Positions 1 through 64,000 of a stretch of 64,000 nt of DNA are shown here, in pieces (within the stretch, counting starts at the first letter, position 1; every line of letters begins with the position of its first letter). The stretch is from Ascidiaceihabitans donghaensis (GTDB lineage Bacteria > Pseudomonadota > Alphaproteobacteria > Rhodobacterales > Rhodobacteraceae). The notes below the pieces were generated by a model that did no database searches, was not told where the DNA came from, and was given only the letters and a program-made list of their open reading frames with translations. Location of the stretch: the NCBI RefSeq assembly GCF_900302465.1, contig NZ_OMOR01000001.1:1178001-1242000 (forward strand), written 5' to 3'. Position numbers and translations under genes: made by a program.

Positions 1-2
1 AT

Positions 3-245
3 TTCATCACGCGCGGCTCCGCGACAGCGGCAAAGCACACGCATAAAGTGCCATCCGTGTTGATGCCCATGCGCGGGCACTGGCGTGTGGACTGGGACGG
101 TGGCAGTGCGACCTTGGCCCCCGGCGACACGATGAGTGTTCCAGAAAACGTGGCACATTCGGCTGTGCCGTCCATGACGGGCGAAGCATCCTTGTATCAC
201 ATTGTGGCCACCGGTGATCCTGCGGGGCTGACATGGCAGGGTTAG
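3..245 (+). CDS. Cupin-domain protein, C-terminal part (5' end outside window)
   Basis: The frame is open from the window edge to a TAG stop, so only the last 80 residues are present. They read as the second half of a small beta-barrel cupin: a histidine-rich strand (K-H-T-H-K), a G-H-W turn, then the typical L-A-P-G-D-T-M-S-V-P hairpin and a N-V-A-H segment that usually supplies the last metal-ligand histidine. Substrate cannot be told; cupins of this size include quercetinase-like dioxygenases and sugar isomerases. The stop lies 13 bases inside the next gene, so the two are probably co-transcribed and translationally coupled. The GTG at 48 is internal, not the start. Confidence 0.7.
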   Translation, partial: FITRGSATAAKHTHKVPSVLMPMRGHWRVDWDGGSATLAPGDTMSVPENVAHSAVPSMTGEASLYHIVATGDPAGLTWQG

Positions 246-844
246 ACGCGGATCCGAACGACACCCACGGCGTCTACGAACGGCAGGCGGCGCTTTATGA
301 TGCGCAGCGCTCAAAGGCGCTGTTCGAGGCGCGCTGGCTGGCGCGATTTACCGCGGCTTTGCCCGCTGGTGGGCAGGTTCTGGACCTTGGGAGCGGCACG
401 GGCGAGCCGATTGCCCGCTGGTTTATGGCTGAAGGGTTTGATGTCACCGGCGTGGATTTTTCCAACGCCATGCTGGACATCGCCAAAAAACGTTGGCCCG
501 ACGGCGACTGGCGCATTGGCGATTTGCGCAGCTTTGAATTGGTGGAACGCTTTGATGGTATCGTGGCGTGGGACAGCTTTTTCCACCTGACGGCAGACGA
601 CCAAATTGCCTGCATCGCGCGTATGGCCCGACATTTGAAACCGGGCGGGACGTTGATGCTGACTGTGGGACCCGATGTCGGCGAAGCGTCAGGAACGGTG
701 GGGGGCGAAACCGTCTACCACGCGTCGTTGTCCCCGGCAGGTTACGCGACTTGTCTGGAAGACAATGGCCTCAGATTAACCGGATTTTTGGCAGAAGACC
801 CAGAAACGAACCGCCACACTGTATTGATGGCACGCAAGACTTGA
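233..844 (+). CDS. Class I SAM-dependent methyltransferase
   Basis: A 203-residue soluble protein with a Rossmann-type methyltransferase fold. Motif I is D-L-G-S-G-T-G at residues 51-57 (SAM binding). An acidic motif II (V-T-G-V-D-F-S) follows about 20 residues later, and a V-A-W-D-S-F-F-H motif IV-like strand after that. The family methylates small molecules or quinone-type intermediates; the substrate is not visible. It overlaps the cupin gene by 13 bp and lies 10 bp before the MetE-like gene, so the cluster looks like one operon. The methyltransferase next to a methyl-transfer MetE-core protein suggests C1 chemistry on a shared substrate, which is inference. Confidence 0.8.
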   Translation: MAGLDADPNDTHGVYERQAALYDAQRSKALFEARWLARFTAALPAGGQVLDLGSGTGEPIARWFMAEGFDVTGVDFSNAMLDIAKKRWPDGDWRIGDLRSFELVERFDGIVAWDSFFHLTADDQIACIARMARHLKPGGTLMLTVGPDVGEASGTVGGETVYHASLSPAGYATCLEDNGLRLTGFLAEDPETNRHTVLMARKT

Positions 845-854
845 AGGACACACC

Positions 855-1982
855 ATGACAATTCTTACAACTTCCGTAGGGTCCATGCCACGCGCGCAAG
901 AGGTGGTGGATTTCATCTTCGCCCGCGAAAATGGCACAACCTTTGATCAAGGCGCATTTGACGCCTGTATGACGCGCAACGTGTCGGCAACCGTGGGTCG
1001 CCAAGTGGCGTCTGGCGTCGATATCGTGAGCGATGGCGAAACGTCCAAGATCTCTTATGCGACCTACGTCAAGGACCGCTACACAGGTTTTTCCGGGGAC
1101 AGCCCCCGCAACGCGCCAGCCGACCTCAAACAATTTCCGACCTTTCTGAAACGTCTGGCCGATGATGGCGGCACCCCCCAATATGCACGCCCCATGTGCA
1201 CGGGGGATGTCGTGTCCAAGGGGCAGGACGAGCTGAATAAGGACATCGCAAACCTGAAAGCTGCTATGGCAGAGCACGGGGCGCAGCGCGGATTTATGAA
1301 CGCAGCCAGCCCCGGTGTTATTTCGCTGTTTTTGCAAAACGATCACTACAAAACGCGCGATGCGTATTTGGCCGCCTTGGCCGATGCGATGAAACAGGAA
1401 TACGAAACGATCGTGGCGGCGGGCCTTGATTTGCAGTTGGATTGTCCCGATCTGGCCTTGTCACGCCACATGCTGTTCAACGACCTGTCGGACGCGGAGT
1501 TCTTGAAAATCGCCAACGGCCATGTCGAGGCCCTGAACCACGCCCTACAAGACGTGCCGGAAGAAAAAGTGCGTATCCATATCTGCTGGGGCAACTATGA
1601 AGGGCCGCATGTCTGCGACATTGGCATGGACAAGGTGTTCAATACCCTGATGTCCGCCAAGGCACGCTATGTGTTGTTTGAAACGTCGAACCCGCGCCAT
1701 GCCCACGAATGGACTGTGTTCCGCGATCGCAAGGGCGATATTCCCGATGGCAAGGTGCTGGTGCCAGGCGTCGTCGACACCACCACCAACTTTGTTGAAC
1801 ACCCAGAAGTCGTGGCCCAGCGCATCGAGCGCTTTACAGGGATTGTTGGCAAGGACCGTGTGATTGCAGGCTCTGACTGCGGTTTTGGCACATTTGCAGG
1901 GTACGGTGCGGTTGATCCCGAAATCGCCTATGCCAAGTTGAATTCATTGTCCGAAGGGGCGGCTTTGGCCGCAGCCCGCTGA
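855..1982 (+). CDS. Stand-alone MetE catalytic-domain protein (cobalamin-independent methionine synthase II family)
   Basis: At 375 residues it matches only the C-terminal barrel of MetE (full MetE is about 750). The N-terminus carries the family's T-T-S-V-G-S-M-P-R. All four zinc ligands can be placed: H242 and C244 (H-I-C-W), E276 (F-E-T-S) and C342 (S-D-C-G). The metal site is therefore intact and a zinc-thiolate methyl or alkyl transfer is likely. The missing half normally helps bind methyltetrahydrofolate-polyglutamate, so the substrate probably differs; epoxyalkane:CoM transferases belong to this superfamily. A good AAGGA ribosome site precedes the ATG. The stop TGA overlaps the next start by one base. 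Confidence 0.85.
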   Translation: MTILTTSVGSMPRAQEVVDFIFARENGTTFDQGAFDACMTRNVSATVGRQVASGVDIVSDGETSKISYATYVKDRYTGFSGDSPRNAPADLKQFPTFLKRLADDGGTPQYARPMCTGDVVSKGQDELNKDIANLKAAMAEHGAQRGFMNAASPGVISLFLQNDHYKTRDAYLAALADAMKQEYETIVAAGLDLQLDCPDLALSRHMLFNDLSDAEFLKIANGHVEALNHALQDVPEEKVRIHICWGNYEGPHVCDIGMDKVFNTLMSAKARYVLFETSNPRHAHEWTVFRDRKGDIPDGKVLVPGVVDTTTNFVEHPEVVAQRIERFTGIVGKDRVIAGSDCGFGTFAGYGAVDPEIAYAKLNSLSEGAALAAAR

Positions 1983-2674
1983 TGGATGCCGCGCTGGTTG
2001 AGCTTTTGCGCTCTGTCGATACGCCGACGGTTTGCAATGCAATTGAAACGGCCCAAGGCCAGCGCGGGTTCAACGCGTTCACACGGGGCACAATGCTGGC
2101 GTCTGATCCTGCCGGCGTCATGGTCGGGTACGCCCGCACTGCCCGCATTCGCGCTTTGGCCCCACCGCAAGAAGCACCGGATGTCATCCGGGCGCGGCGC
2201 ATGGCCTATTACAAATACATGTCCGAAGGACCACGCCCCGGTGTGTGTGTTGTGCAGGATCTGGACGTGCCCGCGGCCATCGGCGCCTATTGGGGCGAGG
2301 TCAATACCAACGTGCACAAAGCGTTCGGGCTGTCGGGCACATTGACAGACGGTGTCATGCGTGACCTTGGCGATGTGGCCGAAGGTTATCCTGTAGTGGC
2401 GGGGTCCATCGGACCAAGCCACGGGTTTGTGTATGTGGTGGATTTTGATGCACCGGTGCGCATCCACGGCATGGATGTGGCCCCCGGCGATCTGGTCCAT
2501 GCTGATCGCCACGGTGGTGTAGTGGTGCCAACAGATGTGATCCCAAAGCTGGCCGATGCAATTGCGTCTATGATGCGGGCGGAAAAGATTGTATTCGATG
2601 CCGTCAAAGGCAAACAAATCACATTCGCAGAGTTTGAGACCGCTTGGGCTGCATTTGAAGCTGCACGCACGTAA
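1982..2674 (+). CDS. RraA-like / HMG-aldolase-family protein
   Basis: A 230-residue member of the RraA/demethylmenaquinone-methyltransferase-like fold. Signs are the T-P-T-V-C-N-A start, the central G-x-L-T-D-G-x-x-R-D loop (here G-T-L-T-D-G-V-M-R-D, which binds substrate and Mg in 4-hydroxy-4-methyl-2-oxoglutarate aldolase) and the late P-G-D-L-V-H-A-D-x-x-G-V-V-V-P segment. Keeping the G-x-x-R-D loop favours an enzyme (aldolase or decarboxylase) over an RNase E inhibitor. The ATG shares its A with the upstream stop, indicating translational coupling with the MetE-like gene. The metabolic substrate is unknown. Confidence 0.8.
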   Translation: MDAALVELLRSVDTPTVCNAIETAQGQRGFNAFTRGTMLASDPAGVMVGYARTARIRALAPPQEAPDVIRARRMAYYKYMSEGPRPGVCVVQDLDVPAAIGAYWGEVNTNVHKAFGLSGTLTDGVMRDLGDVAEGYPVVAGSIGPSHGFVYVVDFDAPVRIHGMDVAPGDLVHADRHGGVVVPTDVIPKLADAIASMMRAEKIVFDAVKGKQITFAEFETAWAAFEAART

Positions 2675-2692
2675 TGCTTTGGGGCTGAAGCC

Positions 2693-3238
2693 ATGCACAT
2701 AACGCGTCGCGCACTGTTGTCACTAAGTCTGGCTGCCAGCGCAACATGGGTCACAGGACAGGAGGCCACGATGAACATCGACGCAGATTGGGAATATGTG
2801 GCTGACCGTGTGATGGGCGGGGTCAGCGCAGGGGCTTTGCAGGTTGATGATGTGGGTGGCCGCCGTGCGCACCGTTTAGCAGGGGACGTATCGACACAAA
2901 ACAACGGTGGCTTCATTCAGATGGCTTTTGACCTCGGAGATGCGGAGGTGTTCGATGCAAGCTCTTGGACTGGAATAGAAATCGACGTTTTCGGAAACGA
3001 TGAAGTCTACGACATACGCTTGCGTACGGATCAATTGACGCGGCCATGGCAGTCGTTTCGCGCCACTTTTAACGCACCACGGCAATGGACGACTGTGCAG
3101 GTGCCATTCACTTCGTTTGAAGCCAACAAAACGGATGCAACTTTTGATCCGGCACGATTGCGCCGGATCGGTGTGCTGGCTTACGGGCGCGACTTCAAAG
3201 CGGATGTAGCGGTGTCGCAGATCCGCTTTTATCGCTAG
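2693..3238 (+). CDS. CIA30/NDUFAF1-like exported protein
   Basis: 181 residues with an N-terminal arginine pair and hydrophobic stretch (residues 5-22) that looks like a signal peptide. The rest is a beta-rich CIA30 domain: a W-E-Y-V-A-D-R-V-M-G-G-V-S opening, an N-N-G-G-F-I-Q strand, and a W-x-x-F-R-A-x-F ... W-x-x-V-x-V-P-F jelly-roll core. In mitochondria the family assists complex I assembly; bacterial homologues are of unknown function and often act outside the cytoplasm. It is the last gene of the left-edge cluster. Its stop shares the palindrome CTAG with the stop of the convergent gene, so no terminator fits between them. Confidence 0.75.
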   Translation: MHITRRALLSLSLAASATWVTGQEATMNIDADWEYVADRVMGGVSAGALQVDDVGGRRAHRLAGDVSTQNNGGFIQMAFDLGDAEVFDASSWTGIEIDVFGNDEVYDIRLRTDQLTRPWQSFRATFNAPRQWTTVQVPFTSFEANKTDATFDPARLRRIGVLAYGRDFKADVAVSQIRFYR

Positions 3239-4467
3239 TCGCGCGGCGCGGGGGCACCGCCCTCGAAATTGTTCCCGTTGGTGTAATCACAGGGGTCCTC
3301 ACGCATCTCCAGATGAAGATGATCGCCAGTATAGGGATGTGCACGCGCCAGATCTTCGTCCACATCAATCCCCAACCCTGGCGTCTGTGGCGGGGTAATG
3401 TACCCGTCTTCCACACGAATGGTTCCTTTTATCAGTTGATCATGAAAGTCCGTTTCGATGGTCTCGCACATCAAAATATTGGGAATGGATGCGGCCAAAT
3501 GGACATTTGCAGCCCACTCAACGGGACCTGCATAAAGATGCGGCGCCATTTGGGCGTTATACACCTCGGCCATGGCCGCTACTTTTTTCATCTCCCAAAT
3601 GCCGCCAGCCCGACCTAAAGCGGGTTGCAGAATTGTGGCGGCGCCAGAGCGCAAGACCGGAGCGAATTCTGCCTTGGTGGTCAAACGTTCACCAGTGGCG
3701 ATGGGAATGGACACTGCGCCCGCAACCTTTGCCATCTCGGCGACATTGTCCGGAGGAATGGGTTCTTCATACCAAAGCGGCGCATAAGGTTCTAGCGCTT
3801 TGCCCAAGCGGATTGCGCCTGCGGTGGAGAATTGACCATGGGTGCCAAACAGCAAATCGGCTTTGTCGCCGACTGTGCCACGAATGGCCGCGCAAAAAGC
3901 CACAGACTGGGAAATGTCAGACATGGCAGGCATATGACCACCGCGCAGGGTGTAGGGGCCTGCGGGGTCAAATTTGATGGCGGTAAAGCCTCGAGCCACG
4001 CAATGGGCGGCGGATTCAGCAGCTATTTCAGGGGAGGACCAAAACTCTGCCAGATCATGATGTGGTAGTGGATAAAGGTAAGTGTAGGCCCGTATCCGGT
4101 CGTTCATGCGCCCGCCTAGCAGGGCATAGACCGGACGGTCACGGGCCTTGCCCAATATGTCCCAACAAGCGATTTCAAGACCTGAAAACGCACCCATAAC
4201 GGTCAAATCGGGACGTTGTGTGAAACCGGAGGAATATGCCCGGCGAAACATCAGTTCGATGTTTTCTGGATTTTCGCCACGCATATGACGGTCAAATACA
4301 TCTTCTATGACAGCTGTCATCGCAACAGGCCCAATGGTGGATGCGTAACATTCACCCCAACCAACAATACCGGTGTTTGTCGTCACCTTGACCAATATCC
4401 AATACCGCCCGCCCCAACCGGGGGCAGGGGGGGCTGTTACAATCACGTCCAGATCAACAAGCTTCAA
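3235..4467 (-). CDS. Mandelate racemase / muconate lactonizing enzyme family sugar-acid dehydratase
   Basis: A 410-residue enolase-superfamily enzyme. The N-terminal capping domain is followed by a barrel with an A-I-K-F-D strand, W-Y-E-E-P-I-P-P (metal-ligand Glu), A-T-G-E-R-L (third metal-ligand Glu) and M-A-P-H-L-Y (catalytic His). This layout is that of the galactonate/mannonate/rhamnonate dehydratase group, acting on aldonic acids with Mg. The exact sugar acid cannot be named. The start is a TTG chosen because AAGGGA lies 7 bases upstream and no in-frame ATG fits; a palindromic repeat sits immediately upstream. It is last in a minus-strand series after the alcohol dehydrogenase. Confidence 0.82.
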   Translation of the reverse strand: MKLVDLDVIVTAPPAPGWGGRYWILVKVTTNTGIVGWGECYASTIGPVAMTAVIEDVFDRHMRGENPENIELMFRRAYSSGFTQRPDLTVMGAFSGLEIACWDILGKARDRPVYALLGGRMNDRIRAYTYLYPLPHHDLAEFWSSPEIAAESAAHCVARGFTAIKFDPAGPYTLRGGHMPAMSDISQSVAFCAAIRGTVGDKADLLFGTHGQFSTAGAIRLGKALEPYAPLWYEEPIPPDNVAEMAKVAGAVSIPIATGERLTTKAEFAPVLRSGAATILQPALGRAGGIWEMKKVAAMAEVYNAQMAPHLYAGPVEWAANVHLAASIPNILMCETIETDFHDQLIKGTIRVEDGYITPPQTPGLGIDVDEDLARAHPYTGDHLHLEMREDPCDYTNGNNFEGGAPAPRD

Positions 4468-4479
4468 AACACATCCCTT

Positions 4480-4555
4480 TTCATCTCGCTGGATAAACCT
4501 CGGGGGTTTGGGGGCAGAGCCCCCATGATAAAAATAGTGTGGGGGCTTGCCCCCG
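4480..4555. repeat. Intergenic palindromic repeat, copy C
   Basis: On the plus strand it reads TTCATCTCGC-TGG-ATAAACCT followed by two GC hairpins, GGGGGCAGAGCCCCC and, 20 bases on, GGGGGCTTGCCCCC. Read on the minus strand it ends AGGTTTAT-CCA-GCGAGATGAA and runs straight into the ribosome site of the enolase-superfamily gene. The same box and hairpin type recur at 26769, 49465, 59641 and 61599, always between genes. Confidence 0.75.
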
Positions 4556-4568
4556 CGGATCGGACGCG

Positions 4569-5660
4569 TCAGCGGTCGAACACAATGACGTTGCGCCGCG
4601 CAGCACCGGTCTTTGTGTCAGCGATTGCTTCGTTGATCTGATCCAAAGACCACCGTCCCGAAATAAGTTCATCCAACTTCAGGCGCCCCTGCAAATACAG
4701 GTCAACCATCCATGGAATGTCGCGTTGAATAACGACGTCTCCCATTTTTGATCCGATCATACCCTGGCCAACAGCGGCCAGCATGACGGGTTCAAATTCG
4801 GCTGTCGCACCGGAATGGGGCATGCCAACCATAATGACTTTGCCGCCTCTGCCCAAATATTTGGGCGCGTCATTATAGGCCGGTATTGCGCCCACGGTCA
4901 CAATCACAGCATCCGCGCCACGCCCGCCGAGGGCTTTGTAGGACGCACGCCACGGCTTGCTTGAGGTCGCCAAGATGCCATGGGTTGCCCCGAATTCCGT
5001 GGCAACGTCCAGTTTCTCTTCGGACATATCAACGGCAATGATGCGCCGCGCACCGGCAATGCGCGCACCTTGGATGGCGTTCAGTCCTACGCCGCCTGCA
5101 CCAATGACAACCACATCCTGACCAGCCCGCAGGCCCGCAGAATTGACGACAGCACCTACGCCTGTGATGACACCGCAGGCAATCAGGCTGGCAGTGTCTT
5201 TGGGAATGTCAGGCGAGATTTTGACAACTTGTCTTTGATCCACCACAACTTTTTCCGCAAAGCCACCGGTGGCCATAGCCTGATGCAGTTTGCCGCCCTC
5301 AACGGTTTGAATGGGCCCATGGTCACCATCATAAGGCGTTTCGCAATTGGTGGGGGCACCACCTGCACAGCTGGGGCAAGTGCCGCAGGCGCGGATCAAG
5401 GTGACGACGACGCTGTCGCCTTCTGAAAGCCCGCTGATGCCATCACCCAAGCCTGTGACAATGCCCGCGGCCTCATGGCCATAAACGGCGGGCAACGATC
5501 CCCCCCACGCACCGCCCGCAAAGGAGATATCGGAATGGCAAATGGCCACAGCATCCAAAGTGACTTCGACTTCACCCATTTGGGGCGCGCGAATGTGGAT
5601 GTCTTCTACGGTCAGCGCTTCGCCAAATGCGTGGCACACGGCGGCTTTGATCTTTTGCAT
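4569..5660 (-). CDS. Zinc-dependent alcohol dehydrogenase (MDR family, class III-like)
   Basis: 363 residues with the full zinc MDR pattern: catalytic zinc ligands C41, H62 and E63, and the four structural zinc cysteines C92, C95, C98 and C106. The NAD-binding G-A-G-G-V-G-L-N lies near residue 190, with an acidic residue after the second strand (A-V-D-M-S) that indicates NAD preference. It likely oxidises an alcohol or a glutathione-type adduct; the closest architecture is the class III/aryl-alcohol branch. It sits between the MFS gene and the enolase-superfamily gene on the same strand with 80-100 bp gaps, so it may belong to the same catabolic unit. Confidence 0.87.
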   Translation of the reverse strand: MQKIKAAVCHAFGEALTVEDIHIRAPQMGEVEVTLDAVAICHSDISFAGGAWGGSLPAVYGHEAAGIVTGLGDGISGLSEGDSVVVTLIRACGTCPSCAGGAPTNCETPYDGDHGPIQTVEGGKLHQAMATGGFAEKVVVDQRQVVKISPDIPKDTASLIACGVITGVGAVVNSAGLRAGQDVVVIGAGGVGLNAIQGARIAGARRIIAVDMSEEKLDVATEFGATHGILATSSKPWRASYKALGGRGADAVIVTVGAIPAYNDAPKYLGRGGKVIMVGMPHSGATAEFEPVMLAAVGQGMIGSKMGDVVIQRDIPWMVDLYLQGRLKLDELISGRWSLDQINEAIADTKTGAARRNVIVFDR

Positions 5661-5740
5661 GTCAGGTCCTTTGTCTGCGTTAGACTTAGGCTGGCCGTAC
5701 TGAGTGTGATCTGCAAGATGAAATGCGACAGGATGTGCCG

Positions 5741-6952
5741 TTAATCGTCCGTGACGCGGCGTGCCATGTTTGAGCGCATGAAAACAATCAAAGCCAGCAC
5801 CATCAACACAGCCGACAACAAGAAGGGGGCGCCAGGCATATACACGGGCGCGCCATCGCGGGTGAAAAAGGCGAACGTCCCGCTCATGACCGAATAGGAC
5901 AAAATCATTGCAACCGCTGAGGCAGACGTCAGCGCCCCTTGCAACTCACCTTGCTGGTCGTCGCCGACGGCTTTGGACATGATGCCCTGCAAGGCCGGAG
6001 TGATCACCCCCGCAATCGACGCCAAGGGTATCAGGATCAGTGTCAGTGTGCCGGAGGTCACGAAAGCCAGCGCGGTAAAGGCCATGACGTCGAAGATATG
6101 GCCGTAAATGACGGTGCCCCGCTCTCCGAAAATCCGCAGAATCGGTCGGATCAAACCGCCTTGAACAATGGCCAGCATGATCCCGAATAAGGCCAGCGAC
6201 AGGCCGATCATGGCAGGATCCCAATCAAAGCGGGCTTTGCCGAAATAGCTCCAGATTGCGGGGTAGACGCCAAAGGCAACTTGATAGATGAAATAGACAA
6301 ACAACAGCTTTCGAATGCCCGGGAACTGCCCCAACGCTTTGAATGCGCCGAACGGATTGGCACGCGCCCAGCGAAAAGGGCGTCTGATCTTATCCGTGAC
6401 CGTTTCCTTCAGCACAAAATACCCGAATGCAGCATTCAAAGCCGCCAAAGCTGCGGCTGCGTAAAACGGTGCCCGCGTGCCAAATTCTGCCAGCAGGCCG
6501 CCGACGATCGGTCCCAACACAAAACCGATGCCGAAGGCTGCACCAATCAAACCAAAATTGGCAGCCTTGTCTTCAGGCTTCGAGATGTCGGCAATATAGG
6601 CATTTGCTGTGGAATGTGTCGCGGCTGTAATTCCGCCCACAATTCGCCCGACCAACAGCAACCAGATTGATCCGGCCACTGCCATGACAATGTAGTCCGC
6701 GGCCATCACCACCAACGACACCAGCAAAACAGGCCGCCGCCCGAAACGGTCGGACAACCCGCCGATGACCGGTCCAAACAAGAACTGCATCACGGCAAAT
6801 GATGTGGACAAAACACCCCCCCAGATCGCGGCATTGGCCAGCGATCCGCCTTGCACTTCAGTCAGAAGATCCGGCATGACCGGCATGATCAATCCGATAC
6901 CCATGGCGTCGATGACAACGGTGATCATGATGAAAACAAGGGGCAGGCGCAT
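5741..6952 (-). CDS. MFS transporter, TetA-like DHA1 family
   Basis: 403 residues with about twelve hydrophobic segments. Loop 2-3 has the MFS signature G-G-L-S-D-R-F-G-R-R-P-V, and transmembrane segment 5 has the antiporter motif G-x-x-x-G-P-x-x-G-G (here G-F-V-L-G-P-I-V-G-G). The first helix (V-V-I-D-A-M-G-I-G-L-I-M-P-V-M-P) is typical of tetracycline/H+ antiporters. Inner-membrane drug or metabolite exporter; substrate unknown. Only 3 bp separate it from the pcaB stop, so co-transcription with pcaDB is likely and export or uptake of an aromatic-pathway compound is possible. Confidence 0.85.
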   Translation of the reverse strand: MRLPLVFIMITVVIDAMGIGLIMPVMPDLLTEVQGGSLANAAIWGGVLSTSFAVMQFLFGPVIGGLSDRFGRRPVLLVSLVVMAADYIVMAVAGSIWLLLVGRIVGGITAATHSTANAYIADISKPEDKAANFGLIGAAFGIGFVLGPIVGGLLAEFGTRAPFYAAAALAALNAAFGYFVLKETVTDKIRRPFRWARANPFGAFKALGQFPGIRKLLFVYFIYQVAFGVYPAIWSYFGKARFDWDPAMIGLSLALFGIMLAIVQGGLIRPILRIFGERGTVIYGHIFDVMAFTALAFVTSGTLTLILIPLASIAGVITPALQGIMSKAVGDDQQGELQGALTSASAVAMILSYSVMSGTFAFFTRDGAPVYMPGAPFLLSAVLMVLALIVFMRSNMARRVTDD

Positions 6953-6955
6953 ATC

Positions 6956-8278
6956 TTACAAATCTCTCACAGCACGTGCAAAAGTCACGGCATCCGTCGG
7001 GGCAAGCCCCAAATTCTCGTGTGGCGTGAACAATGCTTTGTCCAGCTGCGGGTGGGCTTTGATTGCCAAGTCCCGCAACGGTATGTTTTGCGCACGCGCT
7101 GCGGCACATAGCTCTTTGGTTGCGGTTTGGGCTTCGGGTCGTGACATGTGGGCCGCCAACGCAAAGCTCAGGGCCTCTGCATGAATCAGCCCGATGGGAT
7201 CAAAATGTGACGCCATCGCTGCGACATCGGGTTCAAATCCTTGCACCATTCCTTTTGCCTGTGTTGCAGCCGAAGCTGTGCTGAGAACGATTTGCGGCAA
7301 AGCAAGCCATTCTGCAAACCAGGCTGCCCCATCGCGTTGATGCTGGTGTTGGGCTGCGGTTTGCATGGTGGCCCGCAACCCTGTGATATGGTGCGACAAG
7401 GCCACCAGCACAGACGGCACAACAGGGTTCTGTTTTTGCGGCATGGTTGAGGACGATCCGGCGCCGCCCAAGCGCACCTCGCCCACGTCTGTGGCGGTCA
7501 ATCCCAGCAACGTCTGTCCCATTGCCCCCAACGCTGCCACAACCCGCACCATCCAGTCCATGATACGCAAAATTGGGGTGCGGTCCGTGTGCCAACTGCG
7601 ACGCGGGTCTTGCAACCCAAGCGCTTTGGCAAGATCAGCCCGCATTTGCGCCGCGTCCGACCCCAAGGCGCTGGCTGTGCCCGCCGCACCGCTTAACGAC
7701 ACCCAAAGCGACGTTCCGCGCAAATTGTCCAACTCTGCCAAGGCGTCCAGAAGCGGATGGCCGAACGCGGCAACCACAGCGCCCCAACTGGTTGGCGTCG
7801 CGTGTTGACCATAGGTGCGTGCCGGCATTGGCGTGCGGGCATGGGTCTCTGCGTGTTCCGCCAAAGCGGACAAAATGGCGCGTATGTCAGTTTCAATCAC
7901 GGTAAGTGCCTGACGCAGTCGCAACATCAAGCTTGTGTCGATGATATCCTGACTGGTAGCGCCCCAGTGAACGTAAGCACTGTGTTCGGGGGCCTGCATT
8001 TCGCTGCGCAACAAGGCGACCAGCCCGGGAATACTGACGCCGTTCTGGCCCGTGGCCTGCGCCAAAGCACCGGGATCCAGTTGGACTTCCAGACTGGCGC
8101 GGTGAATGGCAGCGCCGCTCATTTCCGGAATGACACCCATGGCCCCTTGAACCTTGGCCAATGCGCCCTCAACCAGAACCATGGCGCGCACTTCGGCGCT
8201 GTCGGTGAACAGGCGGCCTGCGTCCGCGCTTGGGAAAAGCTGCGCGTAAAGCGGGCTGTCGAAAACTGAAGCAGCCAT
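6956..8278 (-). CDS. pcaB: 3-carboxy-cis,cis-muconate cycloisomerase
   Basis: 440 residues of the fumarase/aspartase superfamily. The signature loop G-S-S-S-T-M-P-Q-K-Q-N-P is present, and the opening F-D-S-P-L-Y-A-Q-L-F-P plus the W-G-A-T-S-Q-D-I-I-D-T strand are characteristic of PcaB. It converts 3-carboxymuconate to gamma-carboxymuconolactone in the protocatechuate branch of the beta-ketoadipate pathway. It follows pcaD by 3 bp, supporting the assignment. No pcaG, pcaH, pcaC or pcaQ is in the window, so the rest of the pathway must lie elsewhere. Confidence 0.9.
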   Translation of the reverse strand: MAASVFDSPLYAQLFPSADAGRLFTDSAEVRAMVLVEGALAKVQGAMGVIPEMSGAAIHRASLEVQLDPGALAQATGQNGVSIPGLVALLRSEMQAPEHSAYVHWGATSQDIIDTSLMLRLRQALTVIETDIRAILSALAEHAETHARTPMPARTYGQHATPTSWGAVVAAFGHPLLDALAELDNLRGTSLWVSLSGAAGTASALGSDAAQMRADLAKALGLQDPRRSWHTDRTPILRIMDWMVRVVAALGAMGQTLLGLTATDVGEVRLGGAGSSSTMPQKQNPVVPSVLVALSHHITGLRATMQTAAQHQHQRDGAAWFAEWLALPQIVLSTASAATQAKGMVQGFEPDVAAMASHFDPIGLIHAEALSFALAAHMSRPEAQTATKELCAAARAQNIPLRDLAIKAHPQLDKALFTPHENLGLAPTDAVTFARAVRDL

Positions 8279-8281
8279 TGT

Positions 8282-9070
8282 TCAGATATGCCCTGTGGCA
8301 CGCATAAAGTCGGTCAACACCTTGGCGAATTCTTCGGGCTTTTCGACACAAGGCAAGTGGCCGGTGCCGCGGATCAGGTGGAACTGGCTGCCGGGGATCA
8401 AATTCACGGTCTCGCGCACCATATCCGGGGGCGTCGATCCATCTTCGTCCCCTGCGATGCCCAAGGTGGGCAGGCGCAAACCGGAAGTCGGGGTGAAAAA
8501 GTCAGTGCCGGAAATCGCAGCAGAGCAACCGGCGTATCCGGTATCACTTTGCTGGGCCAGCATGTTGCGCCACAACTCAACTTGTGGGCCTGCACAAAAA
8601 GCACGGCTGAACCAGCGTTCGATCACGGCATCGGCAAGGCTTTCGATCCCGCCTTTTTTCACGGCATCAATGCGGTCTGCCCACATATCTTTGGTGCCGA
8701 TCTTCGCAGCCGTATTGGACAGCACCATGGCACGCATCAGGTCCAACCGTTTCACGGCCAGACCCTGCGCGATCATGCCCCCGATAGACAATCCGACGAA
8801 CAGCGCGTCTTTAAAGCCATGCAGATCCATCAGGGCTTCGGTGTGCCGCACAAGCGATCCCATCGTGTAGGGCGCGGGGGGGCAGGAACTTAGCCCATGG
8901 CCGGGCTTGTCAAAGCGCAAAATCCGCAGCCCTTCGGGCAGCAAAGGCAGAATAGGATCCCACAGGCGCATGTCAGTGCCCAGAGAATTGGCAAAGACCA
9001 CCGGTGCACCGTCTGCAGGTCCATCAATGCGGTAGTGCAGGCGCACATCGCCCAAGTCTGCCAGTTCCAT
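8282..9070 (-). CDS. pcaD: 3-oxoadipate enol-lactonase
   Basis: 262-residue alpha/beta hydrolase. The nucleophile elbow is G-L-S-I-G-G (Ser in G-x-S-x-G), the oxyanion segment is F-A-N-S-L-G-T-D, and the catalytic His is in G-T-G-H-L-P-C-V-E near the end. The F-A-N-S-L-G-T-D-x-R-L-W opening is typical of PcaD. It hydrolyses 3-oxoadipate enol-lactone to 3-oxoadipate. It starts with ATG behind GGAAAGGAAC and is directly followed by pcaB, giving pcaD-pcaB-MFS as one unit. The upstream gap to the APH-like gene is only 45 bp. Confidence 0.9.
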   Translation of the reverse strand: MELADLGDVRLHYRIDGPADGAPVVFANSLGTDMRLWDPILPLLPEGLRILRFDKPGHGLSSCPPAPYTMGSLVRHTEALMDLHGFKDALFVGLSIGGMIAQGLAVKRLDLMRAMVLSNTAAKIGTKDMWADRIDAVKKGGIESLADAVIERWFSRAFCAGPQVELWRNMLAQQSDTGYAGCSAAISGTDFFTPTSGLRLPTLGIAGDEDGSTPPDMVRETVNLIPGSQFHLIRGTGHLPCVEKPEEFAKVLTDFMRATGHI

Positions 9071-9115
9071 AGTCTGTTCCTTTCCGTGGTCTTATCGCAT
9101 CCCGTTGCTAACCAG

Positions 9116-9958
9116 TTATACGTCTTTCAAGAGCAACGAAAGCAGGTCGCTTTCCAAGTCGTCGCGTAAATGGCCTTTGCTGCGCCATGCGATGGACAAT
9201 GCACATTTGACTGCGGCCCATGCGCGTAGATGGTCTTCGGCTACGCCAAAAGCACTGGCCCAAGTCTGTGCCAAAAATACGATGCGCTGGGGATCGCGTT
9301 GAATGGCCGCGGCACCTTTTGGATTGCGAAAGCCGTTGGCCAGCTCATAGGCCTTGTCGCCGACGACGCCTTTGGCATCAAACGCACAATAGCCGCGTGA
9401 TGTTCCGCGTATGTTGTCATGATGCAGATCGCCGTGCAAAACGCATGTATCGCGGGGCGCCGACAGTAAGGTTCTGGCGATGGATTGGCATTTCAGCATG
9501 TCGATTTTCAACGGTGCGGGGCAATCGGGGGCAAATTTCAGTTGAAACAGCGCATCAAGCCAGTCTGACACCAAGGGCAGCCCTTTGGGGGACATGCCGG
9601 GTGCACCATGCAAACGCCGTGCAACATCCACCAGATGATGTGCTGCGACGGCGTCTTGTCCGGACCGGGTTAAATCCCCCAGATGTGGCCCGCTTAACCA
9701 TTCTGACAGGATGATACCGGGCGCCTCATCGTAGATCATGGCGGCACCGGTGCCGTTCAGATGACGCAAAAACGCAACCCCGTGGGTCTCGTTGCCCATG
9801 CGGCCCTGATGATAGACTTTCAAAGCAGCCTGATCGCCGTTGGCCCGTGTCACGCGCCAAATTTTGGCAATACCTGTTTCCGTGACAAACATCGGATTTT
9901 TCAGACGGAACCGCCGTAAAAGCGCAGGATTAACAAGGGCGGGGCGTGGCTTAGCCAC
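9116..9958 (-). CDS. APH-family phosphotransferase (streptomycin/hydroxyurea kinase type)
   Basis: About 280 residues of a protein-kinase-like fold. The catalytic Brenner motif is H-G-D-L-H-H-D-N, followed by the metal Asp in F-D-A-K-G-V-V-G-D. The D-A-K-G-V-V-G-D wording is that of the APH(6)/hydroxyurea-kinase group. It may phosphorylate an aminoglycoside-like or other small metabolite; the chromosomal setting does not prove resistance. Start choice: GGAGG touches the ATG at 9964 (no spacer) but stands 6 bases before the in-frame GTG at 9958, which I prefer; a TTG at 9979 also exists. It overlaps the upstream EEP gene by 8 bp. Confidence 0.75.
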   Translation of the reverse strand: MAKPRPALVNPALLRRFRLKNPMFVTETGIAKIWRVTRANGDQAALKVYHQGRMGNETHGVAFLRHLNGTGAAMIYDEAPGIILSEWLSGPHLGDLTRSGQDAVAAHHLVDVARRLHGAPGMSPKGLPLVSDWLDALFQLKFAPDCPAPLKIDMLKCQSIARTLLSAPRDTCVLHGDLHHDNIRGTSRGYCAFDAKGVVGDKAYELANGFRNPKGAAAIQRDPQRIVFLAQTWASAFGVAEDHLRAWAAVKCALSIAWRSKGHLRDDLESDLLSLLLKDV

Positions 9959-11150
9959 GCGCATCCTCCGCAGGTCCAATGCGCATATGAGCGATGATCT
10001 GGCCGTGATCCGAGGCCAGTTTGTTGTAGGGTGCCTCTGGGTGGCTGCCGTCGGTCAGGTGGTCGTTCAAGACGCTGAAATACTCCATCTCGCCGATGCT
10101 GCCCGGGGCGTCCGCCATAAAGTGGCGCGACATATAAAGCTGGTCGATACTTTCGAACGTGCCGCCAAAGGCAGAGGTATACACCATATCCCGTGCGGAT
10201 TTGCGCACGAATTGCTTTTCGGCCGAATGCAGGCGCACACGTTCGATATCTTCTGTGATTTGCAGGTTCTCGGCGTCAGAATAACGGTCACGCGGGGTCT
10301 GCGCATCATGGCGCAGCATCCATGCGTAGTTCTTGAATGGCACCTCGCCGCTGATAATTTCCGAGCTGACGGCATGTTCGCCATCATTGAAGTCGCCCAT
10401 AACCATGACGGGATTGCCTGCGTGTAGTTCTTCGACGATCAAACGCCGCAAAACGCAAGCCTCTGCCATGCGGCGCATGGCTGCGCGCATCGCCCCCATG
10501 GCGCGGCCGACAGGATCGTATTGCGTCAAGTCCGCTTCGGGCGGGAAAGATGCGCCTTCGGGGCGATCAAATTCACCCAGCTTGGATTTCAGATGGCAGT
10601 TGAACACCGTAATCACCTGACCACCCACAGGCACGCGCACCTTCAGGATGGGGCGTGACAAGCGGCGCAACACATAGGACCCTTCCTGAGACGACCCCGC
10701 CCAAGTGATCGGCGCATCTGACAAGTCCTGAATGATCTGGGGTTCTCCAACAAACCCGAAACGCGACAGGATCGCGACGCCGGGGCGGCGCGCGCCAGGG
10801 CCGCCATCGTTCAAATTGGGGGCCACAGCCAAAGCTGCATCGGTGTAGGGGGTATAGGCCAGCTTGCGAAAAATAGCTTTGCGGCGATAGCGTTTGTTGC
10901 GCCCCGGAATATGGGCCGCGTTGCCTTCGATCCCTTCGGCGTCGGCCTCGGCGATCACATCGCGCAGGGACGGCTCGTCGAAGATTTCCTGAAAGCCCAC
11001 AATGTCGGCGTCCATCGTCTGAAGTTGCTCAGCCAGCCAGTCTGCTTTCCAAGCGTATTCTTCGGGCGTGTATTTTTGAAAGCGGTAATATTCCTGATCC
11101 GGCCCGATCAGATTTTTTACGTTGAAGCTGGCGATGGTGAATTGGGTCAT
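9951..11150 (-). CDS. Endonuclease/exonuclease/phosphatase-family hydrolase
   Basis: 399 residues with the EEP fold markers: N-terminal I-A-S-F-N-V-K-N (metal Asn), D-I-V-G-F-Q-E-I (metal Glu), the central N-C-H-L-K-S-K, M-G-D-F-N-D (catalytic D-x-N) and the C-terminal S-D-H-G dyad. It is a Mg-dependent phosphodiesterase or nuclease of unknown substrate; no signal peptide is seen, so cytoplasmic. The ATG at 11150 is one base after the threonine dehydratase stop, so I use it rather than the longer in-frame extension that would run back into that gene. Confidence 0.8.
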   Translation of the reverse strand: MTQFTIASFNVKNLIGPDQEYYRFQKYTPEEYAWKADWLAEQLQTMDADIVGFQEIFDEPSLRDVIAEADAEGIEGNAAHIPGRNKRYRRKAIFRKLAYTPYTDAALAVAPNLNDGGPGARRPGVAILSRFGFVGEPQIIQDLSDAPITWAGSSQEGSYVLRRLSRPILKVRVPVGGQVITVFNCHLKSKLGEFDRPEGASFPPEADLTQYDPVGRAMGAMRAAMRRMAEACVLRRLIVEELHAGNPVMVMGDFNDGEHAVSSEIISGEVPFKNYAWMLRHDAQTPRDRYSDAENLQITEDIERVRLHSAEKQFVRKSARDMVYTSAFGGTFESIDQLYMSRHFMADAPGSIGEMEYFSVLNDHLTDGSHPEAPYNKLASDHGQIIAHMRIGPAEDARG

Positions 11151-11151
11151 T

Positions 11152-12126
11152 TCAGGATCCGAACTTGGTAAGGGCAGACTGGAACATAGCCGCATCGACG
11201 TTGCCGCCCGAGATGGTGACGATCACGTCATCGCCTGCAATTTGGTCTTTGCGAAAGAGGGCCGCAGCAAGGGCGGCTGCGCCCCCGGGTTCCGCCACAA
11301 CCTTCAAACGGGAAAAGGCCAAGGCCATTGCGTGACGCGCTTCGTCTTCACTGATGACAAGGCCCGGACCACACAAACGCTGCATGATCGGAAAGGTGAT
11401 GTCGCCCGGTTGTGGCGTGATGATGGCGTCGCAAATATTGCCGGACATTGCGGCGTTGCGTTGGATGGCACCTGTGTTCAGGGATCGCGCCACATCGTCA
11501 AATCCTTCGGGTTCGGCCGGGCGGACACGCATCTGTGGGGCGTCTGCCTCTAGCGCCAAAGCGATGCCGCTGGTCAGGCCCCCGCCGCCGCAACATACGA
11601 TAACGTCTGCTTGTTCCACACCAACTTGCGCGGCTTGGGCGGCGATCTCTAGGCCGCAAGTGCCTTGGCCTGCGATGACTTGCGGCTCATCAAAGGGTTT
11701 GATCAATGTCAGGCCGCGTTCTTTGGACAGGCGCGCCCCGATTTCATCGCGGTCCTCTGTGGCGCGGTCATACAAGACCACTTCAGCCCCCAGCGCTTTG
11801 GTGTTTTCGATCTTCTGGGCGGGGGCATCCGCAGGCATCACAATAACGGATGAAATGCCATGTTCGCGGGCTGCCAACGCCACGCCTTGGGCGTGGTTGC
11901 CGCTGGAAAACGCGATGACACCGCGTTTGCGCACATCCGGATCAAGCGCCGAAATGGCCGACCATCCGCCGCGAAATTTGAAACTGCCAGTATGTTGCAG
12001 ACATTCGGGCTTCACCCAAACGCGACGTCCCGCAATGTCGTCCAGAAACGGGGAATTCAGCAACGGGGTGCGTCGCGCCTTGCCCTCCAGACGTTTGGCG
12101 GCGGCGCGGATCATCTCGATATTCAT
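11152..12126 (-). CDS. Threonine/serine dehydratase (PLP fold type II)
   Basis: 324 residues. The PLP lysine is in H-T-G-S-F-K-F-R-G, and the phosphate-binding glycine loop is C-C-G-G-G-G-L-T-S-G. The length matches the catabolic or stand-alone threonine ammonia-lyase/serine racemase group without an ACT regulatory domain, so feedback control by isoleucine is not expected. It deaminates L-threonine or serine to 2-oxo acids. The ATG at 12126 overlaps the stop of the upstream hydrolase as ATGA; the longer frame start at 12144 lies inside that gene and is rejected. Confidence 0.87.
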   Translation of the reverse strand: MNIEMIRAAAKRLEGKARRTPLLNSPFLDDIAGRRVWVKPECLQHTGSFKFRGGWSAISALDPDVRKRGVIAFSSGNHAQGVALAAREHGISSVIVMPADAPAQKIENTKALGAEVVLYDRATEDRDEIGARLSKERGLTLIKPFDEPQVIAGQGTCGLEIAAQAAQVGVEQADVIVCCGGGGLTSGIALALEADAPQMRVRPAEPEGFDDVARSLNTGAIQRNAAMSGNICDAIITPQPGDITFPIMQRLCGPGLVISEDEARHAMALAFSRLKVVAEPGGAAALAAALFRKDQIAGDDVIVTISGGNVDAAMFQSALTKFGS

Positions 12127-12941
12127 TGTAAAGTCTCCAACCATGCGTTCAACGCTGTGACGCTTTCGGGTTCGTCCAGAAACGGGATATGCCCACGTCC
12201 GGGCACAGTATGTGCCATCATCGCGGGATTGCGGGCCTGCATCTTGTCAAAGGTCTGCGCACTTAACAGGTCCGAGCCGCTGCCGCGCAGGCACAACAGC
12301 GGTTTGCCTGCCAATGCATCAAAGAAAGGCCACAGATCGGGGACGTCGCCGCCAGCCTCCACCGCATCACGCAGTTTCGGATCGTAGGTGATGTGCAGTT
12401 GGCCGTCGCGCATGACGTAGTGCTTTTGCGCTTCTTGTTGCCAGCGGCTTTCAGGCACATTCTCAAAGCCTTTGAGAACATGGGGCAAAGCTTTGGCGAT
12501 GCTGTCAAATGTGGCGCCGACCGGGTTGCGACCCAAATAGTCCATGATGCCACTTAGGCCGTCGGGGTCCAGTTCGGGGCCTACGTCATTTAACGCCACA
12601 CCCAGCAACCGATCGGGTGCAGTTGCGGCCAATCCCATGGCGTTTAATCCCCCCCGTGAGGTGCCCAGTATCGCCACAGCGTCCAAGCCCAGATGATCCA
12701 GCAATTCGATCACATCGCGGCATTCCACAGGCAAAACATAGTTCTGCCAGTTCGGGTCCCAATCAGACTGGCCGCGCCCACGATAGTCCATCCGGATCAG
12801 GCGCACAGACTTCAAGTGCGGTGCGACATAGTCAAAGTCGGCACCGGTGCGGGTCAGCCCCGCCAAACACAGCAGCGGCAGGCCTGCGCCTTCATCCGTG
12901 TAATGCAACGACAGGCCATCGGAGGTGGTGAATTTTGCCAT
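12123..12941 (-). CDS. Alpha/beta hydrolase
   Basis: 272 residues. It has an L-H-Y-T-D-E-G start typical of epoxide hydrolase/lactonase-like members, the oxyanion strand C-L-A-G-L-T-R, the nucleophile elbow G-T-S-R-G-G (Ser), and the catalytic His in P-G-R-G-H-I-P-F-L-D. Substrate is unknown; C-C esterase or lactonase activity is plausible. Its start follows the HAD gene stop with no gap, and its end overlaps the threonine dehydratase start, so five minus-strand genes here form one coupled operon. Confidence 0.83.
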   Translation of the reverse strand: MAKFTTSDGLSLHYTDEGAGLPLLCLAGLTRTGADFDYVAPHLKSVRLIRMDYRGRGQSDWDPNWQNYVLPVECRDVIELLDHLGLDAVAILGTSRGGLNAMGLAATAPDRLLGVALNDVGPELDPDGLSGIMDYLGRNPVGATFDSIAKALPHVLKGFENVPESRWQQEAQKHYVMRDGQLHITYDPKLRDAVEAGGDVPDLWPFFDALAGKPLLCLRGSGSDLLSAQTFDKMQARNPAMMAHTVPGRGHIPFLDEPESVTALNAWLETLQ

Positions 12942-13628
12942 CTACAGACCACTCAGCTTTGGAATTGTGGTCAGGTCAGGCAGCACATGTTGCGGTGTCC
13001 ATGGCAGCCGGTCCATAGGTTCGCCTGCGCGGTTGACCCACGCGGTGGTAAATCCGTATCCCGCCGCACCAGCCGCGTCCCAACCGTTTGAAGACACAAA
13101 CAAAACTTCGTCTTTTGCGCAGCCGAAATGGGCGCCAACAAGGTCGTACACCCGCGTATCAGGCTTGAAAATACCGACGCTTTCAACAGACAAACAAATG
13201 TCCAGAACGTTTCCGATACCTGCCGATTGCACCGCGCCCTCAAGCATTTTGGGCGACCCGTTGGACAAAATGGCGGTGTTCATGCCGCCGGCTTTCAGGA
13301 CGGTTAACATGGTGGGAACCTCTGCATAGGCCTGCAATTCCCAATAGAGGTTCAGCAAACGCGTGCGCAAAGCAGGGTCATCAGCGACGCCCATCTTTTC
13401 CAAAGCCCAATCCAGACCGTCTTGGGTGACCTCCCAGAAATCGGCGTGGGCATTAGAAATCGCGCGCAACCATGTGTATTGCAACTGCTTCTGGCGCCAA
13501 TGGTCAGCCAACTGCGGCCAACTGTCTTTGATTTGGGAAAAATCCGGTTCGATTGCGGCTTGGCGGGCTGCGGCTGCCACGTCGAAAAGGGTGCCGTAGG
13601 CGTCGAAGACGCATGTTGTGATTGCCAT
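12942..13628 (-). CDS. Haloacid dehalogenase-like hydrolase, type II
   Basis: 228 residues. Motif I is F-D-A-Y-G-T-L-F-D (nucleophilic Asp); the sequence also has the type II L-S-N-G-S-P loop, an F-K-P-D lysine motif and the closing S-S-N-G-W-D-A-A-G-A segment. These are marks of (S)-2-haloacid dehalogenases rather than phosphatases. It may dehalogenate 2-haloacids or serve as a general HAD hydrolase. I use the internal ATG at 13628 because the conserved core starts right after it and a GGAGCATGACG ribosome site precedes it. First gene of the minus-strand series. Confidence 0.83.
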   Translation of the reverse strand: MAITTCVFDAYGTLFDVAAAARQAAIEPDFSQIKDSWPQLADHWRQKQLQYTWLRAISNAHADFWEVTQDGLDWALEKMGVADDPALRTRLLNLYWELQAYAEVPTMLTVLKAGGMNTAILSNGSPKMLEGAVQSAGIGNVLDICLSVESVGIFKPDTRVYDLVGAHFGCAKDEVLFVSSNGWDAAGAAGYGFTTAWVNRAGEPMDRLPWTPQHVLPDLTTIPKLSGL

Positions 13629-13782
13629 CGTCATGCTCCTGTTTGCGAACACAGTTGCATGGGGCGAGGCTGGCGAAAAGGGGTAAGGTGGGGTTTACCC
13701 CGCCTGCGCGAACAGGCAAACTGCGCGCAATGACCAGCGGCATCGTAGACGGTGGGCGGAAAGAAACGGGGACACGGGAACC

Positions 13783-14211
13783 ATGGCAGCTATCAAAGAC
13801 GGCGACACAGTGCGCATTCACTATACAGGCACATTGTTGGACGGGTCTGTGTTCGACAGCTCCGAAGGGCGTGATCCGCTGGAATTTGCTGTAGGGTCAG
13901 GCCAGATCATCCCTGGTCTGGACGAAGCCTTGCCTGGTATGGACATTGGCGACACCAAGAAGGTGCAAATACCGGTCGAAAAAGCGTATGGGCCGATCAA
14001 CCCTGAAATGCAGCAGGCCGTACCACGCGAAGGTATTCCTGATGATATTCCGCTGGAACTGGGTCTACAGCTGCATATGCAAACGCCAAACGGTCAGCCG
14101 ATGCCCGTGACAGTGGTCGCGATGGACGAGGCGACCGTGACGCTGGACGCCAATCATCCTTTGGCGGGCAAGGATTTGACCTTCGATATTGAAATCGTCA
14201 GCGTTAACTAG
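13783..14211 (+). CDS. FKBP-type peptidyl-prolyl isomerase, SlyD-like
   Basis: 142 residues. The opening D-G-D-T-V-R-I-H-Y-T-G-T-L, D-G-S-V-F-D-S-S and the P-G-L-D-E-A-L-P-G-M segment are the FKBP core. The insert-in-flap region (roughly residues 68-125) is the chaperone domain of SlyD. The metal-binding histidine-rich tail of enterobacterial SlyD is missing, so a nickel role is unlikely; it probably acts as a folding helper in the cytoplasm. A monocistronic gene divergent from the HAD gene. Confidence 0.88.
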   Translation: MAAIKDGDTVRIHYTGTLLDGSVFDSSEGRDPLEFAVGSGQIIPGLDEALPGMDIGDTKKVQIPVEKAYGPINPEMQQAVPREGIPDDIPLELGLQLHMQTPNGQPMPVTVVAMDEATVTLDANHPLAGKDLTFDIEIVSVN

Positions 14212-14277
14212 GGCGTCTGGGCGCTGTTCGCGTCAAGAAGGGTTTAGACTAAGTGTAAGCTGTGCCTTGGCACGGCT

Positions 14278-14634
14278 TCATCCACCCACCTTCATCTGCT
14301 TCAAGGCGCGGCCAAGCGCGTCGGCTTGCCCTTGAGCTGTCTCTCCCTGTGACGAGGTTTGAGGGTTTAGGGCGCCACCGCGGTTCACCGTTACCTTGTC
14401 CAGCGGCATCGCGCGCACTTTTGGCACGGTCAGGTCAGCATGGCGGGTGTACTGCGTCGAACTTTGTTGCACCCACGCCATGATTTCTGCCGTCGCTTCA
14501 GGTTGCGTGCGTATGAAGAACGCAGCCCCTAAGCCCAATGCAAAAAGCGTAACTTTTGACAGCCAACGCGACCGTCTGGCACGCGCGGCGCGGCGGGCCA
14601 ACACTTTGTTTTTATAATCATCAGAACCAAACAT
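14278..14634 (-). CDS. Small single-pass membrane protein of unknown function
   Basis: 118 residues from the ATG at 14634 (a longer frame begins at 14649). The N-terminus is strongly basic (about nine Arg/Lys in residues 8-26), then one hydrophobic segment (about 29-44) and a polar tail ending in K-Q-M-K-V-G-G. This predicts an inner-membrane anchor with the tail in the periplasm. I do not recognise the family. It lies downstream of fabI on the same strand with a 105-bp gap and converges on the FKBP gene. Confidence 0.55.
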   Translation of the reverse strand: MFGSDDYKNKVLARRAARARRSRWLSKVTLFALGLGAAFFIRTQPEATAEIMAWVQQSSTQYTRHADLTVPKVRAMPLDKVTVNRGGALNPQTSSQGETAQGQADALGRALKQMKVGG

Positions 14635-14739
14635 GTAGACACTTTGCACCGGCTTTTGGGCCTGAGCATGAAGGGATCATGACAACTTTTTGACAAGGTT
14701 AACGGCAGGGCCAACGGTTGGTCCGTTGCGTCGAGTGGC

Positions 14740-15531
14740 TCAGAGATGCTCTTGCTGCGGCATGCCAAGCACGTGAAACCCGCCATCCACGCGAATGATT
14801 TCGCCCGTTGTGCAGGCCCCTGCATCAGACGCGAGATAGACAGCCGTGCCACCCACTGCCTCAAGGGTTGCGTTGCCGCGCATGGGGGCGTTCTGGTCGG
14901 TATGTTTGTAGGTTTTGCGCGCACCACCGATCGCCGCACCCGCCAGTGTTTTCATCGGGCCGGGGGAAATGGCGTTGACGCGAATACCCTCTGGTCCCAG
15001 ATCATTGGCCAAATAACGTGTGGCGCTTTCAAGCGCGGCTTTGGCCACACCCATGACGTTGTAGTTTGGCACAACGCGGTTTGACCCCAGATACGTCAGC
15101 GTCATCAGCGTGCCGCCATTGTCGATCATCAAAGGATGGGCGCGGCGCGCCACTTCGATGAAGGAATAAGCCGAGATGTCCATCGAATGTTTGAAATTCG
15201 CGCGGCTGGTGTTCAAGAAACGGCCCGTCAGCTCAGATTTGTCTGAAAACGCAATGGCATGTACTACAAAATCGATCGTCGGCCACCGCGCGCCCAAAGC
15301 GTCAAACGCAGCATCCAGCGATGCGTCGTCTGTCACATCGACATCAACCATAAAGTCAGATCCAACCGAGGCCGCCAGCGGTTCAAGCCGTTTGCCAAAC
15401 GCTTCGCCTTGATATGTGAACGCCAGTTCCGCACCCGCTTCGGCCATAGCTTTTGCAATGCCCCAAGCGATGGACCGGTCATTGGCGACGCCCATAATCA
15501 GGCCGCGTTTTCCTGCAAGTTGGTTCGACAT
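14740..15531 (-). CDS. fabI: Enoyl-[acyl-carrier-protein] reductase (NADH)
   Basis: 263 residues of the SDR fold, divergent FabI type. The N-terminal G-V-A-N-D-R-S-I-A-W-G nucleotide loop and the active-site pair Tyr-(x6)-Lys (Y-N-V-M-G-V-A-K) are present, with the upstream L-T-Y-L-G-S tyrosine. The end (G-G-F-H-V-L-G) matches FabI. It performs the last reduction of the type II fatty acid cycle, the step hit by triclosan. It follows fabB by 11 bp. Confidence 0.93.
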   Translation of the reverse strand: MSNQLAGKRGLIMGVANDRSIAWGIAKAMAEAGAELAFTYQGEAFGKRLEPLAASVGSDFMVDVDVTDDASLDAAFDALGARWPTIDFVVHAIAFSDKSELTGRFLNTSRANFKHSMDISAYSFIEVARRAHPLMIDNGGTLMTLTYLGSNRVVPNYNVMGVAKAALESATRYLANDLGPEGIRVNAISPGPMKTLAGAAIGGARKTYKHTDQNAPMRGNATLEAVGGTAVYLASDAGACTTGEIIRVDGGFHVLGMPQQEHL

Positions 15532-15542
15532 GTTGTGTTCTC

Positions 15543-16772
15543 TTACCCGTGATATTTCGACAAGATCATGGACCCGTTCGTGCCGCCGAACCCGAAGGAG
15601 TTCGTCATCACAGAATCAAGGCCCGCGTCCAGGACGGTTTCAGTTGCAATCTCGGACGCGTCCAGCGCGGGATCGAGCGTTTTGACGTTGATGGAGCCTG
15701 CAATAAAGTCATTGTCCAACATCAACAGGCTAAAGATGGCTTCCAGCGCACCAGCGGCCCCTTGGGCGTGACCGGTCATTGATTTGGTCGAGGACACAGG
15801 CGGTGTGCTGCCTTGCCCGAAGACACGCCGTACCGCTTCGATTTCGCCGACGTCGCCCACGGGTGTCGATGTGCCATGCGCGTTGATATAGCCCACTTTG
15901 CGGCCCTCTGGCAGGGTTTGCAGCGCAAGGCGCATTGCGCGTTCGCCGCCTTCGCCCGAAGGGGCCACCATATCGTGGCCATCGGATGTGGCAGCGTAAC
16001 CGGTAACTTCGGCATAGATTTTGGCGCCCCGCGCCAAGGCGTGGTCAAGATCTTCCAACACAACCATGCCGCCGCCGCCTGAAATCACAAACCCGTCGCG
16101 GTCTGCGTCAAACGCGCGTGAGGCTTCGGCGGGTGTATCATTGTATTTGCTGCTCATCGCGCCCATCGCGTCGAACAGGCATGACAATGTCCAATCCAGC
16201 TCTTCCCCGCCGCCGGCAAACATCACGTCCTGTTTGCCCATCATGATCTGTTCTGCCGCGTTGCCGATGCAATGCAGCGATGTGGAACAGGCGGACGTGA
16301 TGGAATAGTTGATGCCTTTGATCTTATAGGCCGTCGACAGATTCGCTGAAATTGTGGACGACATGCATTTCGGCACAGCGAATGGGCCGATACGTTTTGT
16401 GGCACCGGTCTTTTCAACCACGTTGTGTGCCGTCAGCATTGCAGATGTGGATGGTCCGCCAGATCCGGCAACAAGCCCGGTGCGTTCATTGACAACCTGA
16501 TCTTCGGTCAGACCCGCATCCGCAATGGCTTGCCCCATGGCGATATGGGCATATGCGGCACCCGCGCCCATGAACCGCAACGTGCGTTTGTCGACATGTT
16601 CGGTAACATCTATCTTGAGGGTGCCTGCAATTTGGCTCCGGAAACCATGCTCTGTCATAGAGGGTGCGGCTTCAATCCCACTGGTTCCGGCTTTCAAAGA
16701 GGCGAGGACTTCTGTCGCATTGTTTCCGATCGATGAAACAATGCCCAATCCTGTCACAACAACACGGCGCAT
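15543..16772 (-). CDS. fabB: 3-oxoacyl-[acyl-carrier-protein] synthase I
   Basis: 409 residues. The catalytic triad is visible: Cys in S-A-C-S-T-S, His in N-A-H-G-T-S-T-P and His in M-T-G-H-A-Q-G-A-A-G, with the S-T-K-S-M lysine. The start M-R-R-V-V-V-T-G-L-G is typical, so I reject a 51-codon upstream extension. FabB elongates unsaturated intermediates produced by FabA, which is encoded nearby (18397-18906). A direct repeat of ATAGGACGG lies 32-55 bases upstream of the start. Confidence 0.93.
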   Translation of the reverse strand: MRRVVVTGLGIVSSIGNNATEVLASLKAGTSGIEAAPSMTEHGFRSQIAGTLKIDVTEHVDKRTLRFMGAGAAYAHIAMGQAIADAGLTEDQVVNERTGLVAGSGGPSTSAMLTAHNVVEKTGATKRIGPFAVPKCMSSTISANLSTAYKIKGINYSITSACSTSLHCIGNAAEQIMMGKQDVMFAGGGEELDWTLSCLFDAMGAMSSKYNDTPAEASRAFDADRDGFVISGGGGMVVLEDLDHALARGAKIYAEVTGYAATSDGHDMVAPSGEGGERAMRLALQTLPEGRKVGYINAHGTSTPVGDVGEIEAVRRVFGQGSTPPVSSTKSMTGHAQGAAGALEAIFSLLMLDNDFIAGSINVKTLDPALDASEIATETVLDAGLDSVMTNSFGFGGTNGSMILSKYHG

Positions 16773-17103
16773 GAGCAGTCTCCTTTTCGTGGCTTCCAGA
16801 CTTATAGGACGGCCCTTCATAGGACGGGGCGGGCAAAAGGCGCAAGCTGATAAACCAAGGCGGGAACACGGGTTGGCGTATAAATGGGCGGCACAACCAA
16901 AAAGAGGTGTCGTGTGTTGCGTCAAACATGCATGAAAAACGGTCCTGTAACTGTGAAAGACAGGTGCGGGGCGCAGTCATGCGCAAATCCCCCAAAACTA
17001 AGGGTCCGTCCCCTATATGATGTGTTTCACGCCATTCGCGGCGCAATATCTCTTTTCATGCAGCTTGCGCAGGGATAGGGTCCGGCCAATTAAAGGGATA
17101 AAA
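16773..17103. other. Divergent intergenic region between fabB and amt (331 bp)
   Basis: It holds no credible gene. It carries the leader of fabB with a direct repeat, and the promoter and ribosome site of the ammonium transporter gene. I looked for a sigma-54 promoter (TGGCAC-N5-TTGC) and a clear NtrC palindrome and could not place either. The spacing suggests two separate promoters back to back. Confidence 0.5.
16804..16827 (-). promoter_or_regulatory. Direct repeat in the fabB leader, possible operator
   Basis: ATAGGACGG occurs at 16804-16812 and again at 16819-16827, a 15-base period, i.e. about one and a half helical turns. Read in the fabB direction each is CCGTCCTAT. The position 32-55 bases before the start codon suits a regulator site, but no regulator can be named. 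Confidence 0.3.
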
Positions 17104-18300
17104 ATGGAACTGGGGGGTTCAATGGAACAAGCGGATACAGCTTGGGTACTGGTCGCGACGGTGCTGGTGTTCTTCATGTCATTGCCGGGGCTGGCATTGT
17201 TTTATGGCGGCATGGTGCGGTCACGCAATGTGATCAGTGTCTTTATGCAATGCTATGCGGTGGCCTGCGTTATGGCGATTTTGTGGTATCTCATTGGGTA
17301 TTCAATCGCTTATGGCGATGCAAACGCCGTGTGGGGAGGCGTTGGCAAAGCCCTTTTGTCTGGTGTGACACTGGACAGTAACGTTGGCACGCTGCCTGAA
17401 ATCCTGTTCTTTGCGTTCCAGATGATGTTTGCCATCATCACACCGGCTTTGATTATCGGGGCTTATGCGGAACGGGTGAAATTCGGGTTTGTGATCATGT
17501 TTTCCGGCCTTTGGATGATTCTGGTTTACGCGCCAGTGGCTCATTGGGTCTGGGGCGGCGGCTTTTTGTCGGACGGCGGCATATTTGGCGCGGTTGGTGT
17601 CCGGGACTTTGCAGGCGGACTGGTGGTGCACGAAACAGCCGGGATTGCGGCTTTGATCATTGCCATCATCATTGGCCCACGCCTTGACCGCACGCGTGGA
17701 CCACACAACCCCGGAATGGTGATGATCGGGGCTGCGATGCTTTGGGTGGGTTGGCTTGGGTTCAACGGTGGATCACGTTTGGCTGCCGATTCAAGTGCGG
17801 CCATGGCGATGACAGTGACCGTGATGTCTGCTGCTGCGGCGTCGCTGACATGGATGTTCTGGGAGACGTGGAAGTTCGGGAAATTCACGCTAGTGGGGAT
17901 GGTCACAGGCACCATTTCGGGACTGGCCGCGATCACACCTGCATCCGGATATGTCGGACCGGGATATGCTTTGATGATTGGGTTTGTCGCCGGTATCTTG
18001 TGCCAGGAAACAGTGTACTTCTTGCGCGACAAGCTGAATGTCGACGATTCACTGGATGTCTTTGCCGTGCATGGGGCAGGGGGTATATTTGGATCGTTGA
18101 TGATGGCAGCTGTAGGCGCCGCGTCTTGGGGGGTTCAATTGGGTGGCATCGCCATCATCGGCGTGTACACCATCGCTATGACGCTGGTCGTTGTGTTCTT
18201 TTGCAAGGGCGTGACGGGCATCCGCGTCGATGAAGCGACTGAATTGGAAGGCTTGGACACAGCGGTGCACGGGCAGCGTGGGTACGAGCTAAACTCGTAA
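17104..18300 (+). CDS. amt: Ammonium transporter (Amt family)
   Basis: 398 residues with about eleven hydrophobic segments. The pore residues are recognisable: F-Y-G-G-M-V-R-S-R-N after the first helix, the Asp and first His of the twin-His site in D-F-A-G-G-L-V-V-H-E-T-A-G, and the second His in V-F-A-V-H-G-A-G-G. Inner-membrane trimeric channel for ammonium uptake. The ATG at 17104 has AAAGGGA in front; the frame extends upstream but without family similarity. No glnK (PII) gene is adjacent, unlike the usual glnK-amtB pair. A strong terminator follows. The gene lies between fabB and fabA in the opposite direction. Confidence 0.92.
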   Translation: MELGGSMEQADTAWVLVATVLVFFMSLPGLALFYGGMVRSRNVISVFMQCYAVACVMAILWYLIGYSIAYGDANAVWGGVGKALLSGVTLDSNVGTLPEILFFAFQMMFAIITPALIIGAYAERVKFGFVIMFSGLWMILVYAPVAHWVWGGGFLSDGGIFGAVGVRDFAGGLVVHETAGIAALIIAIIIGPRLDRTRGPHNPGMVMIGAAMLWVGWLGFNGGSRLAADSSAAMAMTVTVMSAAAASLTWMFWETWKFGKFTLVGMVTGTISGLAAITPASGYVGPGYALMIGFVAGILCQETVYFLRDKLNVDDSLDVFAVHGAGGIFGSLMMAAVGAASWGVQLGGIAIIGVYTIAMTLVVVFFCKGVTGIRVDEATELEGLDTAVHGQRGYELNS

Positions 18301-18334
18301 CACTGGTTTGACGTCTAAGACAGTCTTCATAAAG

Positions 18335-18371
18335 AAGCCCCCGCCGGGTTATCGGCGGGGGCTTTTTTTTA
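18335..18371 (+). terminator. Rho-independent terminator of amt
   Basis: An 11-bp GC-rich stem (AGCCCCCGCCG pairs with CGGCGGGGGCT) with loop GGTTAT, followed by eight T. It lies 35 bp after the amt stop and may also serve the convergent fabA. Confidence 0.92.
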
Positions 18372-18396
18372 AGTGTTGCTGTGATGTTGCGCGCAA

Positions 18397-18906
18397 TTAG
18401 CTTTCGCTGAGTGCGACCTTCATGTCTGTCACCTGATAGATCACTTCACCATCAGCTTCGACGATACCGTCTGCCACACCCATCGTCAGACGGCGCGTCT
18501 GGATCGCTTTCTTGAAGTCAATTTTGTAGGTCAACATTTTGCGTTCGGGGCGCACCATGCCGGTGAGCTTCACTTCGCCCACGCCTAGCGCGTAACCGCG
18601 GCCCTGCCATCCGCGCCAGCCCAAATTGAATCCGGTCAATTGCCACAGACCATCAAGGCCCAAGCAACCGGGCATAATCGGGTTGCCTGGGAAGTGGCAG
18701 TCGAAGAACCACAGATCGGGTGTGATATCGAATTCGGCCAGCACGTGGCCCTTGCCGTGGTCCCCACCATCTTCAGAGATATCGGTGATCCGATCCATCA
18801 TAAGCATAGGAGGCATGGGCAATTGCGCATTGCCCGGACCAAACAACTCGCCGCGCGCACATTTCAGTAGGTCGTCCTTGTCAAAGCTGCTTGGGTATTC
18901 GGCCAT
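18397..18906 (-). CDS. fabA: 3-hydroxydecanoyl-[acyl-carrier-protein] dehydratase/isomerase
   Basis: 169 residues of the hot-dog fold. The active-site helix region [17 protein letters not shown] carries the catalytic His and, on the partner side, Asp. It dehydrates and isomerises the C10 intermediate, the branch point to unsaturated fatty acids, and works with FabB. The ATG at 18906 begins the conserved M-A-E-Y-P-S-S-F; the longer frame is rejected. Divergent from irr across 229 bp. Confidence 0.93.
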
Positions 18907-19135
18907 TTTGGCGCGTCTCCTGATCGAAGTTTCGTTAATTCCCTCTAGCATTTGCGCTTGGCGCACTGCAAGGGCGCGCCCGTTGCAGGATGCACAGGAT
19001 ACGTGACGTTGTCGTTGTATGGCTTTGCCGTGTCGCGCCTTAGTGCATGTTCGTCACAGTGCGGGGGTTTTGAATTGAAAATCAGTCGCAACAGTTCTAC
19101 ATATGCAAGTAACGCACTTGGAAAGGTGAATTGAA

Positions 19136-19546
19136 ATGTCGCATCAACAGGTTGGCTCTGACTGGTTGGCTTCAGCCGGACTACGCCCCACACGTCAGCG
19201 TGTGGCTTTGGCGGCGTTGCTTGTGGGTGACGGCCAAAATCGTCACGTCACGGCTGAAAGTCTGTTTGAAGCGGCCAAATCCGAAGGCCATCCTGTATCC
19301 TTGGCAACTGTGTACAACACCCTCAGCGCGTTCTGCGACGTGGGATTGATGCAAGAGGTGACTGTGGATGGTTCAAAAAGCTATTTTGACACCAACACAC
19401 ATGACCACCCCCACTTCTATTGGGAAGACGAAGCGGTTTTGACCGATGCACCGTCGGATCAACTGGTTATCTCGCAGTTGCCGAACGTCCCAGCGGGTGC
19501 CGAAATCGCATCCGTGGATGTGGTTATCCGTTTGCGTCGCAAGTAA
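19136..19546 (+). CDS. irr: Irr-type iron response regulator (Fur family)
   Basis: 136 residues. The winged-helix half has L-R-P-T-R-Q-R-V-A-L and the recognition helix V-S-L-A-T-V-Y-N-T-L. The dimer half has the N-T-H-D-H-P-H-F-Y segment, with the histidine cluster of Irr in place of the Cys-x-x-Cys pairs of Fur. In alphaproteobacteria Irr represses haem synthesis and activates iron uptake under low iron. Neighbouring fabA divergently is a typical Rhodobacterales location. The ribosome site is GGAAAGG. A weak hairpin (19556-19572) follows the stop. Confidence 0.88.
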   Translation: MSHQQVGSDWLASAGLRPTRQRVALAALLVGDGQNRHVTAESLFEAAKSEGHPVSLATVYNTLSAFCDVGLMQEVTVDGSKSYFDTNTHDHPHFYWEDEAVLTDAPSDQLVISQLPNVPAGAEIASVDVVIRLRRK

Positions 19547-19555
19547 CGCGGCCCT

Positions 19556-19572
19556 GACCCTACGGGTCTTTC
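19556..19572 (+). terminator. Weak hairpin terminator candidate after irr
   Basis: GACCC-TAC-GGGTC followed by TTTC, ten bases after the irr stop. The stem is short and the T-run is only three long, so termination would be partial. Confidence 0.4.
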
Positions 19573-19825
19573 AAAAGCTTTGGACTGTTCCCATGCCTAT
19601 CCCCTCAGATCAGGGGGGATGAACCGCAATCGTTGGTAGGTGTAGGGTTACTCGTTACCTGAGTACGCCCGCGCCAACAATTGCGCGACACCGCTGTATT
19701 GGCCTGTGAGGCATCTTGCCTCAAGGTAAGGATTTCCACCAGTGTACATGATTGCAGACTGTGCGGGACCCGTCGAATCGCGCTATCATCCCGCCTAAAT
19801 GACATTCCCATGAGAAGATGCCGCA
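19573..19825. other. Structured intergenic region between irr and the PhyH gene
   Basis: 253 bp without a credible gene but rich in inverted repeats. ATCCCCT (19599-19605) pairs with AGGGGGAT ending at 19620. ACTC-GTTACCT-GAGT lies near 19650. TGAGGCA-TCT-TGCCTCA at 19707-19723 is a perfect 7-bp stem with a 3-base loop. It does not match the landmarks of tmRNA, SRP RNA, RNase P RNA or a tRNA. It could be a small RNA or a 5' leader of the PhyH gene. Confidence 0.35.
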
Positions 19826-20632
19826 ATGCCTGCACAATCCAGCGCCGTCATGGCCACCCCTGAAATGATTGCCACCTATCAAGCGGACGGCGTGGTTTTG
19901 ATTCCAGGCTTGTTTGCGGACCATGTGGATACATTGCGGGACGGGGTTGCACGCAACATGGAACGCCCTGGTCCCTATGCCTCCAACAACGACCGCAAGG
20001 GGGAAACGGGGCGGTTTTTTGATGATTACTGCAATTGGCAGCGCATCGAAGAGTTTGAAGAGGTCATTCGGACGTCGGGGGCGGCGGATGTTGCTGCGGA
20101 CTTGATGGGGTCAACGTCTGTGCAATTGTTCCATGATCATGTTCTGGTCAAGGAACCCGGTACGTCCATGGCGACGCCGTGGCATTCGGATGGACCATAT
20201 TACTTTGTGCAAGGTCAGCAGACTGTTAGCTTTTGGTCGCCTTTGGACGAGGTAACGGATGCGTCTTTGCGGTGTGTTGCAGGGTCACATCTTTGGGACA
20301 AAGATGTGTTGCCGACGCGCTGGGCAAAAGGGGACCCTTTCTTTGATCCGGCCCCCTATATCCCTGCGCCTGACCCCGAGGCGGAAGGCATGCGCGTCGT
20401 TGAATATGCGATGCAGCCGGGCGACGCCGTGGCGTTTCATTACCGGACGTTGCATGGTGCGCGTGGCAATACGTCCTCGTCGCGCAGACGTGCGTTTTCG
20501 TTGCGCCTTGTTGGCGACGATGCACGTTACGTGGAGCGGCCGGGGCCGACGTCACCGCCCTTTCCGGGGCATGACATGGTGGCCGGCCAACGGTTGCGTG
20601 AAGATTGGTTTCCGATGTTGAAGGGCAATTGA
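19826..20632 (+). CDS. Phytanoyl-CoA dioxygenase (PhyH) family protein
   Basis: 268 residues of the Fe(II)/2-oxoglutarate oxygenase fold. The iron triad is H-S-D in T-P-W-H-S-D-G-P-Y-Y and the distal His in H-G-A-R-G-N; the following R-R-A-F-S-L-R-L strand supplies the Arg that binds 2-oxoglutarate. The family hydroxylates varied small molecules (ectoine, alkyl-lipids, secondary metabolites). No ectoine genes are nearby, so the substrate is unknown. The longest ATG is used; an ATG eight codons later (M-A-T-P-E-M-I) is also possible. Confidence 0.85.
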   Translation: MPAQSSAVMATPEMIATYQADGVVLIPGLFADHVDTLRDGVARNMERPGPYASNNDRKGETGRFFDDYCNWQRIEEFEEVIRTSGAADVAADLMGSTSVQLFHDHVLVKEPGTSMATPWHSDGPYYFVQGQQTVSFWSPLDEVTDASLRCVAGSHLWDKDVLPTRWAKGDPFFDPAPYIPAPDPEAEGMRVVEYAMQPGDAVAFHYRTLHGARGNTSSSRRRAFSLRLVGDDARYVERPGPTSPPFPGHDMVAGQRLREDWFPMLKGN

Positions 20633-20812
20633 AGGCCCGGTGCGGAACCCACGGTCAGCATCGCTTACGCGTATTGCGTGCATAGCACTTGATCGCTCGG
20701 GCAAAGGCTGACAAGCTGTACGCAGTCGACACCCCAACATTTCTTGGTGTTTTCGTTATGTATTTCAGCTTTTGCGCCGCTTTTCAGGTGCGCCTTTTTC
20801 AGGAGACAGACT

Positions 20813-21103
20813 ATGCCCACAGTCACACCAGCATCCTTTACTGCCCGTGGTTGGCAGGAACATTATTCCGGATTCCCAGCCGACTTGTTTTTTGCAGCAG
20901 GTGTGGGTGAGCCGTGGGCTTTGACCCCGCATTTGCACGTGAATTATGCTATCGGCGGCGCATTGCAGTCGATGACTTACAAGAATGCCGTCGGTCAAAA
21001 CACATATCTTTTTCAAAACGGCATGTGGAATGATGTGAATATTTCGCTGTTTGCGGCATCGCCTTTACAGCCCGAAATCGCATTTGCGCGTGCCTTGGCC
21101 TGA
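20813..21103 (+). CDS. Small conserved-looking protein of unknown function
   Basis: 96 residues from the ATG at 20813, which has AGGAGA eight bases upstream. An in-frame extension from 20744 has no ribosome site and is rejected. The protein is soluble and aromatic-rich (W-Q-E-H-Y-S-G-F, H-L-H-V-N-Y, F-Q-N-G-M-W) with no motif that I recognise. It converges with the SDR gene, 27 bp apart. Confidence 0.6.
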   Translation: MPTVTPASFTARGWQEHYSGFPADLFFAAGVGEPWALTPHLHVNYAIGGALQSMTYKNAVGQNTYLFQNGMWNDVNISLFAASPLQPEIAFARALA

Positions 21104-21130
21104 AAGGTTTTGCACGAACTGCAAGCGGGC

Positions 21131-21742
21131 TTAATCCACTGTGATCACCTGGCCTGTTTGCGCGCCCTCTACGCTTTTGACAAACGCACGTCCGACCCGG
21201 TCTGATGCCACGGGCGTGTGCCCCGCGAACCAAGCCCCGTAGCGTGCTGCCGATACATCCAGCATCCCGGGACTGACCACGTTGATGCGCAGCCCGCGCG
21301 GCATTTCAATAGCGGCACTTTTGACAAAACCGGCAAGGGCACCATTGGCCGTTGCGGCCCCGACCCCTTGGACAATCGGATCACGGTCCAAAATGCCGCT
21401 GGTCAGGGTGAAAGATCCGCCATCAGCCAGATGTCCCAATCCCCCCAGTACCAGATTGATTTGCCCCATGACCTTTTGGTGCAGGCCCAGCATCATCGTG
21501 TCGCTGGTTTGATCGGAAAGCGGGGCAAAATGCGCGTCACCTGCCGTGCAGACCACTGCGCCCAATGTTCCGAAGGTGTCTGTAATGCGCGCATACATCG
21601 CATCCACAGACGCGCTGTCCGACATGTCGACGTGAACATCACCGCCCGAACGCCCGGCCCGGATCAGCGTGTGATTGGCTTTCAATGCGGCGCAAGCTGC
21701 CTGTCCGATGTCACCTGCTGCACCAATGACAAGAATGTTCAT
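21131..21742 (-). CDS. Short-chain dehydrogenase/reductase
   Basis: 203 residues. The N-terminal nucleotide loop is G-A-A-G-D-I-G, with an Arg in A-G-R-S-G-G-D after the second strand that favours NADP(H). The usual Tyr-x-x-x-Lys is not obvious: the matching region reads G-A-A-T-A-N-G-A-L-A-G-F-V-K-S-A, with Asn where the Tyr would be and Lys in place. It may therefore be a non-classical SDR. The ATG at 21742 overlaps the MerR stop as ATGA, so regulator and enzyme form a two-gene operon. Confidence 0.8.
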   Translation of the reverse strand: MNILVIGAAGDIGQAACAALKANHTLIRAGRSGGDVHVDMSDSASVDAMYARITDTFGTLGAVVCTAGDAHFAPLSDQTSDTMMLGLHQKVMGQINLVLGGLGHLADGGSFTLTSGILDRDPIVQGVGAATANGALAGFVKSAAIEMPRGLRINVVSPGMLDVSAARYGAWFAGHTPVASDRVGRAFVKSVEGAQTGQVITVD

Positions 21743-22101
21743 GATGTTGCCCCCAACAAATCGTTGTAGCGTTCCAGCTTGTGTTCCAGCAAGGCGCGGC
21801 ACGCCGTCAGTTTGACCTGTTGACCCTGAAGATAAGTATCATGGGCGAACAGAATGTCTTTGCGGTCTTGCACCGTCACGTCACCCTTGCGGTACAGCCC
21901 TGCAAAGTGGCGCATGGTTTTGAGTGGCATGCCAGTGTCGCGCAGCGATGCCAGCAGGGCCAGCCAATCAACGTTTTCTGGTGAAAACTGGCGGTGCCCG
22001 TCCGTGCCACGCAAAACACCCGGCAGCATGCCCGACGCCTCGTAGTATCTGATCGTGTGGGTCGATAAACCGCTGGCGCGGGCTGCTTCCGAAATCTTCA
22101 T
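21739..22101 (-). CDS. MerR-family transcriptional regulator
   Basis: 120 residues. The winged-helix start M-K-I-S-E-A-A-R-A-S-G-L-S-T-H-T-I-R-Y-Y-E and the E-N-V-D-W-L second wing are diagnostic, followed by a coiled-coil dimer helix. No cysteine metal site is seen at the C-terminus, so a small organic or oxidative signal is more likely than a metal. It is translationally coupled to the downstream SDR, a common layout for MerR regulators that control an adjacent oxidoreductase (AdhR/NmlR-like). Confidence 0.9.
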   Translation of the reverse strand: MKISEAARASGLSTHTIRYYEASGMLPGVLRGTDGHRQFSPENVDWLALLASLRDTGMPLKTMRHFAGLYRKGDVTVQDRKDILFAHDTYLQGQQVKLTACRALLEHKLERYNDLLGATS

Positions 22102-22177
22102 ATGCTGTGTTCCTTCAAACCCCTTATGGCGTGTTACCGGGTTGAAGTAACTCTAAGTCAAGACATCTTTGGATGTG

Positions 22178-23050
22178 TCAAAACCATTGCCCCGGTTCCA
22201 TCAGCCCCAAATCCAGCAATTGCCGCGAATGCCATTCGAACGGGGCAGAGTTGTGCCATTTGAAGGTGTGGATATCAAAACGGCTTCCCGGATTGCGCTT
22301 TAGCGCTTTGGCGGTGCGAAACGAACAAACCGCTGCGGTGATGTTGTGGTGCCAAGGGCAGGCGTAGGTGTTGTATTCTTCGTCCGAGAACGTGTGATCT
22401 TCACGCAGCTGCAATCCCGGTTTGGTACGGAAAATAGAAATCCGGTCAATCTTGCGGCGTGCGGGCGGGATGTGTTCTTCGTAACGCCAGCGCAACCCCC
22501 CGAAGAAATCCAACTGGCGATCTTTTGGATGGCCGTGGTTTTCAATATCGGCACGCGCCAGCGCATAGTATCCGGAACGGTCCAGATGTGCGGCATCCAG
22601 CGACACTGCATCGGGGTGCCTGTCCAGATCATCTGCATATAAATCCAACACATATGTCAGCATCGCATCGCGGCGTTCTTCTGTGTGAAACGCCAACATT
22701 TCCCCGATGCTGCGGGTCTCGCAGAACGGATGGAACAGGTATTCAGCGTTAAAGCAGTAGTAAATCCAGACGCCTGGCGCTGCTGCTGCAATCAAGCGGT
22801 TCATCGCCTCGGTGGCCGCTTCAGAGCTGGTCAAGGCGTGATCAATGCGGTGCACGGTGTTTTGCAAATCGCGTGGAAGGTCAAATTCAGGCGGCATCAC
22901 GGCGATGATGTTCACAAATCCGGCTTGCTGGTTGTGGCGCAGTGTTGTGGCGACTTCCACCTCATCCTCAACCAAAACGATAGAAATAGGCCCTTTGGCC
23001 AAAATCTCTGCCCCGTCTTTGATGAATGTATCTAAACTGTCGTACTGCAT
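22178..23050 (-). CDS. Conserved protein, possible glycosyltransferase-2-like
   Basis: 290 residues, soluble, with no signal peptide. The first 60 residues form an alternating beta/alpha pattern (I-S-I-V-L-V-E-D-E-V-E, I-I-A-V-M-P). The central part is rich in aromatic and acidic residues (W-I-Y-Y-C-F-N-A-E-Y-L-F, D-F-F-G-G-L-R-W-R-Y-E-E-H). The C-terminus has W-H-N-S-A-P-F-E-W-H. I have seen related proteins called family 2 glycosyltransferase-like in roseobacters, but no clear D-x-D site is visible, so the function stays open. Divergent from miaB. Confidence 0.6.
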   Translation of the reverse strand: MQYDSLDTFIKDGAEILAKGPISIVLVEDEVEVATTLRHNQQAGFVNIIAVMPPEFDLPRDLQNTVHRIDHALTSSEAATEAMNRLIAAAAPGVWIYYCFNAEYLFHPFCETRSIGEMLAFHTEERRDAMLTYVLDLYADDLDRHPDAVSLDAAHLDRSGYYALARADIENHGHPKDRQLDFFGGLRWRYEEHIPPARRKIDRISIFRTKPGLQLREDHTFSDEEYNTYACPWHHNITAAVCSFRTAKALKRNPGSRFDIHTFKWHNSAPFEWHSRQLLDLGLMEPGQWF

Positions 23051-23171
23051 TGCCTGCCTGCTTTTCTTCTTATCGCCTAGAATCGGTTAATTTGCCGTGC
23101 ATTGCAAGCGTCACACGCGCCTGATAAGTCGTGCCGCAATCGCGCCCACTCCCACATGACCGGATTGCCCC

Positions 23172-24512
23172 ATGACCAGCTCCAAAATGACCGGCCCCAA
23201 AAAGCTATTCATTAAAACCTATGGCTGCCAGATGAATGTCTATGACAGCGAACGCATGTCTGAGGCATTGGGCGGGCAGGGGTATGTGGAAACGGACCGT
23301 CAGGAGGATGCCGATATGATCCTTTTGAACACCTGTCACATTCGTGAAAAGGCCGTTGAAAAAGTCTATTCTGATCTGGGGCGTTTGCGCAAATTCAAAG
23401 ACGTGAAGCCGGACTTGAAAATTGGCGTTGCGGGCTGTGTGGCTCAGGCCGAGGGCGGCGAGATTATGCGCCGTCAGCCGCTTGTTGATTTGGTGGTGGG
23501 CCCGCAGTCTTACCACCGTTTGCCGGAAATGGAGGCGCAAACCCAAAAGGGCCAAAAAGCGCTGGATACCGATTTCCCCGAAGAGGATAAATTCGAACAC
23601 CTGAAGGCACGCCCAAAGGCAAAACGTGCCCCGTCTGCGTTTCTGACGGTGCAAGAAGGCTGCGACAAATTCTGCGCCTTTTGTGTCGTGCCCTACACGC
23701 GCGGTGCAGAAGTTAGCCGACCCGTGGACCGTATCCTGACCGAAGCCCGCGATCTGGTGGAACGCGGAGTACGCGAAATCACGCTTTTGGGTCAAAACGT
23801 CAACGCCTACCATGGTGCAGGACCAGATGGGTCGGATTACACTTTGGCAAAGCTGATTTGGGATCTGGACAAAGTGGACGGGCTGGAACGTATCCGCTTC
23901 ACCACATCGCATCCCAACGACATGACCGATGACCTGATCGAGGCACATGGCACCTGTGCCAAGCTGATGCCGTATCTGCATTTGCCGGTGCAATCGGGAA
24001 GTGACCGCATCCTGAAACGAATGAACCGCAGCCACACAGCTGAAAGCTATTTGCGACTGATCGAACGCATCCGCGAGGCCCGTCCCGATATCGTCATGTC
24101 TGGTGATTTCATCGTGGGCTTTCCCGAGGAAACAGAGGAAGATTTTCAAGCAACCATGGATTTGGTCGAAGAGGTCAAATACGGTTATGCCTATTCCTTC
24201 AAGTACTCGACCCGTCCGGGCACACCCGCAGCCGAAAGGCCGCTTGTCGATGCGGCGGCCGCTGATGACCGGTTGCAACGCCTGCAAGGGCTGATCACGC
24301 ATCACCAACGCGCTATTCAGGATGCGATGGTCGGGCGCACCGTTGGTGTTCTTTTCGAAAAGCCGGGCCGCATGGACGGCCAAATGGTGGGCAAATCCGA
24401 TCATTTGCATGCGGTGCATGTCAAGGATTGCTCTGCTGCAATCGGAGAGGTGCGCCCGGTAAGAATCGTCTCTGCCGGGACCAATTCTCTGGCGGGTGAA
24501 TTGATCCTGTAA
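23172..24512 (+). CDS. miaB: tRNA-2-methylthio-N6-dimethylallyladenosine synthase
   Basis: 446 residues. The N-terminal UPF0004 domain has three cysteines (Y-G-C-Q-M-N, L-N-T-C-H-I-R, G-C-V-A-Q). The radical SAM motif is C-D-K-F-C-A-F-C, and the C-terminal TRAM domain binds tRNA. It adds the methylthio group at A37 of tRNAs reading UNN codons, using two 4Fe-4S clusters. It lies upstream of phoH-ybeY-corC-lnt as in many proteobacteria, but here the OmpA/lipoprotein pair is inserted in between. Confidence 0.95.
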
Positions 24513-24580
24513 GGCAATATCTTGCCCAATCAGCATGCAATTGTGTGAAATCAGCGGGTTATTGTGGTAACTGCCGCCAA

Positions 24581-24602
24581 TTAAACCACAATATATGGTT
24601 AA
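24581..24602 (+). promoter_or_regulatory. AT-rich palindrome with a CtrA-like half site
   Basis: TTAAACCA at 24581 is mirrored by TGGTTAA ending at 24602, and ATGGTTAA (24595-24602) is the complement of the TTAACCAT motif found in many CtrA targets. It lies about 115 bases before the OmpA-domain gene in a 204-bp gap. The TTAA boxes are 14 apart, not the classical 7, so this is tentative. Confidence 0.3.
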
Positions 24603-24716
24603 AGTGACTTCACACGTCAGTCGTTTTTTCATATCGTGATCCGTATCGTCGAAAGCCAATGACCAACTGGGACAGATGCGAGGCTTTTGTGGGGGAATAA
24701 TAAAAGGAACAGGGCT

Positions 24717-25304
24717 GTGGGATATTCGATTTCCAAAGCAGTGCGCACGTGTCTAGCCGCTACAGCAACAATTGCTGTTGGCCTGACGGCTGTTGTCGAC
24801 AGCGCGTCTGCTCAAGGCATTTTTGAACGCAACAATGCCAAAACGAACGAACGTTATGTGCCAACCATCTGGGTTGATCCCGATGGATGCGAACATTGGG
24901 TTATGGACGACGGCTACGAAGGCTACATGTCACCACACACAAACCGTCAGGGTATTCCGGTCTGCCGCCGGGGCAACGTGTGTGGCGTTATGAACTCTGA
25001 CCAGTTCTTCAAAACAAACAGCGCACGCATCTCTGCGGATGGCAAAGCGCGTTTGGCCCAGTTCTTCCAGTCTGCCGGTGCAGTCAGCTACATTATCGTA
25101 GGTCACACAGACAGCCGCGCCTCTGACCAATACAACATGCGCTTATCCTTTAACCGCGCCTCTGCTGTGGCCGGTGTGGCGCAAAGCGCTGGTGCACGTA
25201 TCGCAGACGTGCGTGGCTACGGCGAACGTTTGCCTGCCGCGTCCAACAAGACGGCTGGTGGCATGGCGAAGAACCGCCGCGTCGAAATCATTTGTATCCG
25301 CTAA
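24717..25304 (+). CDS. Exported OmpA-domain protein with an N-terminal two-cysteine module
   Basis: 195 residues from a GTG with AAAAGGAAC upstream; longer starts would spoil the signal peptide (about 1-30, ending S-A-S-A). Residues 52-83 form a short module W-V-D-P-D-G-C-E-H-W ... G-I-P-V-C with two cysteines. The OmpA/MotB C-terminal domain follows (F-F-K-T-N-S-A, V-G-H-T-D-S-R, Y-N-M-R-L-S-F-N-R-A, K-N-R-R-V-E-I), which binds peptidoglycan. The protein should sit in the periplasm holding the cell wall. The next gene repeats the same module as a lipoprotein, so both likely act together at the envelope. Confidence 0.85.
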   Translation: MGYSISKAVRTCLAATATIAVGLTAVVDSASAQGIFERNNAKTNERYVPTIWVDPDGCEHWVMDDGYEGYMSPHTNRQGIPVCRRGNVCGVMNSDQFFKTNSARISADGKARLAQFFQSAGAVSYIIVGHTDSRASDQYNMRLSFNRASAVAGVAQSAGARIADVRGYGERLPAASNKTAGGMAKNRRVEIICIR

Positions 25305-25316
25305 GGGAGAGCTGAC

Positions 25317-25631
25317 ATGACATTTCTTAAAACAGCTCTGGTGCTGGGGTGCTGCGGCCTGATCTCCGCGTGTGGCGAAGGCGGCGGTGGTAAAGTAAAT
25401 ACCAACAAAACCATCGATTACGGCTTTAAAAAGAAAGACCTGAGCCAGCTTGTGGCTGGTGTTTGGGTTGATCCGAACGGCTGTGACCACTGGATTATCG
25501 ACGATGGCATCGAAGGCTATCTGTCCCAGCGTCTTGACCAATTTGGCAAGCCTGTATGTTCCGGCATTGCGCCGCCTAACACGGCAACCGGCCCCTACAA
25601 AGGCAACCAAACGATCAACGATCCGCTCTAA
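25317..25631 (+). CDS. Small lipoprotein sharing the two-cysteine module
   Basis: 104 residues. The signal peptide ends in the lipobox L-I-S-A-C, so it is a lipoprotein. A glycine-rich linker (G-E-G-G-G-G) leads to residues 50-81, W-V-D-P-N-G-C-D-H-W ... G-K-P-V-C. This is the same 32-residue module as in the upstream OmpA-domain protein, with both cysteines, the D-D-G and the E-G-Y in register. There is no other domain. It starts 12 bp after the upstream stop and is closed by a strong terminator, making a dedicated two-gene operon. The function is unknown. Confidence 0.85.
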   Translation: MTFLKTALVLGCCGLISACGEGGGGKVNTNKTIDYGFKKKDLSQLVAGVWVDPNGCDHWIIDDGIEGYLSQRLDQFGKPVCSGIAPPNTATGPYKGNQTINDPL

Positions 25632-25652
25632 GCGTGCCGATATCCAAAAAAT

Positions 25653-25692
25653 CGGGCTGGGGTGTTGTACACTCCGGCCCGTTTTGCGTTTT
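25653..25692 (+). terminator. Rho-independent terminator of the OmpA/lipoprotein operon
   Basis: A 12-bp stem (CGGGCTGGGGTG with CACTCCGGCCCG, two wobble pairs) and loop TTGTA, followed by TTTTGCGTTTT. It separates the pair from phoH. Confidence 0.88.
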
Positions 25693-25754
25693 ATGGACCT
25701 GATAACGGTTCATCCTATTTCCATGGCTGACACGTCTCTTGAGAGGACCTTGAT

Positions 25755-26762
25755 TTGCCGACCAGCGATACGACAACATCCGCCACGACTGTGGCGCGCC
25801 CTATTTTGCTTGAATACGCCAACAACCGCCTGTTGATCGACCTATGCGGAGCGTATGATGCGCATCTTGCGGCTGTGGAAGCAGCTCTTGAGGTGCAGAT
25901 CATTCGCCGTGGGAACGAATTGGCGATTATGGGCGAAGATCCCAATCAATTACGCGCCGCCGAAGTGCTGAACGGGCTGTACCGCCGTCTTGAAGCGGGC
26001 AAAGACGTAGAACCCGCCGATGTGGACCGCGAATTGCGCATGGGCACCTCCGAGGCCGGTACAGGCGTGCGGTCCGGTGACCAGCTTGAAATGCCGGTGG
26101 GCGCATCGATTGAAATCAAAACCCGCAAAAAGACAGTTGAGCCACGCACCGAGGCGCAAAAAGCCTATGTGCAATCGCTGTTTGATAATGAATTGGCATT
26201 CGGGATCGGGCCAGCTGGTACAGGCAAAACCTATCTGGCGGTGGCTGTGGGCGTTAACATGTTCATCGGCGGACATGTGGACAAAATTATCCTGTCACGT
26301 CCCGCTGTAGAGGCTGGCGAAAAGCTTGGGTATTTGCCCGGGGACATGAAAGACAAAGTAGACCCCTACATGCAGCCGCTTTACGATGCATTGAACGACT
26401 TTTTACCGGGCAAGCAGTTGGCGAAACTGATCGAAGACAAAAAGATCGAAATCGCACCTTTGGCCTTCATGCGGGGGCGGACACTGGCCAATGCCTTTGT
26501 GGTGTTGGACGAGGCCCAAAACGCCACATCAATGCAGATGAAAATGTTCCTGACACGGCTTGGCGAAGGGTCGCGTATGGTGATCACTGGCGACCGTACA
26601 CAGATCGATTTGCCGCGTGGTGTGCCATCCGGGCTGTCCGATGCAGAACGGTTGCTAAAAACAATCCCGAATATCAGCTTCAACTATTTCACATCTAAGG
26701 ACGTGGTGCGGCACCCGCTTGTGGCTGCGATCATCGAAGCCTATGAGGCCGACGACGCCTGA
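25755..26762 (+). CDS. phoH: PhoH-like ATPase
   Basis: 335 residues. An N-terminal KH-like region is followed by the PhoH domain with Walker A G-P-A-G-T-G-K-T, Walker B F-V-V-L-D-E-A-Q-N and the R-x-x-x-x-G-D-R-T-Q sensor. This is the PhoL/YbeZ type that is paired with the rRNA-processing nuclease YbeY, encoded next. The start is TTG at 25755 with GAGAGGA nine bases upstream; no ATG is available before the conserved region. Confidence 0.9.
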   Translation: MPTSDTTTSATTVARPILLEYANNRLLIDLCGAYDAHLAAVEAALEVQIIRRGNELAIMGEDPNQLRAAEVLNGLYRRLEAGKDVEPADVDRELRMGTSEAGTGVRSGDQLEMPVGASIEIKTRKKTVEPRTEAQKAYVQSLFDNELAFGIGPAGTGKTYLAVAVGVNMFIGGHVDKIILSRPAVEAGEKLGYLPGDMKDKVDPYMQPLYDALNDFLPGKQLAKLIEDKKIEIAPLAFMRGRTLANAFVVLDEAQNATSMQMKMFLTRLGEGSRMVITGDRTQIDLPRGVPSGLSDAERLLKTIPNISFNYFTSKDVVRHPLVAAIIEAYEADDA

Positions 26763-26768
26763 TTTTCT

Positions 26769-26812
26769 TTTCGCTAAAAATATCCCGGGGGTCCGGGGGC
26801 TGGCCCCCCGGG
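26769..26812. repeat. Intergenic palindromic repeat, copy A (degenerate)
   Basis: It sits in the 59-bp gap between phoH and ybeY. The left box TTCGCTAAAAATATCCC is a diverged form of the TCTCGC-N3-ATAAACCT box, followed by the hairpin CCGGGGGCTGGCCCCCCGG. It has the same layout as the copies at 4480 and 59641. It leaves little room for other signals before the ybeY start. Confidence 0.6.
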
Positions 26813-26821
26813 TAACACACC

Positions 26822-27334
26822 ATGTCTATAACGCTCGACATCACGATTGAAGACACACGCTGGGATGCGCTGTCTTTGGACAGCTTGGCACATAAGGCCG
26901 CGCATGAAACTCTGGGGCATTTGGGATTGGCCACAGGCGAAATTTCGCTTTTGGCATGTAATGACAACCGCATTGCTGAACTGAACAGCGCATTTCGTGA
27001 AAAACCGACAGCGACAAATGTACTCAGCTGGCCCTACGCTGAATTGGGGGCCGAGATCGCGGGGGGCGCGCCCCTTGCACCGACGCCGGATTTTGACGGC
27101 ACGCTTGAATTGGGCGATGTTGCGGTCAGCTATGATACCTGCGCATCTGAAGCCGCTCTGGCGGGCAAGCCAATGGCCGATCATGTGACGCATTTGTTGG
27201 TTCATGGAATGTTACATCTTCTGGGGTACGACCATATCCGTGACCTTGATGCCACGTTGATGGAACGAACTGAGGTCGAGATACTTGGCAAACTGGGGTT
27301 GGATGACCCATATTATCTACCATCGGCAGGATAA
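26822..27334 (+). CDS. ybeY: Endoribonuclease YbeY (16S rRNA maturation)
   Basis: 170 residues. The zinc site [11 protein letters not shown] is complete near the C-terminus, and the family motif T-N-V-L-S-W-P appears in the middle. It takes part in 3' end maturation of 16S rRNA and ribosome quality control with PhoH/YbeZ. The middle has an Ala-Pro-rich insertion ([10 protein letters not shown]) common in alphaproteobacteria. Confidence 0.93.
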
Positions 27335-27360
27335 TCTGCCTTAAGCCACCAAAGGACCCA

Positions 27361-28314
27361 ATGGGCGACACAACTGACGGATCGTCTGACGCGGCGCAAC
27401 GCGCGCAGCCAGACACAGGCATGACAAACAATCCGATGCACAACGCGCAGGACACTGCGACGGCTTCGAACGAATTGGCCCCTGCCACACAAGGTGAAAA
27501 ACCGGGCGGTTTCTTTTCGCGCGTCATCGGGGCACTTAGCCCTACGGATGTCGGTGAAACCGTAGCACCTGAACAAGCGCCAGCAATGGGGCGCGAAGAC
27601 CACGGCATGATGAACTTGCGCCGTATGCGTGTGGAAGATGTGGCCATTCCCAAAGCTGACATAACGGCAATCGCGGTCACGGCTTCGCTGGACGAACTGG
27701 TTGCGGTGTTCAAAGACAGCGGCATGACACGGTTGCCTGTTTACGATGGGACGCTTGATACGCCGTTAGGGTTTGCGCACCTCAAGGATCTGGCGCTGAA
27801 CCATGGGTTTAACGGCGGCGGCAAGGATTTTGATATGCAGGCCATGCTGCGCCCACTGTTGTTTGTGCCGCCTTCCATGACCATCGGGGTATTGTTGACA
27901 AAAATGCAGGCGGAACGTCGCCACATGGCTTTGGTGATTGACGAATACGGTGGTGTAGACGGGCTTTTGACGATCGAAGATCTGATCGAACAGGTTGTGG
28001 GGGAAATCGAAGACGAACACGATGTGGACGAAGGCCAGTTCTGGAGCCTTGAAAAAACCGGCTGCTATCTGGCGTTGGCAAAAACGCCGTTGAAAGACTT
28101 TGAGGCCGAAATCGGCCGGTCGCTGACCGACCACGAAGACGTGGACGAAGAAGAAATAGGGACGCTGGGCGGGCTGGTCTTTATGCTTGCAGGGCGCGTG
28201 CCAACACGAGGTGAGGTTGTTATTCATCCCGAAGGCCCCGAATTCGAGGTCATTGACGCTGACCCACGCCGCATCAAGCGGCTGCGGGTCCGACTGAGCG
28301 GTCAAAGCGCGTGA
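27361..28314 (+). CDS. corC: CorC/HlyC-family CBS-domain protein
   Basis: 317 residues with no membrane segment. A disordered N-terminal 75 residues precede two CBS repeats (M-R-V-E-D-V-A-I-P starts the first; the second has H-M-A-L-V-I-D-E-Y-G-G-V-D-G-L-L-T) and a C-terminal CorC_HlyC domain from about residue 230. Members modulate Mg/Co efflux. Position between ybeY and lnt is the standard proteobacterial order. Its stop overlaps the lnt GTG as GTGA. Confidence 0.88.
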   Translation: MGDTTDGSSDAAQRAQPDTGMTNNPMHNAQDTATASNELAPATQGEKPGGFFSRVIGALSPTDVGETVAPEQAPAMGREDHGMMNLRRMRVEDVAIPKADITAIAVTASLDELVAVFKDSGMTRLPVYDGTLDTPLGFAHLKDLALNHGFNGGGKDFDMQAMLRPLLFVPPSMTIGVLLTKMQAERRHMALVIDEYGGVDGLLTIEDLIEQVVGEIEDEHDVDEGQFWSLEKTGCYLALAKTPLKDFEAEIGRSLTDHEDVDEEEIGTLGGLVFMLAGRVPTRGEVVIHPEGPEFEVIDADPRRIKRLRVRLSGQSA

Positions 28315-29801
28315 TCCAAAGCTTTCGCGCAAAGATCGAGCGGTTGCCTCGAACCCTGCAGATGTGTGTGGCTCTGTTGTGTGGCGCCATTGGCGGGTTG
28401 GCGCAGGAACCTTACAGCATCCCGGGGACACTGTTGGTGTGCCTGTGTGCGGGGTTCTTTTTACATGCGGGCACCAAAAACCACTGGCACGCTGCCCGCA
28501 CAGGCTGGTTGTTCGGCACGGGATATTTCCTCTTGTGTCTGACTTGGATCACCGAACCCTTCATGGTGGACGCGGCGCGACACGGCTGGATGGCGCCGTT
28601 TGCCCTTGTGCTTCTCAGCGCGGGGCTGGCCCTTTTTTGGGCGGCCGCATTTGGCGTGGCGCGCGCATTTGGGTCATCATGGGCCTTGGTGCTGACGTGG
28701 CCTTTGGCCGAAATCAGCCGCGCTTACATTTTTACCGGATTTCCTTGGGCCATGCCGCCACAGGCCACTGTTGATGTGGTGGCAGGACAAGCGCTGGCAT
28801 GGGTTGGCCCGCATGGGCTGATGCTGGGGTTGTGCTTTGCGGCGTGGGGCATCATCTGTGTCGGCCATTGGGCGCGTTGGGGTCTTTTGGCGGCATCGCT
28901 TGGGGTGTTGATCGCACCTGTGCCGAACACGGACATCGCATTGACAGATCATACGGTCCGCCTTGTTCAACCAAATGCACCGCAGCACGAAAAATGGGAC
29001 GCAGACAAATTTCCGGTCTTCACGAACCGTCTGCTTGACGCCACGGCTGCGGGCGGTGCCCCGGATCTGGTGATCTGGCCCGAAACGGCCTTGCCTTATC
29101 TTGCCCGACACGCAGGCCCCGTGTTTGCCGCTGCAGCGGAACGCGCACGCGGCGCCCCCGTTGTGACCGGTTTGCAGCGTTACGAGGACGGCAAGTACTT
29201 CAACAGTCTGGTGGTTGTGCAAACCGGCGGAATTGTATCGCATACATATGACAAACATCATCTTGTGCCTTTTGGTGAATACTTGCCTTTGGCCCCCCTG
29301 ATGGAACGTTTGGGGCTGCGTGGTTTGGCCGAAAATTTCGGATCGGGGTTCGGCGCGGGGCCGGGGCCTCAGGTTCTGGATTTGGGAGAACTTGGCAAAG
29401 CATTGCCCTTGATCTGTTACGAGGCCGTTTTTGCCCATGACGTGTCAGGTGCGCCGTCGCGGCCCGACTTCTTGATGCAAGTTACAAACGACGCGTGGTT
29501 TGGCGCAGGCAAAGGGCCGCTTCAACATCTGGCGCAAGCCCGAATGCGCAGCATCGAACAAGGCCTGCCAATGGCGCGTGCTGCCAACACAGGCATTTCG
29601 GCAATGATCGGGCCAAAGGGGCAAGTTTTGGCGTCATTGCCTTTGAACCAAGCGGGTCATGTGGATGCGCGTCTGCCCGTGCCATTGCCGCCGACCCTAT
29701 ACAGCCGCACAGGCGATTTTCCGGTTACTTTGACGTTGTTGGTGTTGCTTGTACTCACAGGGGGTTTGAAAAGGCGAAAGGGCACCCTATCTAGGCGTTG
29801 A
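28311..29801 (+). CDS. lnt: Apolipoprotein N-acyltransferase
   Basis: 496 residues. Several N-terminal membrane segments (about residues 10-200) precede a nitrilase-like periplasmic domain with the catalytic Glu in I-W-P-E-T-A-L-P and Cys in L-I-C-Y-E-A-V-F; the Lys lies between them. It adds the third acyl chain to lipoproteins such as Pal and the lipoprotein at 25317. The GTG start overlaps the corC stop. Confidence 0.92.
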   Translation: MIQSFRAKIERLPRTLQMCVALLCGAIGGLAQEPYSIPGTLLVCLCAGFFLHAGTKNHWHAARTGWLFGTGYFLLCLTWITEPFMVDAARHGWMAPFALVLLSAGLALFWAAAFGVARAFGSSWALVLTWPLAEISRAYIFTGFPWAMPPQATVDVVAGQALAWVGPHGLMLGLCFAAWGIICVGHWARWGLLAASLGVLIAPVPNTDIALTDHTVRLVQPNAPQHEKWDADKFPVFTNRLLDATAAGGAPDLVIWPETALPYLARHAGPVFAAAAERARGAPVVTGLQRYEDGKYFNSLVVVQTGGIVSHTYDKHHLVPFGEYLPLAPLMERLGLRGLAENFGSGFGAGPGPQVLDLGELGKALPLICYEAVFAHDVSGAPSRPDFLMQVTNDAWFGAGKGPLQHLAQARMRSIEQGLPMARAANTGISAMIGPKGQVLASLPLNQAGHVDARLPVPLPPTLYSRTGDFPVTLTLLVLLVLTGGLKRRKGTLSRR

Positions 29802-29830
29802 CGCGGACGCTTTGGCCAAGTACCGCAGAT

Positions 29831-29887
29831 GAAACGCGCCACAACGGCTTCCTGACGTGGCGCTTATTTTATATTTGGAGCACTTCA
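29831..29887 (+). promoter_or_regulatory. SAM/SAH riboswitch upstream of metK
   Basis: P1 is formed by GCGCCAC (29836-29842) and GTGGCGC (29857-29863), a perfect 7-bp stem. The loop holds the conserved AACGGCTTCCTGAC. After an AT-rich linker, GGAGCA (29877-29882) can pair with GCTTCC in the loop to make the known H-type pseudoknot. GGAG is also the metK ribosome site, six bases before the ATG, so ligand binding should hide it and lower translation. This matches the Rhodobacterales SAM/SAH riboswitch class in sequence, structure and gene. Confidence 0.93.
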
Positions 29888-31068
29888 TGTCCCGTCAAAA
29901 CTATACCTTCACCTCGGAATCCGTCTCTGAGGGGCACCCTGATAAGGTCTGTGACCGCATTTCTGATGCAGTTTTGGACGCCTTCCTGGCTGAAGAGCCA
30001 GAAGCGCGTGTTGCCGCTGAAACCTTTGCCACAACCAACCGCGTTGTCATTGGGGGCGAAGTGGGCCTGTCTGACCAAGACAAGCTGAAAGACTACATGG
30101 GCCGCATTGAGCAAATCGCGCGCGATTGCATCAAAGACATCGGTTACGAACAGGACAAATTCCACTGGAAGACTGTCGAAGTCACCAATCTGTTGCACGA
30201 ACAATCCGCCCATATCGCGCAGGGTGTTGATGCGTCTGGCGACAAAGACGAAGGTGCGGGCGATCAGGGGATCATGTTTGGCTATGCCACCAATGAGACC
30301 GATGCGTTGATGCCAGCGCCGATCCAATACTCCCATGCAATCCTGCGCCGCTTGGCCGAAGTGCGCAAAGATGGCACCGAACCCACGCTTGGCCCAGATG
30401 CCAAATCGCAACTGTCTGTGCGCTACGAGAATGGCAAGCCTGTGGGCGTGTCATCCATCGTGTTGTCCACACAGCATCTGGACGAAAACATGACCAGCGC
30501 TGACGTGCGATCAGTTGTAGAACCCTACATCCTAGAAGTATTGCCAGAAGGCTGGGTTGATGCTGACACCGCATGGCACGTGAATCCGACGGGCAAGTTT
30601 GTCATCGGCGGTCCAGATGGAGACGCGGGCCTTACAGGCCGAAAGATCATCGTCGACACCTACGGCGGTGCAGCCCCACACGGCGGCGGCGCGTTTTCCG
30701 GCAAAGATCCAACCAAAGTGGACCGTTCTGCCGCGTATGTTGCACGCTATTTGGCGAAAAACGTGGTGGCGGCGGGCTTGGCTGAAAAATGCACAATCCA
30801 GCTAAGCTATGCCATCGGCGTCAGCAAACCGCTGTCGATTTATTGCGACACATTCGGCACAGGCGAAGTAGAACCAGCAGCTATCGAGCGGGCCATTGAT
30901 CAAGTCATGGACCTGACCCCGCGCGGCATCCGTTCGCATCTGGGCATGAACAAGCCAATCTACGCACGCACAGCGGCTTACGGCCACTTTGGTCGTGCCC
31001 CGGAAGCGGATGGTGGCTTTTCATGGGAAAAAGTCGATCTGGTCGACGCGCTCAAAGCGGCCCTCTGA
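29887..31068 (+). CDS. metK: S-adenosylmethionine synthetase
   Basis: 393 residues. The start [12 protein letters not shown], the [11 protein letters not shown] nucleotide loop and the [17 protein letters not shown]-loop are diagnostic. It makes SAM from methionine and ATP. The ATG at 29887 fits the riboswitch-controlled GGAG; the longer frame from 29857 would put codons inside the riboswitch and is rejected. A hairpin terminator follows. Confidence 0.96.
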
Positions 31069-31090
31069 TCGTCAGCTTCATCTAGAATGA

Positions 31091-31115
31091 AAACGGGGCC
31101 TTTGGGCCCCGTTTC
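31091..31115. terminator. Terminator of metK, probably bidirectional
   Basis: AAACGGGGCC-TTT-GGCCCCGTTT is a 10-bp stem ending in GTTT. On the other strand the stem is followed by TTTTCATT, so it can also stop transcription from the convergent beta-lactamase gene. Confidence 0.8.
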
Positions 31116-31135
31116 TGCGGGTGACTGCCACGTGT

Positions 31136-32050
31136 TTAACGGGCCAAAAGCATCTCGATTACCGCCGCGCCCAATGTACTGACAGCTGCATTACGCGTGT
31201 CCCAATCAGCGGGTGTGTCAGACACGAAAATCGCGACAAACACAGGTGGTTCTCCGGGTGGCGTGACCATCGCCATAAGGTTGCGTGTGTGGTGGCGACC
31301 GCCGCCAGATTTATCTAAAACCTGCCAGCCTTGCGGTGCATGCGCACGGATAAATTGCCCCGTAACGCCGCCATGACTTAACCATTCAGCCAATTGCGTG
31401 GCGCTTTTTGGCTGCAGAGCATCCCCCAAAAGCAAAGTCGCCCAGCTGTGCGTCATAGCGATTGGGGATGTGGTGTCGCGGGGATCGTTTGGCACAAAGG
31501 TGTTCACGTCGGGTTCCAGCCGATCAAGTCGCGTGACGTCATCCCCGATAGCTTGCAAAAACGCCGTCACGTTTTGCGGCCCGCCCAAACGGTTGGTGAG
31601 CAGGTTGGCCGCAGTGTTGTCACTTAGATCAAGCGTCGCGAAACACAGATCATGGATGGACATTGAGTGACCGACATGTGTTTCGGTAACGGGTGCATAG
31701 GGCACCACGTCTTGTTTGCGGACGTCAATACGATCTTCAAGATTGAGTGCCCCTGCATCGGCTTGTGCCAAAATTGCGCCACACAACAAGGGCTTGAAGG
31801 TGCTGGCCATCAAGAAACGTTCGGTTTCGCGGTGTCCCCACTGCCACCCTGTGCCGCTGTCGAACAGATAAACACCAACGCGTGCATCCAGCGTCTTCTC
31901 TAAAGTTGCGACGGTCCGCGCCACCATAGCCGGATCAGGCACAGTTTGCGCCTGAACCTGAGACACCAAAGGATATGTAAAAGCGAAAGCCGCCCAAAGG
32001 ACCTTGTTGAACAGACTGCGCAGCAATGACACGATATTCGCGGTTGTCAT
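31136..32050 (-). CDS. Class A serine beta-lactamase
   Basis: 304 residues with a signal peptide (about 1-34, ending V-Q-A). All class A elements are present: S-T-F-K (nucleophile Ser and Lys), S-D-N, the omega-loop E-P-D-V-N with its general-base Glu, and K-S-G in place of the common K-T-G. It is therefore likely an active periplasmic penicillinase; the spectrum cannot be read. No mobile element or AmpR-like regulator is next to it, so it looks like a resident chromosomal gene. Confidence 0.9.
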   Translation of the reverse strand: MTTANIVSLLRSLFNKVLWAAFAFTYPLVSQVQAQTVPDPAMVARTVATLEKTLDARVGVYLFDSGTGWQWGHRETERFLMASTFKPLLCGAILAQADAGALNLEDRIDVRKQDVVPYAPVTETHVGHSMSIHDLCFATLDLSDNTAANLLTNRLGGPQNVTAFLQAIGDDVTRLDRLEPDVNTFVPNDPRDTTSPIAMTHSWATLLLGDALQPKSATQLAEWLSHGGVTGQFIRAHAPQGWQVLDKSGGGRHHTRNLMAMVTPPGEPPVFVAIFVSDTPADWDTRNAAVSTLGAAVIEMLLAR

Positions 32051-32062
32051 GATACACAGGCT

Positions 32063-32380
32063 TCAGGCGTTTTGCATGATATGGATTTTGCGATCCGCCA
32101 ACATGTCTTTGGTTTGTGCGCCATAAGCCTGCATGTGCGGGGCTGCGGCATGTGCGCCAAGGGCTGCCATGGATGCCCACTTCTCGACCACCACAAATGT
32201 GTCTTCACCGTAGGGCGTCTGGAAGGGGCCTGCGTTTGGCACATCAACGGTCGCGCCGTATTCAATGCACCCGTCTTCCGCCAAAACAGCAGGGACGTTG
32301 GCGTTGAAGATCTCAAGAACGGTGGCGCGCTGGCCGGGTTTTGTGGTGATGACGGCAATGACGTGAACCATATCGGACAT
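32063..32380 (-). CDS. ABM-domain protein (putative quinol monooxygenase, YgiN-like)
   Basis: 105 residues, a single dimeric alpha-beta barrel of the antibiotic biosynthesis monooxygenase fold: I-A-V-I-T-T-K-P-G, E-D-G-C-I-E-Y, F-V-V-V-E-K-W and the helix with H-x-x-x-P-H-M. Such proteins act on quinols or haem-like compounds, or as stress proteins. AGGAGCTC precedes the ATG. The gene ends 12 bp before the beta-lactamase start on the same strand, so they may be co-transcribed. Confidence 0.8.
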   Translation of the reverse strand: MSDMVHVIAVITTKPGQRATVLEIFNANVPAVLAEDGCIEYGATVDVPNAGPFQTPYGEDTFVVVEKWASMAALGAHAAAPHMQAYGAQTKDMLADRKIHIMQNA

Positions 32381-32573
32381 TGTAGAGCTCCTGTTGTGAT
32401 GGTGTCAGCTTAACCTTTGACGCGGGCATTACCAGAGCTGTGGCGCGGGACGTTACGGCGCGAGGGTGTTCTGAAATCTTGTCAAATTGTCTGTTTAACG
32501 ACTGAGAAAAGAAATGTGCGTACTTCAGACGGGGCTGCGGCTGCGCCCGCATTGGAATTGATGGAGAATACGC

Positions 32574-34682
32574 ATGGCTGTGGGGTATTTGGTCACGCTT
32601 GGCGATGGTAAGTTGGACCCGGGCGACACGATTACAGGCGCTTCGGCGACATTCACTGTGGACCGTGATTTGGGGCCGGGCACCTGGCAGTTCTCGGGTG
32701 AAGCGGGCGGAACCACCTATGTCGATTCTGTTGAACCGGGGCAGTACATGCTGGCCGACAACGGCAATGTGTACTTCGTGCCAGACTGGGGAATGGTGGA
32801 CAGTGTCAGTTCTGCGCAGGTCAATTCGCATCAAAGTGACGGAACAGTCAGCGGCACGGACAGCAACGATACGATCGGCAATTCATACACCGAAGTCGAC
32901 GGCGACGCGATGAATGACGGAGACGGTGGCGGGGTATCAGGCAACGGCGACCGTGTTGAAGCAGGTGCTGGCGATGACATGGTCTTTTCGGGTGATGACA
33001 ACGATACCGTTTACGCAGGCACAGGCAATGACACGGTTCAAAGTGACAGCGGCGACGATGAGATTTACGGTCAAGCTGGCAATGATAGTCTTGACGCAGG
33101 TGATGGGGCCGACGTTGTCTATGGCGGGGACGGCGCAGACACTATCAGTGCAGGTCAGGGCAACGATACGGTCTATGGCGATGCAGAACCTGCGGACCCT
33201 GTGTCGATCAACACAAGCAACTTCAACGATACATCAAACGGCTTCACGCTGACCGCGCAGAACGTTGAGGGCGGTGTTTTATCGCCCGCCAGCAGCAGCA
33301 ATATCTCGACATCCAACGGTGCGTTGGGCGCGAACGGGGCTGTTTCAGACACAGACAGTGGCCAAAATACACAACTGGCCTATGACAAGGCGTCTGGCCT
33401 TAGCGAAAATCTGACTGCCACTTTTGACGAACCGGTGACAAACGCAAACTTCAGTTTTGAAACACTGTTCACCTCGAATTTTGGGGAAACGGGGCATTGG
33501 GCTGTCTACAATGATGGAAATCTGGTTGCCGAAGGCGATTTCAGCGAAACGAACCCCGGAAGCGGATCGGGAACAGTAGACATTTCAGGTGTTGGTCCTT
33601 TTGATCAGCTTGTCCTTACGGCTAATCTGCAATCGGACGGGTCGGACGGATCGGATTACTCTGTGTCCAACATCACGTTTGTGCCTGCAACAACAGACAG
33701 CGGCAGTGGTGGCGCTGATATGATTTCGGGCGGCGCAGGCGACGACGTCCTGTACGGTGATGGTGGCAACGATACGCTTGATGGCGATGCGGATAACGAT
33801 GAGATACATGGCGGCACAGGGGCCGATATGTCATCGGGGGGCGCTGGCGATGACACGATCTATACCTCCGAAGGTGATACCGTTACAGGGGGCGACGGCG
33901 ATGATACTTTCATCTTGCAGGATCTAGGTGAAGCTGGCGCAAGCGACATTTTTATTAACGGCGGCACAGAGGGGGACACGGATCACGATGTTCTGGACGT
34001 GTCTCAGGTTAACTTCACCAGTCTAAACATCGTCTCCACCGACACTCTGACAGGGGAAATGTCGGGCAATCTAACATTAGACGATGGCAGCGTCGTCTAT
34101 TTCAACAACATCGAAGAAATCGTGTGCTTTGGCCAAGGCACTCATATCACGACCCCGACCGGACCAAGAGCCGTTGAAACCCTGAAAGAGGGAGACATGG
34201 TCATGACCCGCGATTTTGGCCCACAGCCGGTGCTATGTGCGACGCAGACCACCGTTCTGACAAAAGGGGCCAGCCGCGCTGTGCAATTTGCGCCGGGGGC
34301 CTGGGGCAACAAAGACACCATCGTTTTGTCGCAAAACCACCGCGTTGTTTTAGCGGGGGCACAAGCGCAGTTGTTGTATGGCACCGAAGAGGTGTTGATC
34401 CCGGCCAAAGCGCTGTTGGGGCGGCCTGGCATAAGCTTGGGCTCCAGCGGAAGTATCATGAGCTACTATCACTTTGTGTTGCCTCAGCATTCTATCGTTT
34501 TCTCGGACGGTTTGCTGAGCGAAAGCTTTTATCCCACCCGTCGCAATCTACTGAACATTGGGGATCCTGCCAGACAGGTGATATTGTCGTCGATGCTAAA
34601 GCATGGCCTTGATCCCGACACCTACGGCGACACGGTGCGCCGGACTGCCAAAACGTATGAAGTGTTTTGTCTGGCGGGGTGA
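32574..34682 (+). CDS. RTX calcium-binding protein with C-terminal Hint domain
   Basis: 702 residues. Residues about 118-205 hold glycine/aspartate nonapeptide repeats (G-A-G-D-D, G-T-G-N-D). An inserted beta-rich domain follows (205-372; T-N-A-N-F-S-F-E-T, G-H-W-A-V-Y-N-D-G). A second RTX array spans 372-455, and a Hint (hedgehog/intein, Hint_2-like) domain starts at Cys518 in C-F-G-Q-G-T-H-I-T-T-P and carries S-Q-N-H-R-V-V-L. RTX proteins of this kind leave by type I secretion without an N-terminal signal; none is seen. A Hint unit could cut the chain at Cys518. No type I exporter genes adjoin. Confidence 0.85.
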   Translation: MAVGYLVTLGDGKLDPGDTITGASATFTVDRDLGPGTWQFSGEAGGTTYVDSVEPGQYMLADNGNVYFVPDWGMVDSVSSAQVNSHQSDGTVSGTDSNDTIGNSYTEVDGDAMNDGDGGGVSGNGDRVEAGAGDDMVFSGDDNDTVYAGTGNDTVQSDSGDDEIYGQAGNDSLDAGDGADVVYGGDGADTISAGQGNDTVYGDAEPADPVSINTSNFNDTSNGFTLTAQNVEGGVLSPASSSNISTSNGALGANGAVSDTDSGQNTQLAYDKASGLSENLTATFDEPVTNANFSFETLFTSNFGETGHWAVYNDGNLVAEGDFSETNPGSGSGTVDISGVGPFDQLVLTANLQSDGSDGSDYSVSNITFVPATTDSGSGGADMISGGAGDDVLYGDGGNDTLDGDADNDEIHGGTGADMSSGGAGDDTIYTSEGDTVTGGDGDDTFILQDLGEAGASDIFINGGTEGDTDHDVLDVSQVNFTSLNIVSTDTLTGEMSGNLTLDDGSVVYFNNIEEIVCFGQGTHITTPTGPRAVETLKEGDMVMTRDFGPQPVLCATQTTVLTKGASRAVQFAPGAWGNKDTIVLSQNHRVVLAGAQAQLLYGTEEVLIPAKALLGRPGISLGSSGSIMSYYHFVLPQHSIVFSDGLLSESFYPTRRNLLNIGDPARQVILSSMLKHGLDPDTYGDTVRRTAKTYEVFCLAG

Positions 34683-34738
34683 TCTACAGGTCTATGGGCA
34701 TCTTGCGTCAAACAGATTGCACCGCTACACCCCGCGCC

Positions 34739-35446
34739 ATGACACATCCTGAACGCCCGCATCGCAATTTCTATGGCCGCCTTAAAGGCAAACATCTTAA
34801 GAATAGCCAGCGTGGCTATCTGGATGAAGACCTTTCCGCGTTGTCGCTCGGTCTTGTGGACTGGGATGTGAACCCGGATCGCACGCCGCTTGATCTGCAA
34901 ACCCGGTTTGACGGAAAGCCGGTCTGGCTGGAAATCGGATTTGGTGGTGGCGAGCACATGGTGCATCAAGCCGCACAAAACCCTGATGTGGGTATCATCG
35001 GCTGTGAGCCGTACATCAACGGTGTTGCCATGCTGTTGGGGAAAATTCGCCGCGCTGGCACAGATGGTGTCGCAGTCTACCCCGGTGATGTGCGTGATAT
35101 GTTTGATGTTTTGCCGGACGCATCGATTGATCGTGCGTTTTTGCTGTATCCTGACCCTTGGCCTAAATCACGCCACCATCGCCGTCGCTTTGTCACCGCA
35201 GAGCATTTGCAGCCTTTGGCCCGTGTTTTGAAACCAGGGGCGACGTTTCGTGTGGCCACGGACATTCCCGATTATGTGCGCCAAACCATGCAAGAGGTGC
35301 CGCGCCACGGATTTACCTGGACCGCGCAAGGCCCCGAAGACTGGCGCGTGGCGTGGGACGACTGGATTTCGACCCGCTACGAGCAAAAGGCACTGCGCGA
35401 AGGTCGCACACCGCATTACATGACCTTTACGCGTGATCCGGATTGA
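34739..35446 (+). CDS. trmB: tRNA (guanine-N7-)-methyltransferase
   Basis: 235 residues. R-N-F-Y-G-R-L-K-G-K at the start, the SAM loop L-E-I-G-F-G-G-G-E-H, the P-D-P-W-P-K-S-R-H-H-R-R-R signature and the closing T-R-Y-E-Q-K-A are all TrmB marks. It forms m7G46 in tRNA. The ATG at 34739 begins the conserved region; an upstream extension overlapping the RTX gene is rejected. Confidence 0.93.
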   Translation: MTHPERPHRNFYGRLKGKHLKNSQRGYLDEDLSALSLGLVDWDVNPDRTPLDLQTRFDGKPVWLEIGFGGGEHMVHQAAQNPDVGIIGCEPYINGVAMLLGKIRRAGTDGVAVYPGDVRDMFDVLPDASIDRAFLLYPDPWPKSRHHRRRFVTAEHLQPLARVLKPGATFRVATDIPDYVRQTMQEVPRHGFTWTAQGPEDWRVAWDDWISTRYEQKALREGRTPHYMTFTRDPD

Positions 35447-35489
35447 GTTCGGCTGCGTCTCTTCCTAGCGTCGCGCCAAGGAGATTCAG

Positions 35490-35945
35490 ATGAAAAGAAG
35501 AGACGTGAAAACCCGGTTTGGGGATTTATGCGTGGTCGAGGAAGACGGCGCGATCGTGGCCTTGGACTGGAAACTGTCCGGTTGCGTTGATCGTTCGGAT
35601 GTATTGGATGCAGCAGCGTGTCAGCTTCAGCGTTACGATGCAGGCACCCTAGAGGTTTTTGAACTGCCGTTGCGCATCAAAGGCAGCGACTTTCAGCAAG
35701 CTGTATGCGCCCAGATGTCGGCCATTCCTTTTGGATACACGGTCACATATGGCGAGATTGCCAAGGCGCTTGGTGCGCCCGCGCAGGCCGTCGGTGGCGC
35801 CTGTGGTGGAAATCCGATTCCTATCATTGTCCCGTGCCACCGGGTTATGGGCGCCAAGGGGCTGACAGGATTTTCTGGCGCGGGGGGTATTGAGACCAAG
35901 GTGGCCCTGTTGCGTCACGAAGGTGCGGCGGGTTTGTTGATTTGA
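35490..35945 (+). CDS. Methylated-DNA--protein-cysteine methyltransferase
   Basis: 151 residues. The suicide cysteine is in I-V-P-C-H-R-V, with the helix-turn-helix segment P-F-G-Y-T-V-T-Y-G-E-I-A-K-A-L before it. It removes alkyl groups from O6-guanine directly. No Ada AraC-type domain is present, so it is the Ogt/MGMT form. It has AAGGAGATT as ribosome site and follows trmB by 43 bp. Confidence 0.9.
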   Translation: MKRRDVKTRFGDLCVVEEDGAIVALDWKLSGCVDRSDVLDAAACQLQRYDAGTLEVFELPLRIKGSDFQQAVCAQMSAIPFGYTVTYGEIAKALGAPAQAVGGACGGNPIPIIVPCHRVMGAKGLTGFSGAGGIETKVALLRHEGAAGLLI

Positions 35946-36006
35946 TGTGGTGAGGGCGCGCTGCCCTACCTGCGGTACCCCGATGTTTTTTAGGAAAAAG
36001 ACAGGG

Positions 36007-36699
36007 TTAATCGGCCTTTTCGGTCATTTGCTGCGCAATGCCTGCACCCAACAAGTAGACAGATGTCACGATCAGCCCCCAATGCGCCCAGCTTTCAGGG
36101 TGGAAATCCACCCAAGCGGCCCATCCCGCAAAGAAGGTCCACGCCAATGCCATTGGCAAAGTTATAGTGCGCCAGCGTTCCGTGCGCACCGGATGTACAA
36201 ACTTCAACGGCAAGAACATGGCCACGGCAAGGGCTGTGACAAGCCCCAGTGAAACCCAAAAGTTCGGCTCCAGTGCAAAGATCACCAGCACCAGCATGTT
36301 CCAGCATCCGGGAAACCCTGAGAATGAATTGTCTTTTGTTTTCATGCGGGTATCTGCGAAATACATCGCCGAGGCGAAGGTGATCACGATGATCGCAAAC
36401 CATCCTGTCCACCCGTCCATCAGCCCGGATTTGAACAAAGCAAAGGCCGGAATGAACACATAGGTCAGGTAATCGATGATCAGGTCCAGCAAAACTCCGT
36501 CGAATTCCGCCGCATTGTCTTTGACATTGTAGTGCCGCGCCAATGGCCCATCAATTCCGTCCACCGCGAAAGCGACAACGAGCCACAAAAACATAAGATC
36601 ATATTTTGCATCAACCGCTGCCAGCATTGCCAACATGGCAAAGACAGCGCCTGTGGCGGTAAGCAGGTGAACACTGAGGGCTTTGAATTTTGGTGTCAT
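36007..36699 (-). CDS. pcs: Phosphatidylcholine synthase
   Basis: 230 residues with about eight hydrophobic segments. The CDP-alcohol phosphotransferase site is D-G-P-L-A-R, then 12 residues, then G-V-L-L-D-L-I-I-D, exactly the longer spacing that marks bacterial Pcs. The enzyme condenses choline with CDP-diacylglycerol at the inner membrane, so the organism probably makes phosphatidylcholine when choline is present. It stands alone between ogt (convergent) and the P460 gene. Confidence 0.9.
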   Translation of the reverse strand: MTPKFKALSVHLLTATGAVFAMLAMLAAVDAKYDLMFLWLVVAFAVDGIDGPLARHYNVKDNAAEFDGVLLDLIIDYLTYVFIPAFALFKSGLMDGWTGWFAIIVITFASAMYFADTRMKTKDNSFSGFPGCWNMLVLVIFALEPNFWVSLGLVTALAVAMFLPLKFVHPVRTERWRTITLPMALAWTFFAGWAAWVDFHPESWAHWGLIVTSVYLLGAGIAQQMTEKAD

Positions 36700-36737
36700 G
36701 TCGCCTTACATGCCGCAACGGCAGAGCGGATGCAAAG

Positions 36738-36767
36738 CAAAACCCGCCAGTGAAACTGGCAGGCTTC
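36738..36767 (-). terminator. Terminator of the cytochrome P460 gene
   Basis: On the minus strand, CCTGCCAGT-TTC-ACTGGCGGG (one wobble pair) is followed by TTTTGCTTTG. It lies between the P460 stop and the pcs start. Confidence 0.75.
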
Positions 36768-36819
36768 AGATTTTCATGATGCAGGCCTTTGTAGCAAGCC
36801 TTGCGCGTGCATGCGTGAC

Positions 36820-37410
36820 TTACTGCCCCAAACGCACTTCTTCGATTGGATATGCCAGAAAATCGCTATCCTCATAGGGTTCATGGCAATCATGGCAGAA
36901 GGATTGTTTGACCTTCATGGTTTTGCCGTTGGGTTGAATGCCTGTGTACAACCAATCATTGGTTTCGGGGATAGAACCCGCTTCCATTTTGGTCATCATC
37001 AACAAGGGACCGGGACGCGCCTTTTTCTTTTTGATCGACACTGTGATGCTTTCTTTGGCCAGAATGGAGCCAACAGGCATCGTAAAGCCTTCTTCTTGAT
37101 ACTTCAGATACTGTTCGGCTGCGATGTCATTGGCGAAGGTGTTCAAAATCCGGTTGCCGTGTGCGCCTTGGACTGCAGGGCGCGTTGAGGTCGCGGCCCA
37201 ACTGCGGAAATTGCTGCCGATTTCGTCGCCTTCCTTGGCGTATCCGGTGGCCATTTTTTCGTTCAGGCAGTCGTACAGGGCAACAATGGCATCCGGTTCC
37301 AGATCAAATGAATCTTCGACGGTGATGGCTGCACAGTCTTCTGCGAAGGCTGTTGTGGCGGTCAGTGCAAGCCCGATGGCGGCGGCGCTCAGGCGCGTGA
37401 AAAGTGTCAT
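36820..37410 (-). CDS. Cytochrome P460-family periplasmic haem protein
   Basis: 196 residues with a clear signal peptide (about 1-23, ending A-F-A). One c-type haem site, C-H-D-C-H, is near the C-terminus after D-W-L-Y-T-G-I-Q-P-N-G-K, the order seen in the cytochrome P460 family. The N-terminal half has an extra cysteine pair (D-C, D-C) that may bridge. Founding members oxidise hydroxylamine or bind NO; whether this one carries the haem-lysine cross-link cannot be judged from sequence reading. The ATG at 37410 gives the best signal peptide; a longer frame from 37449 is rejected. Confidence 0.8.
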   Translation of the reverse strand: MTLFTRLSAAAIGLALTATTAFAEDCAAITVEDSFDLEPDAIVALYDCLNEKMATGYAKEGDEIGSNFRSWAATSTRPAVQGAHGNRILNTFANDIAAEQYLKYQEEGFTMPVGSILAKESITVSIKKKKARPGPLLMMTKMEAGSIPETNDWLYTGIQPNGKTMKVKQSFCHDCHEPYEDSDFLAYPIEEVRLGQ

Positions 37411-37528
37411 TGATATTCCCTGTGTTTGGCGCGTTATTTTATGCCGCATATGGCATACTGCGACAAACTGGCACAGAAGGGATCACGTTTCATTTAACGG
37501 TATTGCACGTTTTCGTGATGTGCGTCTG

Positions 37529-38452
37529 TCATCCCGCTTTGGGGTGCGCACGATCATAAACTTCCATCAAACGTGCGGTATCCACAGCCGTGTAGGCCTG
37601 CGTCGTCGACAAGGATGCGTGGCCTAACAGCTCTTGGATCGACCGCAAATCGCCGCCGGCATTCAGCAGATGTGTCGCAAAGCTGTGTCGCATGGCGTGG
37701 GGGGTGGCTGTGGCTGGCAAGCCAAGTTGCATACGGGCCGAAGCCATCACCTTTTGAATGGCCCGAGGGGACAAGGCGCCGCCCCGAACGCCACGAAACA
37801 TTGGCTGATCGTCTTTCAGAGCAAAGGGACAAAGGTCTATGTAAACGCTGACAGCATCCCGCGCGGCGTCGACCACGGGCACGATCCGTTCTTTGCCACC
37901 TTTACCGATGATGCGCATGACTTGTGGAAGGGGGGCGTCGCCCGCAGTAAGCCCCAAGGCTTCGGATATCCGCAAACCGCACCCCCACAGCAGCGTGACC
38001 ACGGCCACATCGCGGGCCGCAATCCAGGGAGTTTGCGATTGTAGCTCGACACAGTCGATGAGGTCTTGCGCGGCATCCACAGCCAATGGCCGCGGCAGTT
38101 TTTGGGTGAACTTTGGACTGCGCGTCAGCAAAACAGCCGTGGGTTCAAACCCTTCACGCGCGGCCAGCCAACGATAGAAGGCTTTCACCGCGGACAGTTT
38201 GCGTGCCAAAGACCGTGGGCCCACATCTGCAGATCGTGTGTTGGCCATCCACGCACGCATATCGCTGACTGTGATATCGGACAGCGCCGTCAAACCCTGA
38301 GGGGCAGCTTTGTGGCTTGTGATAAACGCCAGAAACTCGGTCACATCCCCCCGATAGGCGGTGATTGTGTTGCCTGCAGCGCCTTTCAACGATTTTTGAT
38401 GTTCCAGCCACGTTTGCAAAGCATCACGTGCAGCCGGAGAAATCAGGCTCAT
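37529..38452 (-). CDS. xerC: Tyrosine recombinase XerC
   Basis: 307 residues. The SAM-like core-binding N-terminal domain is followed by the catalytic domain: Arg in L-R-I-S-E-A-L-G-L, Lys in G-K-G-G-K-E-R, H-A-M-R-H-S-F-A-T-H, G-H-A-S-L and the nucleophile Tyr in T-Q-A-Y-T. Partner of XerD in resolving chromosome dimers at dif; no dif site was seen here. Its ATG overlaps the DUF484 stop as ATGA, the standard DUF484-xerC pairing. Confidence 0.9.
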   Translation of the reverse strand: MSLISPAARDALQTWLEHQKSLKGAAGNTITAYRGDVTEFLAFITSHKAAPQGLTALSDITVSDMRAWMANTRSADVGPRSLARKLSAVKAFYRWLAAREGFEPTAVLLTRSPKFTQKLPRPLAVDAAQDLIDCVELQSQTPWIAARDVAVVTLLWGCGLRISEALGLTAGDAPLPQVMRIIGKGGKERIVPVVDAARDAVSVYIDLCPFALKDDQPMFRGVRGGALSPRAIQKVMASARMQLGLPATATPHAMRHSFATHLLNAGGDLRSIQELLGHASLSTTQAYTAVDTARLMEVYDRAHPKAG

Positions 38453-39156
38453 GACAACCAGCGGCGCATTGCGCGTTCAAAGACGCCCGCAAAGAAGGCC
38501 AAAAGGTCTGTGCCTTGTTGTGGGCCAAACATATGCGGGTCTTCTGCGCCCAGAACCAGCAATCCGGGCAAACGCCCGTCGCCAAAATCCAGTTTCAGGC
38601 AGGATTCTGATCGTATCCAGTCTGCCTTTTCGCCGTAAATTGTTTCTGATGCGTCTTGGACCTGTCGCAAAGTCACTTGGCGGACATGGCCACCACGCCC
38701 GAACGTCAGATAATCGTCGATGAACCCGGGCTCTGCGACACTCAGCACTTCGCCCAGACGCTGAACTGCCGGATCGTTGTCGTTTTGCACGGATTCCAAG
38801 ACCAGACGCACGGCATCCACGCGCAAGATCTCGCCCACTTCTCCTGACAGGTTGCGCAAGAAAGGTTCGAATTCGATAGGGTCCAGCATGCGCAAGATGG
38901 CGCGATGCACCTGATTTGTGCCAGCCAGATTTTCATAAGCGGCGGCAATCACCGACCGGTGTGTGTCTTCAAGCCGGTCAAGACGGCTTTCCAGACGCTC
39001 CATCGCGATGCCACGCAGGTCTACGATGTTGCCGCCCATCGCACGTTCATTCGCCGCGATCAAAGCGTGCATGACGTCTTTGTCATCCAGAATAACGCCG
39101 GGCTGCGAAATAATCGCCTCGCGGAGAGTGTCTTCTATTTTCGGGCTACTGCTCAT
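38449..39156 (-). CDS. DUF484 family protein
   Basis: 235 residues. An N-terminal helical region with a coiled-coil (M-E-R-L-E-S-R-L-D-R-L-E-D, residues about 50-66) is followed by a GAF-like alpha/beta domain (about 90-230). The family is defined by its place upstream of xerC; its role is unknown. First gene of the two-gene operon; its promoter must lie in 39157-39342. Confidence 0.82.
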   Translation of the reverse strand: MSSSPKIEDTLREAIISQPGVILDDKDVMHALIAANERAMGGNIVDLRGIAMERLESRLDRLEDTHRSVIAAAYENLAGTNQVHRAILRMLDPIEFEPFLRNLSGEVGEILRVDAVRLVLESVQNDNDPAVQRLGEVLSVAEPGFIDDYLTFGRGGHVRQVTLRQVQDASETIYGEKADWIRSESCLKLDFGDGRLPGLLVLGAEDPHMFGPQQGTDLLAFFAGVFERAMRRWLS

Positions 39157-39342
39157 AATGCGCCTCTTTAAATTTGCTAAGTTTTAACATGGCTGTCATT
39201 TGAAAGCTGCTCTTTTTTTGTAAGCGCACCGCAAATTCGCCTGTTTTTGTTGCTATTGCGCGTCAGGGTGGAAGAATTGGCGGTTTTTCCCCATCACTTG
39301 GGGGCCATATGTGCGGTATTGATAAGCCATGGAACACGTAAA

Positions 39343-39372
39343 TCAAAAAAATGGCGGGGCCGAAGCCCCGCA
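39343..39372 (-). terminator. Rho-independent terminator of the transaldolase gene
   Basis: On the minus strand GCGGGGC-TTCG-GCCCCGC is followed by CATTTTTTTG. It ends the transcript that begins upstream of 40080. Confidence 0.92.
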
Positions 39373-39426
39373 CAATGATCTTTTTCCCCTAAGCCCATCG
39401 GCGTTGAAGGACTTGCTACAAGCGCT

Positions 39427-40080
39427 TTAGACGATGGATTGACCGGTTTTTGCCCAGTCTTTCATGAATTGATCCAGACCGGCTTGGGTCAGCGGGTGTG
39501 TCGCCAACTTCTTGATGACTTCTGGTGGGGCCGTGATCACGTCGGCGCCGACCAGCGCACATTGCTGCACGTGGTTCACAGAGCGGATGGATGCCGCCAG
39601 AATTTCCGTTTCAAAACCGTAGTTGTCATAGATTGTGCGGATATCTTCAATCAGGTCCATACCGTCCAGATTGATGTCGTCCAAACGGCCGATAAAGGGC
39701 GAGATGAACGTGGCACCGGCTTTCGCCGCCAGCAGCGCCTGGTTGGCCGAGAAACACAATGTGACGTTGATCATGTTGCCTTCACCGGACAGCACTTTGC
39801 AGGCTTTCAAGCCGTCCCACGTCAAGGGCAGTTTGATGGTCACGTTGTCGGCGATCTTGGCCAGTTTGCGGCCTTCTTCGATCATGGCGTCTGATTCAAG
39901 TGCGACCACTTCTGCAGAAACAGGTCCGTCGACAAGGTCGCAAATTTCCTTTGTGACTTCCAGAATGTCGCGGCCTGATTTCAGGATCAGCGACGGGTTT
40001 GTTGTCACCCCGTCGACCATTCCAAGGTCGTTCAGTTCGGCGATTGCATCGATTTCGGCGGTGTCGACGAAGAATTTCAT
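39427..40080 (-). CDS. tal: Transaldolase, short FSA-like form
   Basis: 217 residues, a single TIM barrel. [10 protein letters not shown] at the start, T-T-N-P-S-L, the Schiff-base Lys in V-T-I-K-L-P and [15 protein letters not shown] are diagnostic of subfamily 3B transaldolases, which replace the long form in alphaproteobacteria. Nonoxidative pentose phosphate pathway, cytoplasm; fructose-6-phosphate aldolase activity is the alternative. Divergent from priA. Confidence 0.92.
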
Positions 40081-40203
40081 AGGGTGGCATCCTTGTGATT
40101 GCGCACGGTAACATCTGTCACCGCGTGGTGGTATTGCGTTGGCGATGCGTGTACCTCATTGGGATGAAATCAGCAAACCCCGAAAATCTGTGAAAGCCGC
40201 GCT

Positions 40204-42399
40204 GTGAGTGACCCTGAATTCTTCCATGAAGGTGCCTTGATTGGTGTATTGACGACGCAGCCATTGGACCGGATGTTGGATTACAAAGCCCCCGAAGGCG
40301 GTTGCCATTTAGGGGCATTTGTCGAAGTGCCTCTGGGCCCCCGTAAAGTTTTGGGCGTCGTTTGGGGCGCGGGGCAAGGCAATTGGGACATCAACAAGGT
40401 GCGCCGCGCATACCGTGTTTTGGATGCGGCCCCCATGCGCTTGGAGATGCGCGAATTTTTGCGCCGTGCCGCAGAGTATACGCTGACCCCCATGTCTGCG
40501 ATGCTTCGGCTGGCCACCCGTGCGCCGGGGCTTGGGGATCCGCCGTCGATGCGTAAAATTTACAGACGCGGTGAAGGGGAACCTGACCGCGTGACCGACG
40601 CGCGCAAGCGTGTTCTTGAGACTTTGGCAGAGTACGGCGATCTGTCCTTTACTCTGAAAGAACTGGCCGAAATGGCGGGGGTGACGTCATCCGTCATCAA
40701 GGGTTTGGTAAAGCAAAACGTGGTCGCCGAAGAAGACAGCCCGCGCGATCTGCCTTTTGCGCGACTGGACCCGTCGCGGCCCAGCAAAACGCTGACCGAA
40801 GATCAGGCCGCGGCGTCCACCTGTCTTGCATCCGAGATTGCGGCCGCACGGTACGGCACAACTTTGCTGCGTGGTGTGACCGGATCTGGCAAAACCGAAG
40901 TCTATCTTGAGGCCGTGGCCGCTGCACTGAAAGCCGGCCGGCAAGCTTTGGTGTTGCTGCCCGAGATTGCCTTGACCGCCGAGTTTTTGAAACGTGTCGA
41001 AGAACGCTTTGGTGCGCGGCCTGCGGAATGGCATTCAGGGGCCACCATGACCGAACGCCGCCGGATCTGGCGTATGGTCGGGCAGGGACAAGCGCAGCTT
41101 GTGATCGGGGCGCGATCGGCGTTGTTCTTGCCCTACCAGAACCTTGGTCTGGTCGTTGTCGATGAAGAACACGACACATCCTACAAACAAGAAGAAGGGG
41201 TGTTGTACAACGCCCGTGATATGACGGTGCTGCGGGCCTCCATTTGCGGCGCACATGTTGTGCTGGCCTCTGCCACCCCGTCACTGGAAAGCTGGGCCAA
41301 TGCAGAAAACGGCAAGTACAAGCGCCTTGATCTGACATCGCGCTTTGGGCCTGCGGTCATGCCCACAATGAAAACCATCGATATGCGGTTGGACAAGCTG
41401 CCGTCGGATCGTTGGGTGTCGGATCGCTTGAAAAACGAAGTGGACAAGCGCATCGCGCTGGGTGAACAGGCGATGTTGTTCATCAACCGTCGCGGCTATG
41501 CGCCGATCACCCTGTGCCGCGCTTGCGGGCATCAGGTCGGCTGCGACGATTGCGATGCACGTATGGTAGAACACCGGTTTCAGAACCGGCTTGTGTGCCA
41601 TCAATGTGGTGAATCCAAACCAATTCCGGACAAGTGCCCGTCCTGTGACGCAGAGGGGCGCATGGCACCTGTTGGGCCAGGGGTCGAACGTTTGGGAGAA
41701 GAGGCTGCAAAGCTGTTTCCGGATGCGCGTATCGCCACGCTGTCGTCCGACATGTACGGATCTGCGCGTGCGTTGAAAGCCGAGATCGAAGCGATTGCGG
41801 CGGGCGGGGCCGACATCGTGATTGGCACACAATTGGTGGCCAAAGGGCACAATTTTCCCAACTTGACCCTTGTGGGTGTGATTGATGCGGATCTGGGCCT
41901 GCAAGGATCGGACCTACGGGCGGCTGAACGCACATTCCAGTTGATGCGGCAAGTTGCGGGCCGTGCGGGCCGTGCGGAAAAACCGGGGACGGCCCTGTTG
42001 CAGACCTATCAGCCTGAACACCCTGTCATTCGCGCGATTTTGGCCGGGGACGAAGAAGGGTTTTGGCGTGCCGAAGCCGCAGAGCGCGAACAGGCGGGGG
42101 TTCCCCCTTATGGACGCATGGCGGGCATCATCGTCAGCGGCCCAGATGTGGCCCAGGTTTTTGATATTGCGAATGAACTGGCGCGACGCGACCAGCCCCT
42201 CAGAGCGATTGGGGCGCAAGTGTACGGCCCGGCACCCGCCCCGATTGCACGGGTGCGCGGGCGTCACCGTGTTCGGTTGCTGGTCAAAGCTGGAAAAGGG
42301 GTCGCGCTGCAAGCCGCCATTGCGCGGTGGACATCACAGGTGCAGGTCAAAGGCGATTTGCGGCTGGCTGTGGATATTGATCCGCAAAGTTTCTACTGA
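40204..42399 (+). CDS. priA: Primosomal protein N' (replication restart helicase)
   Basis: 731 residues. The N-terminal 3'BD domain is followed by Walker A G-V-T-G-S-G-K-T, the D-E-E-H-D box, and eight zinc cysteines in C-R-A-C-G-H-Q-V-G-C-D-D-C and C-H-Q-C ... C-P-S-C. It reloads the replicative helicase at stalled forks. The start is GTG at 40204. A terminator follows at 42400-42433. Confidence 0.94.
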   Translation: MSDPEFFHEGALIGVLTTQPLDRMLDYKAPEGGCHLGAFVEVPLGPRKVLGVVWGAGQGNWDINKVRRAYRVLDAAPMRLEMREFLRRAAEYTLTPMSAMLRLATRAPGLGDPPSMRKIYRRGEGEPDRVTDARKRVLETLAEYGDLSFTLKELAEMAGVTSSVIKGLVKQNVVAEEDSPRDLPFARLDPSRPSKTLTEDQAAASTCLASEIAAARYGTTLLRGVTGSGKTEVYLEAVAAALKAGRQALVLLPEIALTAEFLKRVEERFGARPAEWHSGATMTERRRIWRMVGQGQAQLVIGARSALFLPYQNLGLVVVDEEHDTSYKQEEGVLYNARDMTVLRASICGAHVVLASATPSLESWANAENGKYKRLDLTSRFGPAVMPTMKTIDMRLDKLPSDRWVSDRLKNEVDKRIALGEQAMLFINRRGYAPITLCRACGHQVGCDDCDARMVEHRFQNRLVCHQCGESKPIPDKCPSCDAEGRMAPVGPGVERLGEEAAKLFPDARIATLSSDMYGSARALKAEIEAIAAGGADIVIGTQLVAKGHNFPNLTLVGVIDADLGLQGSDLRAAERTFQLMRQVAGRAGRAEKPGTALLQTYQPEHPVIRAILAGDEEGFWRAEAAEREQAGVPPYGRMAGIIVSGPDVAQVFDIANELARRDQPLRAIGAQVYGPAPAPIARVRGRHRVRLLVKAGKGVALQAAIARWTSQVQVKGDLRLAVDIDPQSFY

Positions 42400-42433
42400 A
42401 GCCCTGCTTTTCCCGTGCAGAATGGCTTTTTTT
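42400..42433 (+). terminator. Terminator of priA
   Basis: AGCCCTGC and GCAG-AAT-GGCT form a stem with a 3-base bulge around loop TTTTCCCGT, followed by seven T. Confidence 0.75.
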
Positions 42434-42558
42434 GAAGGGTTTAAAGTTGGCTTGGTGTGCAATTTGAGAGTTCAGACCTGACCAAAGCCCCACAGCGCGC
42501 ATCAGATGTGCGTGATTGCTCTATCGCCTTTTTAAGGAATTGGGCGTAAGCGAAGGGC

Positions 42559-43788
42559 ATGCGTATCCTTCCAGTCTCTGACACTCATCACTTGCCGTTC
42601 TGGCGTCGTCCCATCGCATTGCTGTTGCTGATGGCCATTGCCATGCCGATTGCGTTGAACACATGGTTTGCGCTTTTAAACAATTTTGTCGTTGAAGTCG
42701 CAGCGTTTGACGGCGCGGACATCGGCCTGCTGCATACAGTGCGCGAGATCCCCGGATTTCTGGCTGTGGGCGTTATCGCGATCATTATTTTTGTGCGTGA
42801 ACAGATTTTGGGTTTGGTGTCGCTGATTTTGCTGGGCGTGGCGTCTGCCATCACGGCGCAATACCCCAGTTTGGGCGGAATTTTGACGCTGACCATGCTG
42901 AGTTCGATCGGTTTTCACTATTACGAGACGGTAAACCAGTCCTTGCAATTGCAGTGGATCCCGAAAGACCGCGCGCCACAGACCCTTGGGTGGTTGATTG
43001 CCGCGGGATCGGCCGCAACTTTCGCTGTGTATCTTGTGATCATGGTGTTCTGGGAGGCATGGAGCCTGACCTATAACATGGTCTTTATGGCCGGTGGTTT
43101 GATCACTGCTGCTATCGCGTTGTTTTGCATGATTTTTTATCCCCAGTTCGAAGGCGCTACCCCCCAAACCAAAAAGATGGTTCTGCGCAAACGCTACTGG
43201 TTGTATTACGCTTTGCAGTTCATGGCGGGGGCGCGGCGACAGATTTTCATGGTGTTTGCAGGCTTTATGATGGTCGAAAAATTTGGCTATGAGGTGCATG
43301 ATTTGACAGCCCTGTTCTTGGTCAACTTGTTGATCAACATGGCCGTGGCGCCGGTATTGGGCCGCGTCGTGTTCAAGTTCGGAGAGCGCAATACGCTGAT
43401 GTTTGAATACACAGGGCTGGTTGCGGTGTTTTTGGCCTATGGTGGCGTTTATTACCTTGGTTGGGGCGTGGCCGTGGCGGCATTTCTGTATGTTGTGGAT
43501 CATATATTCTTCGGGTTGGCGTTGGCTTTGAAAACATACTTTCAAAAAATCGCGGACCCCGCCGATATCGCCCCGACGGCGGCAGTGGCCTTTACCATTA
43601 ACCACATAGCGGCGGTGTTTTTGCCGGTGGTTTTGGGGCTTTTGTGGCTGGTTTCGCCATTGTTGGTCTTTTTGATCGCGGCAGGCATGGCGGGGGTTTC
43701 GCTGATTTTGGCCATGCTCATTCCGCGCAATCCGGAACCGGGCCATGAGACCGTATTTTCAAATGCGGCTCCGGCGCCTGCGGAATAG
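42559..43788 (+). CDS. MFS transporter of unknown substrate
   Basis: 409 residues with about twelve hydrophobic segments and a conserved-looking W-F-A-L-L-N-N-F in the first. The usual loop 2-3 G-x-x-x-D-R-x-G-R-R is not present: the corresponding loop is short, with V-R-E. An E-R-N-T-L loop follows the seventh helix. I place it in the MFS superfamily by its overall pattern. It is fused by position to the next gene: the MATE start codon follows its TAG with no gap, so two transporters are made from one transcript, followed by prmA. Confidence 0.75.
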   Translation: MRILPVSDTHHLPFWRRPIALLLLMAIAMPIALNTWFALLNNFVVEVAAFDGADIGLLHTVREIPGFLAVGVIAIIIFVREQILGLVSLILLGVASAITAQYPSLGGILTLTMLSSIGFHYYETVNQSLQLQWIPKDRAPQTLGWLIAAGSAATFAVYLVIMVFWEAWSLTYNMVFMAGGLITAAIALFCMIFYPQFEGATPQTKKMVLRKRYWLYYALQFMAGARRQIFMVFAGFMMVEKFGYEVHDLTALFLVNLLINMAVAPVLGRVVFKFGERNTLMFEYTGLVAVFLAYGGVYYLGWGVAVAAFLYVVDHIFFGLALALKTYFQKIADPADIAPTAAVAFTINHIAAVFLPVVLGLLWLVSPLLVFLIAAGMAGVSLILAMLIPRNPEPGHETVFSNAAPAPAE

Positions 43789-45174
43789 ATGCAGCAGGGG
43801 CGCTTTCTGACCGGCTCGACCTTGGGGCATGTGGCGCGTATGACGGCCACAGGCGCTTTTGGTATCACCGTTGTGTTTTTGGTCGACGCGGCCAACCTGT
43901 TGTGGTTGTCGCAGCTGGGTGATCCCACAATCGTCGCGGCCATTGGCTTTGCGTACGCCATCCAATTCTTTTCGGTGTCCGTCGGCGTGGGGCTGATGAT
44001 TGGTGCTGCAGCGCTTGTCTCGCGCAGCATCGGACAGGGCGACCGTGCGCTTGCACGGCAGCAAGCGGGTGCCGCCACGGCTATGGCGACGCTTGTTCAG
44101 GGGGCGGTGGCGGCGCTGATCTTTGTTTTTCGCCACGATCTGGTCGTGCTGGCCGGGGCCACAGGTGACACGGCTGAGATGGCTGCGGACTACTTGGCGT
44201 TGACGATATTTTCGCTGATGCCCATGGCCGTGGCATTGGTGTGTTCGGGCGTTCTGCGGGCTGATGGCTACGGAGCCAAAGCGATGTATGTGACACTGGT
44301 GTCCGGGCTGGTGCTGATGGTGGTGGACCCGTTCTTGATCCTTTGGTTGGAATGGGGGCTGGCGGGGGCGGGGGTCGGACTGGTTCTGTTTCGCTTCGTT
44401 TTGATGGGGTTGGGGCTGTATTTTGCAGTGTATCAGACCGATTTGATCGGGCGTCCGTCTTTGCAGACCATGCAGGCAGCCGCACGTCCGTTTCTGTGGA
44501 TTGCAGCGCCCGCCATCGCCACGCAGATGTCAACGCCCGTCGGCAACTACATCCTGACGTCGATCATGGCCCCTTTCGGAGACGAGGCCGTGGCCGCCTG
44601 GGCTGTTGCCAGTCGTTTGACAGTACTTGCCTTTGGGGGGATTTTTGCGTTGTCGGGGGCGATTGGCGGTATTTTCGGCCAGAACTATGGTGCGGGGCAG
44701 TACGATCGATTGCGCAGCACCTATGCAAATGCGCTGGTGTTTTGCTTGATCTATACAGTGATCACTTGGGCCGTTCTTGCCAGTGCGACGCCTTACATCA
44801 TCACAGGGTTCGGGTTGACCGGTCAGGGGGCCGATGTCATTCGCGCCTTCACCTCTGTTGGGGTGGGCGGTTTTGTATTTGTCGGTGCATTGTTTGCTTC
44901 CAACGCCGCCTTTAACAACCTTGGCCAGCCGGGACGGTCTACCTTTGTGAACTGGATCAAGGATGGCGCGTTGATGTGGCCTGTCGCGACATGGATGGCG
45001 GCCAGTTTTGGTCCGGCAGGCGTTGTTTACGGGCAAGCTATGGCAGGTGTCATTGTTGGGGCGCTTGCAGCGCTTTGGGGCTGGCGCTATGTGGCATCCT
45101 TAACACCCGACATGGTAGCGCAGCCTGCGCCGCCCAAACCCTATCCGAACCCAGACCGCTACAGGAGCCGTTAG
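43789..45174 (+). CDS. MATE family efflux transporter
   Basis: 461 residues with twelve hydrophobic segments in two similar halves. Diagnostic parts are L-W-L-S-Q-L-G-D-P, L-V-S-R-S-I-G-Q-G-D in the first half and G-G-I-F-G-Q-N-Y-G-A-G in the second. A cation-coupled multidrug exporter of the inner membrane. The C-terminal 20 residues are proline-rich (P-A-P-P-K-P-Y-P-N-P). Immediately followed by prmA with no gap. Confidence 0.9.
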   Translation: MQQGRFLTGSTLGHVARMTATGAFGITVVFLVDAANLLWLSQLGDPTIVAAIGFAYAIQFFSVSVGVGLMIGAAALVSRSIGQGDRALARQQAGAATAMATLVQGAVAALIFVFRHDLVVLAGATGDTAEMAADYLALTIFSLMPMAVALVCSGVLRADGYGAKAMYVTLVSGLVLMVVDPFLILWLEWGLAGAGVGLVLFRFVLMGLGLYFAVYQTDLIGRPSLQTMQAAARPFLWIAAPAIATQMSTPVGNYILTSIMAPFGDEAVAAWAVASRLTVLAFGGIFALSGAIGGIFGQNYGAGQYDRLRSTYANALVFCLIYTVITWAVLASATPYIITGFGLTGQGADVIRAFTSVGVGGFVFVGALFASNAAFNNLGQPGRSTFVNWIKDGALMWPVATWMAASFGPAGVVYGQAMAGVIVGALAALWGWRYVASLTPDMVAQPAPPKPYPNPDRYRSR

Positions 45175-46047
45175 ATGCCCACATTCACCGCTTTGACCAC
45201 GCTTGAAGGCAAAGACGCCGCCGAAAAACTGGGCGAGGCGATGGAACGTCTTGTGCCCGAACCCACAGGTATTGGCGTGTTCGAGGTCGAAGATGGATCG
45301 GGGCTTTGGGAGATCGGCGGATATTTCACGGAAGCGCCCGACACCACCAGCTTGGCGTTGTTGACAACTGCTTTTGGCGCGAAACCCTTCGTGATTTCGG
45401 AATTGCCCGAAACCGACTGGGTGGCCCATGTGCGCCGCGAATTGGCGCCGGTCGAGGCTGGGCGTTTCTTTGTGTACGGGTCGCATGATGCCGACAAGGT
45501 GCCGACAGGGTGTGAACCTTTGTTGATTGAAGCCGCGATGGCCTTTGGCACGGGCCACCACGGCACGACATTGGGCTGCCTGCGGGCTTTGGATCGTTTG
45601 GCAAGCGATGGATTTGTCGGTGAAAGCGTGGTGGACATTGGCTGCGGTACTGCAGTTCTGGCGATGGGCGCTGCACGGATTTGGCCGAACACAGTGTTGG
45701 CCAGTGATATCGATCAGGTTGCAGTTGATGTGGCCGAGGTAAACGTGCGGGCAAACGGCCTTGAAGGGCGCGTGACATGTGTAGAGGCGGCAGGATTTGA
45801 TGCGCCTGCACTGGCTGAAAGCGCGCCATTTGATCTGGTCTTTGCCAATATCCTTAAAGGACCGTTGATTGCGCTGTCACCTGATATGGCGGCGCGACTC
45901 AAAAAAGGCGGCTTTGCCATTTTGTCCGGAATCCTGAATGAGCAAGCGGATGAAATCATCGAGGTTTATGCACAAAACGGTATCAATCTTGTTCACCGCG
46001 AAGAGATTGTTGAATGGACAACGTTAATGCTGCAAAAACCCGCGTAA
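45175..46047 (+). CDS. prmA: Ribosomal protein L11 methyltransferase
   Basis: 290 residues. An N-terminal substrate-recognition domain is joined to a methyltransferase domain: F-G-T-G-H-H-G-T-T motif, SAM loop D-I-G-C-G-T-A-V-L-A and N-I-L-K-G-P-L (the N-[IL]-L motif). It trimethylates L11. The usual loop reads G-C-G-S-G; here Thr-Ala replace Ser-Gly, a mild change. Confidence 0.92.
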   Translation: MPTFTALTTLEGKDAAEKLGEAMERLVPEPTGIGVFEVEDGSGLWEIGGYFTEAPDTTSLALLTTAFGAKPFVISELPETDWVAHVRRELAPVEAGRFFVYGSHDADKVPTGCEPLLIEAAMAFGTGHHGTTLGCLRALDRLASDGFVGESVVDIGCGTAVLAMGAARIWPNTVLASDIDQVAVDVAEVNVRANGLEGRVTCVEAAGFDAPALAESAPFDLVFANILKGPLIALSPDMAARLKKGGFAILSGILNEQADEIIEVYAQNGINLVHREEIVEWTTLMLQKPA

Positions 46048-46155
46048 TTCATGCCGTGTTTTAACCGCATTTGACGGGTTTGCCCAGATTTTGCCACATT
46101 TTCAGTGCATACAGTTTTATGAAAGTTGGTGGGGGTACTGATTTTCGAGGCTGCT

Positions 46156-46500
46156 ATGATTGATGCAAAAACACAATTTGACCACCGCTTACGCGATTTG
46201 GGCCGTAAGCATGCTGCAATGGCCAATGGCTATACTCCGAAGGTACGTGCCGACGGTTTGATCGTTATCCAACCAAAGCGCAAAAATGCCTTTATGCCAT
46301 TCAAGTTTGCGATGTTTGCGATTGCGGCGTTGCTGCTGTTCAAAACCTTTTTGTTGGCGGCGGTCGGGCCAGACGCCTATTCGGATCGCTTGGGCAAGCT
46401 GGAAACCGGAACGGTATTTGAGCAAGCTGGCGCTTGGGCCATGCAAATCGATCCGGCCACCCAATATGCAGCCGGAATGATTGGTCCCATCCTGCGCTGA
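46156..46500 (+). CDS. Small membrane-anchored protein of unknown function
   Basis: 114 residues from the ATG at 46156 (CGAGG upstream). A basic N-terminal 50 residues (R-L-R-D-L-G-R-K-H, Q-P-K-R-K-N) precede one hydrophobic segment (about 54-71, K-F-A-M-F-A-I-A-A-L-L-L) and a polar tail. The tail is likely periplasmic. I do not recognise the family; the arrangement is like that of many roseobacter hypothetical proteins. Confidence 0.6.
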   Translation: MIDAKTQFDHRLRDLGRKHAAMANGYTPKVRADGLIVIQPKRKNAFMPFKFAMFAIAALLLFKTFLLAAVGPDAYSDRLGKLETGTVFEQAGAWAMQIDPATQYAAGMIGPILR

Positions 46501-46621
46501 TCCCGGAATTTATACTGACAACGCTACGGGGTTTATTTTGACCCCGTTGGCGTGAACCGGTTCGGCGCCTGCACGTCGATGCATCCACAGACACAGACAC
46601 TGACACAGTTTACAGGCACAA

Positions 46622-46655
46622 AAAAGCCGCGCATCCGTTAGGACACGCGGCTTTT
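46622..46655 (-). terminator. Strong terminator hairpin at the end of the DUF1127/sRNA transcript
   Basis: AAAAGCCGCG pairs with CGCGGCTTTT, a perfect 10-bp stem; on the minus strand it is followed by TTTTTTGTG. It can also stop transcripts arriving on the plus strand. Confidence 0.9.
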
Positions 46656-46725
46656 GCCGTCTCGATCAAGGTAAACTCACGGGGAGGATCGCTGACCTTG
46701 AGAGATCGTTCTGTTTGCGTCGCGA
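46622..46725 (-). ncRNA. Predicted CcsR/cuckoo-like small RNA downstream of the DUF1127 gene
   Basis: Right after the DUF1127 stop, the minus strand has TCTC-TCAAGGT and ACCTTGA-TC-GAGA: an 11-bp stem with a 2-base bulge (46662-46705). Its 22-base loop carries CCTCCCC (plus strand GGGGAGG at 46681-46687), an anti-Shine-Dalgarno-like sequence. A strong terminator follows. CcsR RNAs of Rhodobacter and the wider cuckoo RNA family have exactly this order: stress-induced DUF1127 gene, hairpin with a CCUCCUCCC-type loop, terminator. Here I see one such hairpin. It is expected to be processed from the DUF1127 mRNA. Confidence 0.7.
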
Positions 46726-46932
46726 TTAGCGACCGATGAATGTTTCGATAGAGCCGCGTGACAAGCCGATGTCTTCCAGCTCGCGGTCGGTCAAAGCGGA
46801 CAGTGCATTGCGTGTGATGCGTGCTTCGTTCCAGTTCTGAACTGCAGACAGTGCATTGTGGAAGAAACGTGTAACTTGGCCTGCTACTGTAGCTGAGCCG
46901 TATGTTGTGCGTGTTGTGTCGAAAGTTGCCAT
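46726..46932 (-). CDS. DUF1127 (YjiS-like) small protein
   Basis: 68 residues. The C-terminal DUF1127 signature is clear: W-N-E-A-R-I-T-R-N-A-L-S-A-L-T-D-R-E-L followed by E-D-I-G-L-S-R-G-S-I. Members in alphaproteobacteria are small, basic and stress-induced; one (CcaF1) is an RNA-binding protein that helps mature CcsR RNAs. A CTTGTAG/CATAGAT promoter lies 55-83 bases upstream, and a hairpin RNA with an anti-SD loop follows. AAAGGA is the ribosome site. Confidence 0.88.
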   Translation of the reverse strand: MATFDTTRTTYGSATVAGQVTRFFHNALSAVQNWNEARITRNALSALTDRELEDIGLSRGSIETFIGR

Positions 46933-47268
46933 TGTAGCAGTCCTTTAAATTGTTGGCCGGGACGTTCCGGTCTTTGTGTGAAAGGCATCTATGCTCAAAT
47001 ATTACGCGCTACAAGAATGTTTCTTTGCATGTGTGATATGCATTCTGTGCATGGGTCTGAAATGTAGTTAACGTACCGTAAATAAGGCAAAAAATGGACC
47101 TACGGCAGTGTCCATTTTAGCAATTTACGGGATCAAGGAAGGTCTTGAATGTCGTCTTTGATCGCCTTGTGTCGCTTTCATGCCGCAATGCAGCATTTCA
47201 ATCCGCGCTTGGCGGATGTTCGCCTTTCGTGCTACAGGCTTAACAAATAGATAAAAGAGCAGGGCACA
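46933..47268. other. Divergent intergenic region between the DUF1127 gene and ruvC (336 bp)
   Basis: It holds no credible gene. Toward the left it contains the DUF1127 leader and predicted RpoH-type promoter; toward the right the promoter of ruvCAB, with an AT-rich stretch around 47060-47130. No LexA-type box could be placed with confidence. Confidence 0.5.
46987..47015 (-). promoter_or_regulatory. Predicted RpoH-type promoter of the DUF1127 gene
   Basis: On the minus strand CTTGTAG (-35, 47009-47015), a 15-base spacer and CATAGAT (-10, 46987-46993). This resembles RpoHI/RpoHII promoters of Rhodobacter, which drive DUF1127-CcsR transcripts. A start near 46980 would give a leader of about 48 bases. 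Confidence 0.45.
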
Positions 47269-47781
47269 GTGGTGAAAATACGTGTTTTGGGCATTGATCC
47301 CGGACTTCGGAACATGGGGTGGGGCATTATCGATGTCGAAGGGCCCCGTCTAAGCCACGTGGCGAACGGGGTCATCCATTCAGCGGGGCCGGATTTGGCC
47401 GCGCGTCTTCTGGCTTTGCATGAAGGGCTTAGTGGCGTTGTTGCGCAGTATCGCCCGCGCACCGCCGCCGTTGAACAAACATTTGTCAACAAAGACGGCG
47501 CAGGCACTTTGAAACTGGGGCAAGCCCGAGGCATTGCCATGCTGGTGCCGGCACAAGCGGGGTTGCCTGTTGGCGAATATGCCCCGAACAAGGTCAAAAA
47601 AACCGTTGTTGGTGTTGGCCACGCGGAAAAGCAACAAGTGCTGCATATGGTCAAACTGCAATTGCCCGGCGTGGTGATTGACAGCCCCGATGCTGCGGAC
47701 GCCTTGGCCATTGCCATTTGCCACGCCCATCACGGTGGTGCCGCAGGTTTGGCCGCAGCCGTGGAAAGGGCCATCGCATGA
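47269..47781 (+). CDS. ruvC: Holliday junction endonuclease RuvC
   Basis: 170 residues. The four acidic catalytic positions are visible: Asp in G-I-D-P-G-L, Glu in A-V-E-Q-T-F-V, and the pair in [10 protein letters not shown]. It cuts junctions migrated by RuvAB. The start is GTG at 47269. Its stop overlaps the ruvA ATG (ATGA). Confidence 0.95.
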
Positions 47782-48431
47782 TTGGAAAAATCACAGGTCG
47801 TATCGACTATCGCAGCACCGACCACGTTTTGGTCGATGTGCGCGGGGTGGGCTACATTGTGTTTGTCTCGGAACGCACGATGGCTGGTTTGCCAGGGACG
47901 GGCGAGATCTGCGCGTTGTTCACCGATCTGGTGGTGCGCGAGGATTTAATGCAGCTTTATGGCTTCCCGACATTGGCTGAAAAGGAATGGCACCGTCTGC
48001 TGACGTCTGTGCAGGGGGTCGGGGCGAAAGCGTCCTTGGCCATCTTGGGCACGTTGGGCGTCGATGGTGTCAGCCGTGCCATTGCGCTGGGTGATTGGAA
48101 TTCGGTGAAAGCGGCCAAAGGCATCGGTCCCAAAATTGCGCAACGGGTTGTGTTGGACCTGAAGGACAAAGCCCCAAGCGTGATGGCAATGGGTGGCACA
48201 GTGGCGCAAGCGCTGGGCGACGCCGAGGCAGAGGTGATCGAAGCACCAACTGCCCCCGTGCCGCCGCAGAACCCGTCGGCACAAGCCGAAGCGCTGTCAG
48301 CTTTGGGCAATCTTGGCTACGGCCCCGGTGACGCTGCAGGCGCAGTTGCACAAGCCGCAGGCGAAGACCCAAGCGCCGAAACACCCGCCTTGATCCGCGC
48401 AGCCTTGAAGTTGCTGGCCCCTAAAGGCTAG
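47778..48431 (+). CDS. ruvA: Holliday junction branch migration protein RuvA
   Basis: 217 residues. M-I-G-K-I-T-G at the start, V-G-Y-I-V-F, the helix-hairpin-helix motifs [10 protein letters not shown] and [10 protein letters not shown], and the C-terminal domain III that binds RuvB (A-L-G-N-L-G-Y-G). The linker is Ala/Pro-rich. The ATG at 47778 is coupled to the ruvC stop. Confidence 0.95.
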
Positions 48432-48439
48432 GTGAAGCC

Positions 48440-49459
48440 ATGAGCGAACCTGACCCAACTTTGCGCCCCGAGGCACAACCCGAAGATTTCGATCGCGCTT
48501 TGCGTCCGCAGGCCTTGGACGAGTTTGTGGGCCAAGCAGAGGCGCGTGCAAATCTGAAGGTGTTTATCCAATCCGCCAAGCAACGCGGCGAAGCGATGGA
48601 TCATACTTTGTTTCATGGCCCTCCGGGGTTGGGCAAAACCACACTTGCACAGATTATGTCGCGCGAGTTGGGCGTGAATTTTCGCATGACCTCTGGTCCG
48701 GTTTTGGCCAAAGCTGGGGATTTGGCCGCGATCCTGACCAATCTGGAAGCGCGTGATGTTTTGTTTATCGACGAAATTCACCGCCTGAATCCGGCTGTGG
48801 AAGAAGTTCTTTATCCGGCCTTGGAAGACTTTGAGCTGGATTTGGTCATCGGTGAAGGCCCGGCGGCCCGCACCGTGCGCATCGAATTGCAGCCCTTTAC
48901 ACTTGTCGGAGCGACGACACGTATGGGGCTTTTGACAACGCCCTTGCGCGATCGCTTTGGCATTCCGACGCGGTTGCAATTTTACACCGAAGACGAGTTG
49001 TTTGTGATTGTTGAGCGCAACGCCCGCAAACTTGGCGCACCTGCGGATGAGGCGGGGGCACGCGAAATTGCCCGTCGCGCCCGCGGCACCCCGCGTATTG
49101 CTGGCCGTCTTTTGCGCCGTGTTGTTGATTTTGCCGTGGTGGAAGGCGACGGGCGCGTCACGAAAGCGCTTGCGGACCGTGCCTTGACCCGCCTTGGTGT
49201 GGATCACTTGGGACTTGATGGGGCGGATCGGCGCTATCTGTCCTTGATTGCCGAGAACTATGGTGGCGGTCCAGTTGGGATTGAAACAATGAGTGCCGCC
49301 CTGAGTGAAAGCCGTGATGCTTTGGAGGAGGTGATTGAGCCTTATCTGTTGCAGCAAGGCTTGATCCAGCGCACCCCGCGCGGTCGTATGTTGGCGGCCA
49401 AGGCTTGGGCGCATTTGGGGCTAGAGCCACCTAAGTCGCAGAGCGATTTGTTTGGCTGA
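48440..49459 (+). CDS. ruvB: Holliday junction DNA helicase RuvB
   Basis: 339 residues. Walker [12 protein letters not shown], Walker [11 protein letters not shown], sensor G-A-T-T-R and the winged-helix end (T-P-R-G-R-M) are complete. AAA+ motor of branch migration. Last of the ruvCAB operon; the next gene starts across a palindromic repeat. Confidence 0.96.
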
Positions 49460-49464
49460 TCCTT

Positions 49465-49502
49465 GGGGACCCTCCGGGGGAGGTTTATTGAGCGAGATGA
49501 AG
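49465..49502. repeat. Intergenic palindromic repeat, copy D
   Basis: GGGGACCCTCC-GGGGGAGGTTTAT-TGA-GCGAGATGAA. The short palindrome CCTCCGGGGGAGG carries a GGAGG Shine-Dalgarno core, and the element's own ATG lies 13 bases on, in frame with the downstream gene. See copies at 4480 and 61599 for the same right-hand box. Confidence 0.75.
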
Positions 49503-50126
49503 ATGGATCATTCCGAGATAGAGCCGTTGTTTACGCGTGGCGATGGTGCGTTTGTATTTGCGCGTTGGGGCCGTCCGATGGCCCCTGTGGTATTTGGCGT
49601 GCAAGAAGAGACCTTATCCGTTGTGAAAGGCGCGATTGAGGCTGTCTCAAACCTTGCGGGCTTGGAAGTGGTTGAGACCGACCCAGAGCTTGGTAGCAAT
49701 TTCATGTGGTTTTTCTTTTCCGAATGGGACGAACTGCCCGAGGTTCCGGGTTTGGATGGGTTGGTGCCAGATCTGGTGCCTTTGGTCGCGCGTCTGAAGG
49801 CTGCAGATGCCAATCAGTACCGTGTGTTTCGTTTTGATGAGGCGGAGGCGATCAAGTGCTGTTTTGTGTTTTTGCGCATGGACCAGCATCTGAGCGATGT
49901 GCCTGCCGAAACATTGGCATTGTCGCAGGTCGTGCAATCGGTGCTGTTGTGGTCGGATGTGGCGTTTCGCGATCGTTCACCTTTGGCTGTGGCAGGCGAC
50001 GTCACTGTATTGCGCCCTGAGATCGGCGCGTTGATCCGGGCAGCCTATGATCCAGTGTTGCCCGGCGCATCAATGGACAAAACACATGCGCTGCGTCTGG
50101 CGGCAAGGGTAGGAGTTGCACAATGA
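49497..50126 (+). CDS. Conserved protein of unknown function between ruvB and ybgC
   Basis: 209 residues, soluble and acidic, with W-F-F-F-S-E-W-D-E-L near residue 65. I do not recognise a named domain. Start choice is awkward because the palindromic repeat covers the start region: ATG at 49497 is the repeat's conserved ATG; ATG at 49503 and TTG at 49488 (with GGGGGAGG 4 bases before) are alternatives; the frame also continues back into ruvB. Its stop overlaps the ybgC ATG, so it belongs to the ruv-tol transcription unit. Confidence 0.65.
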   Translation: MKMDHSEIEPLFTRGDGAFVFARWGRPMAPVVFGVQEETLSVVKGAIEAVSNLAGLEVVETDPELGSNFMWFFFSEWDELPEVPGLDGLVPDLVPLVARLKAADANQYRVFRFDEAEAIKCCFVFLRMDQHLSDVPAETLALSQVVQSVLLWSDVAFRDRSPLAVAGDVTVLRPEIGALIRAAYDPVLPGASMDKTHALRLAARVGVAQ

Positions 50127-50518
50127 TCCACCGGTTTCCTGTCACCGTTTTCTACGAAGACACCGATATGGCGGGCGTTGTCTATTACGCCAACTATCTG
50201 AAGTTTATTGAACGGGCGCGGTCTACGATCGTGGAAGATATGGGTGTTGACCAACGGGCGATGCGCGAAGACGAGATTGTGTTCGTCGTGACCCGTGTGG
50301 AGGCTGATTACCTTGGGTCGGCCCGCCTTGGGGATCGTCTGGTTGTGAAAAGCACGCATTACGGTCAAGGCGCTGTGCGTTGGGTGTTCGACCAAGAGGT
50401 GCTGTTGGGCGAAAAGGTCATTTTCCGTGCCAAAGTCACTGCGGCTTGCATGTCAACAGCCGGAAAACCGACCCGTTTGCCTGCGAAAATCCGCGCATCC
50501 CTGCCTAAACAAGGCTGA
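50123..50518 (+). CDS. ybgC: Tol-Pal-associated acyl-CoA thioesterase YbgC
   Basis: 131 residues of the hot-dog fold. V-F-Y-E-D-T-D-M-A-G-V-V-Y-Y-A-N-Y holds the catalytic Asp (E-D-T-D), and F-I-E-R-A-R follows. It hydrolyses acyl-CoA/ACP and stands at the head of tol-pal operons. ATGA coupling with the gene upstream. Confidence 0.93.
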   Translation: MIHRFPVTVFYEDTDMAGVVYYANYLKFIERARSTIVEDMGVDQRAMREDEIVFVVTRVEADYLGSARLGDRLVVKSTHYGQGAVRWVFDQEVLLGEKVIFRAKVTAACMSTAGKPTRLPAKIRASLPKQG

Positions 50519-50610
50519 TATGACACCATAGTGATAGCTTTCCCCGTGTTCTTTGGTTAGAATCGGGCGCAATAATGGTTCGAAAAACGAACCGCAACGA
50601 GAGCAGGCAT

Positions 50611-51306
50611 ATGGAAAATGAGGCGCTGGCCCTTGCGCAGGAGATTGATTTCTCCATGTGGGCCCTATTCGCACGTGCGACGTTCACTGTAAAACTTGTG
50701 ATGATCATGCTGATCGTGGCCTCGTTCTGGGCCTGGTCCATAATCGTGCAAAAGTTGATCCAGTACCGCAAGGCGCGGTCCGAGGCGCAGGCCTTTGATG
50801 AACGCTTTTGGTCGGGGGAGCCTTTGGACGGGCTTTTTGATCAGATCGGTGCAACACCTGATGGCCAATCCGAAAAGATTTTTGCATCCGGAATGATGGA
50901 ATGGCGCCGGTCGCACCGTGATGATGGTGGTTTGATTGCGGGTGCCACAGCCCGCATCGACCGGTCTATGGATGTGGCGATCAACAAAGAGGCGGAGGAC
51001 CTGCAAAAGGGTTTGACGGTTCTGGCGACGGTTGGATCGTCTGCGCCGTTCATTGGTTTGTTTGGTACAGTCATCGGCATCATGAATGCCTTCATCGAAA
51101 TTGCAGAGCAGCAAAACACGAACCTGGCTGTCGTGGCCCCAGGCATCGCCGAGGCCCTTTTGGCCACGGGTCTGGGGTTGCTGGCTGCCATCCCGGCTGT
51201 GATCTTTTACAACAAGCTAAGCGCGGACAGTGATCGCATTGTTGCCAGCTATGAGGCGTTTTCAGACGAATTCGCCACCATCCTCAGCCGCCAGCTGGAC
51301 AGCTAG
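50611..51306 (+). CDS. tolQ: Tol-Pal system protein TolQ
   Basis: 231 residues, MotA/TolQ/ExbB family, with three hydrophobic segments (about 25-45, 134-155, 170-190). The segment G-S-S-A-P-F-I-G-L-F-G-T-V-I-G-I-M and the G-I-A-E-A-L-L-A-T-G-L-G-L region are typical. Proton-channel part of the Tol motor in the inner membrane. The ATG at 50611 is used; a longer start lies in the intergenic region. Confidence 0.94.
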   Translation: MENEALALAQEIDFSMWALFARATFTVKLVMIMLIVASFWAWSIIVQKLIQYRKARSEAQAFDERFWSGEPLDGLFDQIGATPDGQSEKIFASGMMEWRRSHRDDGGLIAGATARIDRSMDVAINKEAEDLQKGLTVLATVGSSAPFIGLFGTVIGIMNAFIEIAEQQNTNLAVVAPGIAEALLATGLGLLAAIPAVIFYNKLSADSDRIVASYEAFSDEFATILSRQLDS

Positions 51307-51308
51307 TC

Positions 51309-51785
51309 ATGGGCGCAGGGGTTGTTCAAAAAGAGGGCGGGGGGCGACGCAGGCGGCGCGGGGCAGGGCGTACCCGCCCGATGGCCGAGATCAACGTAAC
51401 GCCGTTTGTCGACGTGATGCTGGTGTTGCTGATTATTTTCATGGTCGCGGCCCCCTTGTTGACTGTGGGGGTGCCAGTTGAACTGCCCAAAACCGCAGCC
51501 GGTGCGTTGGATGTGGAACAAGAAGAACCGCTGACAGTGACCATTACGGCCCAGGGCGAAGTGCAAATCCAGACCACCGCCACGGCGCGTGATGATCTGG
51601 TGCCAAAACTGCGTGCCATCGCGTCAGAACGCGACAGCGACAAGGTGTTTTTGCGTGCCGATGGTGCGGTGCCTTACGAACTGGTCATGCAAGTTATGGG
51701 CGCGTTGAACGCAGGCGGATTTTCAAACATCGGTTTGGTGACGGATATTGGCGGTCCGACCCTTGATGGGACAGTCGAGCAATAG
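51309..51785 (+). CDS. tolR: Tol-Pal system protein TolR
   Basis: 158 residues, ExbD/TolR family. M-A-E-I-N-V-T-P-F-V-D-V-M-L-V-L-L places the essential Asp in the single membrane helix. The N-terminus before it is rich in Gly and Arg. Forms the proton path with TolQ. The ATG follows the tolQ stop by two bases. Confidence 0.94.
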   Translation: MGAGVVQKEGGGRRRRRGAGRTRPMAEINVTPFVDVMLVLLIIFMVAAPLLTVGVPVELPKTAAGALDVEQEEPLTVTITAQGEVQIQTTATARDDLVPKLRAIASERDSDKVFLRADGAVPYELVMQVMGALNAGGFSNIGLVTDIGGPTLDGTVEQ

Positions 51786-51788
51786 CGC

Positions 51789-52916
51789 ATGGATGTGGGC
51801 CAAGTCATATCCGGGACCGGCCATGTGGCACTGATTGGATGGGTGCTGCTGGGCGGCGTCTTTCAATCAGAGCCTTTGCCGATTGAAGCGACAGAAGTGT
51901 CGGTGATTTCCGGTGCGGATTTTGCAGCGCTTATGGCGGGGCAAGACGCGCCGTCTTCCGCCACCGATGTGGCACAACCTGCGCAGCCTGACCCCGTTGA
52001 TGATGCCCCCGAGGTGCCGCAAGCATCTGATTCCGTGGCGGAAACACCGGTTCCGCAAGTGGTTGAAACACCCCCTGCAGATCAGGTTCCTGACGTCACC
52101 GAATTGGCCCCGCCCCCTGAGGCAGAGGTGGATGATGTGGCGCCTGTGCTGCCCACGCCCCCGGCAGAGACTGCCGTCTTGGTGCCTGAACAAGCCGAAG
52201 AGGCGGTTCCACTGCCATCGGACCGCGTGGCCCCGGACCCTGTTGCGCAGCCCGACCCCGAAGCGGCACCTGATCCGGTGCAACAAGATGCGGTGACTGA
52301 AAGCGATACGGGCGAAACTCCGCAAGAAACACAAGAGGCCACAGCCCCTGAAGCGGCCTCTGACCAGATTGTAACAGAAGCGGAAGAACCCGCCGCTGCA
52401 CCGAATGCGTCGCTGCGGCCGCCGTCGCGTCCGTCGCGCCCCGTTCCTGCGGTTCAGACCCCGCAGCCGGAAACACAGCCACAAACGCAAACCACGCAGG
52501 ACGACAATAGCTCTGATACGGACGCGGCCGTGCAGGCGGCGCTGGATGCGGCGTTGAACGCCACCAATGATGCGCCGGCTGCGCCAAGCGGCCCGCCAAT
52601 GTCAGCCGGTGAAAAGGATGCATTGCGTGTTGCTGTATCCAGCTGTTGGAACGTCGGGTCTTTGTCATCGGACGCCTTGCAGACCACCGTTACGGTCAGT
52701 GTTGCGATGTCCCAAGACGGCAAGCCGATAGCAAGCTCTGTTCGAATGCTGTCGTCGGAAGGTGGCACGGCGTCGGCGGCGAAACAGGCTTATGAGACCG
52801 CACGGCGCGCGATAATTCGCTGTGGTGCACGCGGTTTTCCGTTGCCTGCTGACAAATACGATCAATGGAAAGAGATTGAGATGACCTTCAATCCTGAAAG
52901 GATGCGGATCAAATGA
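51789..52916 (+). CDS. tolA: Tol-Pal system protein TolA-like
   Basis: 375 residues. One N-terminal membrane helix (about 9-25), then a long low-complexity part (about 50-265) of Pro, Ala, Glu, Asp and Val, and a C-terminal TonB/TolA domain (about 268-375: [28 protein letters not shown]). The middle is proline-rich and acidic rather than the Ala/Lys helix of E. coli TolA, so it should be extended. Links the inner-membrane motor to TolB/Pal. Confidence 0.88.
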
Positions 52917-54232
52917 TACTTCGAGTTCTCCTGGCCTGTGCCGTGATGCTGATCAGCATGAGTGTTTTGCCGTTGCGCGCAGAACCCTTGCGTATCGTCA
53001 TTGACGAAGGTGTGATTGAGCCGTTGCCTTTCGCGTCCCCCAACTTTGTCGCTGAAAATGCCGGCAGCGCCGAGATGGGCGCACAGTTGGCCCGTGTTGT
53101 GGCGGCTGATTTGCAAGGGTCGGGGTTGTTTCGTGAAATCCCGTCCAGCGCCTATATCAGCCAGGTCAGTGATTTCGGGGCGCCCGTGCAATTTGCCGAC
53201 TGGAAAGCGATCAATGCGCAAGCTTTGGTCACAGGCGCCGTCAATGTGTCCGGTAACAATCTGACAGTCAAATTTCGCCTTTACGATGTGTTTTCTGGCG
53301 GGGAACTTGGCAGCGGATTGCAGTTTCAAGGCACCACAGACGGTTGGCGGCGCATGGCCCACAAAGTGGCCGATGCCGTTTACAGCCGCATTACAGGCGA
53401 GACCGGCTATTTCGACAGTCGTGTGGTCTATGTGTCCCAAAGTGGTCCAAAGGGTGATCGCAAGAAGCGTTTGGCGATTATGGATTATGACGGCGCGAAT
53501 GTGAAATATCTGACAGACAGCCGCGCGATTGTTCTGGCGCCGCGGTTCAGCCCTACCGGTGATCGTGTGCTTTATACCTCTTATGAGACGGGTTTTCCGC
53601 GCATTTACGTGTTGGATGTGGGATCGGTTCAAAGGCGCGTTCTGGAAAGTCAGGATGGTGTCATGAGCTTTGCACCGCGCTTTGCCCCAAACGGGCAGAC
53701 CGTGGTTTACAGCCAGGCTTCGGGGTCCAACACCGATCTGTTTGCGATGAACATCAGCAACGGGTCCACAACCCGCCTGACGTCCGCGCCGTCCATTGAA
53801 ACAGCCCCCAGTTTTTCCCCCGATGGCACGAAGATCGTGTTTGAAAGCGACCGCTCAGGCAGCCCACAGCTGTATGTCATGCCCGCAAGTGGCGGTGAGG
53901 CGAAACGCATTTCCTTCGGGCAAGGCCGCTACGGCACGCCTGTGTGGTCACCGCGCGGCGATCTGGTCGCCTTTACCAAGCAATCCAAAGGACGCTTTCA
54001 CATTGGTGTGATGCGTTTGGACGGATCCGAAGAGCGGTTGCTGACAGCATCGTTTCTGGATGAGGGGCCAACCTGGTCGCCAAACGGGCGCGTGATTATG
54101 TTCCACCGTGAGACGCAAGGCGCGTCTGGCACATCGACGTTGTATTCGGTTGATATTTCGGGTCGGAACCTACGTCCTGTGCGCACGCCCGAAGGCGGAT
54201 CAGAGCCGTCTTGGTCTCCGCTGCAGAAATGA
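52913..54232 (+). CDS. tolB: Tol-Pal system beta-propeller protein TolB
   Basis: 439 residues with a signal peptide (about 1-23). The N-terminal domain is followed by WD40-like PD40 repeats: [33 protein letters not shown] and T-W-S-P-N-G, i.e. a six-bladed propeller in the periplasm. Its ATG overlaps the tolA stop. Partner of Pal. Confidence 0.95.
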
Positions 54233-54295
54233 TATGGGCCTTGCCCGAAACGTGTTAAGAGACATTAATAATTCAGTCCAAAAGAGGCAGAGCAG

Positions 54296-54814
54296 ATGAA
54301 TACCAAAGTTAAAATGATACTGGTTGCAGGGGCGCTGGCGCTGTCTGCTTGTACAAACCCCGCAGGTTTGGGGGGCGGTGGTGTCACGGATGGCACAGCC
54401 GGTGCAGGGACCGGAGGGGTCATTCCGGGATCGGTGTCCGATCCCACTTCTGTTGCTTATTTCCAGCAAGCGGTCGGGGACCGTGTTTTGTTCGTGGTGG
54501 ATCAATCCACCCTGACCGATCAAGGGCGCACAATTCTGGATGGTCAGGCGCAATGGCTGATCACGAACACCGATTACACAGCTGTCATTGAAGGCCATGC
54601 CGACGAACAGGGTACAACAGCCTACAACCTAGCCTTGGGTGCACGACGCGCCGATGCGGCGCGGTCCTATTTGATTTCAAAGGGAATTTCAGGTGCTCGC
54701 CTTAAGGTAGTCTCTTATGGCAAAGAGCGTCCAGCTGAGGTATGCAGTGATGAAGCGTGCTATGCGAAGAACCGCCGCGCCGTCACTGTTTTGGCGGGTG
54801 GCCTGACAGGTTAG
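54296..54814 (+). CDS. pal: Peptidoglycan-associated lipoprotein Pal
   Basis: 172 residues. The lipobox is L-S-A-C near residue 18, followed by a Gly-rich linker, then the OmpA domain (V-I-E-G-H-A-D-E-Q-G-T, Y-N-L-A-L-G-A-R-R-A, K-N-R-R-A-V-T-V). Outer-membrane lipoprotein tethering the membrane to the wall and pulled by Tol. Needs Lnt, encoded at 28311. Confidence 0.95.
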   Translation: MNTKVKMILVAGALALSACTNPAGLGGGGVTDGTAGAGTGGVIPGSVSDPTSVAYFQQAVGDRVLFVVDQSTLTDQGRTILDGQAQWLITNTDYTAVIEGHADEQGTTAYNLALGARRADAARSYLISKGISGARLKVVSYGKERPAEVCSDEACYAKNRRAVTVLAGGLTG

Positions 54815-54821
54815 GACCGAA

Positions 54822-55640
54822 ATGCGTTACAAAATGCTTTTTGCGGTGTGCTTGATGGCGCTGCCTTTTGGGGCGGCGGCGCAAGACGAACAGACTTTGG
54901 CTGACATTCGCCAAGAACTGACCGTGCTGAATGTGGAAATTCAGAAACTAAAGCGTGAATTGAACACCACGGGCAGCGCCACAGGCGGTGTTGCCGGTGG
55001 ATCTGTGTTGCAGCGTATCGAAAGCATCGAGTTCGCCTTGCAGTCGCTGACCGGCAAAACAGAGCAACTTGAATTTCGCATCAACCGCGTTGTGACAGAC
55101 GGTACAAACCGTATTGGCGACCTGGAATTCCGTCTTGTTGAACTGGAAGGCGGCGACATCGGCGCTTTGGGTGAAACATCGACGCTTGGCGGAGAAACTG
55201 GCGCGGTACAAACCCCCAGCCAGCCAATCCCAACGCAACCTGAAACGCAATTGGCAGGCACAGAACAAGCAGACTTCGAGCGGGCGTCGGAGGCGCTCGC
55301 ATCCGGTGACTTTCGCGGCGCCGCTGACCAGTTTGCGACCTTTAATCAAACCTATCCCGGCGGACCGTTAGCGGTTCAGGCTGACTTCAAGCGCGGTGAG
55401 GCTTTGGAAGGGCTGGGCGACATTCGTGCCGCTGCCCGCGCCTATCTGGACAGTTTCAGCGCCGACCAAACCGGACCGACAGCGCCAGACGCGCTTTTCC
55501 GGTTGGGGGCGGCTTTGGGGCGTCTCAACCAAGTCGACGAAGCTTGCGTGATGTTATCGGAAGTGTCAGTCCGCTTTCCAACCGCAGATGCAGCACTGCA
55601 AGCCAATGCGCAAATGCGCAACATCGGGTGTTCCTCATAA
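54822..55640 (+). CDS. cpoB: Tol-Pal coordinator CpoB (YbgF)
   Basis: 272 residues with a signal peptide (about 1-20, ending G-A-A-A). An N-terminal coiled coil (L-T-V-L-N-V-E-I-Q-K-L-K-R-E-L, I-E-F-A-L-Q-S-L) that trimerises is followed by a C-terminal TPR region (about 150-272; R-A-S-E-A-L-A-S-G-D-F, F-K-R-G-E-A-L). Links cell-wall synthesis with Tol constriction. Its stop overlaps the tilS start (TAATG). Confidence 0.92.
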   Translation: MRYKMLFAVCLMALPFGAAAQDEQTLADIRQELTVLNVEIQKLKRELNTTGSATGGVAGGSVLQRIESIEFALQSLTGKTEQLEFRINRVVTDGTNRIGDLEFRLVELEGGDIGALGETSTLGGETGAVQTPSQPIPTQPETQLAGTEQADFERASEALASGDFRGAADQFATFNQTYPGGPLAVQADFKRGEALEGLGDIRAAARAYLDSFSADQTGPTAPDALFRLGAALGRLNQVDEACVMLSEVSVRFPTADAALQANAQMRNIGCSS

Positions 55641-56890
55641 TGAACAAGGCAGACCTTTCGGACGCCTTCGCACAACAGCTTCTGCCCAAACCACCTAGCA
55701 AACTAGGGGTGGCAGTATCGGGTGGGGGTGATTCCGTGGCCCTGCTGTCTTTGGCGGCCATATTCGCCGAAGAACACGGGATTGAATTGCACGTCATCAG
55801 CATTGATCACGGCCTGCGGGCCGATGCCTATCAGGAACTGAAACTGGTGACACAAATGTGCGCAGACATCGGCTGTCAGCACCATTTGGAGTATTGGTCG
55901 GGTTGGGACGGCGGCGGCAACCTTCAGGATCGTGCGCGCGTTGCGCGGTACGAATTGATGGGAGATTGGGCCGCAGGCAATGGCATTTCTGTGGTGTTGT
56001 TGGGCCATACCGCCAACGATCAGGCGGAAACGCTGATGATGCGGTTGGCCCGTGGTGCGGGTGTGGATGGATTATCAGCGATGTCCGCGCGTCGTATGCA
56101 AAACGGAGTCACGTGGGTGCGCCCGCTTTTGGGGATCACACGGCGTGATTTGCGCAGCTATTTGCAAAGCGAAGGTCTGGTGTGGGCAGAAGACCCGTCC
56201 AATGAGGATCGCGATTACGAACGCATTCGCATGCGCGATGCACTGCGCATTCTGGAGCCCTTGGGGTTTTCGACAGAAAACCTGACTGCGGTGGCCGATC
56301 AAATGTCTCAAGCGCGTGCCGCGTTGAATTGGCAAACTTTTTTAGCGGCCCGTGAGGTTGTCGAAGTGTCGCACGGTGCGGTGTGTTTTAACATGAAAGT
56401 CTATCGCACTTTGCCGGTCGAAATCTCGCGTCGGTTGTTGGTGCATGCTTTGGGATGGCTTAGCAATGCAGAGTACCCGCCGCGCCGCAATGCGGTTGAA
56501 GTGGCCCGTCATTCCATCCGTGACGGGGTCGGACACACCCTGCATGGCTGCCAGATTCAGCGCGAAGGCAATACACTTTGGATCTACCGGGAATTCAATG
56601 CAATCAAAGACTTAACGTCAGATATTGGCGATGCATGGGACGATCGCTGGTATGTCGAGGGCGAAGAAGAAGACCCCGTTTACCGGGTGCGCGCCCTTGG
56701 GGCGGACGGGCTTGCAAAGACCAAAGACTGGCGCGAATTGGGTGTGCCACGTGCGGCTTTGATGGTGACGCCGGGTGTGTTCTTGAACGGCGAATTGATC
56801 GCGGCCCCTGCGGTTGAGGACACGGATGAATGGTCCGTTGAATTGGAAGGTGGGGCTGATGGGTTCTTTGGTGCGCTATTATCGCATTGA
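55640..56890 (+). CDS. tilS: tRNA(Ile)-lysidine synthase
   Basis: 416 residues. The PP-loop is V-S-G-G-G-D-S-V-A-L, with H-T-A-N-D-Q-A-E-T downstream. It converts C34 of the AUA-reading tRNA(Ile) to lysidine and is essential. The ATG at 55640 is coupled to cpoB; a longer frame starting at 55544 lies inside cpoB and is rejected. tilS-ftsH is a widely conserved pair. Confidence 0.93.
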   Translation: MNKADLSDAFAQQLLPKPPSKLGVAVSGGGDSVALLSLAAIFAEEHGIELHVISIDHGLRADAYQELKLVTQMCADIGCQHHLEYWSGWDGGGNLQDRARVARYELMGDWAAGNGISVVLLGHTANDQAETLMMRLARGAGVDGLSAMSARRMQNGVTWVRPLLGITRRDLRSYLQSEGLVWAEDPSNEDRDYERIRMRDALRILEPLGFSTENLTAVADQMSQARAALNWQTFLAAREVVEVSHGAVCFNMKVYRTLPVEISRRLLVHALGWLSNAEYPPRRNAVEVARHSIRDGVGHTLHGCQIQREGNTLWIYREFNAIKDLTSDIGDAWDDRWYVEGEEEDPVYRVRALGADGLAKTKDWRELGVPRAALMVTPGVFLNGELIAAPAVEDTDEWSVELEGGADGFFGALLSH

Positions 56891-56967
56891 ACACAGCCGT
56901 TACATCTCTATCTTATAGAAAAGCCCGACGCATATCGCGCCGGTAATCCGTATTTAGGAGAGTTTCC

Positions 56968-58890
56968 TTGGGAAATGCACGCAACATCGCCTTTTGGGTG
57001 GTCCTGTTCCTTCTGGTTTTCACAATGTTCCAGATGTACAATGGCAGCAGCGGCTCTATGCAAAGCCAAACCGTCAGCTATTCAACGTTTGTTGATGACG
57101 TCGAGGGCGGCAACGTCAGCGATGTGACCTTGGATGGCGAACAGGTTCGTTTCGTCAAAGGTGGCAAGGAATATGTAACGATCAAACCCGGTGATGCCGA
57201 AGTTACCGACCTGTTGATCGCCAACGACGTGCCTGTTGAAGCCGAACAACAAGCGCAATCCGGCTTTCAGGCCTTCTTGATGACAATTCTGCCGTTCCTG
57301 CTGCTGATCGGTGTGTGGATTTACTTTATGAACCGCATGCAAGGTGGCGGCAAAGGCGGCGCGATGGGCTTTGGCAAATCCAAAGCCAAGATGCTGACCG
57401 AGAAACACGGGCGTGTCACCTTTGACGACGTGGCCGGCATCGACGAAGCCAAAGAAGAACTGGAAGAGATCGTTGAATTCCTGCGCAACCCGCAGAAGTT
57501 TTCGCGTCTTGGCGGCAAAATCCCGAAAGGTGCCCTGCTTGAGGGCCCTCCCGGCACCGGTAAAACCTTGCTGGCACGCGCGATTGCCGGTGAAGCGGGT
57601 GTGCCGTTCTTTACAATCTCCGGTTCCGACTTTGTTGAAATGTTCGTGGGTGTTGGTGCGTCCCGCGTGCGCGACATGTTCGAACAGGCGAAGAAAAACG
57701 CACCTTGCATCGTGTTTATCGATGAAATCGACGCTGTGGGCCGATCGCGTGGCGCAGGCTACGGTGGCGGCAACGATGAACGTGAGCAAACGTTGAACCA
57801 GTTGCTGGTCGAAATGGACGGCTTTGAGGCCAACGAAGGCGTCATCATCATCGCGGCGACCAACCGTAAAGACGTGTTGGACCCTGCTTTGCTGCGTCCG
57901 GGTCGCTTTGACCGTCAGGTCACCGTTGGCAATCCCGACATCAAAGGTCGTGAAAAGATCCTGAATGTACACGCACGTAAAACGCCGCTTGGTCCGGACG
58001 TTGACTTGCGCATCATCGCGCGTGGCACACCCGGTTTTTCCGGTGCGGATCTTGCGAACCTTGTGAATGAGGCGGCCTTGATGGCGGCCCGCGTCGGGCG
58101 TCGCTTTGTGGCGATGCACGACTTTGAACAGGCCAAAGACAAGATCATGATGGGCGCTGAACGCCGGTCTATGGTACTGACGCAGGATCAAAAGGAAAAA
58201 ACCGCCTACCACGAAGCGGGCCATGCTATTGTCGGCATCAACCTTGAGAAATGTGATCCTGTCTACAAAGCCACCATCATTCCGCGCGGCGGGGCGTTGG
58301 GCATGGTGATGAGCCTGCCTGAAATGGACAAATTGCAGATGTTCAAAGATGAAGCCGAACAGCGTATTGCGATGACGATGGCGGGCAAAGCCGCTGAGAT
58401 CATCAAATACGGTGCGGATTCTGTATCTTCTGGTCCTGTGGGCGACATCATGCAGGCCAGCCAATTGGCGCGCGCCATGGTGATGCGCTACGGCATGTCC
58501 GATAAAGTCGGCAACATCGACTATCAAGAAGCAGCAGCTGGCTATCAGGGTGGTGGTGGTGCAGGGGGCTTTTCTGTCTCAGCAGCAACCAAAGAGCTGA
58601 TCGAAAGCGAAGTGAAGCGTATCATCGATGAAGGCTATGATCTGGCCTATAAAATCATCGAAGAAAAAAACGTGGAGTTTGAACGCCTTGCCCAAGGTCT
58701 GCTGGAATATGAAACGCTGACGGGCGAAGAAATCGCACGTGTCGTAAAGGGGGAACCACCCCATATCGACGAAGACGATGACAGCAATAAACCCGACGAA
58801 GGCAACGCCAGTGTCACAGCGATCCCAAAAGCAAAGGGCAAAAAGTCCGGCCCATCCGGTGACGGTGGGATGGAACCCGAACCGACCTAA
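56968..58890 (+). CDS. ftsH: ATP-dependent zinc metalloprotease FtsH
   Basis: 640 residues. Two membrane segments (about 4-22 and 94-116) flank a periplasmic domain. The AAA+ part has [17 protein letters not shown] and the SRH arginines (R-P-G-R-F-D-R), and the protease zinc site is H-E-A-G-H. Degrades membrane and regulatory proteins. The start is TTG at 56968 behind GGAGAG; no ATG fits. A terminator follows. Confidence 0.96.
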
Positions 58891-58932
58891 ATGGGGATCA
58901 TTGCCCGAAATGGGCATCTCACAAAATTTCAT

Positions 58933-58963
58933 GGGGCTCCGCTGCGGCGGGGCCTTTTCTTTT
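58933..58963 (+). terminator. Terminator of ftsH
   Basis: GGCTCCGC-TGCG-GCGGGGCC (8 bp, one wobble) followed by TTTTCTTTT, about 45 bases after the stop. Confidence 0.88.
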
Positions 58964-59015
58964 GAGAGACGACAGATCAGGCTATCCGAACACACCACAT
59001 CCGGAGTCTTCATAA

Positions 59016-59603
59016 ATGCCAGCCCTTAAACCTACCAGCTTTAGCGCCACGATCACCTGGTTGGGACGTGTGTCTCCGGATCAAGGCTTGCGGTCCCAAG
59101 CATTGCAGACGGCCTTCGCCAGCTTTGACGGGATTGCAGGCGAGGCACATGGCGGGCCAACGCGGCCTTCGTGTTCGCGCGTACTTGCGCAACATCCGCG
59201 GGGCACCGAAATCCGGAACACACGGCAATTAAGCATCGTCAGCGCAGAAGAACTTACCAAAACAGCGCAAGCAATGGGGCTAGATGCGATTGATCCTGAA
59301 TGGATCGGGGCATCAATGATCGTTGAAGGACTATCTGACTTTACCCATGTTCCGCCGTCTTCGCGGTTGCAAGGACCAAGCGGCGTGACCTTGGTGGTTG
59401 ATATGGAAAACCGCCCTTGCATCCTGCCCGGTCGCGAAATTGAGGTAGAGGCGGCCGGGTTTGGTGGGCGCTACAAACCTGCCGCAAAGGACCGGCGCGG
59501 CGTCACCGCTTGGGTGGAGCGCGAAGGCGATCTTACGCTTGGTGATAGCCTCACGCTTCACGTGCCAGATCAACGCCTGTGGGCCCATCACGAAACGCTT
59601 TAA
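59016..59603 (+). CDS. MOSC-domain protein
   Basis: 195 residues. The MOSC beta-barrel marks are G-E-A-H-G-G-P-T-R, I-R-N-T-R-Q-L-S-I-V-S and a conserved Cys in R-P-S-C-S-R. The family binds a sulfur or molybdenum cofactor; the partner here is unknown. G-G-R-Y-K-P-A near the end replaces the more common C-x-x-x end. Stands alone after ftsH. Confidence 0.78.
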   Translation: MPALKPTSFSATITWLGRVSPDQGLRSQALQTAFASFDGIAGEAHGGPTRPSCSRVLAQHPRGTEIRNTRQLSIVSAEELTKTAQAMGLDAIDPEWIGASMIVEGLSDFTHVPPSSRLQGPSGVTLVVDMENRPCILPGREIEVEAAGFGGRYKPAAKDRRGVTAWVEREGDLTLGDSLTLHVPDQRLWAHHETL

Positions 59604-59640
59604 CGGATCATTTTTATTGGCGCACATCACTTACGTGTCT

Positions 59641-59696
59641 TTTTCCCAAAAAATCCCGGGGGGAGACGCCATAAGGCGGCGGGGGCTGGCCCCCGA
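59641..59696. repeat. Intergenic palindromic repeat, copy B (degenerate)
   Basis: TTTTCCCAAAAAATCCCGGG followed after 25 bases by the hairpin GGGGGCTGGCCCCC. It shares the hairpin wording with copy A (26769) and lies in the 256-bp gap between the MOSC gene and fhs, nearer the MOSC stop. Confidence 0.6.
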
Positions 59697-59745
59697 GCGC
59701 ACACTGACCATGACGCACAACGGTTTCCGAAAAGAAACGCACCTG

Positions 59746-59779
59746 CGACATTTCGACGTAACCACTCGTCGAAATGTCG
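59746..59779 (+). promoter_or_regulatory. 13-bp perfect hairpin in the fhs leader
   Basis: CGACATTTCGACG (59746-59758) pairs fully with CGTCGAAATGTCG (59767-59779) around the loop TAACCACT. TTTCCGA (59724-59730) and TCGGAAA (59777-59783) offer a competing pairing that overlaps the right arm. No T-run follows, so it is not a simple terminator. It lies 80 bases before the fhs start and may be a structured leader or an operator. Confidence 0.5.
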
Positions 59780-59859
59780 GAAATGCCACCTGTCTTTGCA
59801 AGGGTCGGGCTGTAGAGAGGACGCAGCATTTTGCCAGACCGCCGACGTAAGGAATTACC

Positions 59860-61536
59860 ATGGGCTATAAATCAGACATCGAAATCGCGCGTGAAGCCGA
59901 TAAAAAGCCGATCCAAGAGATCGGCGCCAAGCTGGGCATCGAAAGCAAAGATTTGCTGCCCTACGGCCACGACAAGGCCAAAGTCAGCCAGTCTTTCATC
60001 AACTCGGTTCAGGACCGCGCGGATGGTAAGCTGATCCTTGTGACCGCGATCAACCCCACGCCTGCGGGCGAAGGCAAGACCACGACAACAGTCGGCTTGG
60101 GTGATGGTCTGAACCGGATCGGCAAAAAGGCATGCGTTTGCATTCGCGAAGCATCCCTGGGGCCCAACTTCGGTATGAAGGGTGGTGCTGCCGGTGGCGG
60201 TTATGCGCAAGTTGTACCTATGGAAGAAATGAACCTGCACTTTACAGGCGACTTCCACGCGATCACGTCTGCGCATTCGCTTTTGTCTGCAATGATCGAC
60301 AACCACATCTATTGGGGCAATGAGCTTGAAATCGACGTGCGCCGCGTTGTGTGGCGCCGCGTTGTCGACATGAACGACCGTGCTTTACGTCAGATCACCG
60401 CGTCTTTGGGTGGTGTTGCGAACGGCTTCCCACGTGAAGCGGGCTTTGACATCACGGTGGCCTCTGAGGTCATGGCGATCTTGTGCCTGGCCAACAACTT
60501 GCAAGATTTGCAAAAACGCTTGGGCGACATGATCGTGGCCTACCGCCGTGACCGCAGCCCTGTGTTTGCACGCGACATCAAAGCCGACGGCGCGATGACT
60601 GTGTTGCTGAAAGACGCAATGCAGCCAAACATCGTACAAACGCTGGAAAACAACCCCGCCTTCGTACACGGCGGCCCGTTTGCCAACATCGCGCATGGTT
60701 GTAACTCCGTCATCGCCACCACAACGGCCCTGAAGCTGGCCGACTACGTTGTGACCGAAGCTGGCTTTGGTGCGGATTTGGGCGCTGAGAAGTTCCTGAA
60801 CATCAAATGCCGCAAAGCTGGTCTGTCCCCGTCCGTTGTCGTTTGTGTGGCTACAGTGCGCGCCATGAAAATGAACGGTGGCGTGGCCAAAGCTGACTTG
60901 GGTGCAGAAAATGTTGATGCGGTGAAAGCCGGTTGCCCGAACTTGGGTCGTCACATCGAAAACCTGAAATCCTTTGGTGTTCCGGTTGTTGTCGCCATCA
61001 ACCACTTTGTCACGGACACGGATGCCGAAGTGCAAGCGGTCAAAGACTTTGTAGCGGCACAAGGCGCAGAAGCGGTCCTGTCGCGTCACTGGGAATTGGG
61101 ATCAGAAGGCTCTGCTGATTTGGCAACCAAAGTTGCAGAACTGGCCGATTCCGGTGTTGCGAACTTTGCGCCGATCTATCCGGACGAGATGTCTTTGGCG
61201 GATAAAATCCAAACCATTGCCAAACGCATCTACCGCGCCGACGAAGCCCTTATGGACCAGAAAATCCGCGATCAGCTGAAGCTTTGGGAAGAGCAGGGAT
61301 ATGGCAACTTGCCGGTATGCATGGCCAAAACCCAATACAGCTTCTCAACGGATCCGTCTTTGCGTGGCGCGCCCACCGGTTTCTCTGTGCCAGTGCGTGA
61401 AGTACGCCTGAGCGCCGGTGCAGGGTTTATTGTCGCGGTTTGCGGTGAGATCATGACAATGCCGGGTTTGCCGCGTACACCCTCTGCTGAAAGCATTATG
61501 TTGAACGAAGACGGTCAAATCGAAGGCCTGTTCTAA
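59860..61536 (+). CDS. fhs: Formate--tetrahydrofolate ligase
   Basis: 558 residues. [14 protein letters not shown] is the ATP loop; [19 protein letters not shown] and the F-T-G-D-F-H-A-I-T segment complete the signature. It makes 10-formyl-THF from formate and ATP; with FolD next door it forms the C1-THF route. In roseobacters this pathway serves oxidation of methyl groups from DMSP and methylated amines. AAGGAATT is the ribosome site. Confidence 0.96.
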
Positions 61537-61545
61537 ACAAACATG

Positions 61546-61580
61546 TCGGGCGCAAGGGGCTTCGAACCCCTTGCGCCCGA
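61546..61580. terminator. Long inverted repeat after fhs
   Basis: TCGGGCGCAAGGGG pairs with CCCCTTGCGCCCGA, a perfect 14-bp stem around CTTCGAA. There is no T-run; a second small hairpin GCGCC-TTT-GGCGC follows at once. It may end or protect the fhs transcript. Confidence 0.6.
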
Positions 61581-61598
61581 TCGCGCCTTTGGGCGCTT

Positions 61599-61635
61599 CA
61601 TGCCTCCCGGCGGGAGGTTTATTTTGCGAGATGAA
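61599..61635. repeat. Intergenic palindromic repeat, copy E
   Basis: GCCTCCCGGCGGGAGG followed by TTTATTTTGCGAGATGAA. Same palindrome-plus-box layout as copies at 49465 and (inverted) 4480. It ends 16 bases before the folD ATG, in the same direction as folD. Confidence 0.75.
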
Positions 61636-61650
61636 TGAAGGAAGAACGTC

Positions 61651-62553
61651 ATGGCGGCGACGGTGATTGATGGGAAGGCCTTTGCGGCCACGGTACGCGG
61701 AAAAGTTGGCGAGCATGTTGCCCGTTTGAAAGCTGATCATGGCATCACGCCCGGTTTGGCTGTTGTTTTGGTGGGTGAAGACCCGGCCAGCCAGGTCTAT
61801 GTTCGTTCCAAAGGTAAAATGACCGTCGAAGTTGGCATGAAGTCTGTCGAGCATCGCTTGGATGCGGACACCTCCGAAGTCGATTTGCTGGCCTTGATTG
61901 ATCAGTTGAACAATGATCCTGAAATCCACGGTATCTTGTGCCAATTGCCTTTGCCAAAGCACCTGGACGAGGATCTGGTGATCAATTCCATTTCTCCCGC
62001 CAAAGATGTGGATGGCTTTCATATTTCCAATGTGGGTTTGTTGGGCACCGGGCAGAAGTCTATGGTGCCGTGCACACCGCTTGGGTGCTTGATGATGTTG
62101 CGTGATCACCATGGGTCCATTTCCGGTATGGACGCCGTTGTTGTGGGCCGGTCCAACATTGTCGGCAAACCCATGGCGCAATTGTTGTTGAACGACAGCT
62201 GCACCGTGACAATCGCCCATTCGCGGACCAAAGATTTGCCTGATGTCGTGCGCCGTGCCGATATCGTTGTGGCTGCTGTTGGACGTCCAGAGATGATCCC
62301 CGGCGACTGGATCAAGGAAGGCGCGACCGTCATTGATGTTGGCATCAATCGCCTTGATGCCCCTGAAAAGGGCGAAGGCAAAACCAAACTGGTGGGCGAC
62401 GTACATTACGAAAGCTGTGCCGCGCGCGCCGGTGCCATTACACCTGTGCCCGGTGGTGTAGGTCCAATGACCATCGCCTGCCTGTTGGCAAACACAGTTA
62501 CTGCGTGTTGCCGTGCCAATGGGCTGGACGAGCCTGAAGGGTTGACCGCCTAA
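61651..62553 (+). CDS. folD: Methylenetetrahydrofolate dehydrogenase/cyclohydrolase
   Basis: 300 residues. The catalytic Lys is in Y-V-R-S-K-G-K, followed by Q-L-P-L-P-K-H and P-A-K-D-V-D-G-F-H, the NADP loop G-R-S-N-I-V-G-K-P and the closing [10 protein letters not shown]. Interconverts methylene-, methenyl- and formyl-THF. GGAAG is the ribosome site. Its TAA overlaps the stop of the convergent DUF2306 gene. Confidence 0.96.
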
Positions 62554-62948
62554 CCCCCTGTCACCATATCAAACATGATGCGGCCGGGCAGTAAGGTAAA
62601 CAGCCCAGCCAGAACAAGCGCACCGAACACAAGGGATTTCATTCCTTTTCGGTGCGCTTTTACGTTGTGAGACCGTGCGGCGCGCACATTCGCCACCAGC
62701 GAAAACAATGTGTAGATTGACAACACGTGTATTGCACTGAACGGGCCGATGTGGCGCAAACCGCTGATCCAGAAACTGCTGATCGCGACAAACCCCATAC
62801 CGATGACCCACACCCAACCCAGGGTACGATGCATACGATTGCCTTTTGGCAAGGTGAACATCACGATGGTCAGCAGACACAGCGCCAATGCAACAATTGC
62901 GTGAAAGATCACAGGCATAGTGGCGGAGAGGAGTGGCGAAAACGACAT
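62550..62948 (-). CDS. DUF2306-like membrane protein
   Basis: 132 residues with four hydrophobic segments (about 10-30, 38-60, 65-85, 105-125). H-R-T-L-G-W-V-W-V and H-R-K-G-M-K lie at the membrane faces; conserved histidines of this type occur in DUF2306 proteins and haem-binding membrane families. Function unknown. The ATG at 62948 is preferred over an upstream frame start that would add a polar tail. Confidence 0.7.
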
Positions 62949-63056
62949 GGCGCACCTATAGTTGAAGCATGATACGTTTGCTTTCCACTGCACCGGCCAC
63001 CGATCAATGCATGTTGCGTCAACGCGCCATTTCCTTCGTCAATCACGAGGTTTCGT

Positions 63057-63794
63057 ATGCCTGAACCATTGACGCATCGCCAATTGCCCAACTTTGCATT
63101 GCCGTTTTTGATTTGGTTGGTGCTGACCTTGATGGCCGCCGTTGCCGGACCGTTTGCAACGTTTGACGTCCTTAGCTTTTCGCAACGTTTGATGTATTGG
63201 GCAGCCATAATTGGCGCGTCTGTGGGGCTAAGCTGTGTTGTATCTGCGATCAGCAGCCGTGAGGAACCGATGCGTTGGGTCTTATGTTGGATCGTTTATG
63301 TTCTGGCGATCACGTCCATTGTGCACATCGTCAATTCGCTTGTTTTTACAGTTTGGAGCGGATGGGGCCAGTTTTTCTATCTATTGGGTATCGTCGCGCT
63401 TGTTGCGGCTATGGTGCACAGTCTGGTTTGGGTTCTGGAACGTAGACAACCGACTGTAGAACAAAGTGGTGACGTCGATCCGATCGATAAGTTTTTGCGG
63501 CGTTTACCGTTGGACAAACGCGGCCCGCTTGTACGGATAGAAGCACAGGACCACTATCTTAATGTCGTGACCGACGCAGGAGAGGCCCTGATTTTGATGC
63601 GCTTAAGCGATGCTATCGGGGCGCTTGGTCCTGATGTTGGGTTGCGTGTGCATCGATCGCACTGGGTGCACAAAAAGGCTGTCGCGCGATCTGCAAAACA
63701 GGACCGGCGTGATGTTTTGGTTATGCGTGATGACAGTATTGTGCCTGTCAGCAGGGGACACAAACAGGCGGCAAAGGCGGCAGGTTTGTTGTGA
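63057..63794 (+). CDS. Membrane-bound LytTR-family transcriptional regulator
   Basis: 245 residues. Four hydrophobic segments (about 13-31, 44-62, 73-95, 103-124) are followed by a LytTR DNA-binding domain (about 145-245): R-I-E-A-Q-D-H-Y-L-N-V-V-T, L-R-V-H-R-S-H-W-V, and V-P-V-S-R-G-H near the end. There is no receiver domain, so it must sense a signal through the membrane part and bind DNA while anchored. Divergent from the DUF2306 gene (108 bp gap), a possible target. Confidence 0.88.
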   Translation: MPEPLTHRQLPNFALPFLIWLVLTLMAAVAGPFATFDVLSFSQRLMYWAAIIGASVGLSCVVSAISSREEPMRWVLCWIVYVLAITSIVHIVNSLVFTVWSGWGQFFYLLGIVALVAAMVHSLVWVLERRQPTVEQSGDVDPIDKFLRRLPLDKRGPLVRIEAQDHYLNVVTDAGEALILMRLSDAIGALGPDVGLRVHRSHWVHKKAVARSAKQDRRDVLVMRDDSIVPVSRGHKQAAKAAGLL

Positions 63795-63847
63795 CTTTGA
63801 TTTTACACGCACAGCCCGGCGTGTGGTGTTTGCAACATGAGGTTGTG

Positions 63848-63860
63848 TAGAATTTTTCTA
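63848..63860. promoter_or_regulatory. ICE-like palindrome near the right edge
   Basis: TAGAA-TTT-TTCTA is a perfect inverted repeat resembling the core of the Irr-binding ICE box. It sits 22 bases before the frame starting at 63883. Short and AT-rich, so chance is possible. Confidence 0.25.
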
Positions 63861-63882
63861 ATTGCGTTTTAGGTTGAAATAG

Positions 63883-64000
63883 ATGCGCTTTAGCATCAAC
63901 TTGATCCGACCAACCGACGGATCTTTGCCTTTGACATTCGACCCTTACCAGACGTCTGCCACAGGCGGATCGTCATTCACTCAAAAAATAGCGCGGGTGC
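63883..64000 (+). CDS. Open frame cut by the window edge, unknown
   Basis: ATG at 63883 opens a frame of 39 complete codons that is still open at the last base (starts M-R-F-S-I-N-L-I-R-P). There is only a weak ribosome site (AGG, 12 bases upstream). No motif recognised. It may be the start of a real gene or chance. Confidence 0.3.
   Translation, partial: MRFSINLIRPTDGSLPLTFDPYQTSATGGSSFTQKIARV

Follow-up and report, generated by a model that had tools for sequence, protein, structure and literature searches.

A pair of adjacent genes between miaB and phoH in a 64,000-nucleotide stretch of the Ascidiaceihabitans donghaensis genome (the window hereafter) encodes an exported OmpA-domain protein and a lipoprotein that have a small module in common. 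Our analysis showed that this pair is real and conserved, that its two modules have a common origin and that its two genes are, for the most part, present or absent jointly in the family Rhodobacteraceae. The pair and its new small module are undescribed as far as our searches reached, and from its parts we infer a function akin to that of the OmpA-family wall anchors. Lpp homologues are reported to be absent in most Alphaproteobacteria (PMC10470522). How these bacteria attach their outer membrane to the wall is understood in part. A conserved pair that a large family has gained or lost as one offers a simple and testable candidate for this fastening, and its module is a domain that has no description in any of the libraries searched.

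Organization of the gene pair

A preliminary description of this DNA had placed an OmpA-domain gene and a lipoprotein gene 12 bp apart, and both were found where it had put them, with the 12 bp separating the OmpA-gene stop from the lipoprotein start (Table 1). The gene miaB lies upstream of the pair while phoH, ybeY, a hemolysin-family gene and lnt lie downstream. These names come from Ruegeria pomeroyi, where genes in this order are annotated, and from tblastn across relatives. A terminator had also been claimed after the pair, and this was supported by the hairpin with its T-run, by an RNA fold z of -3.2 at 25653-25681 and by a terminator-like site 3' of the lipoprotein gene conserved in 74 of 79 relatives, where 7.4 were expected from mononucleotide shuffles. 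The claim of an own promoter fared less well, as the single weak sigma-70-like match (24609-24637) is no more than chance would give (1.2 expected per 1.5-kb stretch); the promoter is presumed to lie in the gap between miaB and the OmpA gene. The pair is probably one operon with its own terminator. A sub-threshold Rfam match inside the OmpA gene (COG2908, 21.2 of 58.7 bits) was taken as chance.

Table 1. Coordinates of the pair and its parts (window positions, except in the last row).
Feature	Position	Strand	Remarks
Gap between miaB and OmpA gene, presumed promoter region	24513..24716	+	204 bases
OmpA-domain protein gene	24717..25304	+	195 aa, GTG start, exported
Signal peptide of OmpA protein, AxA site ending at residue 32			cleavage site read by eye
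Shared module in OmpA protein, residues 52-83 (C58...C83)	24870..24965	+	
C89 of OmpA protein, first member of second cysteine pair	24981..24983	+	
OmpA domain (PF00691), residues 97-187	25005..25277	+	D132 and R147 invariant in 61 rows
C193 of OmpA protein, putative partner of C89	25293..25295	+	
Lipoprotein gene	25317..25631	+	104 aa, ATG start, lipobox ISAC19
C19 of lipoprotein, lipid-anchor cysteine	25371..25373	+	invariant in 61-row alignment
Shared module in lipoprotein, residues 50-81 (C56...C81)	25464..25559	+	
Intrinsic terminator 3' of the pair	25653..25692	+	hairpin 25653-25681 plus T-run
Lone module lipoprotein of G399	L172 3498-3815		beside glutamine synthetase-like gene

The OmpA domain matched PF00691 with an E of 7.4e-12 (45.9 bits against a gathering score of 27.2), and its D132 and R147 are presumably the equivalents of the known diaminopimelate-binding residues. 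The OmpA part scored below the cut-off of every NCBIfam model among the best 25 of 38. In the 61-row alignments, which hold 61 of 89 pairs kept after a redundancy filter, A32 of the OmpA protein is invariant. The OmpA protein in the window has no lipobox, and 164 of the 174 distinct module frames that lacked an OmpA match carried a lipobox-like motif. The same pattern also occurred in 18 of 164 OmpA-type frames, where two are run-on lipoprotein frames, that of L158 was judged real and the remaining matches, in or before the signal peptide, were judged to be chance. Between its lipid cysteine and its module the lipoprotein has a linker of 24-43 residues (median 30; 105 loci). The residue following the lipid cysteine varies, being D in 15 of 105 loci, which leaves the membrane side of the lipoprotein unsure; the outer membrane is its most likely seat.

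Sequence and fold of the shared module

The 32-residue module reported as common to both proteins was recovered as an ungapped match with 19 of 32 positions identical, and BLASTP of the OmpA protein against the lipoprotein gave 21 of 42 identities (E 7e-16 as a single comparison). In tblastn of the whole own genome (4.08 Mb) each protein found the other, with E values of 5e-11 and 1e-11; the first of these searches also listed OmpA domains and one match at E 0.007 with an internal stop. At an E of 0.01 a module profile recovered only the two copies of the pair in that genome. The mutual matches together with exactly two profile copies indicated a likeness of the modules far beyond chance.

Conservation was assessed over 44 module copies, mostly diverged and chosen by profile, which are a better test than sets picked by pattern because pattern searches fix several module columns and leave only those outside the patterns unbiased. 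In the numbering of the OmpA protein G57, C58, W61, D64, G66, E68 and C83 were invariant and G69, Y70, G79 and P81 were present in at least 90%, so that the invariant core of both module types reads G-C-x-x-W...D-x-G-x-E...C. A tree of 104 of the 325 module sequences separated OmpA-type and lipoprotein-type modules into two groups (2 changes against 35 in shuffles, from few columns), as one old duplication would be expected to produce.

In the AlphaFold model of the lipoprotein the module comprises three short strands (46-51, 57-62 and 67-71), with a mean pLDDT of 91 for residues 51-60, 71 for 61-70 and 91 for 71-80. The module of the OmpA protein was modelled with low confidence (block means of 44-55 for residues 51-90), and the fold is therefore claimed for the lipoprotein copy alone. 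No significant match to the module was found in Pfam, NCBIfam, PHROGs, PADLOC or, searched as a profile, the PDB. Weak matches taken as chance were those of two of the 61 lipoproteins to DUF6440 (best E 0.0027) and of one to DUF4223 (E 0.0016), together with phrog_11767 over residues 53-82 (E 0.055), Omp10 (E 0.07) and the best PDB profile match (E 0.11). A PDB fold search with the lipoprotein model gave no match at E 0.001 or below (best E 2.2), the module being small for this method.

Distribution of the pair

The preliminary description had made its case depend on co-occurrence of the two genes in relatives and on absence of the module from unrelated proteins. The first held in a family sample of 149 genomes (one per genus), where 93 had two modules and 56 had none, with an exception in the genus g151, where most of the matched genomes have a single module match; the second held, as the profile search of relatives found the module in no other kind of protein. 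The module profile matched 94 of the 149 genomes, with exactly two matches in 92, a second copy cut by a contig end in G132 (L171) and a single weak match in G103 (E 3e-4 and 0.002) that was counted as absence, the other 55 being matchless. A wider profile likewise matched 94 genomes and showed a third match in G121. Of the 93 paired genomes, the locus was read in 66 among the matches listed, whereas for the 27 others the evidence is that of the profile searches. One OmpA-type and one other module gene stood together in 61 of the 66; the remaining five were G047, G071 and G082, whose first gene had no OmpA match, G129, whose pair is split between two contig ends, and G132, whose pair is cut by a contig end.

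In the order sample the wider profile matched 176 of 244 genomes, with two matches in 159, three in 1, four in 1 and one in 15. Three of the 15 single matches were weak (E >0.003) and the other 12 belonged to g151, so that 12 of the 13 g151 genomes among the matches listed had one strong module match; the thirteenth, G503, had a standard pair. In G399 (L172), the one of these 12 that was read, a lone module lipoprotein lies away from miaB-phoH, beside a gene that we take to resemble the DMSP lyase DddP, and the miaB-phoH site is empty. Four module matches were seen in G448 (L231), where phoH is on the strand opposite to miaB, and three in G543 (L232).

No clear module copy outside the family was found in the class and phylum samples searched. 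All 4 matches in the class sample (289 genomes) fell within the family, as did all 11 strong matches among 15 in the phylum sample (299 genomes), where the other 4, with three from outside the family, were weak and partial (E 0.0015 to 0.0033) and were taken as chance. The partial-module matches of the order and phylum samples at E 0.0015-0.005 (G759, G391, G865, G438, G517 and G636) were all read in this way. It is important to note that the number of first-look candidates scored per genome was limited (at most 26 for the class, 28 for the order, 22 for the phylum and 46-51 for the family samples), so that distant copies could be missed. Viral contigs gave no relative. Among 72,556 plasmid records, 8 matched the lipoprotein, from Thioclava, Tritonibacter and Ruegeria. 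Two annotated plasmid records, of Ruegeria pomeroyi DSS-3 and Thioclava sp. FTW29, have the pair between miaB and phoH, which indicates a housekeeping stretch on a secondary replicon and not plasmid cargo in those two records; a third record, from Tritonibacter, is unannotated.

Locus architecture and joint gain or loss

The suggestion that miaB and phoH are often closer together elsewhere was borne out. With gaps measured between match ends, miaB and phoH were no more than 303 bp apart in 34 of 42 module-free loci having both genes on one strand, and the distance in the other 8 was larger (up to 2.8 kb), in comparison to 1108-1909 bp in 44 of 45 two-module loci and 3568 bp in the last, G013. 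One gene of the pair alone was not seen at the miaB-phoH site in any of the loci read, the contig ends of G129 and G132 apart. The order of OmpA-type gene followed by lipoprotein gene on the same strand was found in 107 of 110 parsed loci, all of which were fetched via the lipoprotein and are partly near-duplicates, with a gap of 8-24 bp in 88 of the 107; the parse left out nine own-genome loci (L001-L008 and L010). The search with the lipoprotein had yielded 405 stretches with a relative, of which 80 were fetched. The three exceptions are a variant gene missed by the pattern (L026 and L064) and an interrupted gene (L054), and the first frame of the pair is short in L072.

A PhoH tree of 109 genera, 56 with the pair and 53 without, gave 20 changes of presence on the best tree and at least 6 when strongly supported branches alone were counted; this tree was built by a quick method and leaves 45 of its 106 inner branches open. 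Three of its tips (G015, G111 and G142) were labelled as paired by hand since their pair is on another stretch. In G111 the pair and miaB are together on one contig and phoH is on another, and the pair of G015 lies in an 8-kb stretch without miaB and phoH.

These results bear on the explanation that the two genes descend from an old duplication, have unrelated functions and are kept together by co-transcription only. The probable operon with its own terminator and the lone module lipoprotein of one genus would suit this explanation, but the repeated joint gain or loss does not. Nor does it agree with G015, where the relocated pair was kept, or with G047 and G082, where the pair outlasted the OmpA domain, and we consider it quite unlikely.

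In G505, where the site does not hold the pair, an open frame of 422 codons on the minus strand, coding for a different protein, was seen between miaB and phoH (L219 1387-2655).

Natural variants

Several genomes depart from the usual form of the pair. The first proteins of G047 (L155 3483-4319) and G082 (L156 3679-4522) have the module and a different N-terminal part, and a short tail replaces the OmpA domain; the stop of this first gene either immediately precedes the lipoprotein frame or is within a few bases of it. In the PhoH tree both genomes belong to the same well-supported group, which has seven members, and the loss of the OmpA domain may therefore be one event. In G071 (L291 1588-2373) the OmpA part is degenerate and gave no domain-profile match, with all four cysteines kept. 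Both modules persist in G047, G071 and G082, and as none of the three has a recognisable OmpA domain, the function in these genomes cannot be to tether the wall through that domain. The OmpA-type protein of G015 (L158) has a lipobox of its own, and in G013 (L161 3825-5867) other sequence of more than 1 kb splits the OmpA-type gene, with the downstream lipoprotein frame open. The OmpA-less or degenerate first proteins, the G015 form and the lone lipoprotein of G399 together indicate that the module, and the lipoprotein above all, is the constant part, and that wall binding is usual but dispensable. Such variants (OmpA-less module protein, lone lipoprotein and lipid-anchored OmpA form) provide a natural separation of wall binding from module function.

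Cysteine pattern

Cysteines were counted after duplicates and one unparsed row were dropped. Both module cysteines were present in 337 of 338 distinct parsed frames, including 173 of the 174 frames that were not OmpA-type. One of the 164 distinct OmpA-type frames is an artefact, the lipoprotein frame of L161 running on from the end of the OmpA gene. In 161 of the other 163 the module cysteines are followed by a third at most 9 residues on and a fourth near the C-terminus, with none between. The two exceptions are L151, where the third cysteine is slightly further on, and L158 (G015), where the third and fourth are lost together; these two are also missing from the first proteins of G047 and G082, which have no OmpA domain, and G071 keeps both.

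The preliminary description had interpreted the locus as a pair whose products might dimerise by disulfide through the module. The conserved gene pair in this interpretation was supported and the disulfide was not, as cysteine conservation fits pairs internal to each chain. The invariance of both module cysteines in 44 of 44 aligned modules speaks for a disulfide-linked dimer, but each module has two cysteines, and C89 and C193 are kept or lost together, so that all could be satisfied within one chain; this co-conservation of the third and fourth cysteines speaks against an inter-protein disulfide, and we regard such a dimer as highly improbable. Judged by this pattern, the OmpA protein probably has two internal disulfides (predicted C58-C83 and C89-C193) and the lipoprotein one (predicted C56-C81).

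Proposed function

That one chain has the lipid anchor and the other the wall anchor, and that both have a common module, suggests a split tether. We tentatively propose, at somewhat short of an even chance, that the pair is a two-piece tether between outer membrane and peptidoglycan whose halves meet via their like modules. In this mechanism the OmpA protein would be exported and hold peptidoglycan through its OmpA domain, and the lipoprotein would be held by its lipid in a membrane, most likely the outer one. Each protein would present one small beta-strand module closed by its own internal disulfide, the two modules would meet each other, and the two anchors that Pal-like or Pba-like proteins have on a single chain would be divided between two. 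With rather more reserve we suggest that an undescribed module confined to Rhodobacteraceae serves as a like-with-like coupler, giving a split tether where Braun's lipoprotein is lacking.

We count in favour of the tether the joint presence or absence of the genes, their conserved order and strand, the OmpA domain, the invariance of D132 and R147, the two-group module tree and the persistence of the modules without an OmpA domain in G047, G082 and G071. The lipid-anchored OmpA form of G015 is also counted for it, as would be expected if the job were to link lipid and wall. Against it we count the lone lipoprotein in g151, the three genomes without a recognisable OmpA domain, the variable residue after the lipid cysteine and the low-confidence model of the module in the OmpA protein.

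Alternatively, the modules may bind a common third thing (a glycan, a part of lipid A, a metal ion or an outer-membrane protein) rather than each other, so that the wall-side and membrane-side proteins would grip one ligand between them. The acidic and aromatic residues in the core, identical across both types, could bind such a ligand, and a module with its own ligand would fit both G399, with its lone lipoprotein, and the first proteins that have no OmpA domain. A common ligand or partner is nearly as good an explanation as the tether and fits the lone lipoprotein better; however, the OmpA-side module never occurred without a second copy in the family sample, contig ends apart, a partner for which an entirely independent ligand binder would have no need, and the PDB fold and profile searches found no ligand or fold match. 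On balance we think a common ligand possible, at slightly lower odds than the tether.

Comparison with known envelope proteins

The first protein has the same OmpA domain (PF00691) as Pba/PA1041, YiaD and YfiB and stayed below the cut-offs of the respective NCBIfam models, scoring 85 of 175 bits for YiaD, 71 of 250 for PA1041 and 64.5 of 128 for YfiB; the lipoprotein had no match to these three models. Pba of Pseudomonas is reported to be a tether between outer membrane and wall on one chain that binds diaminopimelate (PMC7947798). In contrast to Pba, YiaD and YfiB, the lipid anchor of the pair is on a separate, module-bearing protein.

Pal of the Tol-Pal system also combines a wall-binding OmpA domain with a lipid anchor. 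The first protein differs from Pal in scoring 48.6 bits for TIGR02802 (cut-off 125.35), in having no lipobox and in not adjoining tolB. A cluster resembling tolQ-tolR-tolA-tolB-pal-cpoB lies elsewhere in the window (50575-55640), with tolB-like and pal-like frames at 52913-54814 and the Pal-like lipoprotein at 54296-54814, all named by eye, so that a standard Pal seems to be encoded in this genome in addition to the pair. On these grounds the identification of the OmpA protein as Pal was rejected.

YfiB-YfiR-YfiN likewise joins an OmpA-domain protein to a small periplasmic partner. The pair might by analogy be a sensing pair in which the wall-bound protein captures or releases the lipoprotein under envelope stress and a further protein signals inward, and both the likeness of the OmpA domain to YfiB and YiaD and the small two-cysteine partner encoded alongside would agree with this. 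The partner in our pair, however, is a lipoprotein with a common module, and there is no gene for YfiR or YfiN (a diguanylate cyclase) at the locus. The scores also fall under the family cut-offs, that for YfiB by the amount given above, and the genes adjoining at the locus are miaB, phoH, ybeY, the hemolysin-family gene and lnt, with no third conserved signalling gene. We therefore regard a sensing pair as unlikely and rank it, along with mere co-transcription and an inter-protein disulfide, as less likely than the tether or a common ligand.

Annotated records call the two products 'OmpA family protein' and 'hypothetical protein', and a search of titles and the starts of abstracts in the open-licence literature found no paper on the pair or the module. 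TM1040_3759 is reported as a 'lipoprotein, putative' that is Rhodobacterales-specific (PMC2241609). It was rejected as the lipoprotein of the pair since the TM1040 megaplasmid NC_008043, the replicon inferred from the number of the tag, belongs to the plasmid collection searched and is not among the plasmid matches. A report on D. shibae vesicles names OmpA-domain lipoproteins (PMC7901474), and no link from these to the pair could be made.

DalA (RSP_1200) of Rhodobacter sphaeroides is an outer-membrane lipoprotein that binds the wall, with homologues reported also in cyanobacteria and actinobacteria (PMC10470522). In the samples searched, the module of our pair turned up in no genome beyond the family, and the pair differs from DalA in this reported distribution. 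The same report states that RSP_1033, an OmpA family protein, co-precipitated with DalA (PMC10470522), and we note RSP_1033, as a lead, as a candidate for the OmpA protein of the pair in R. sphaeroides.
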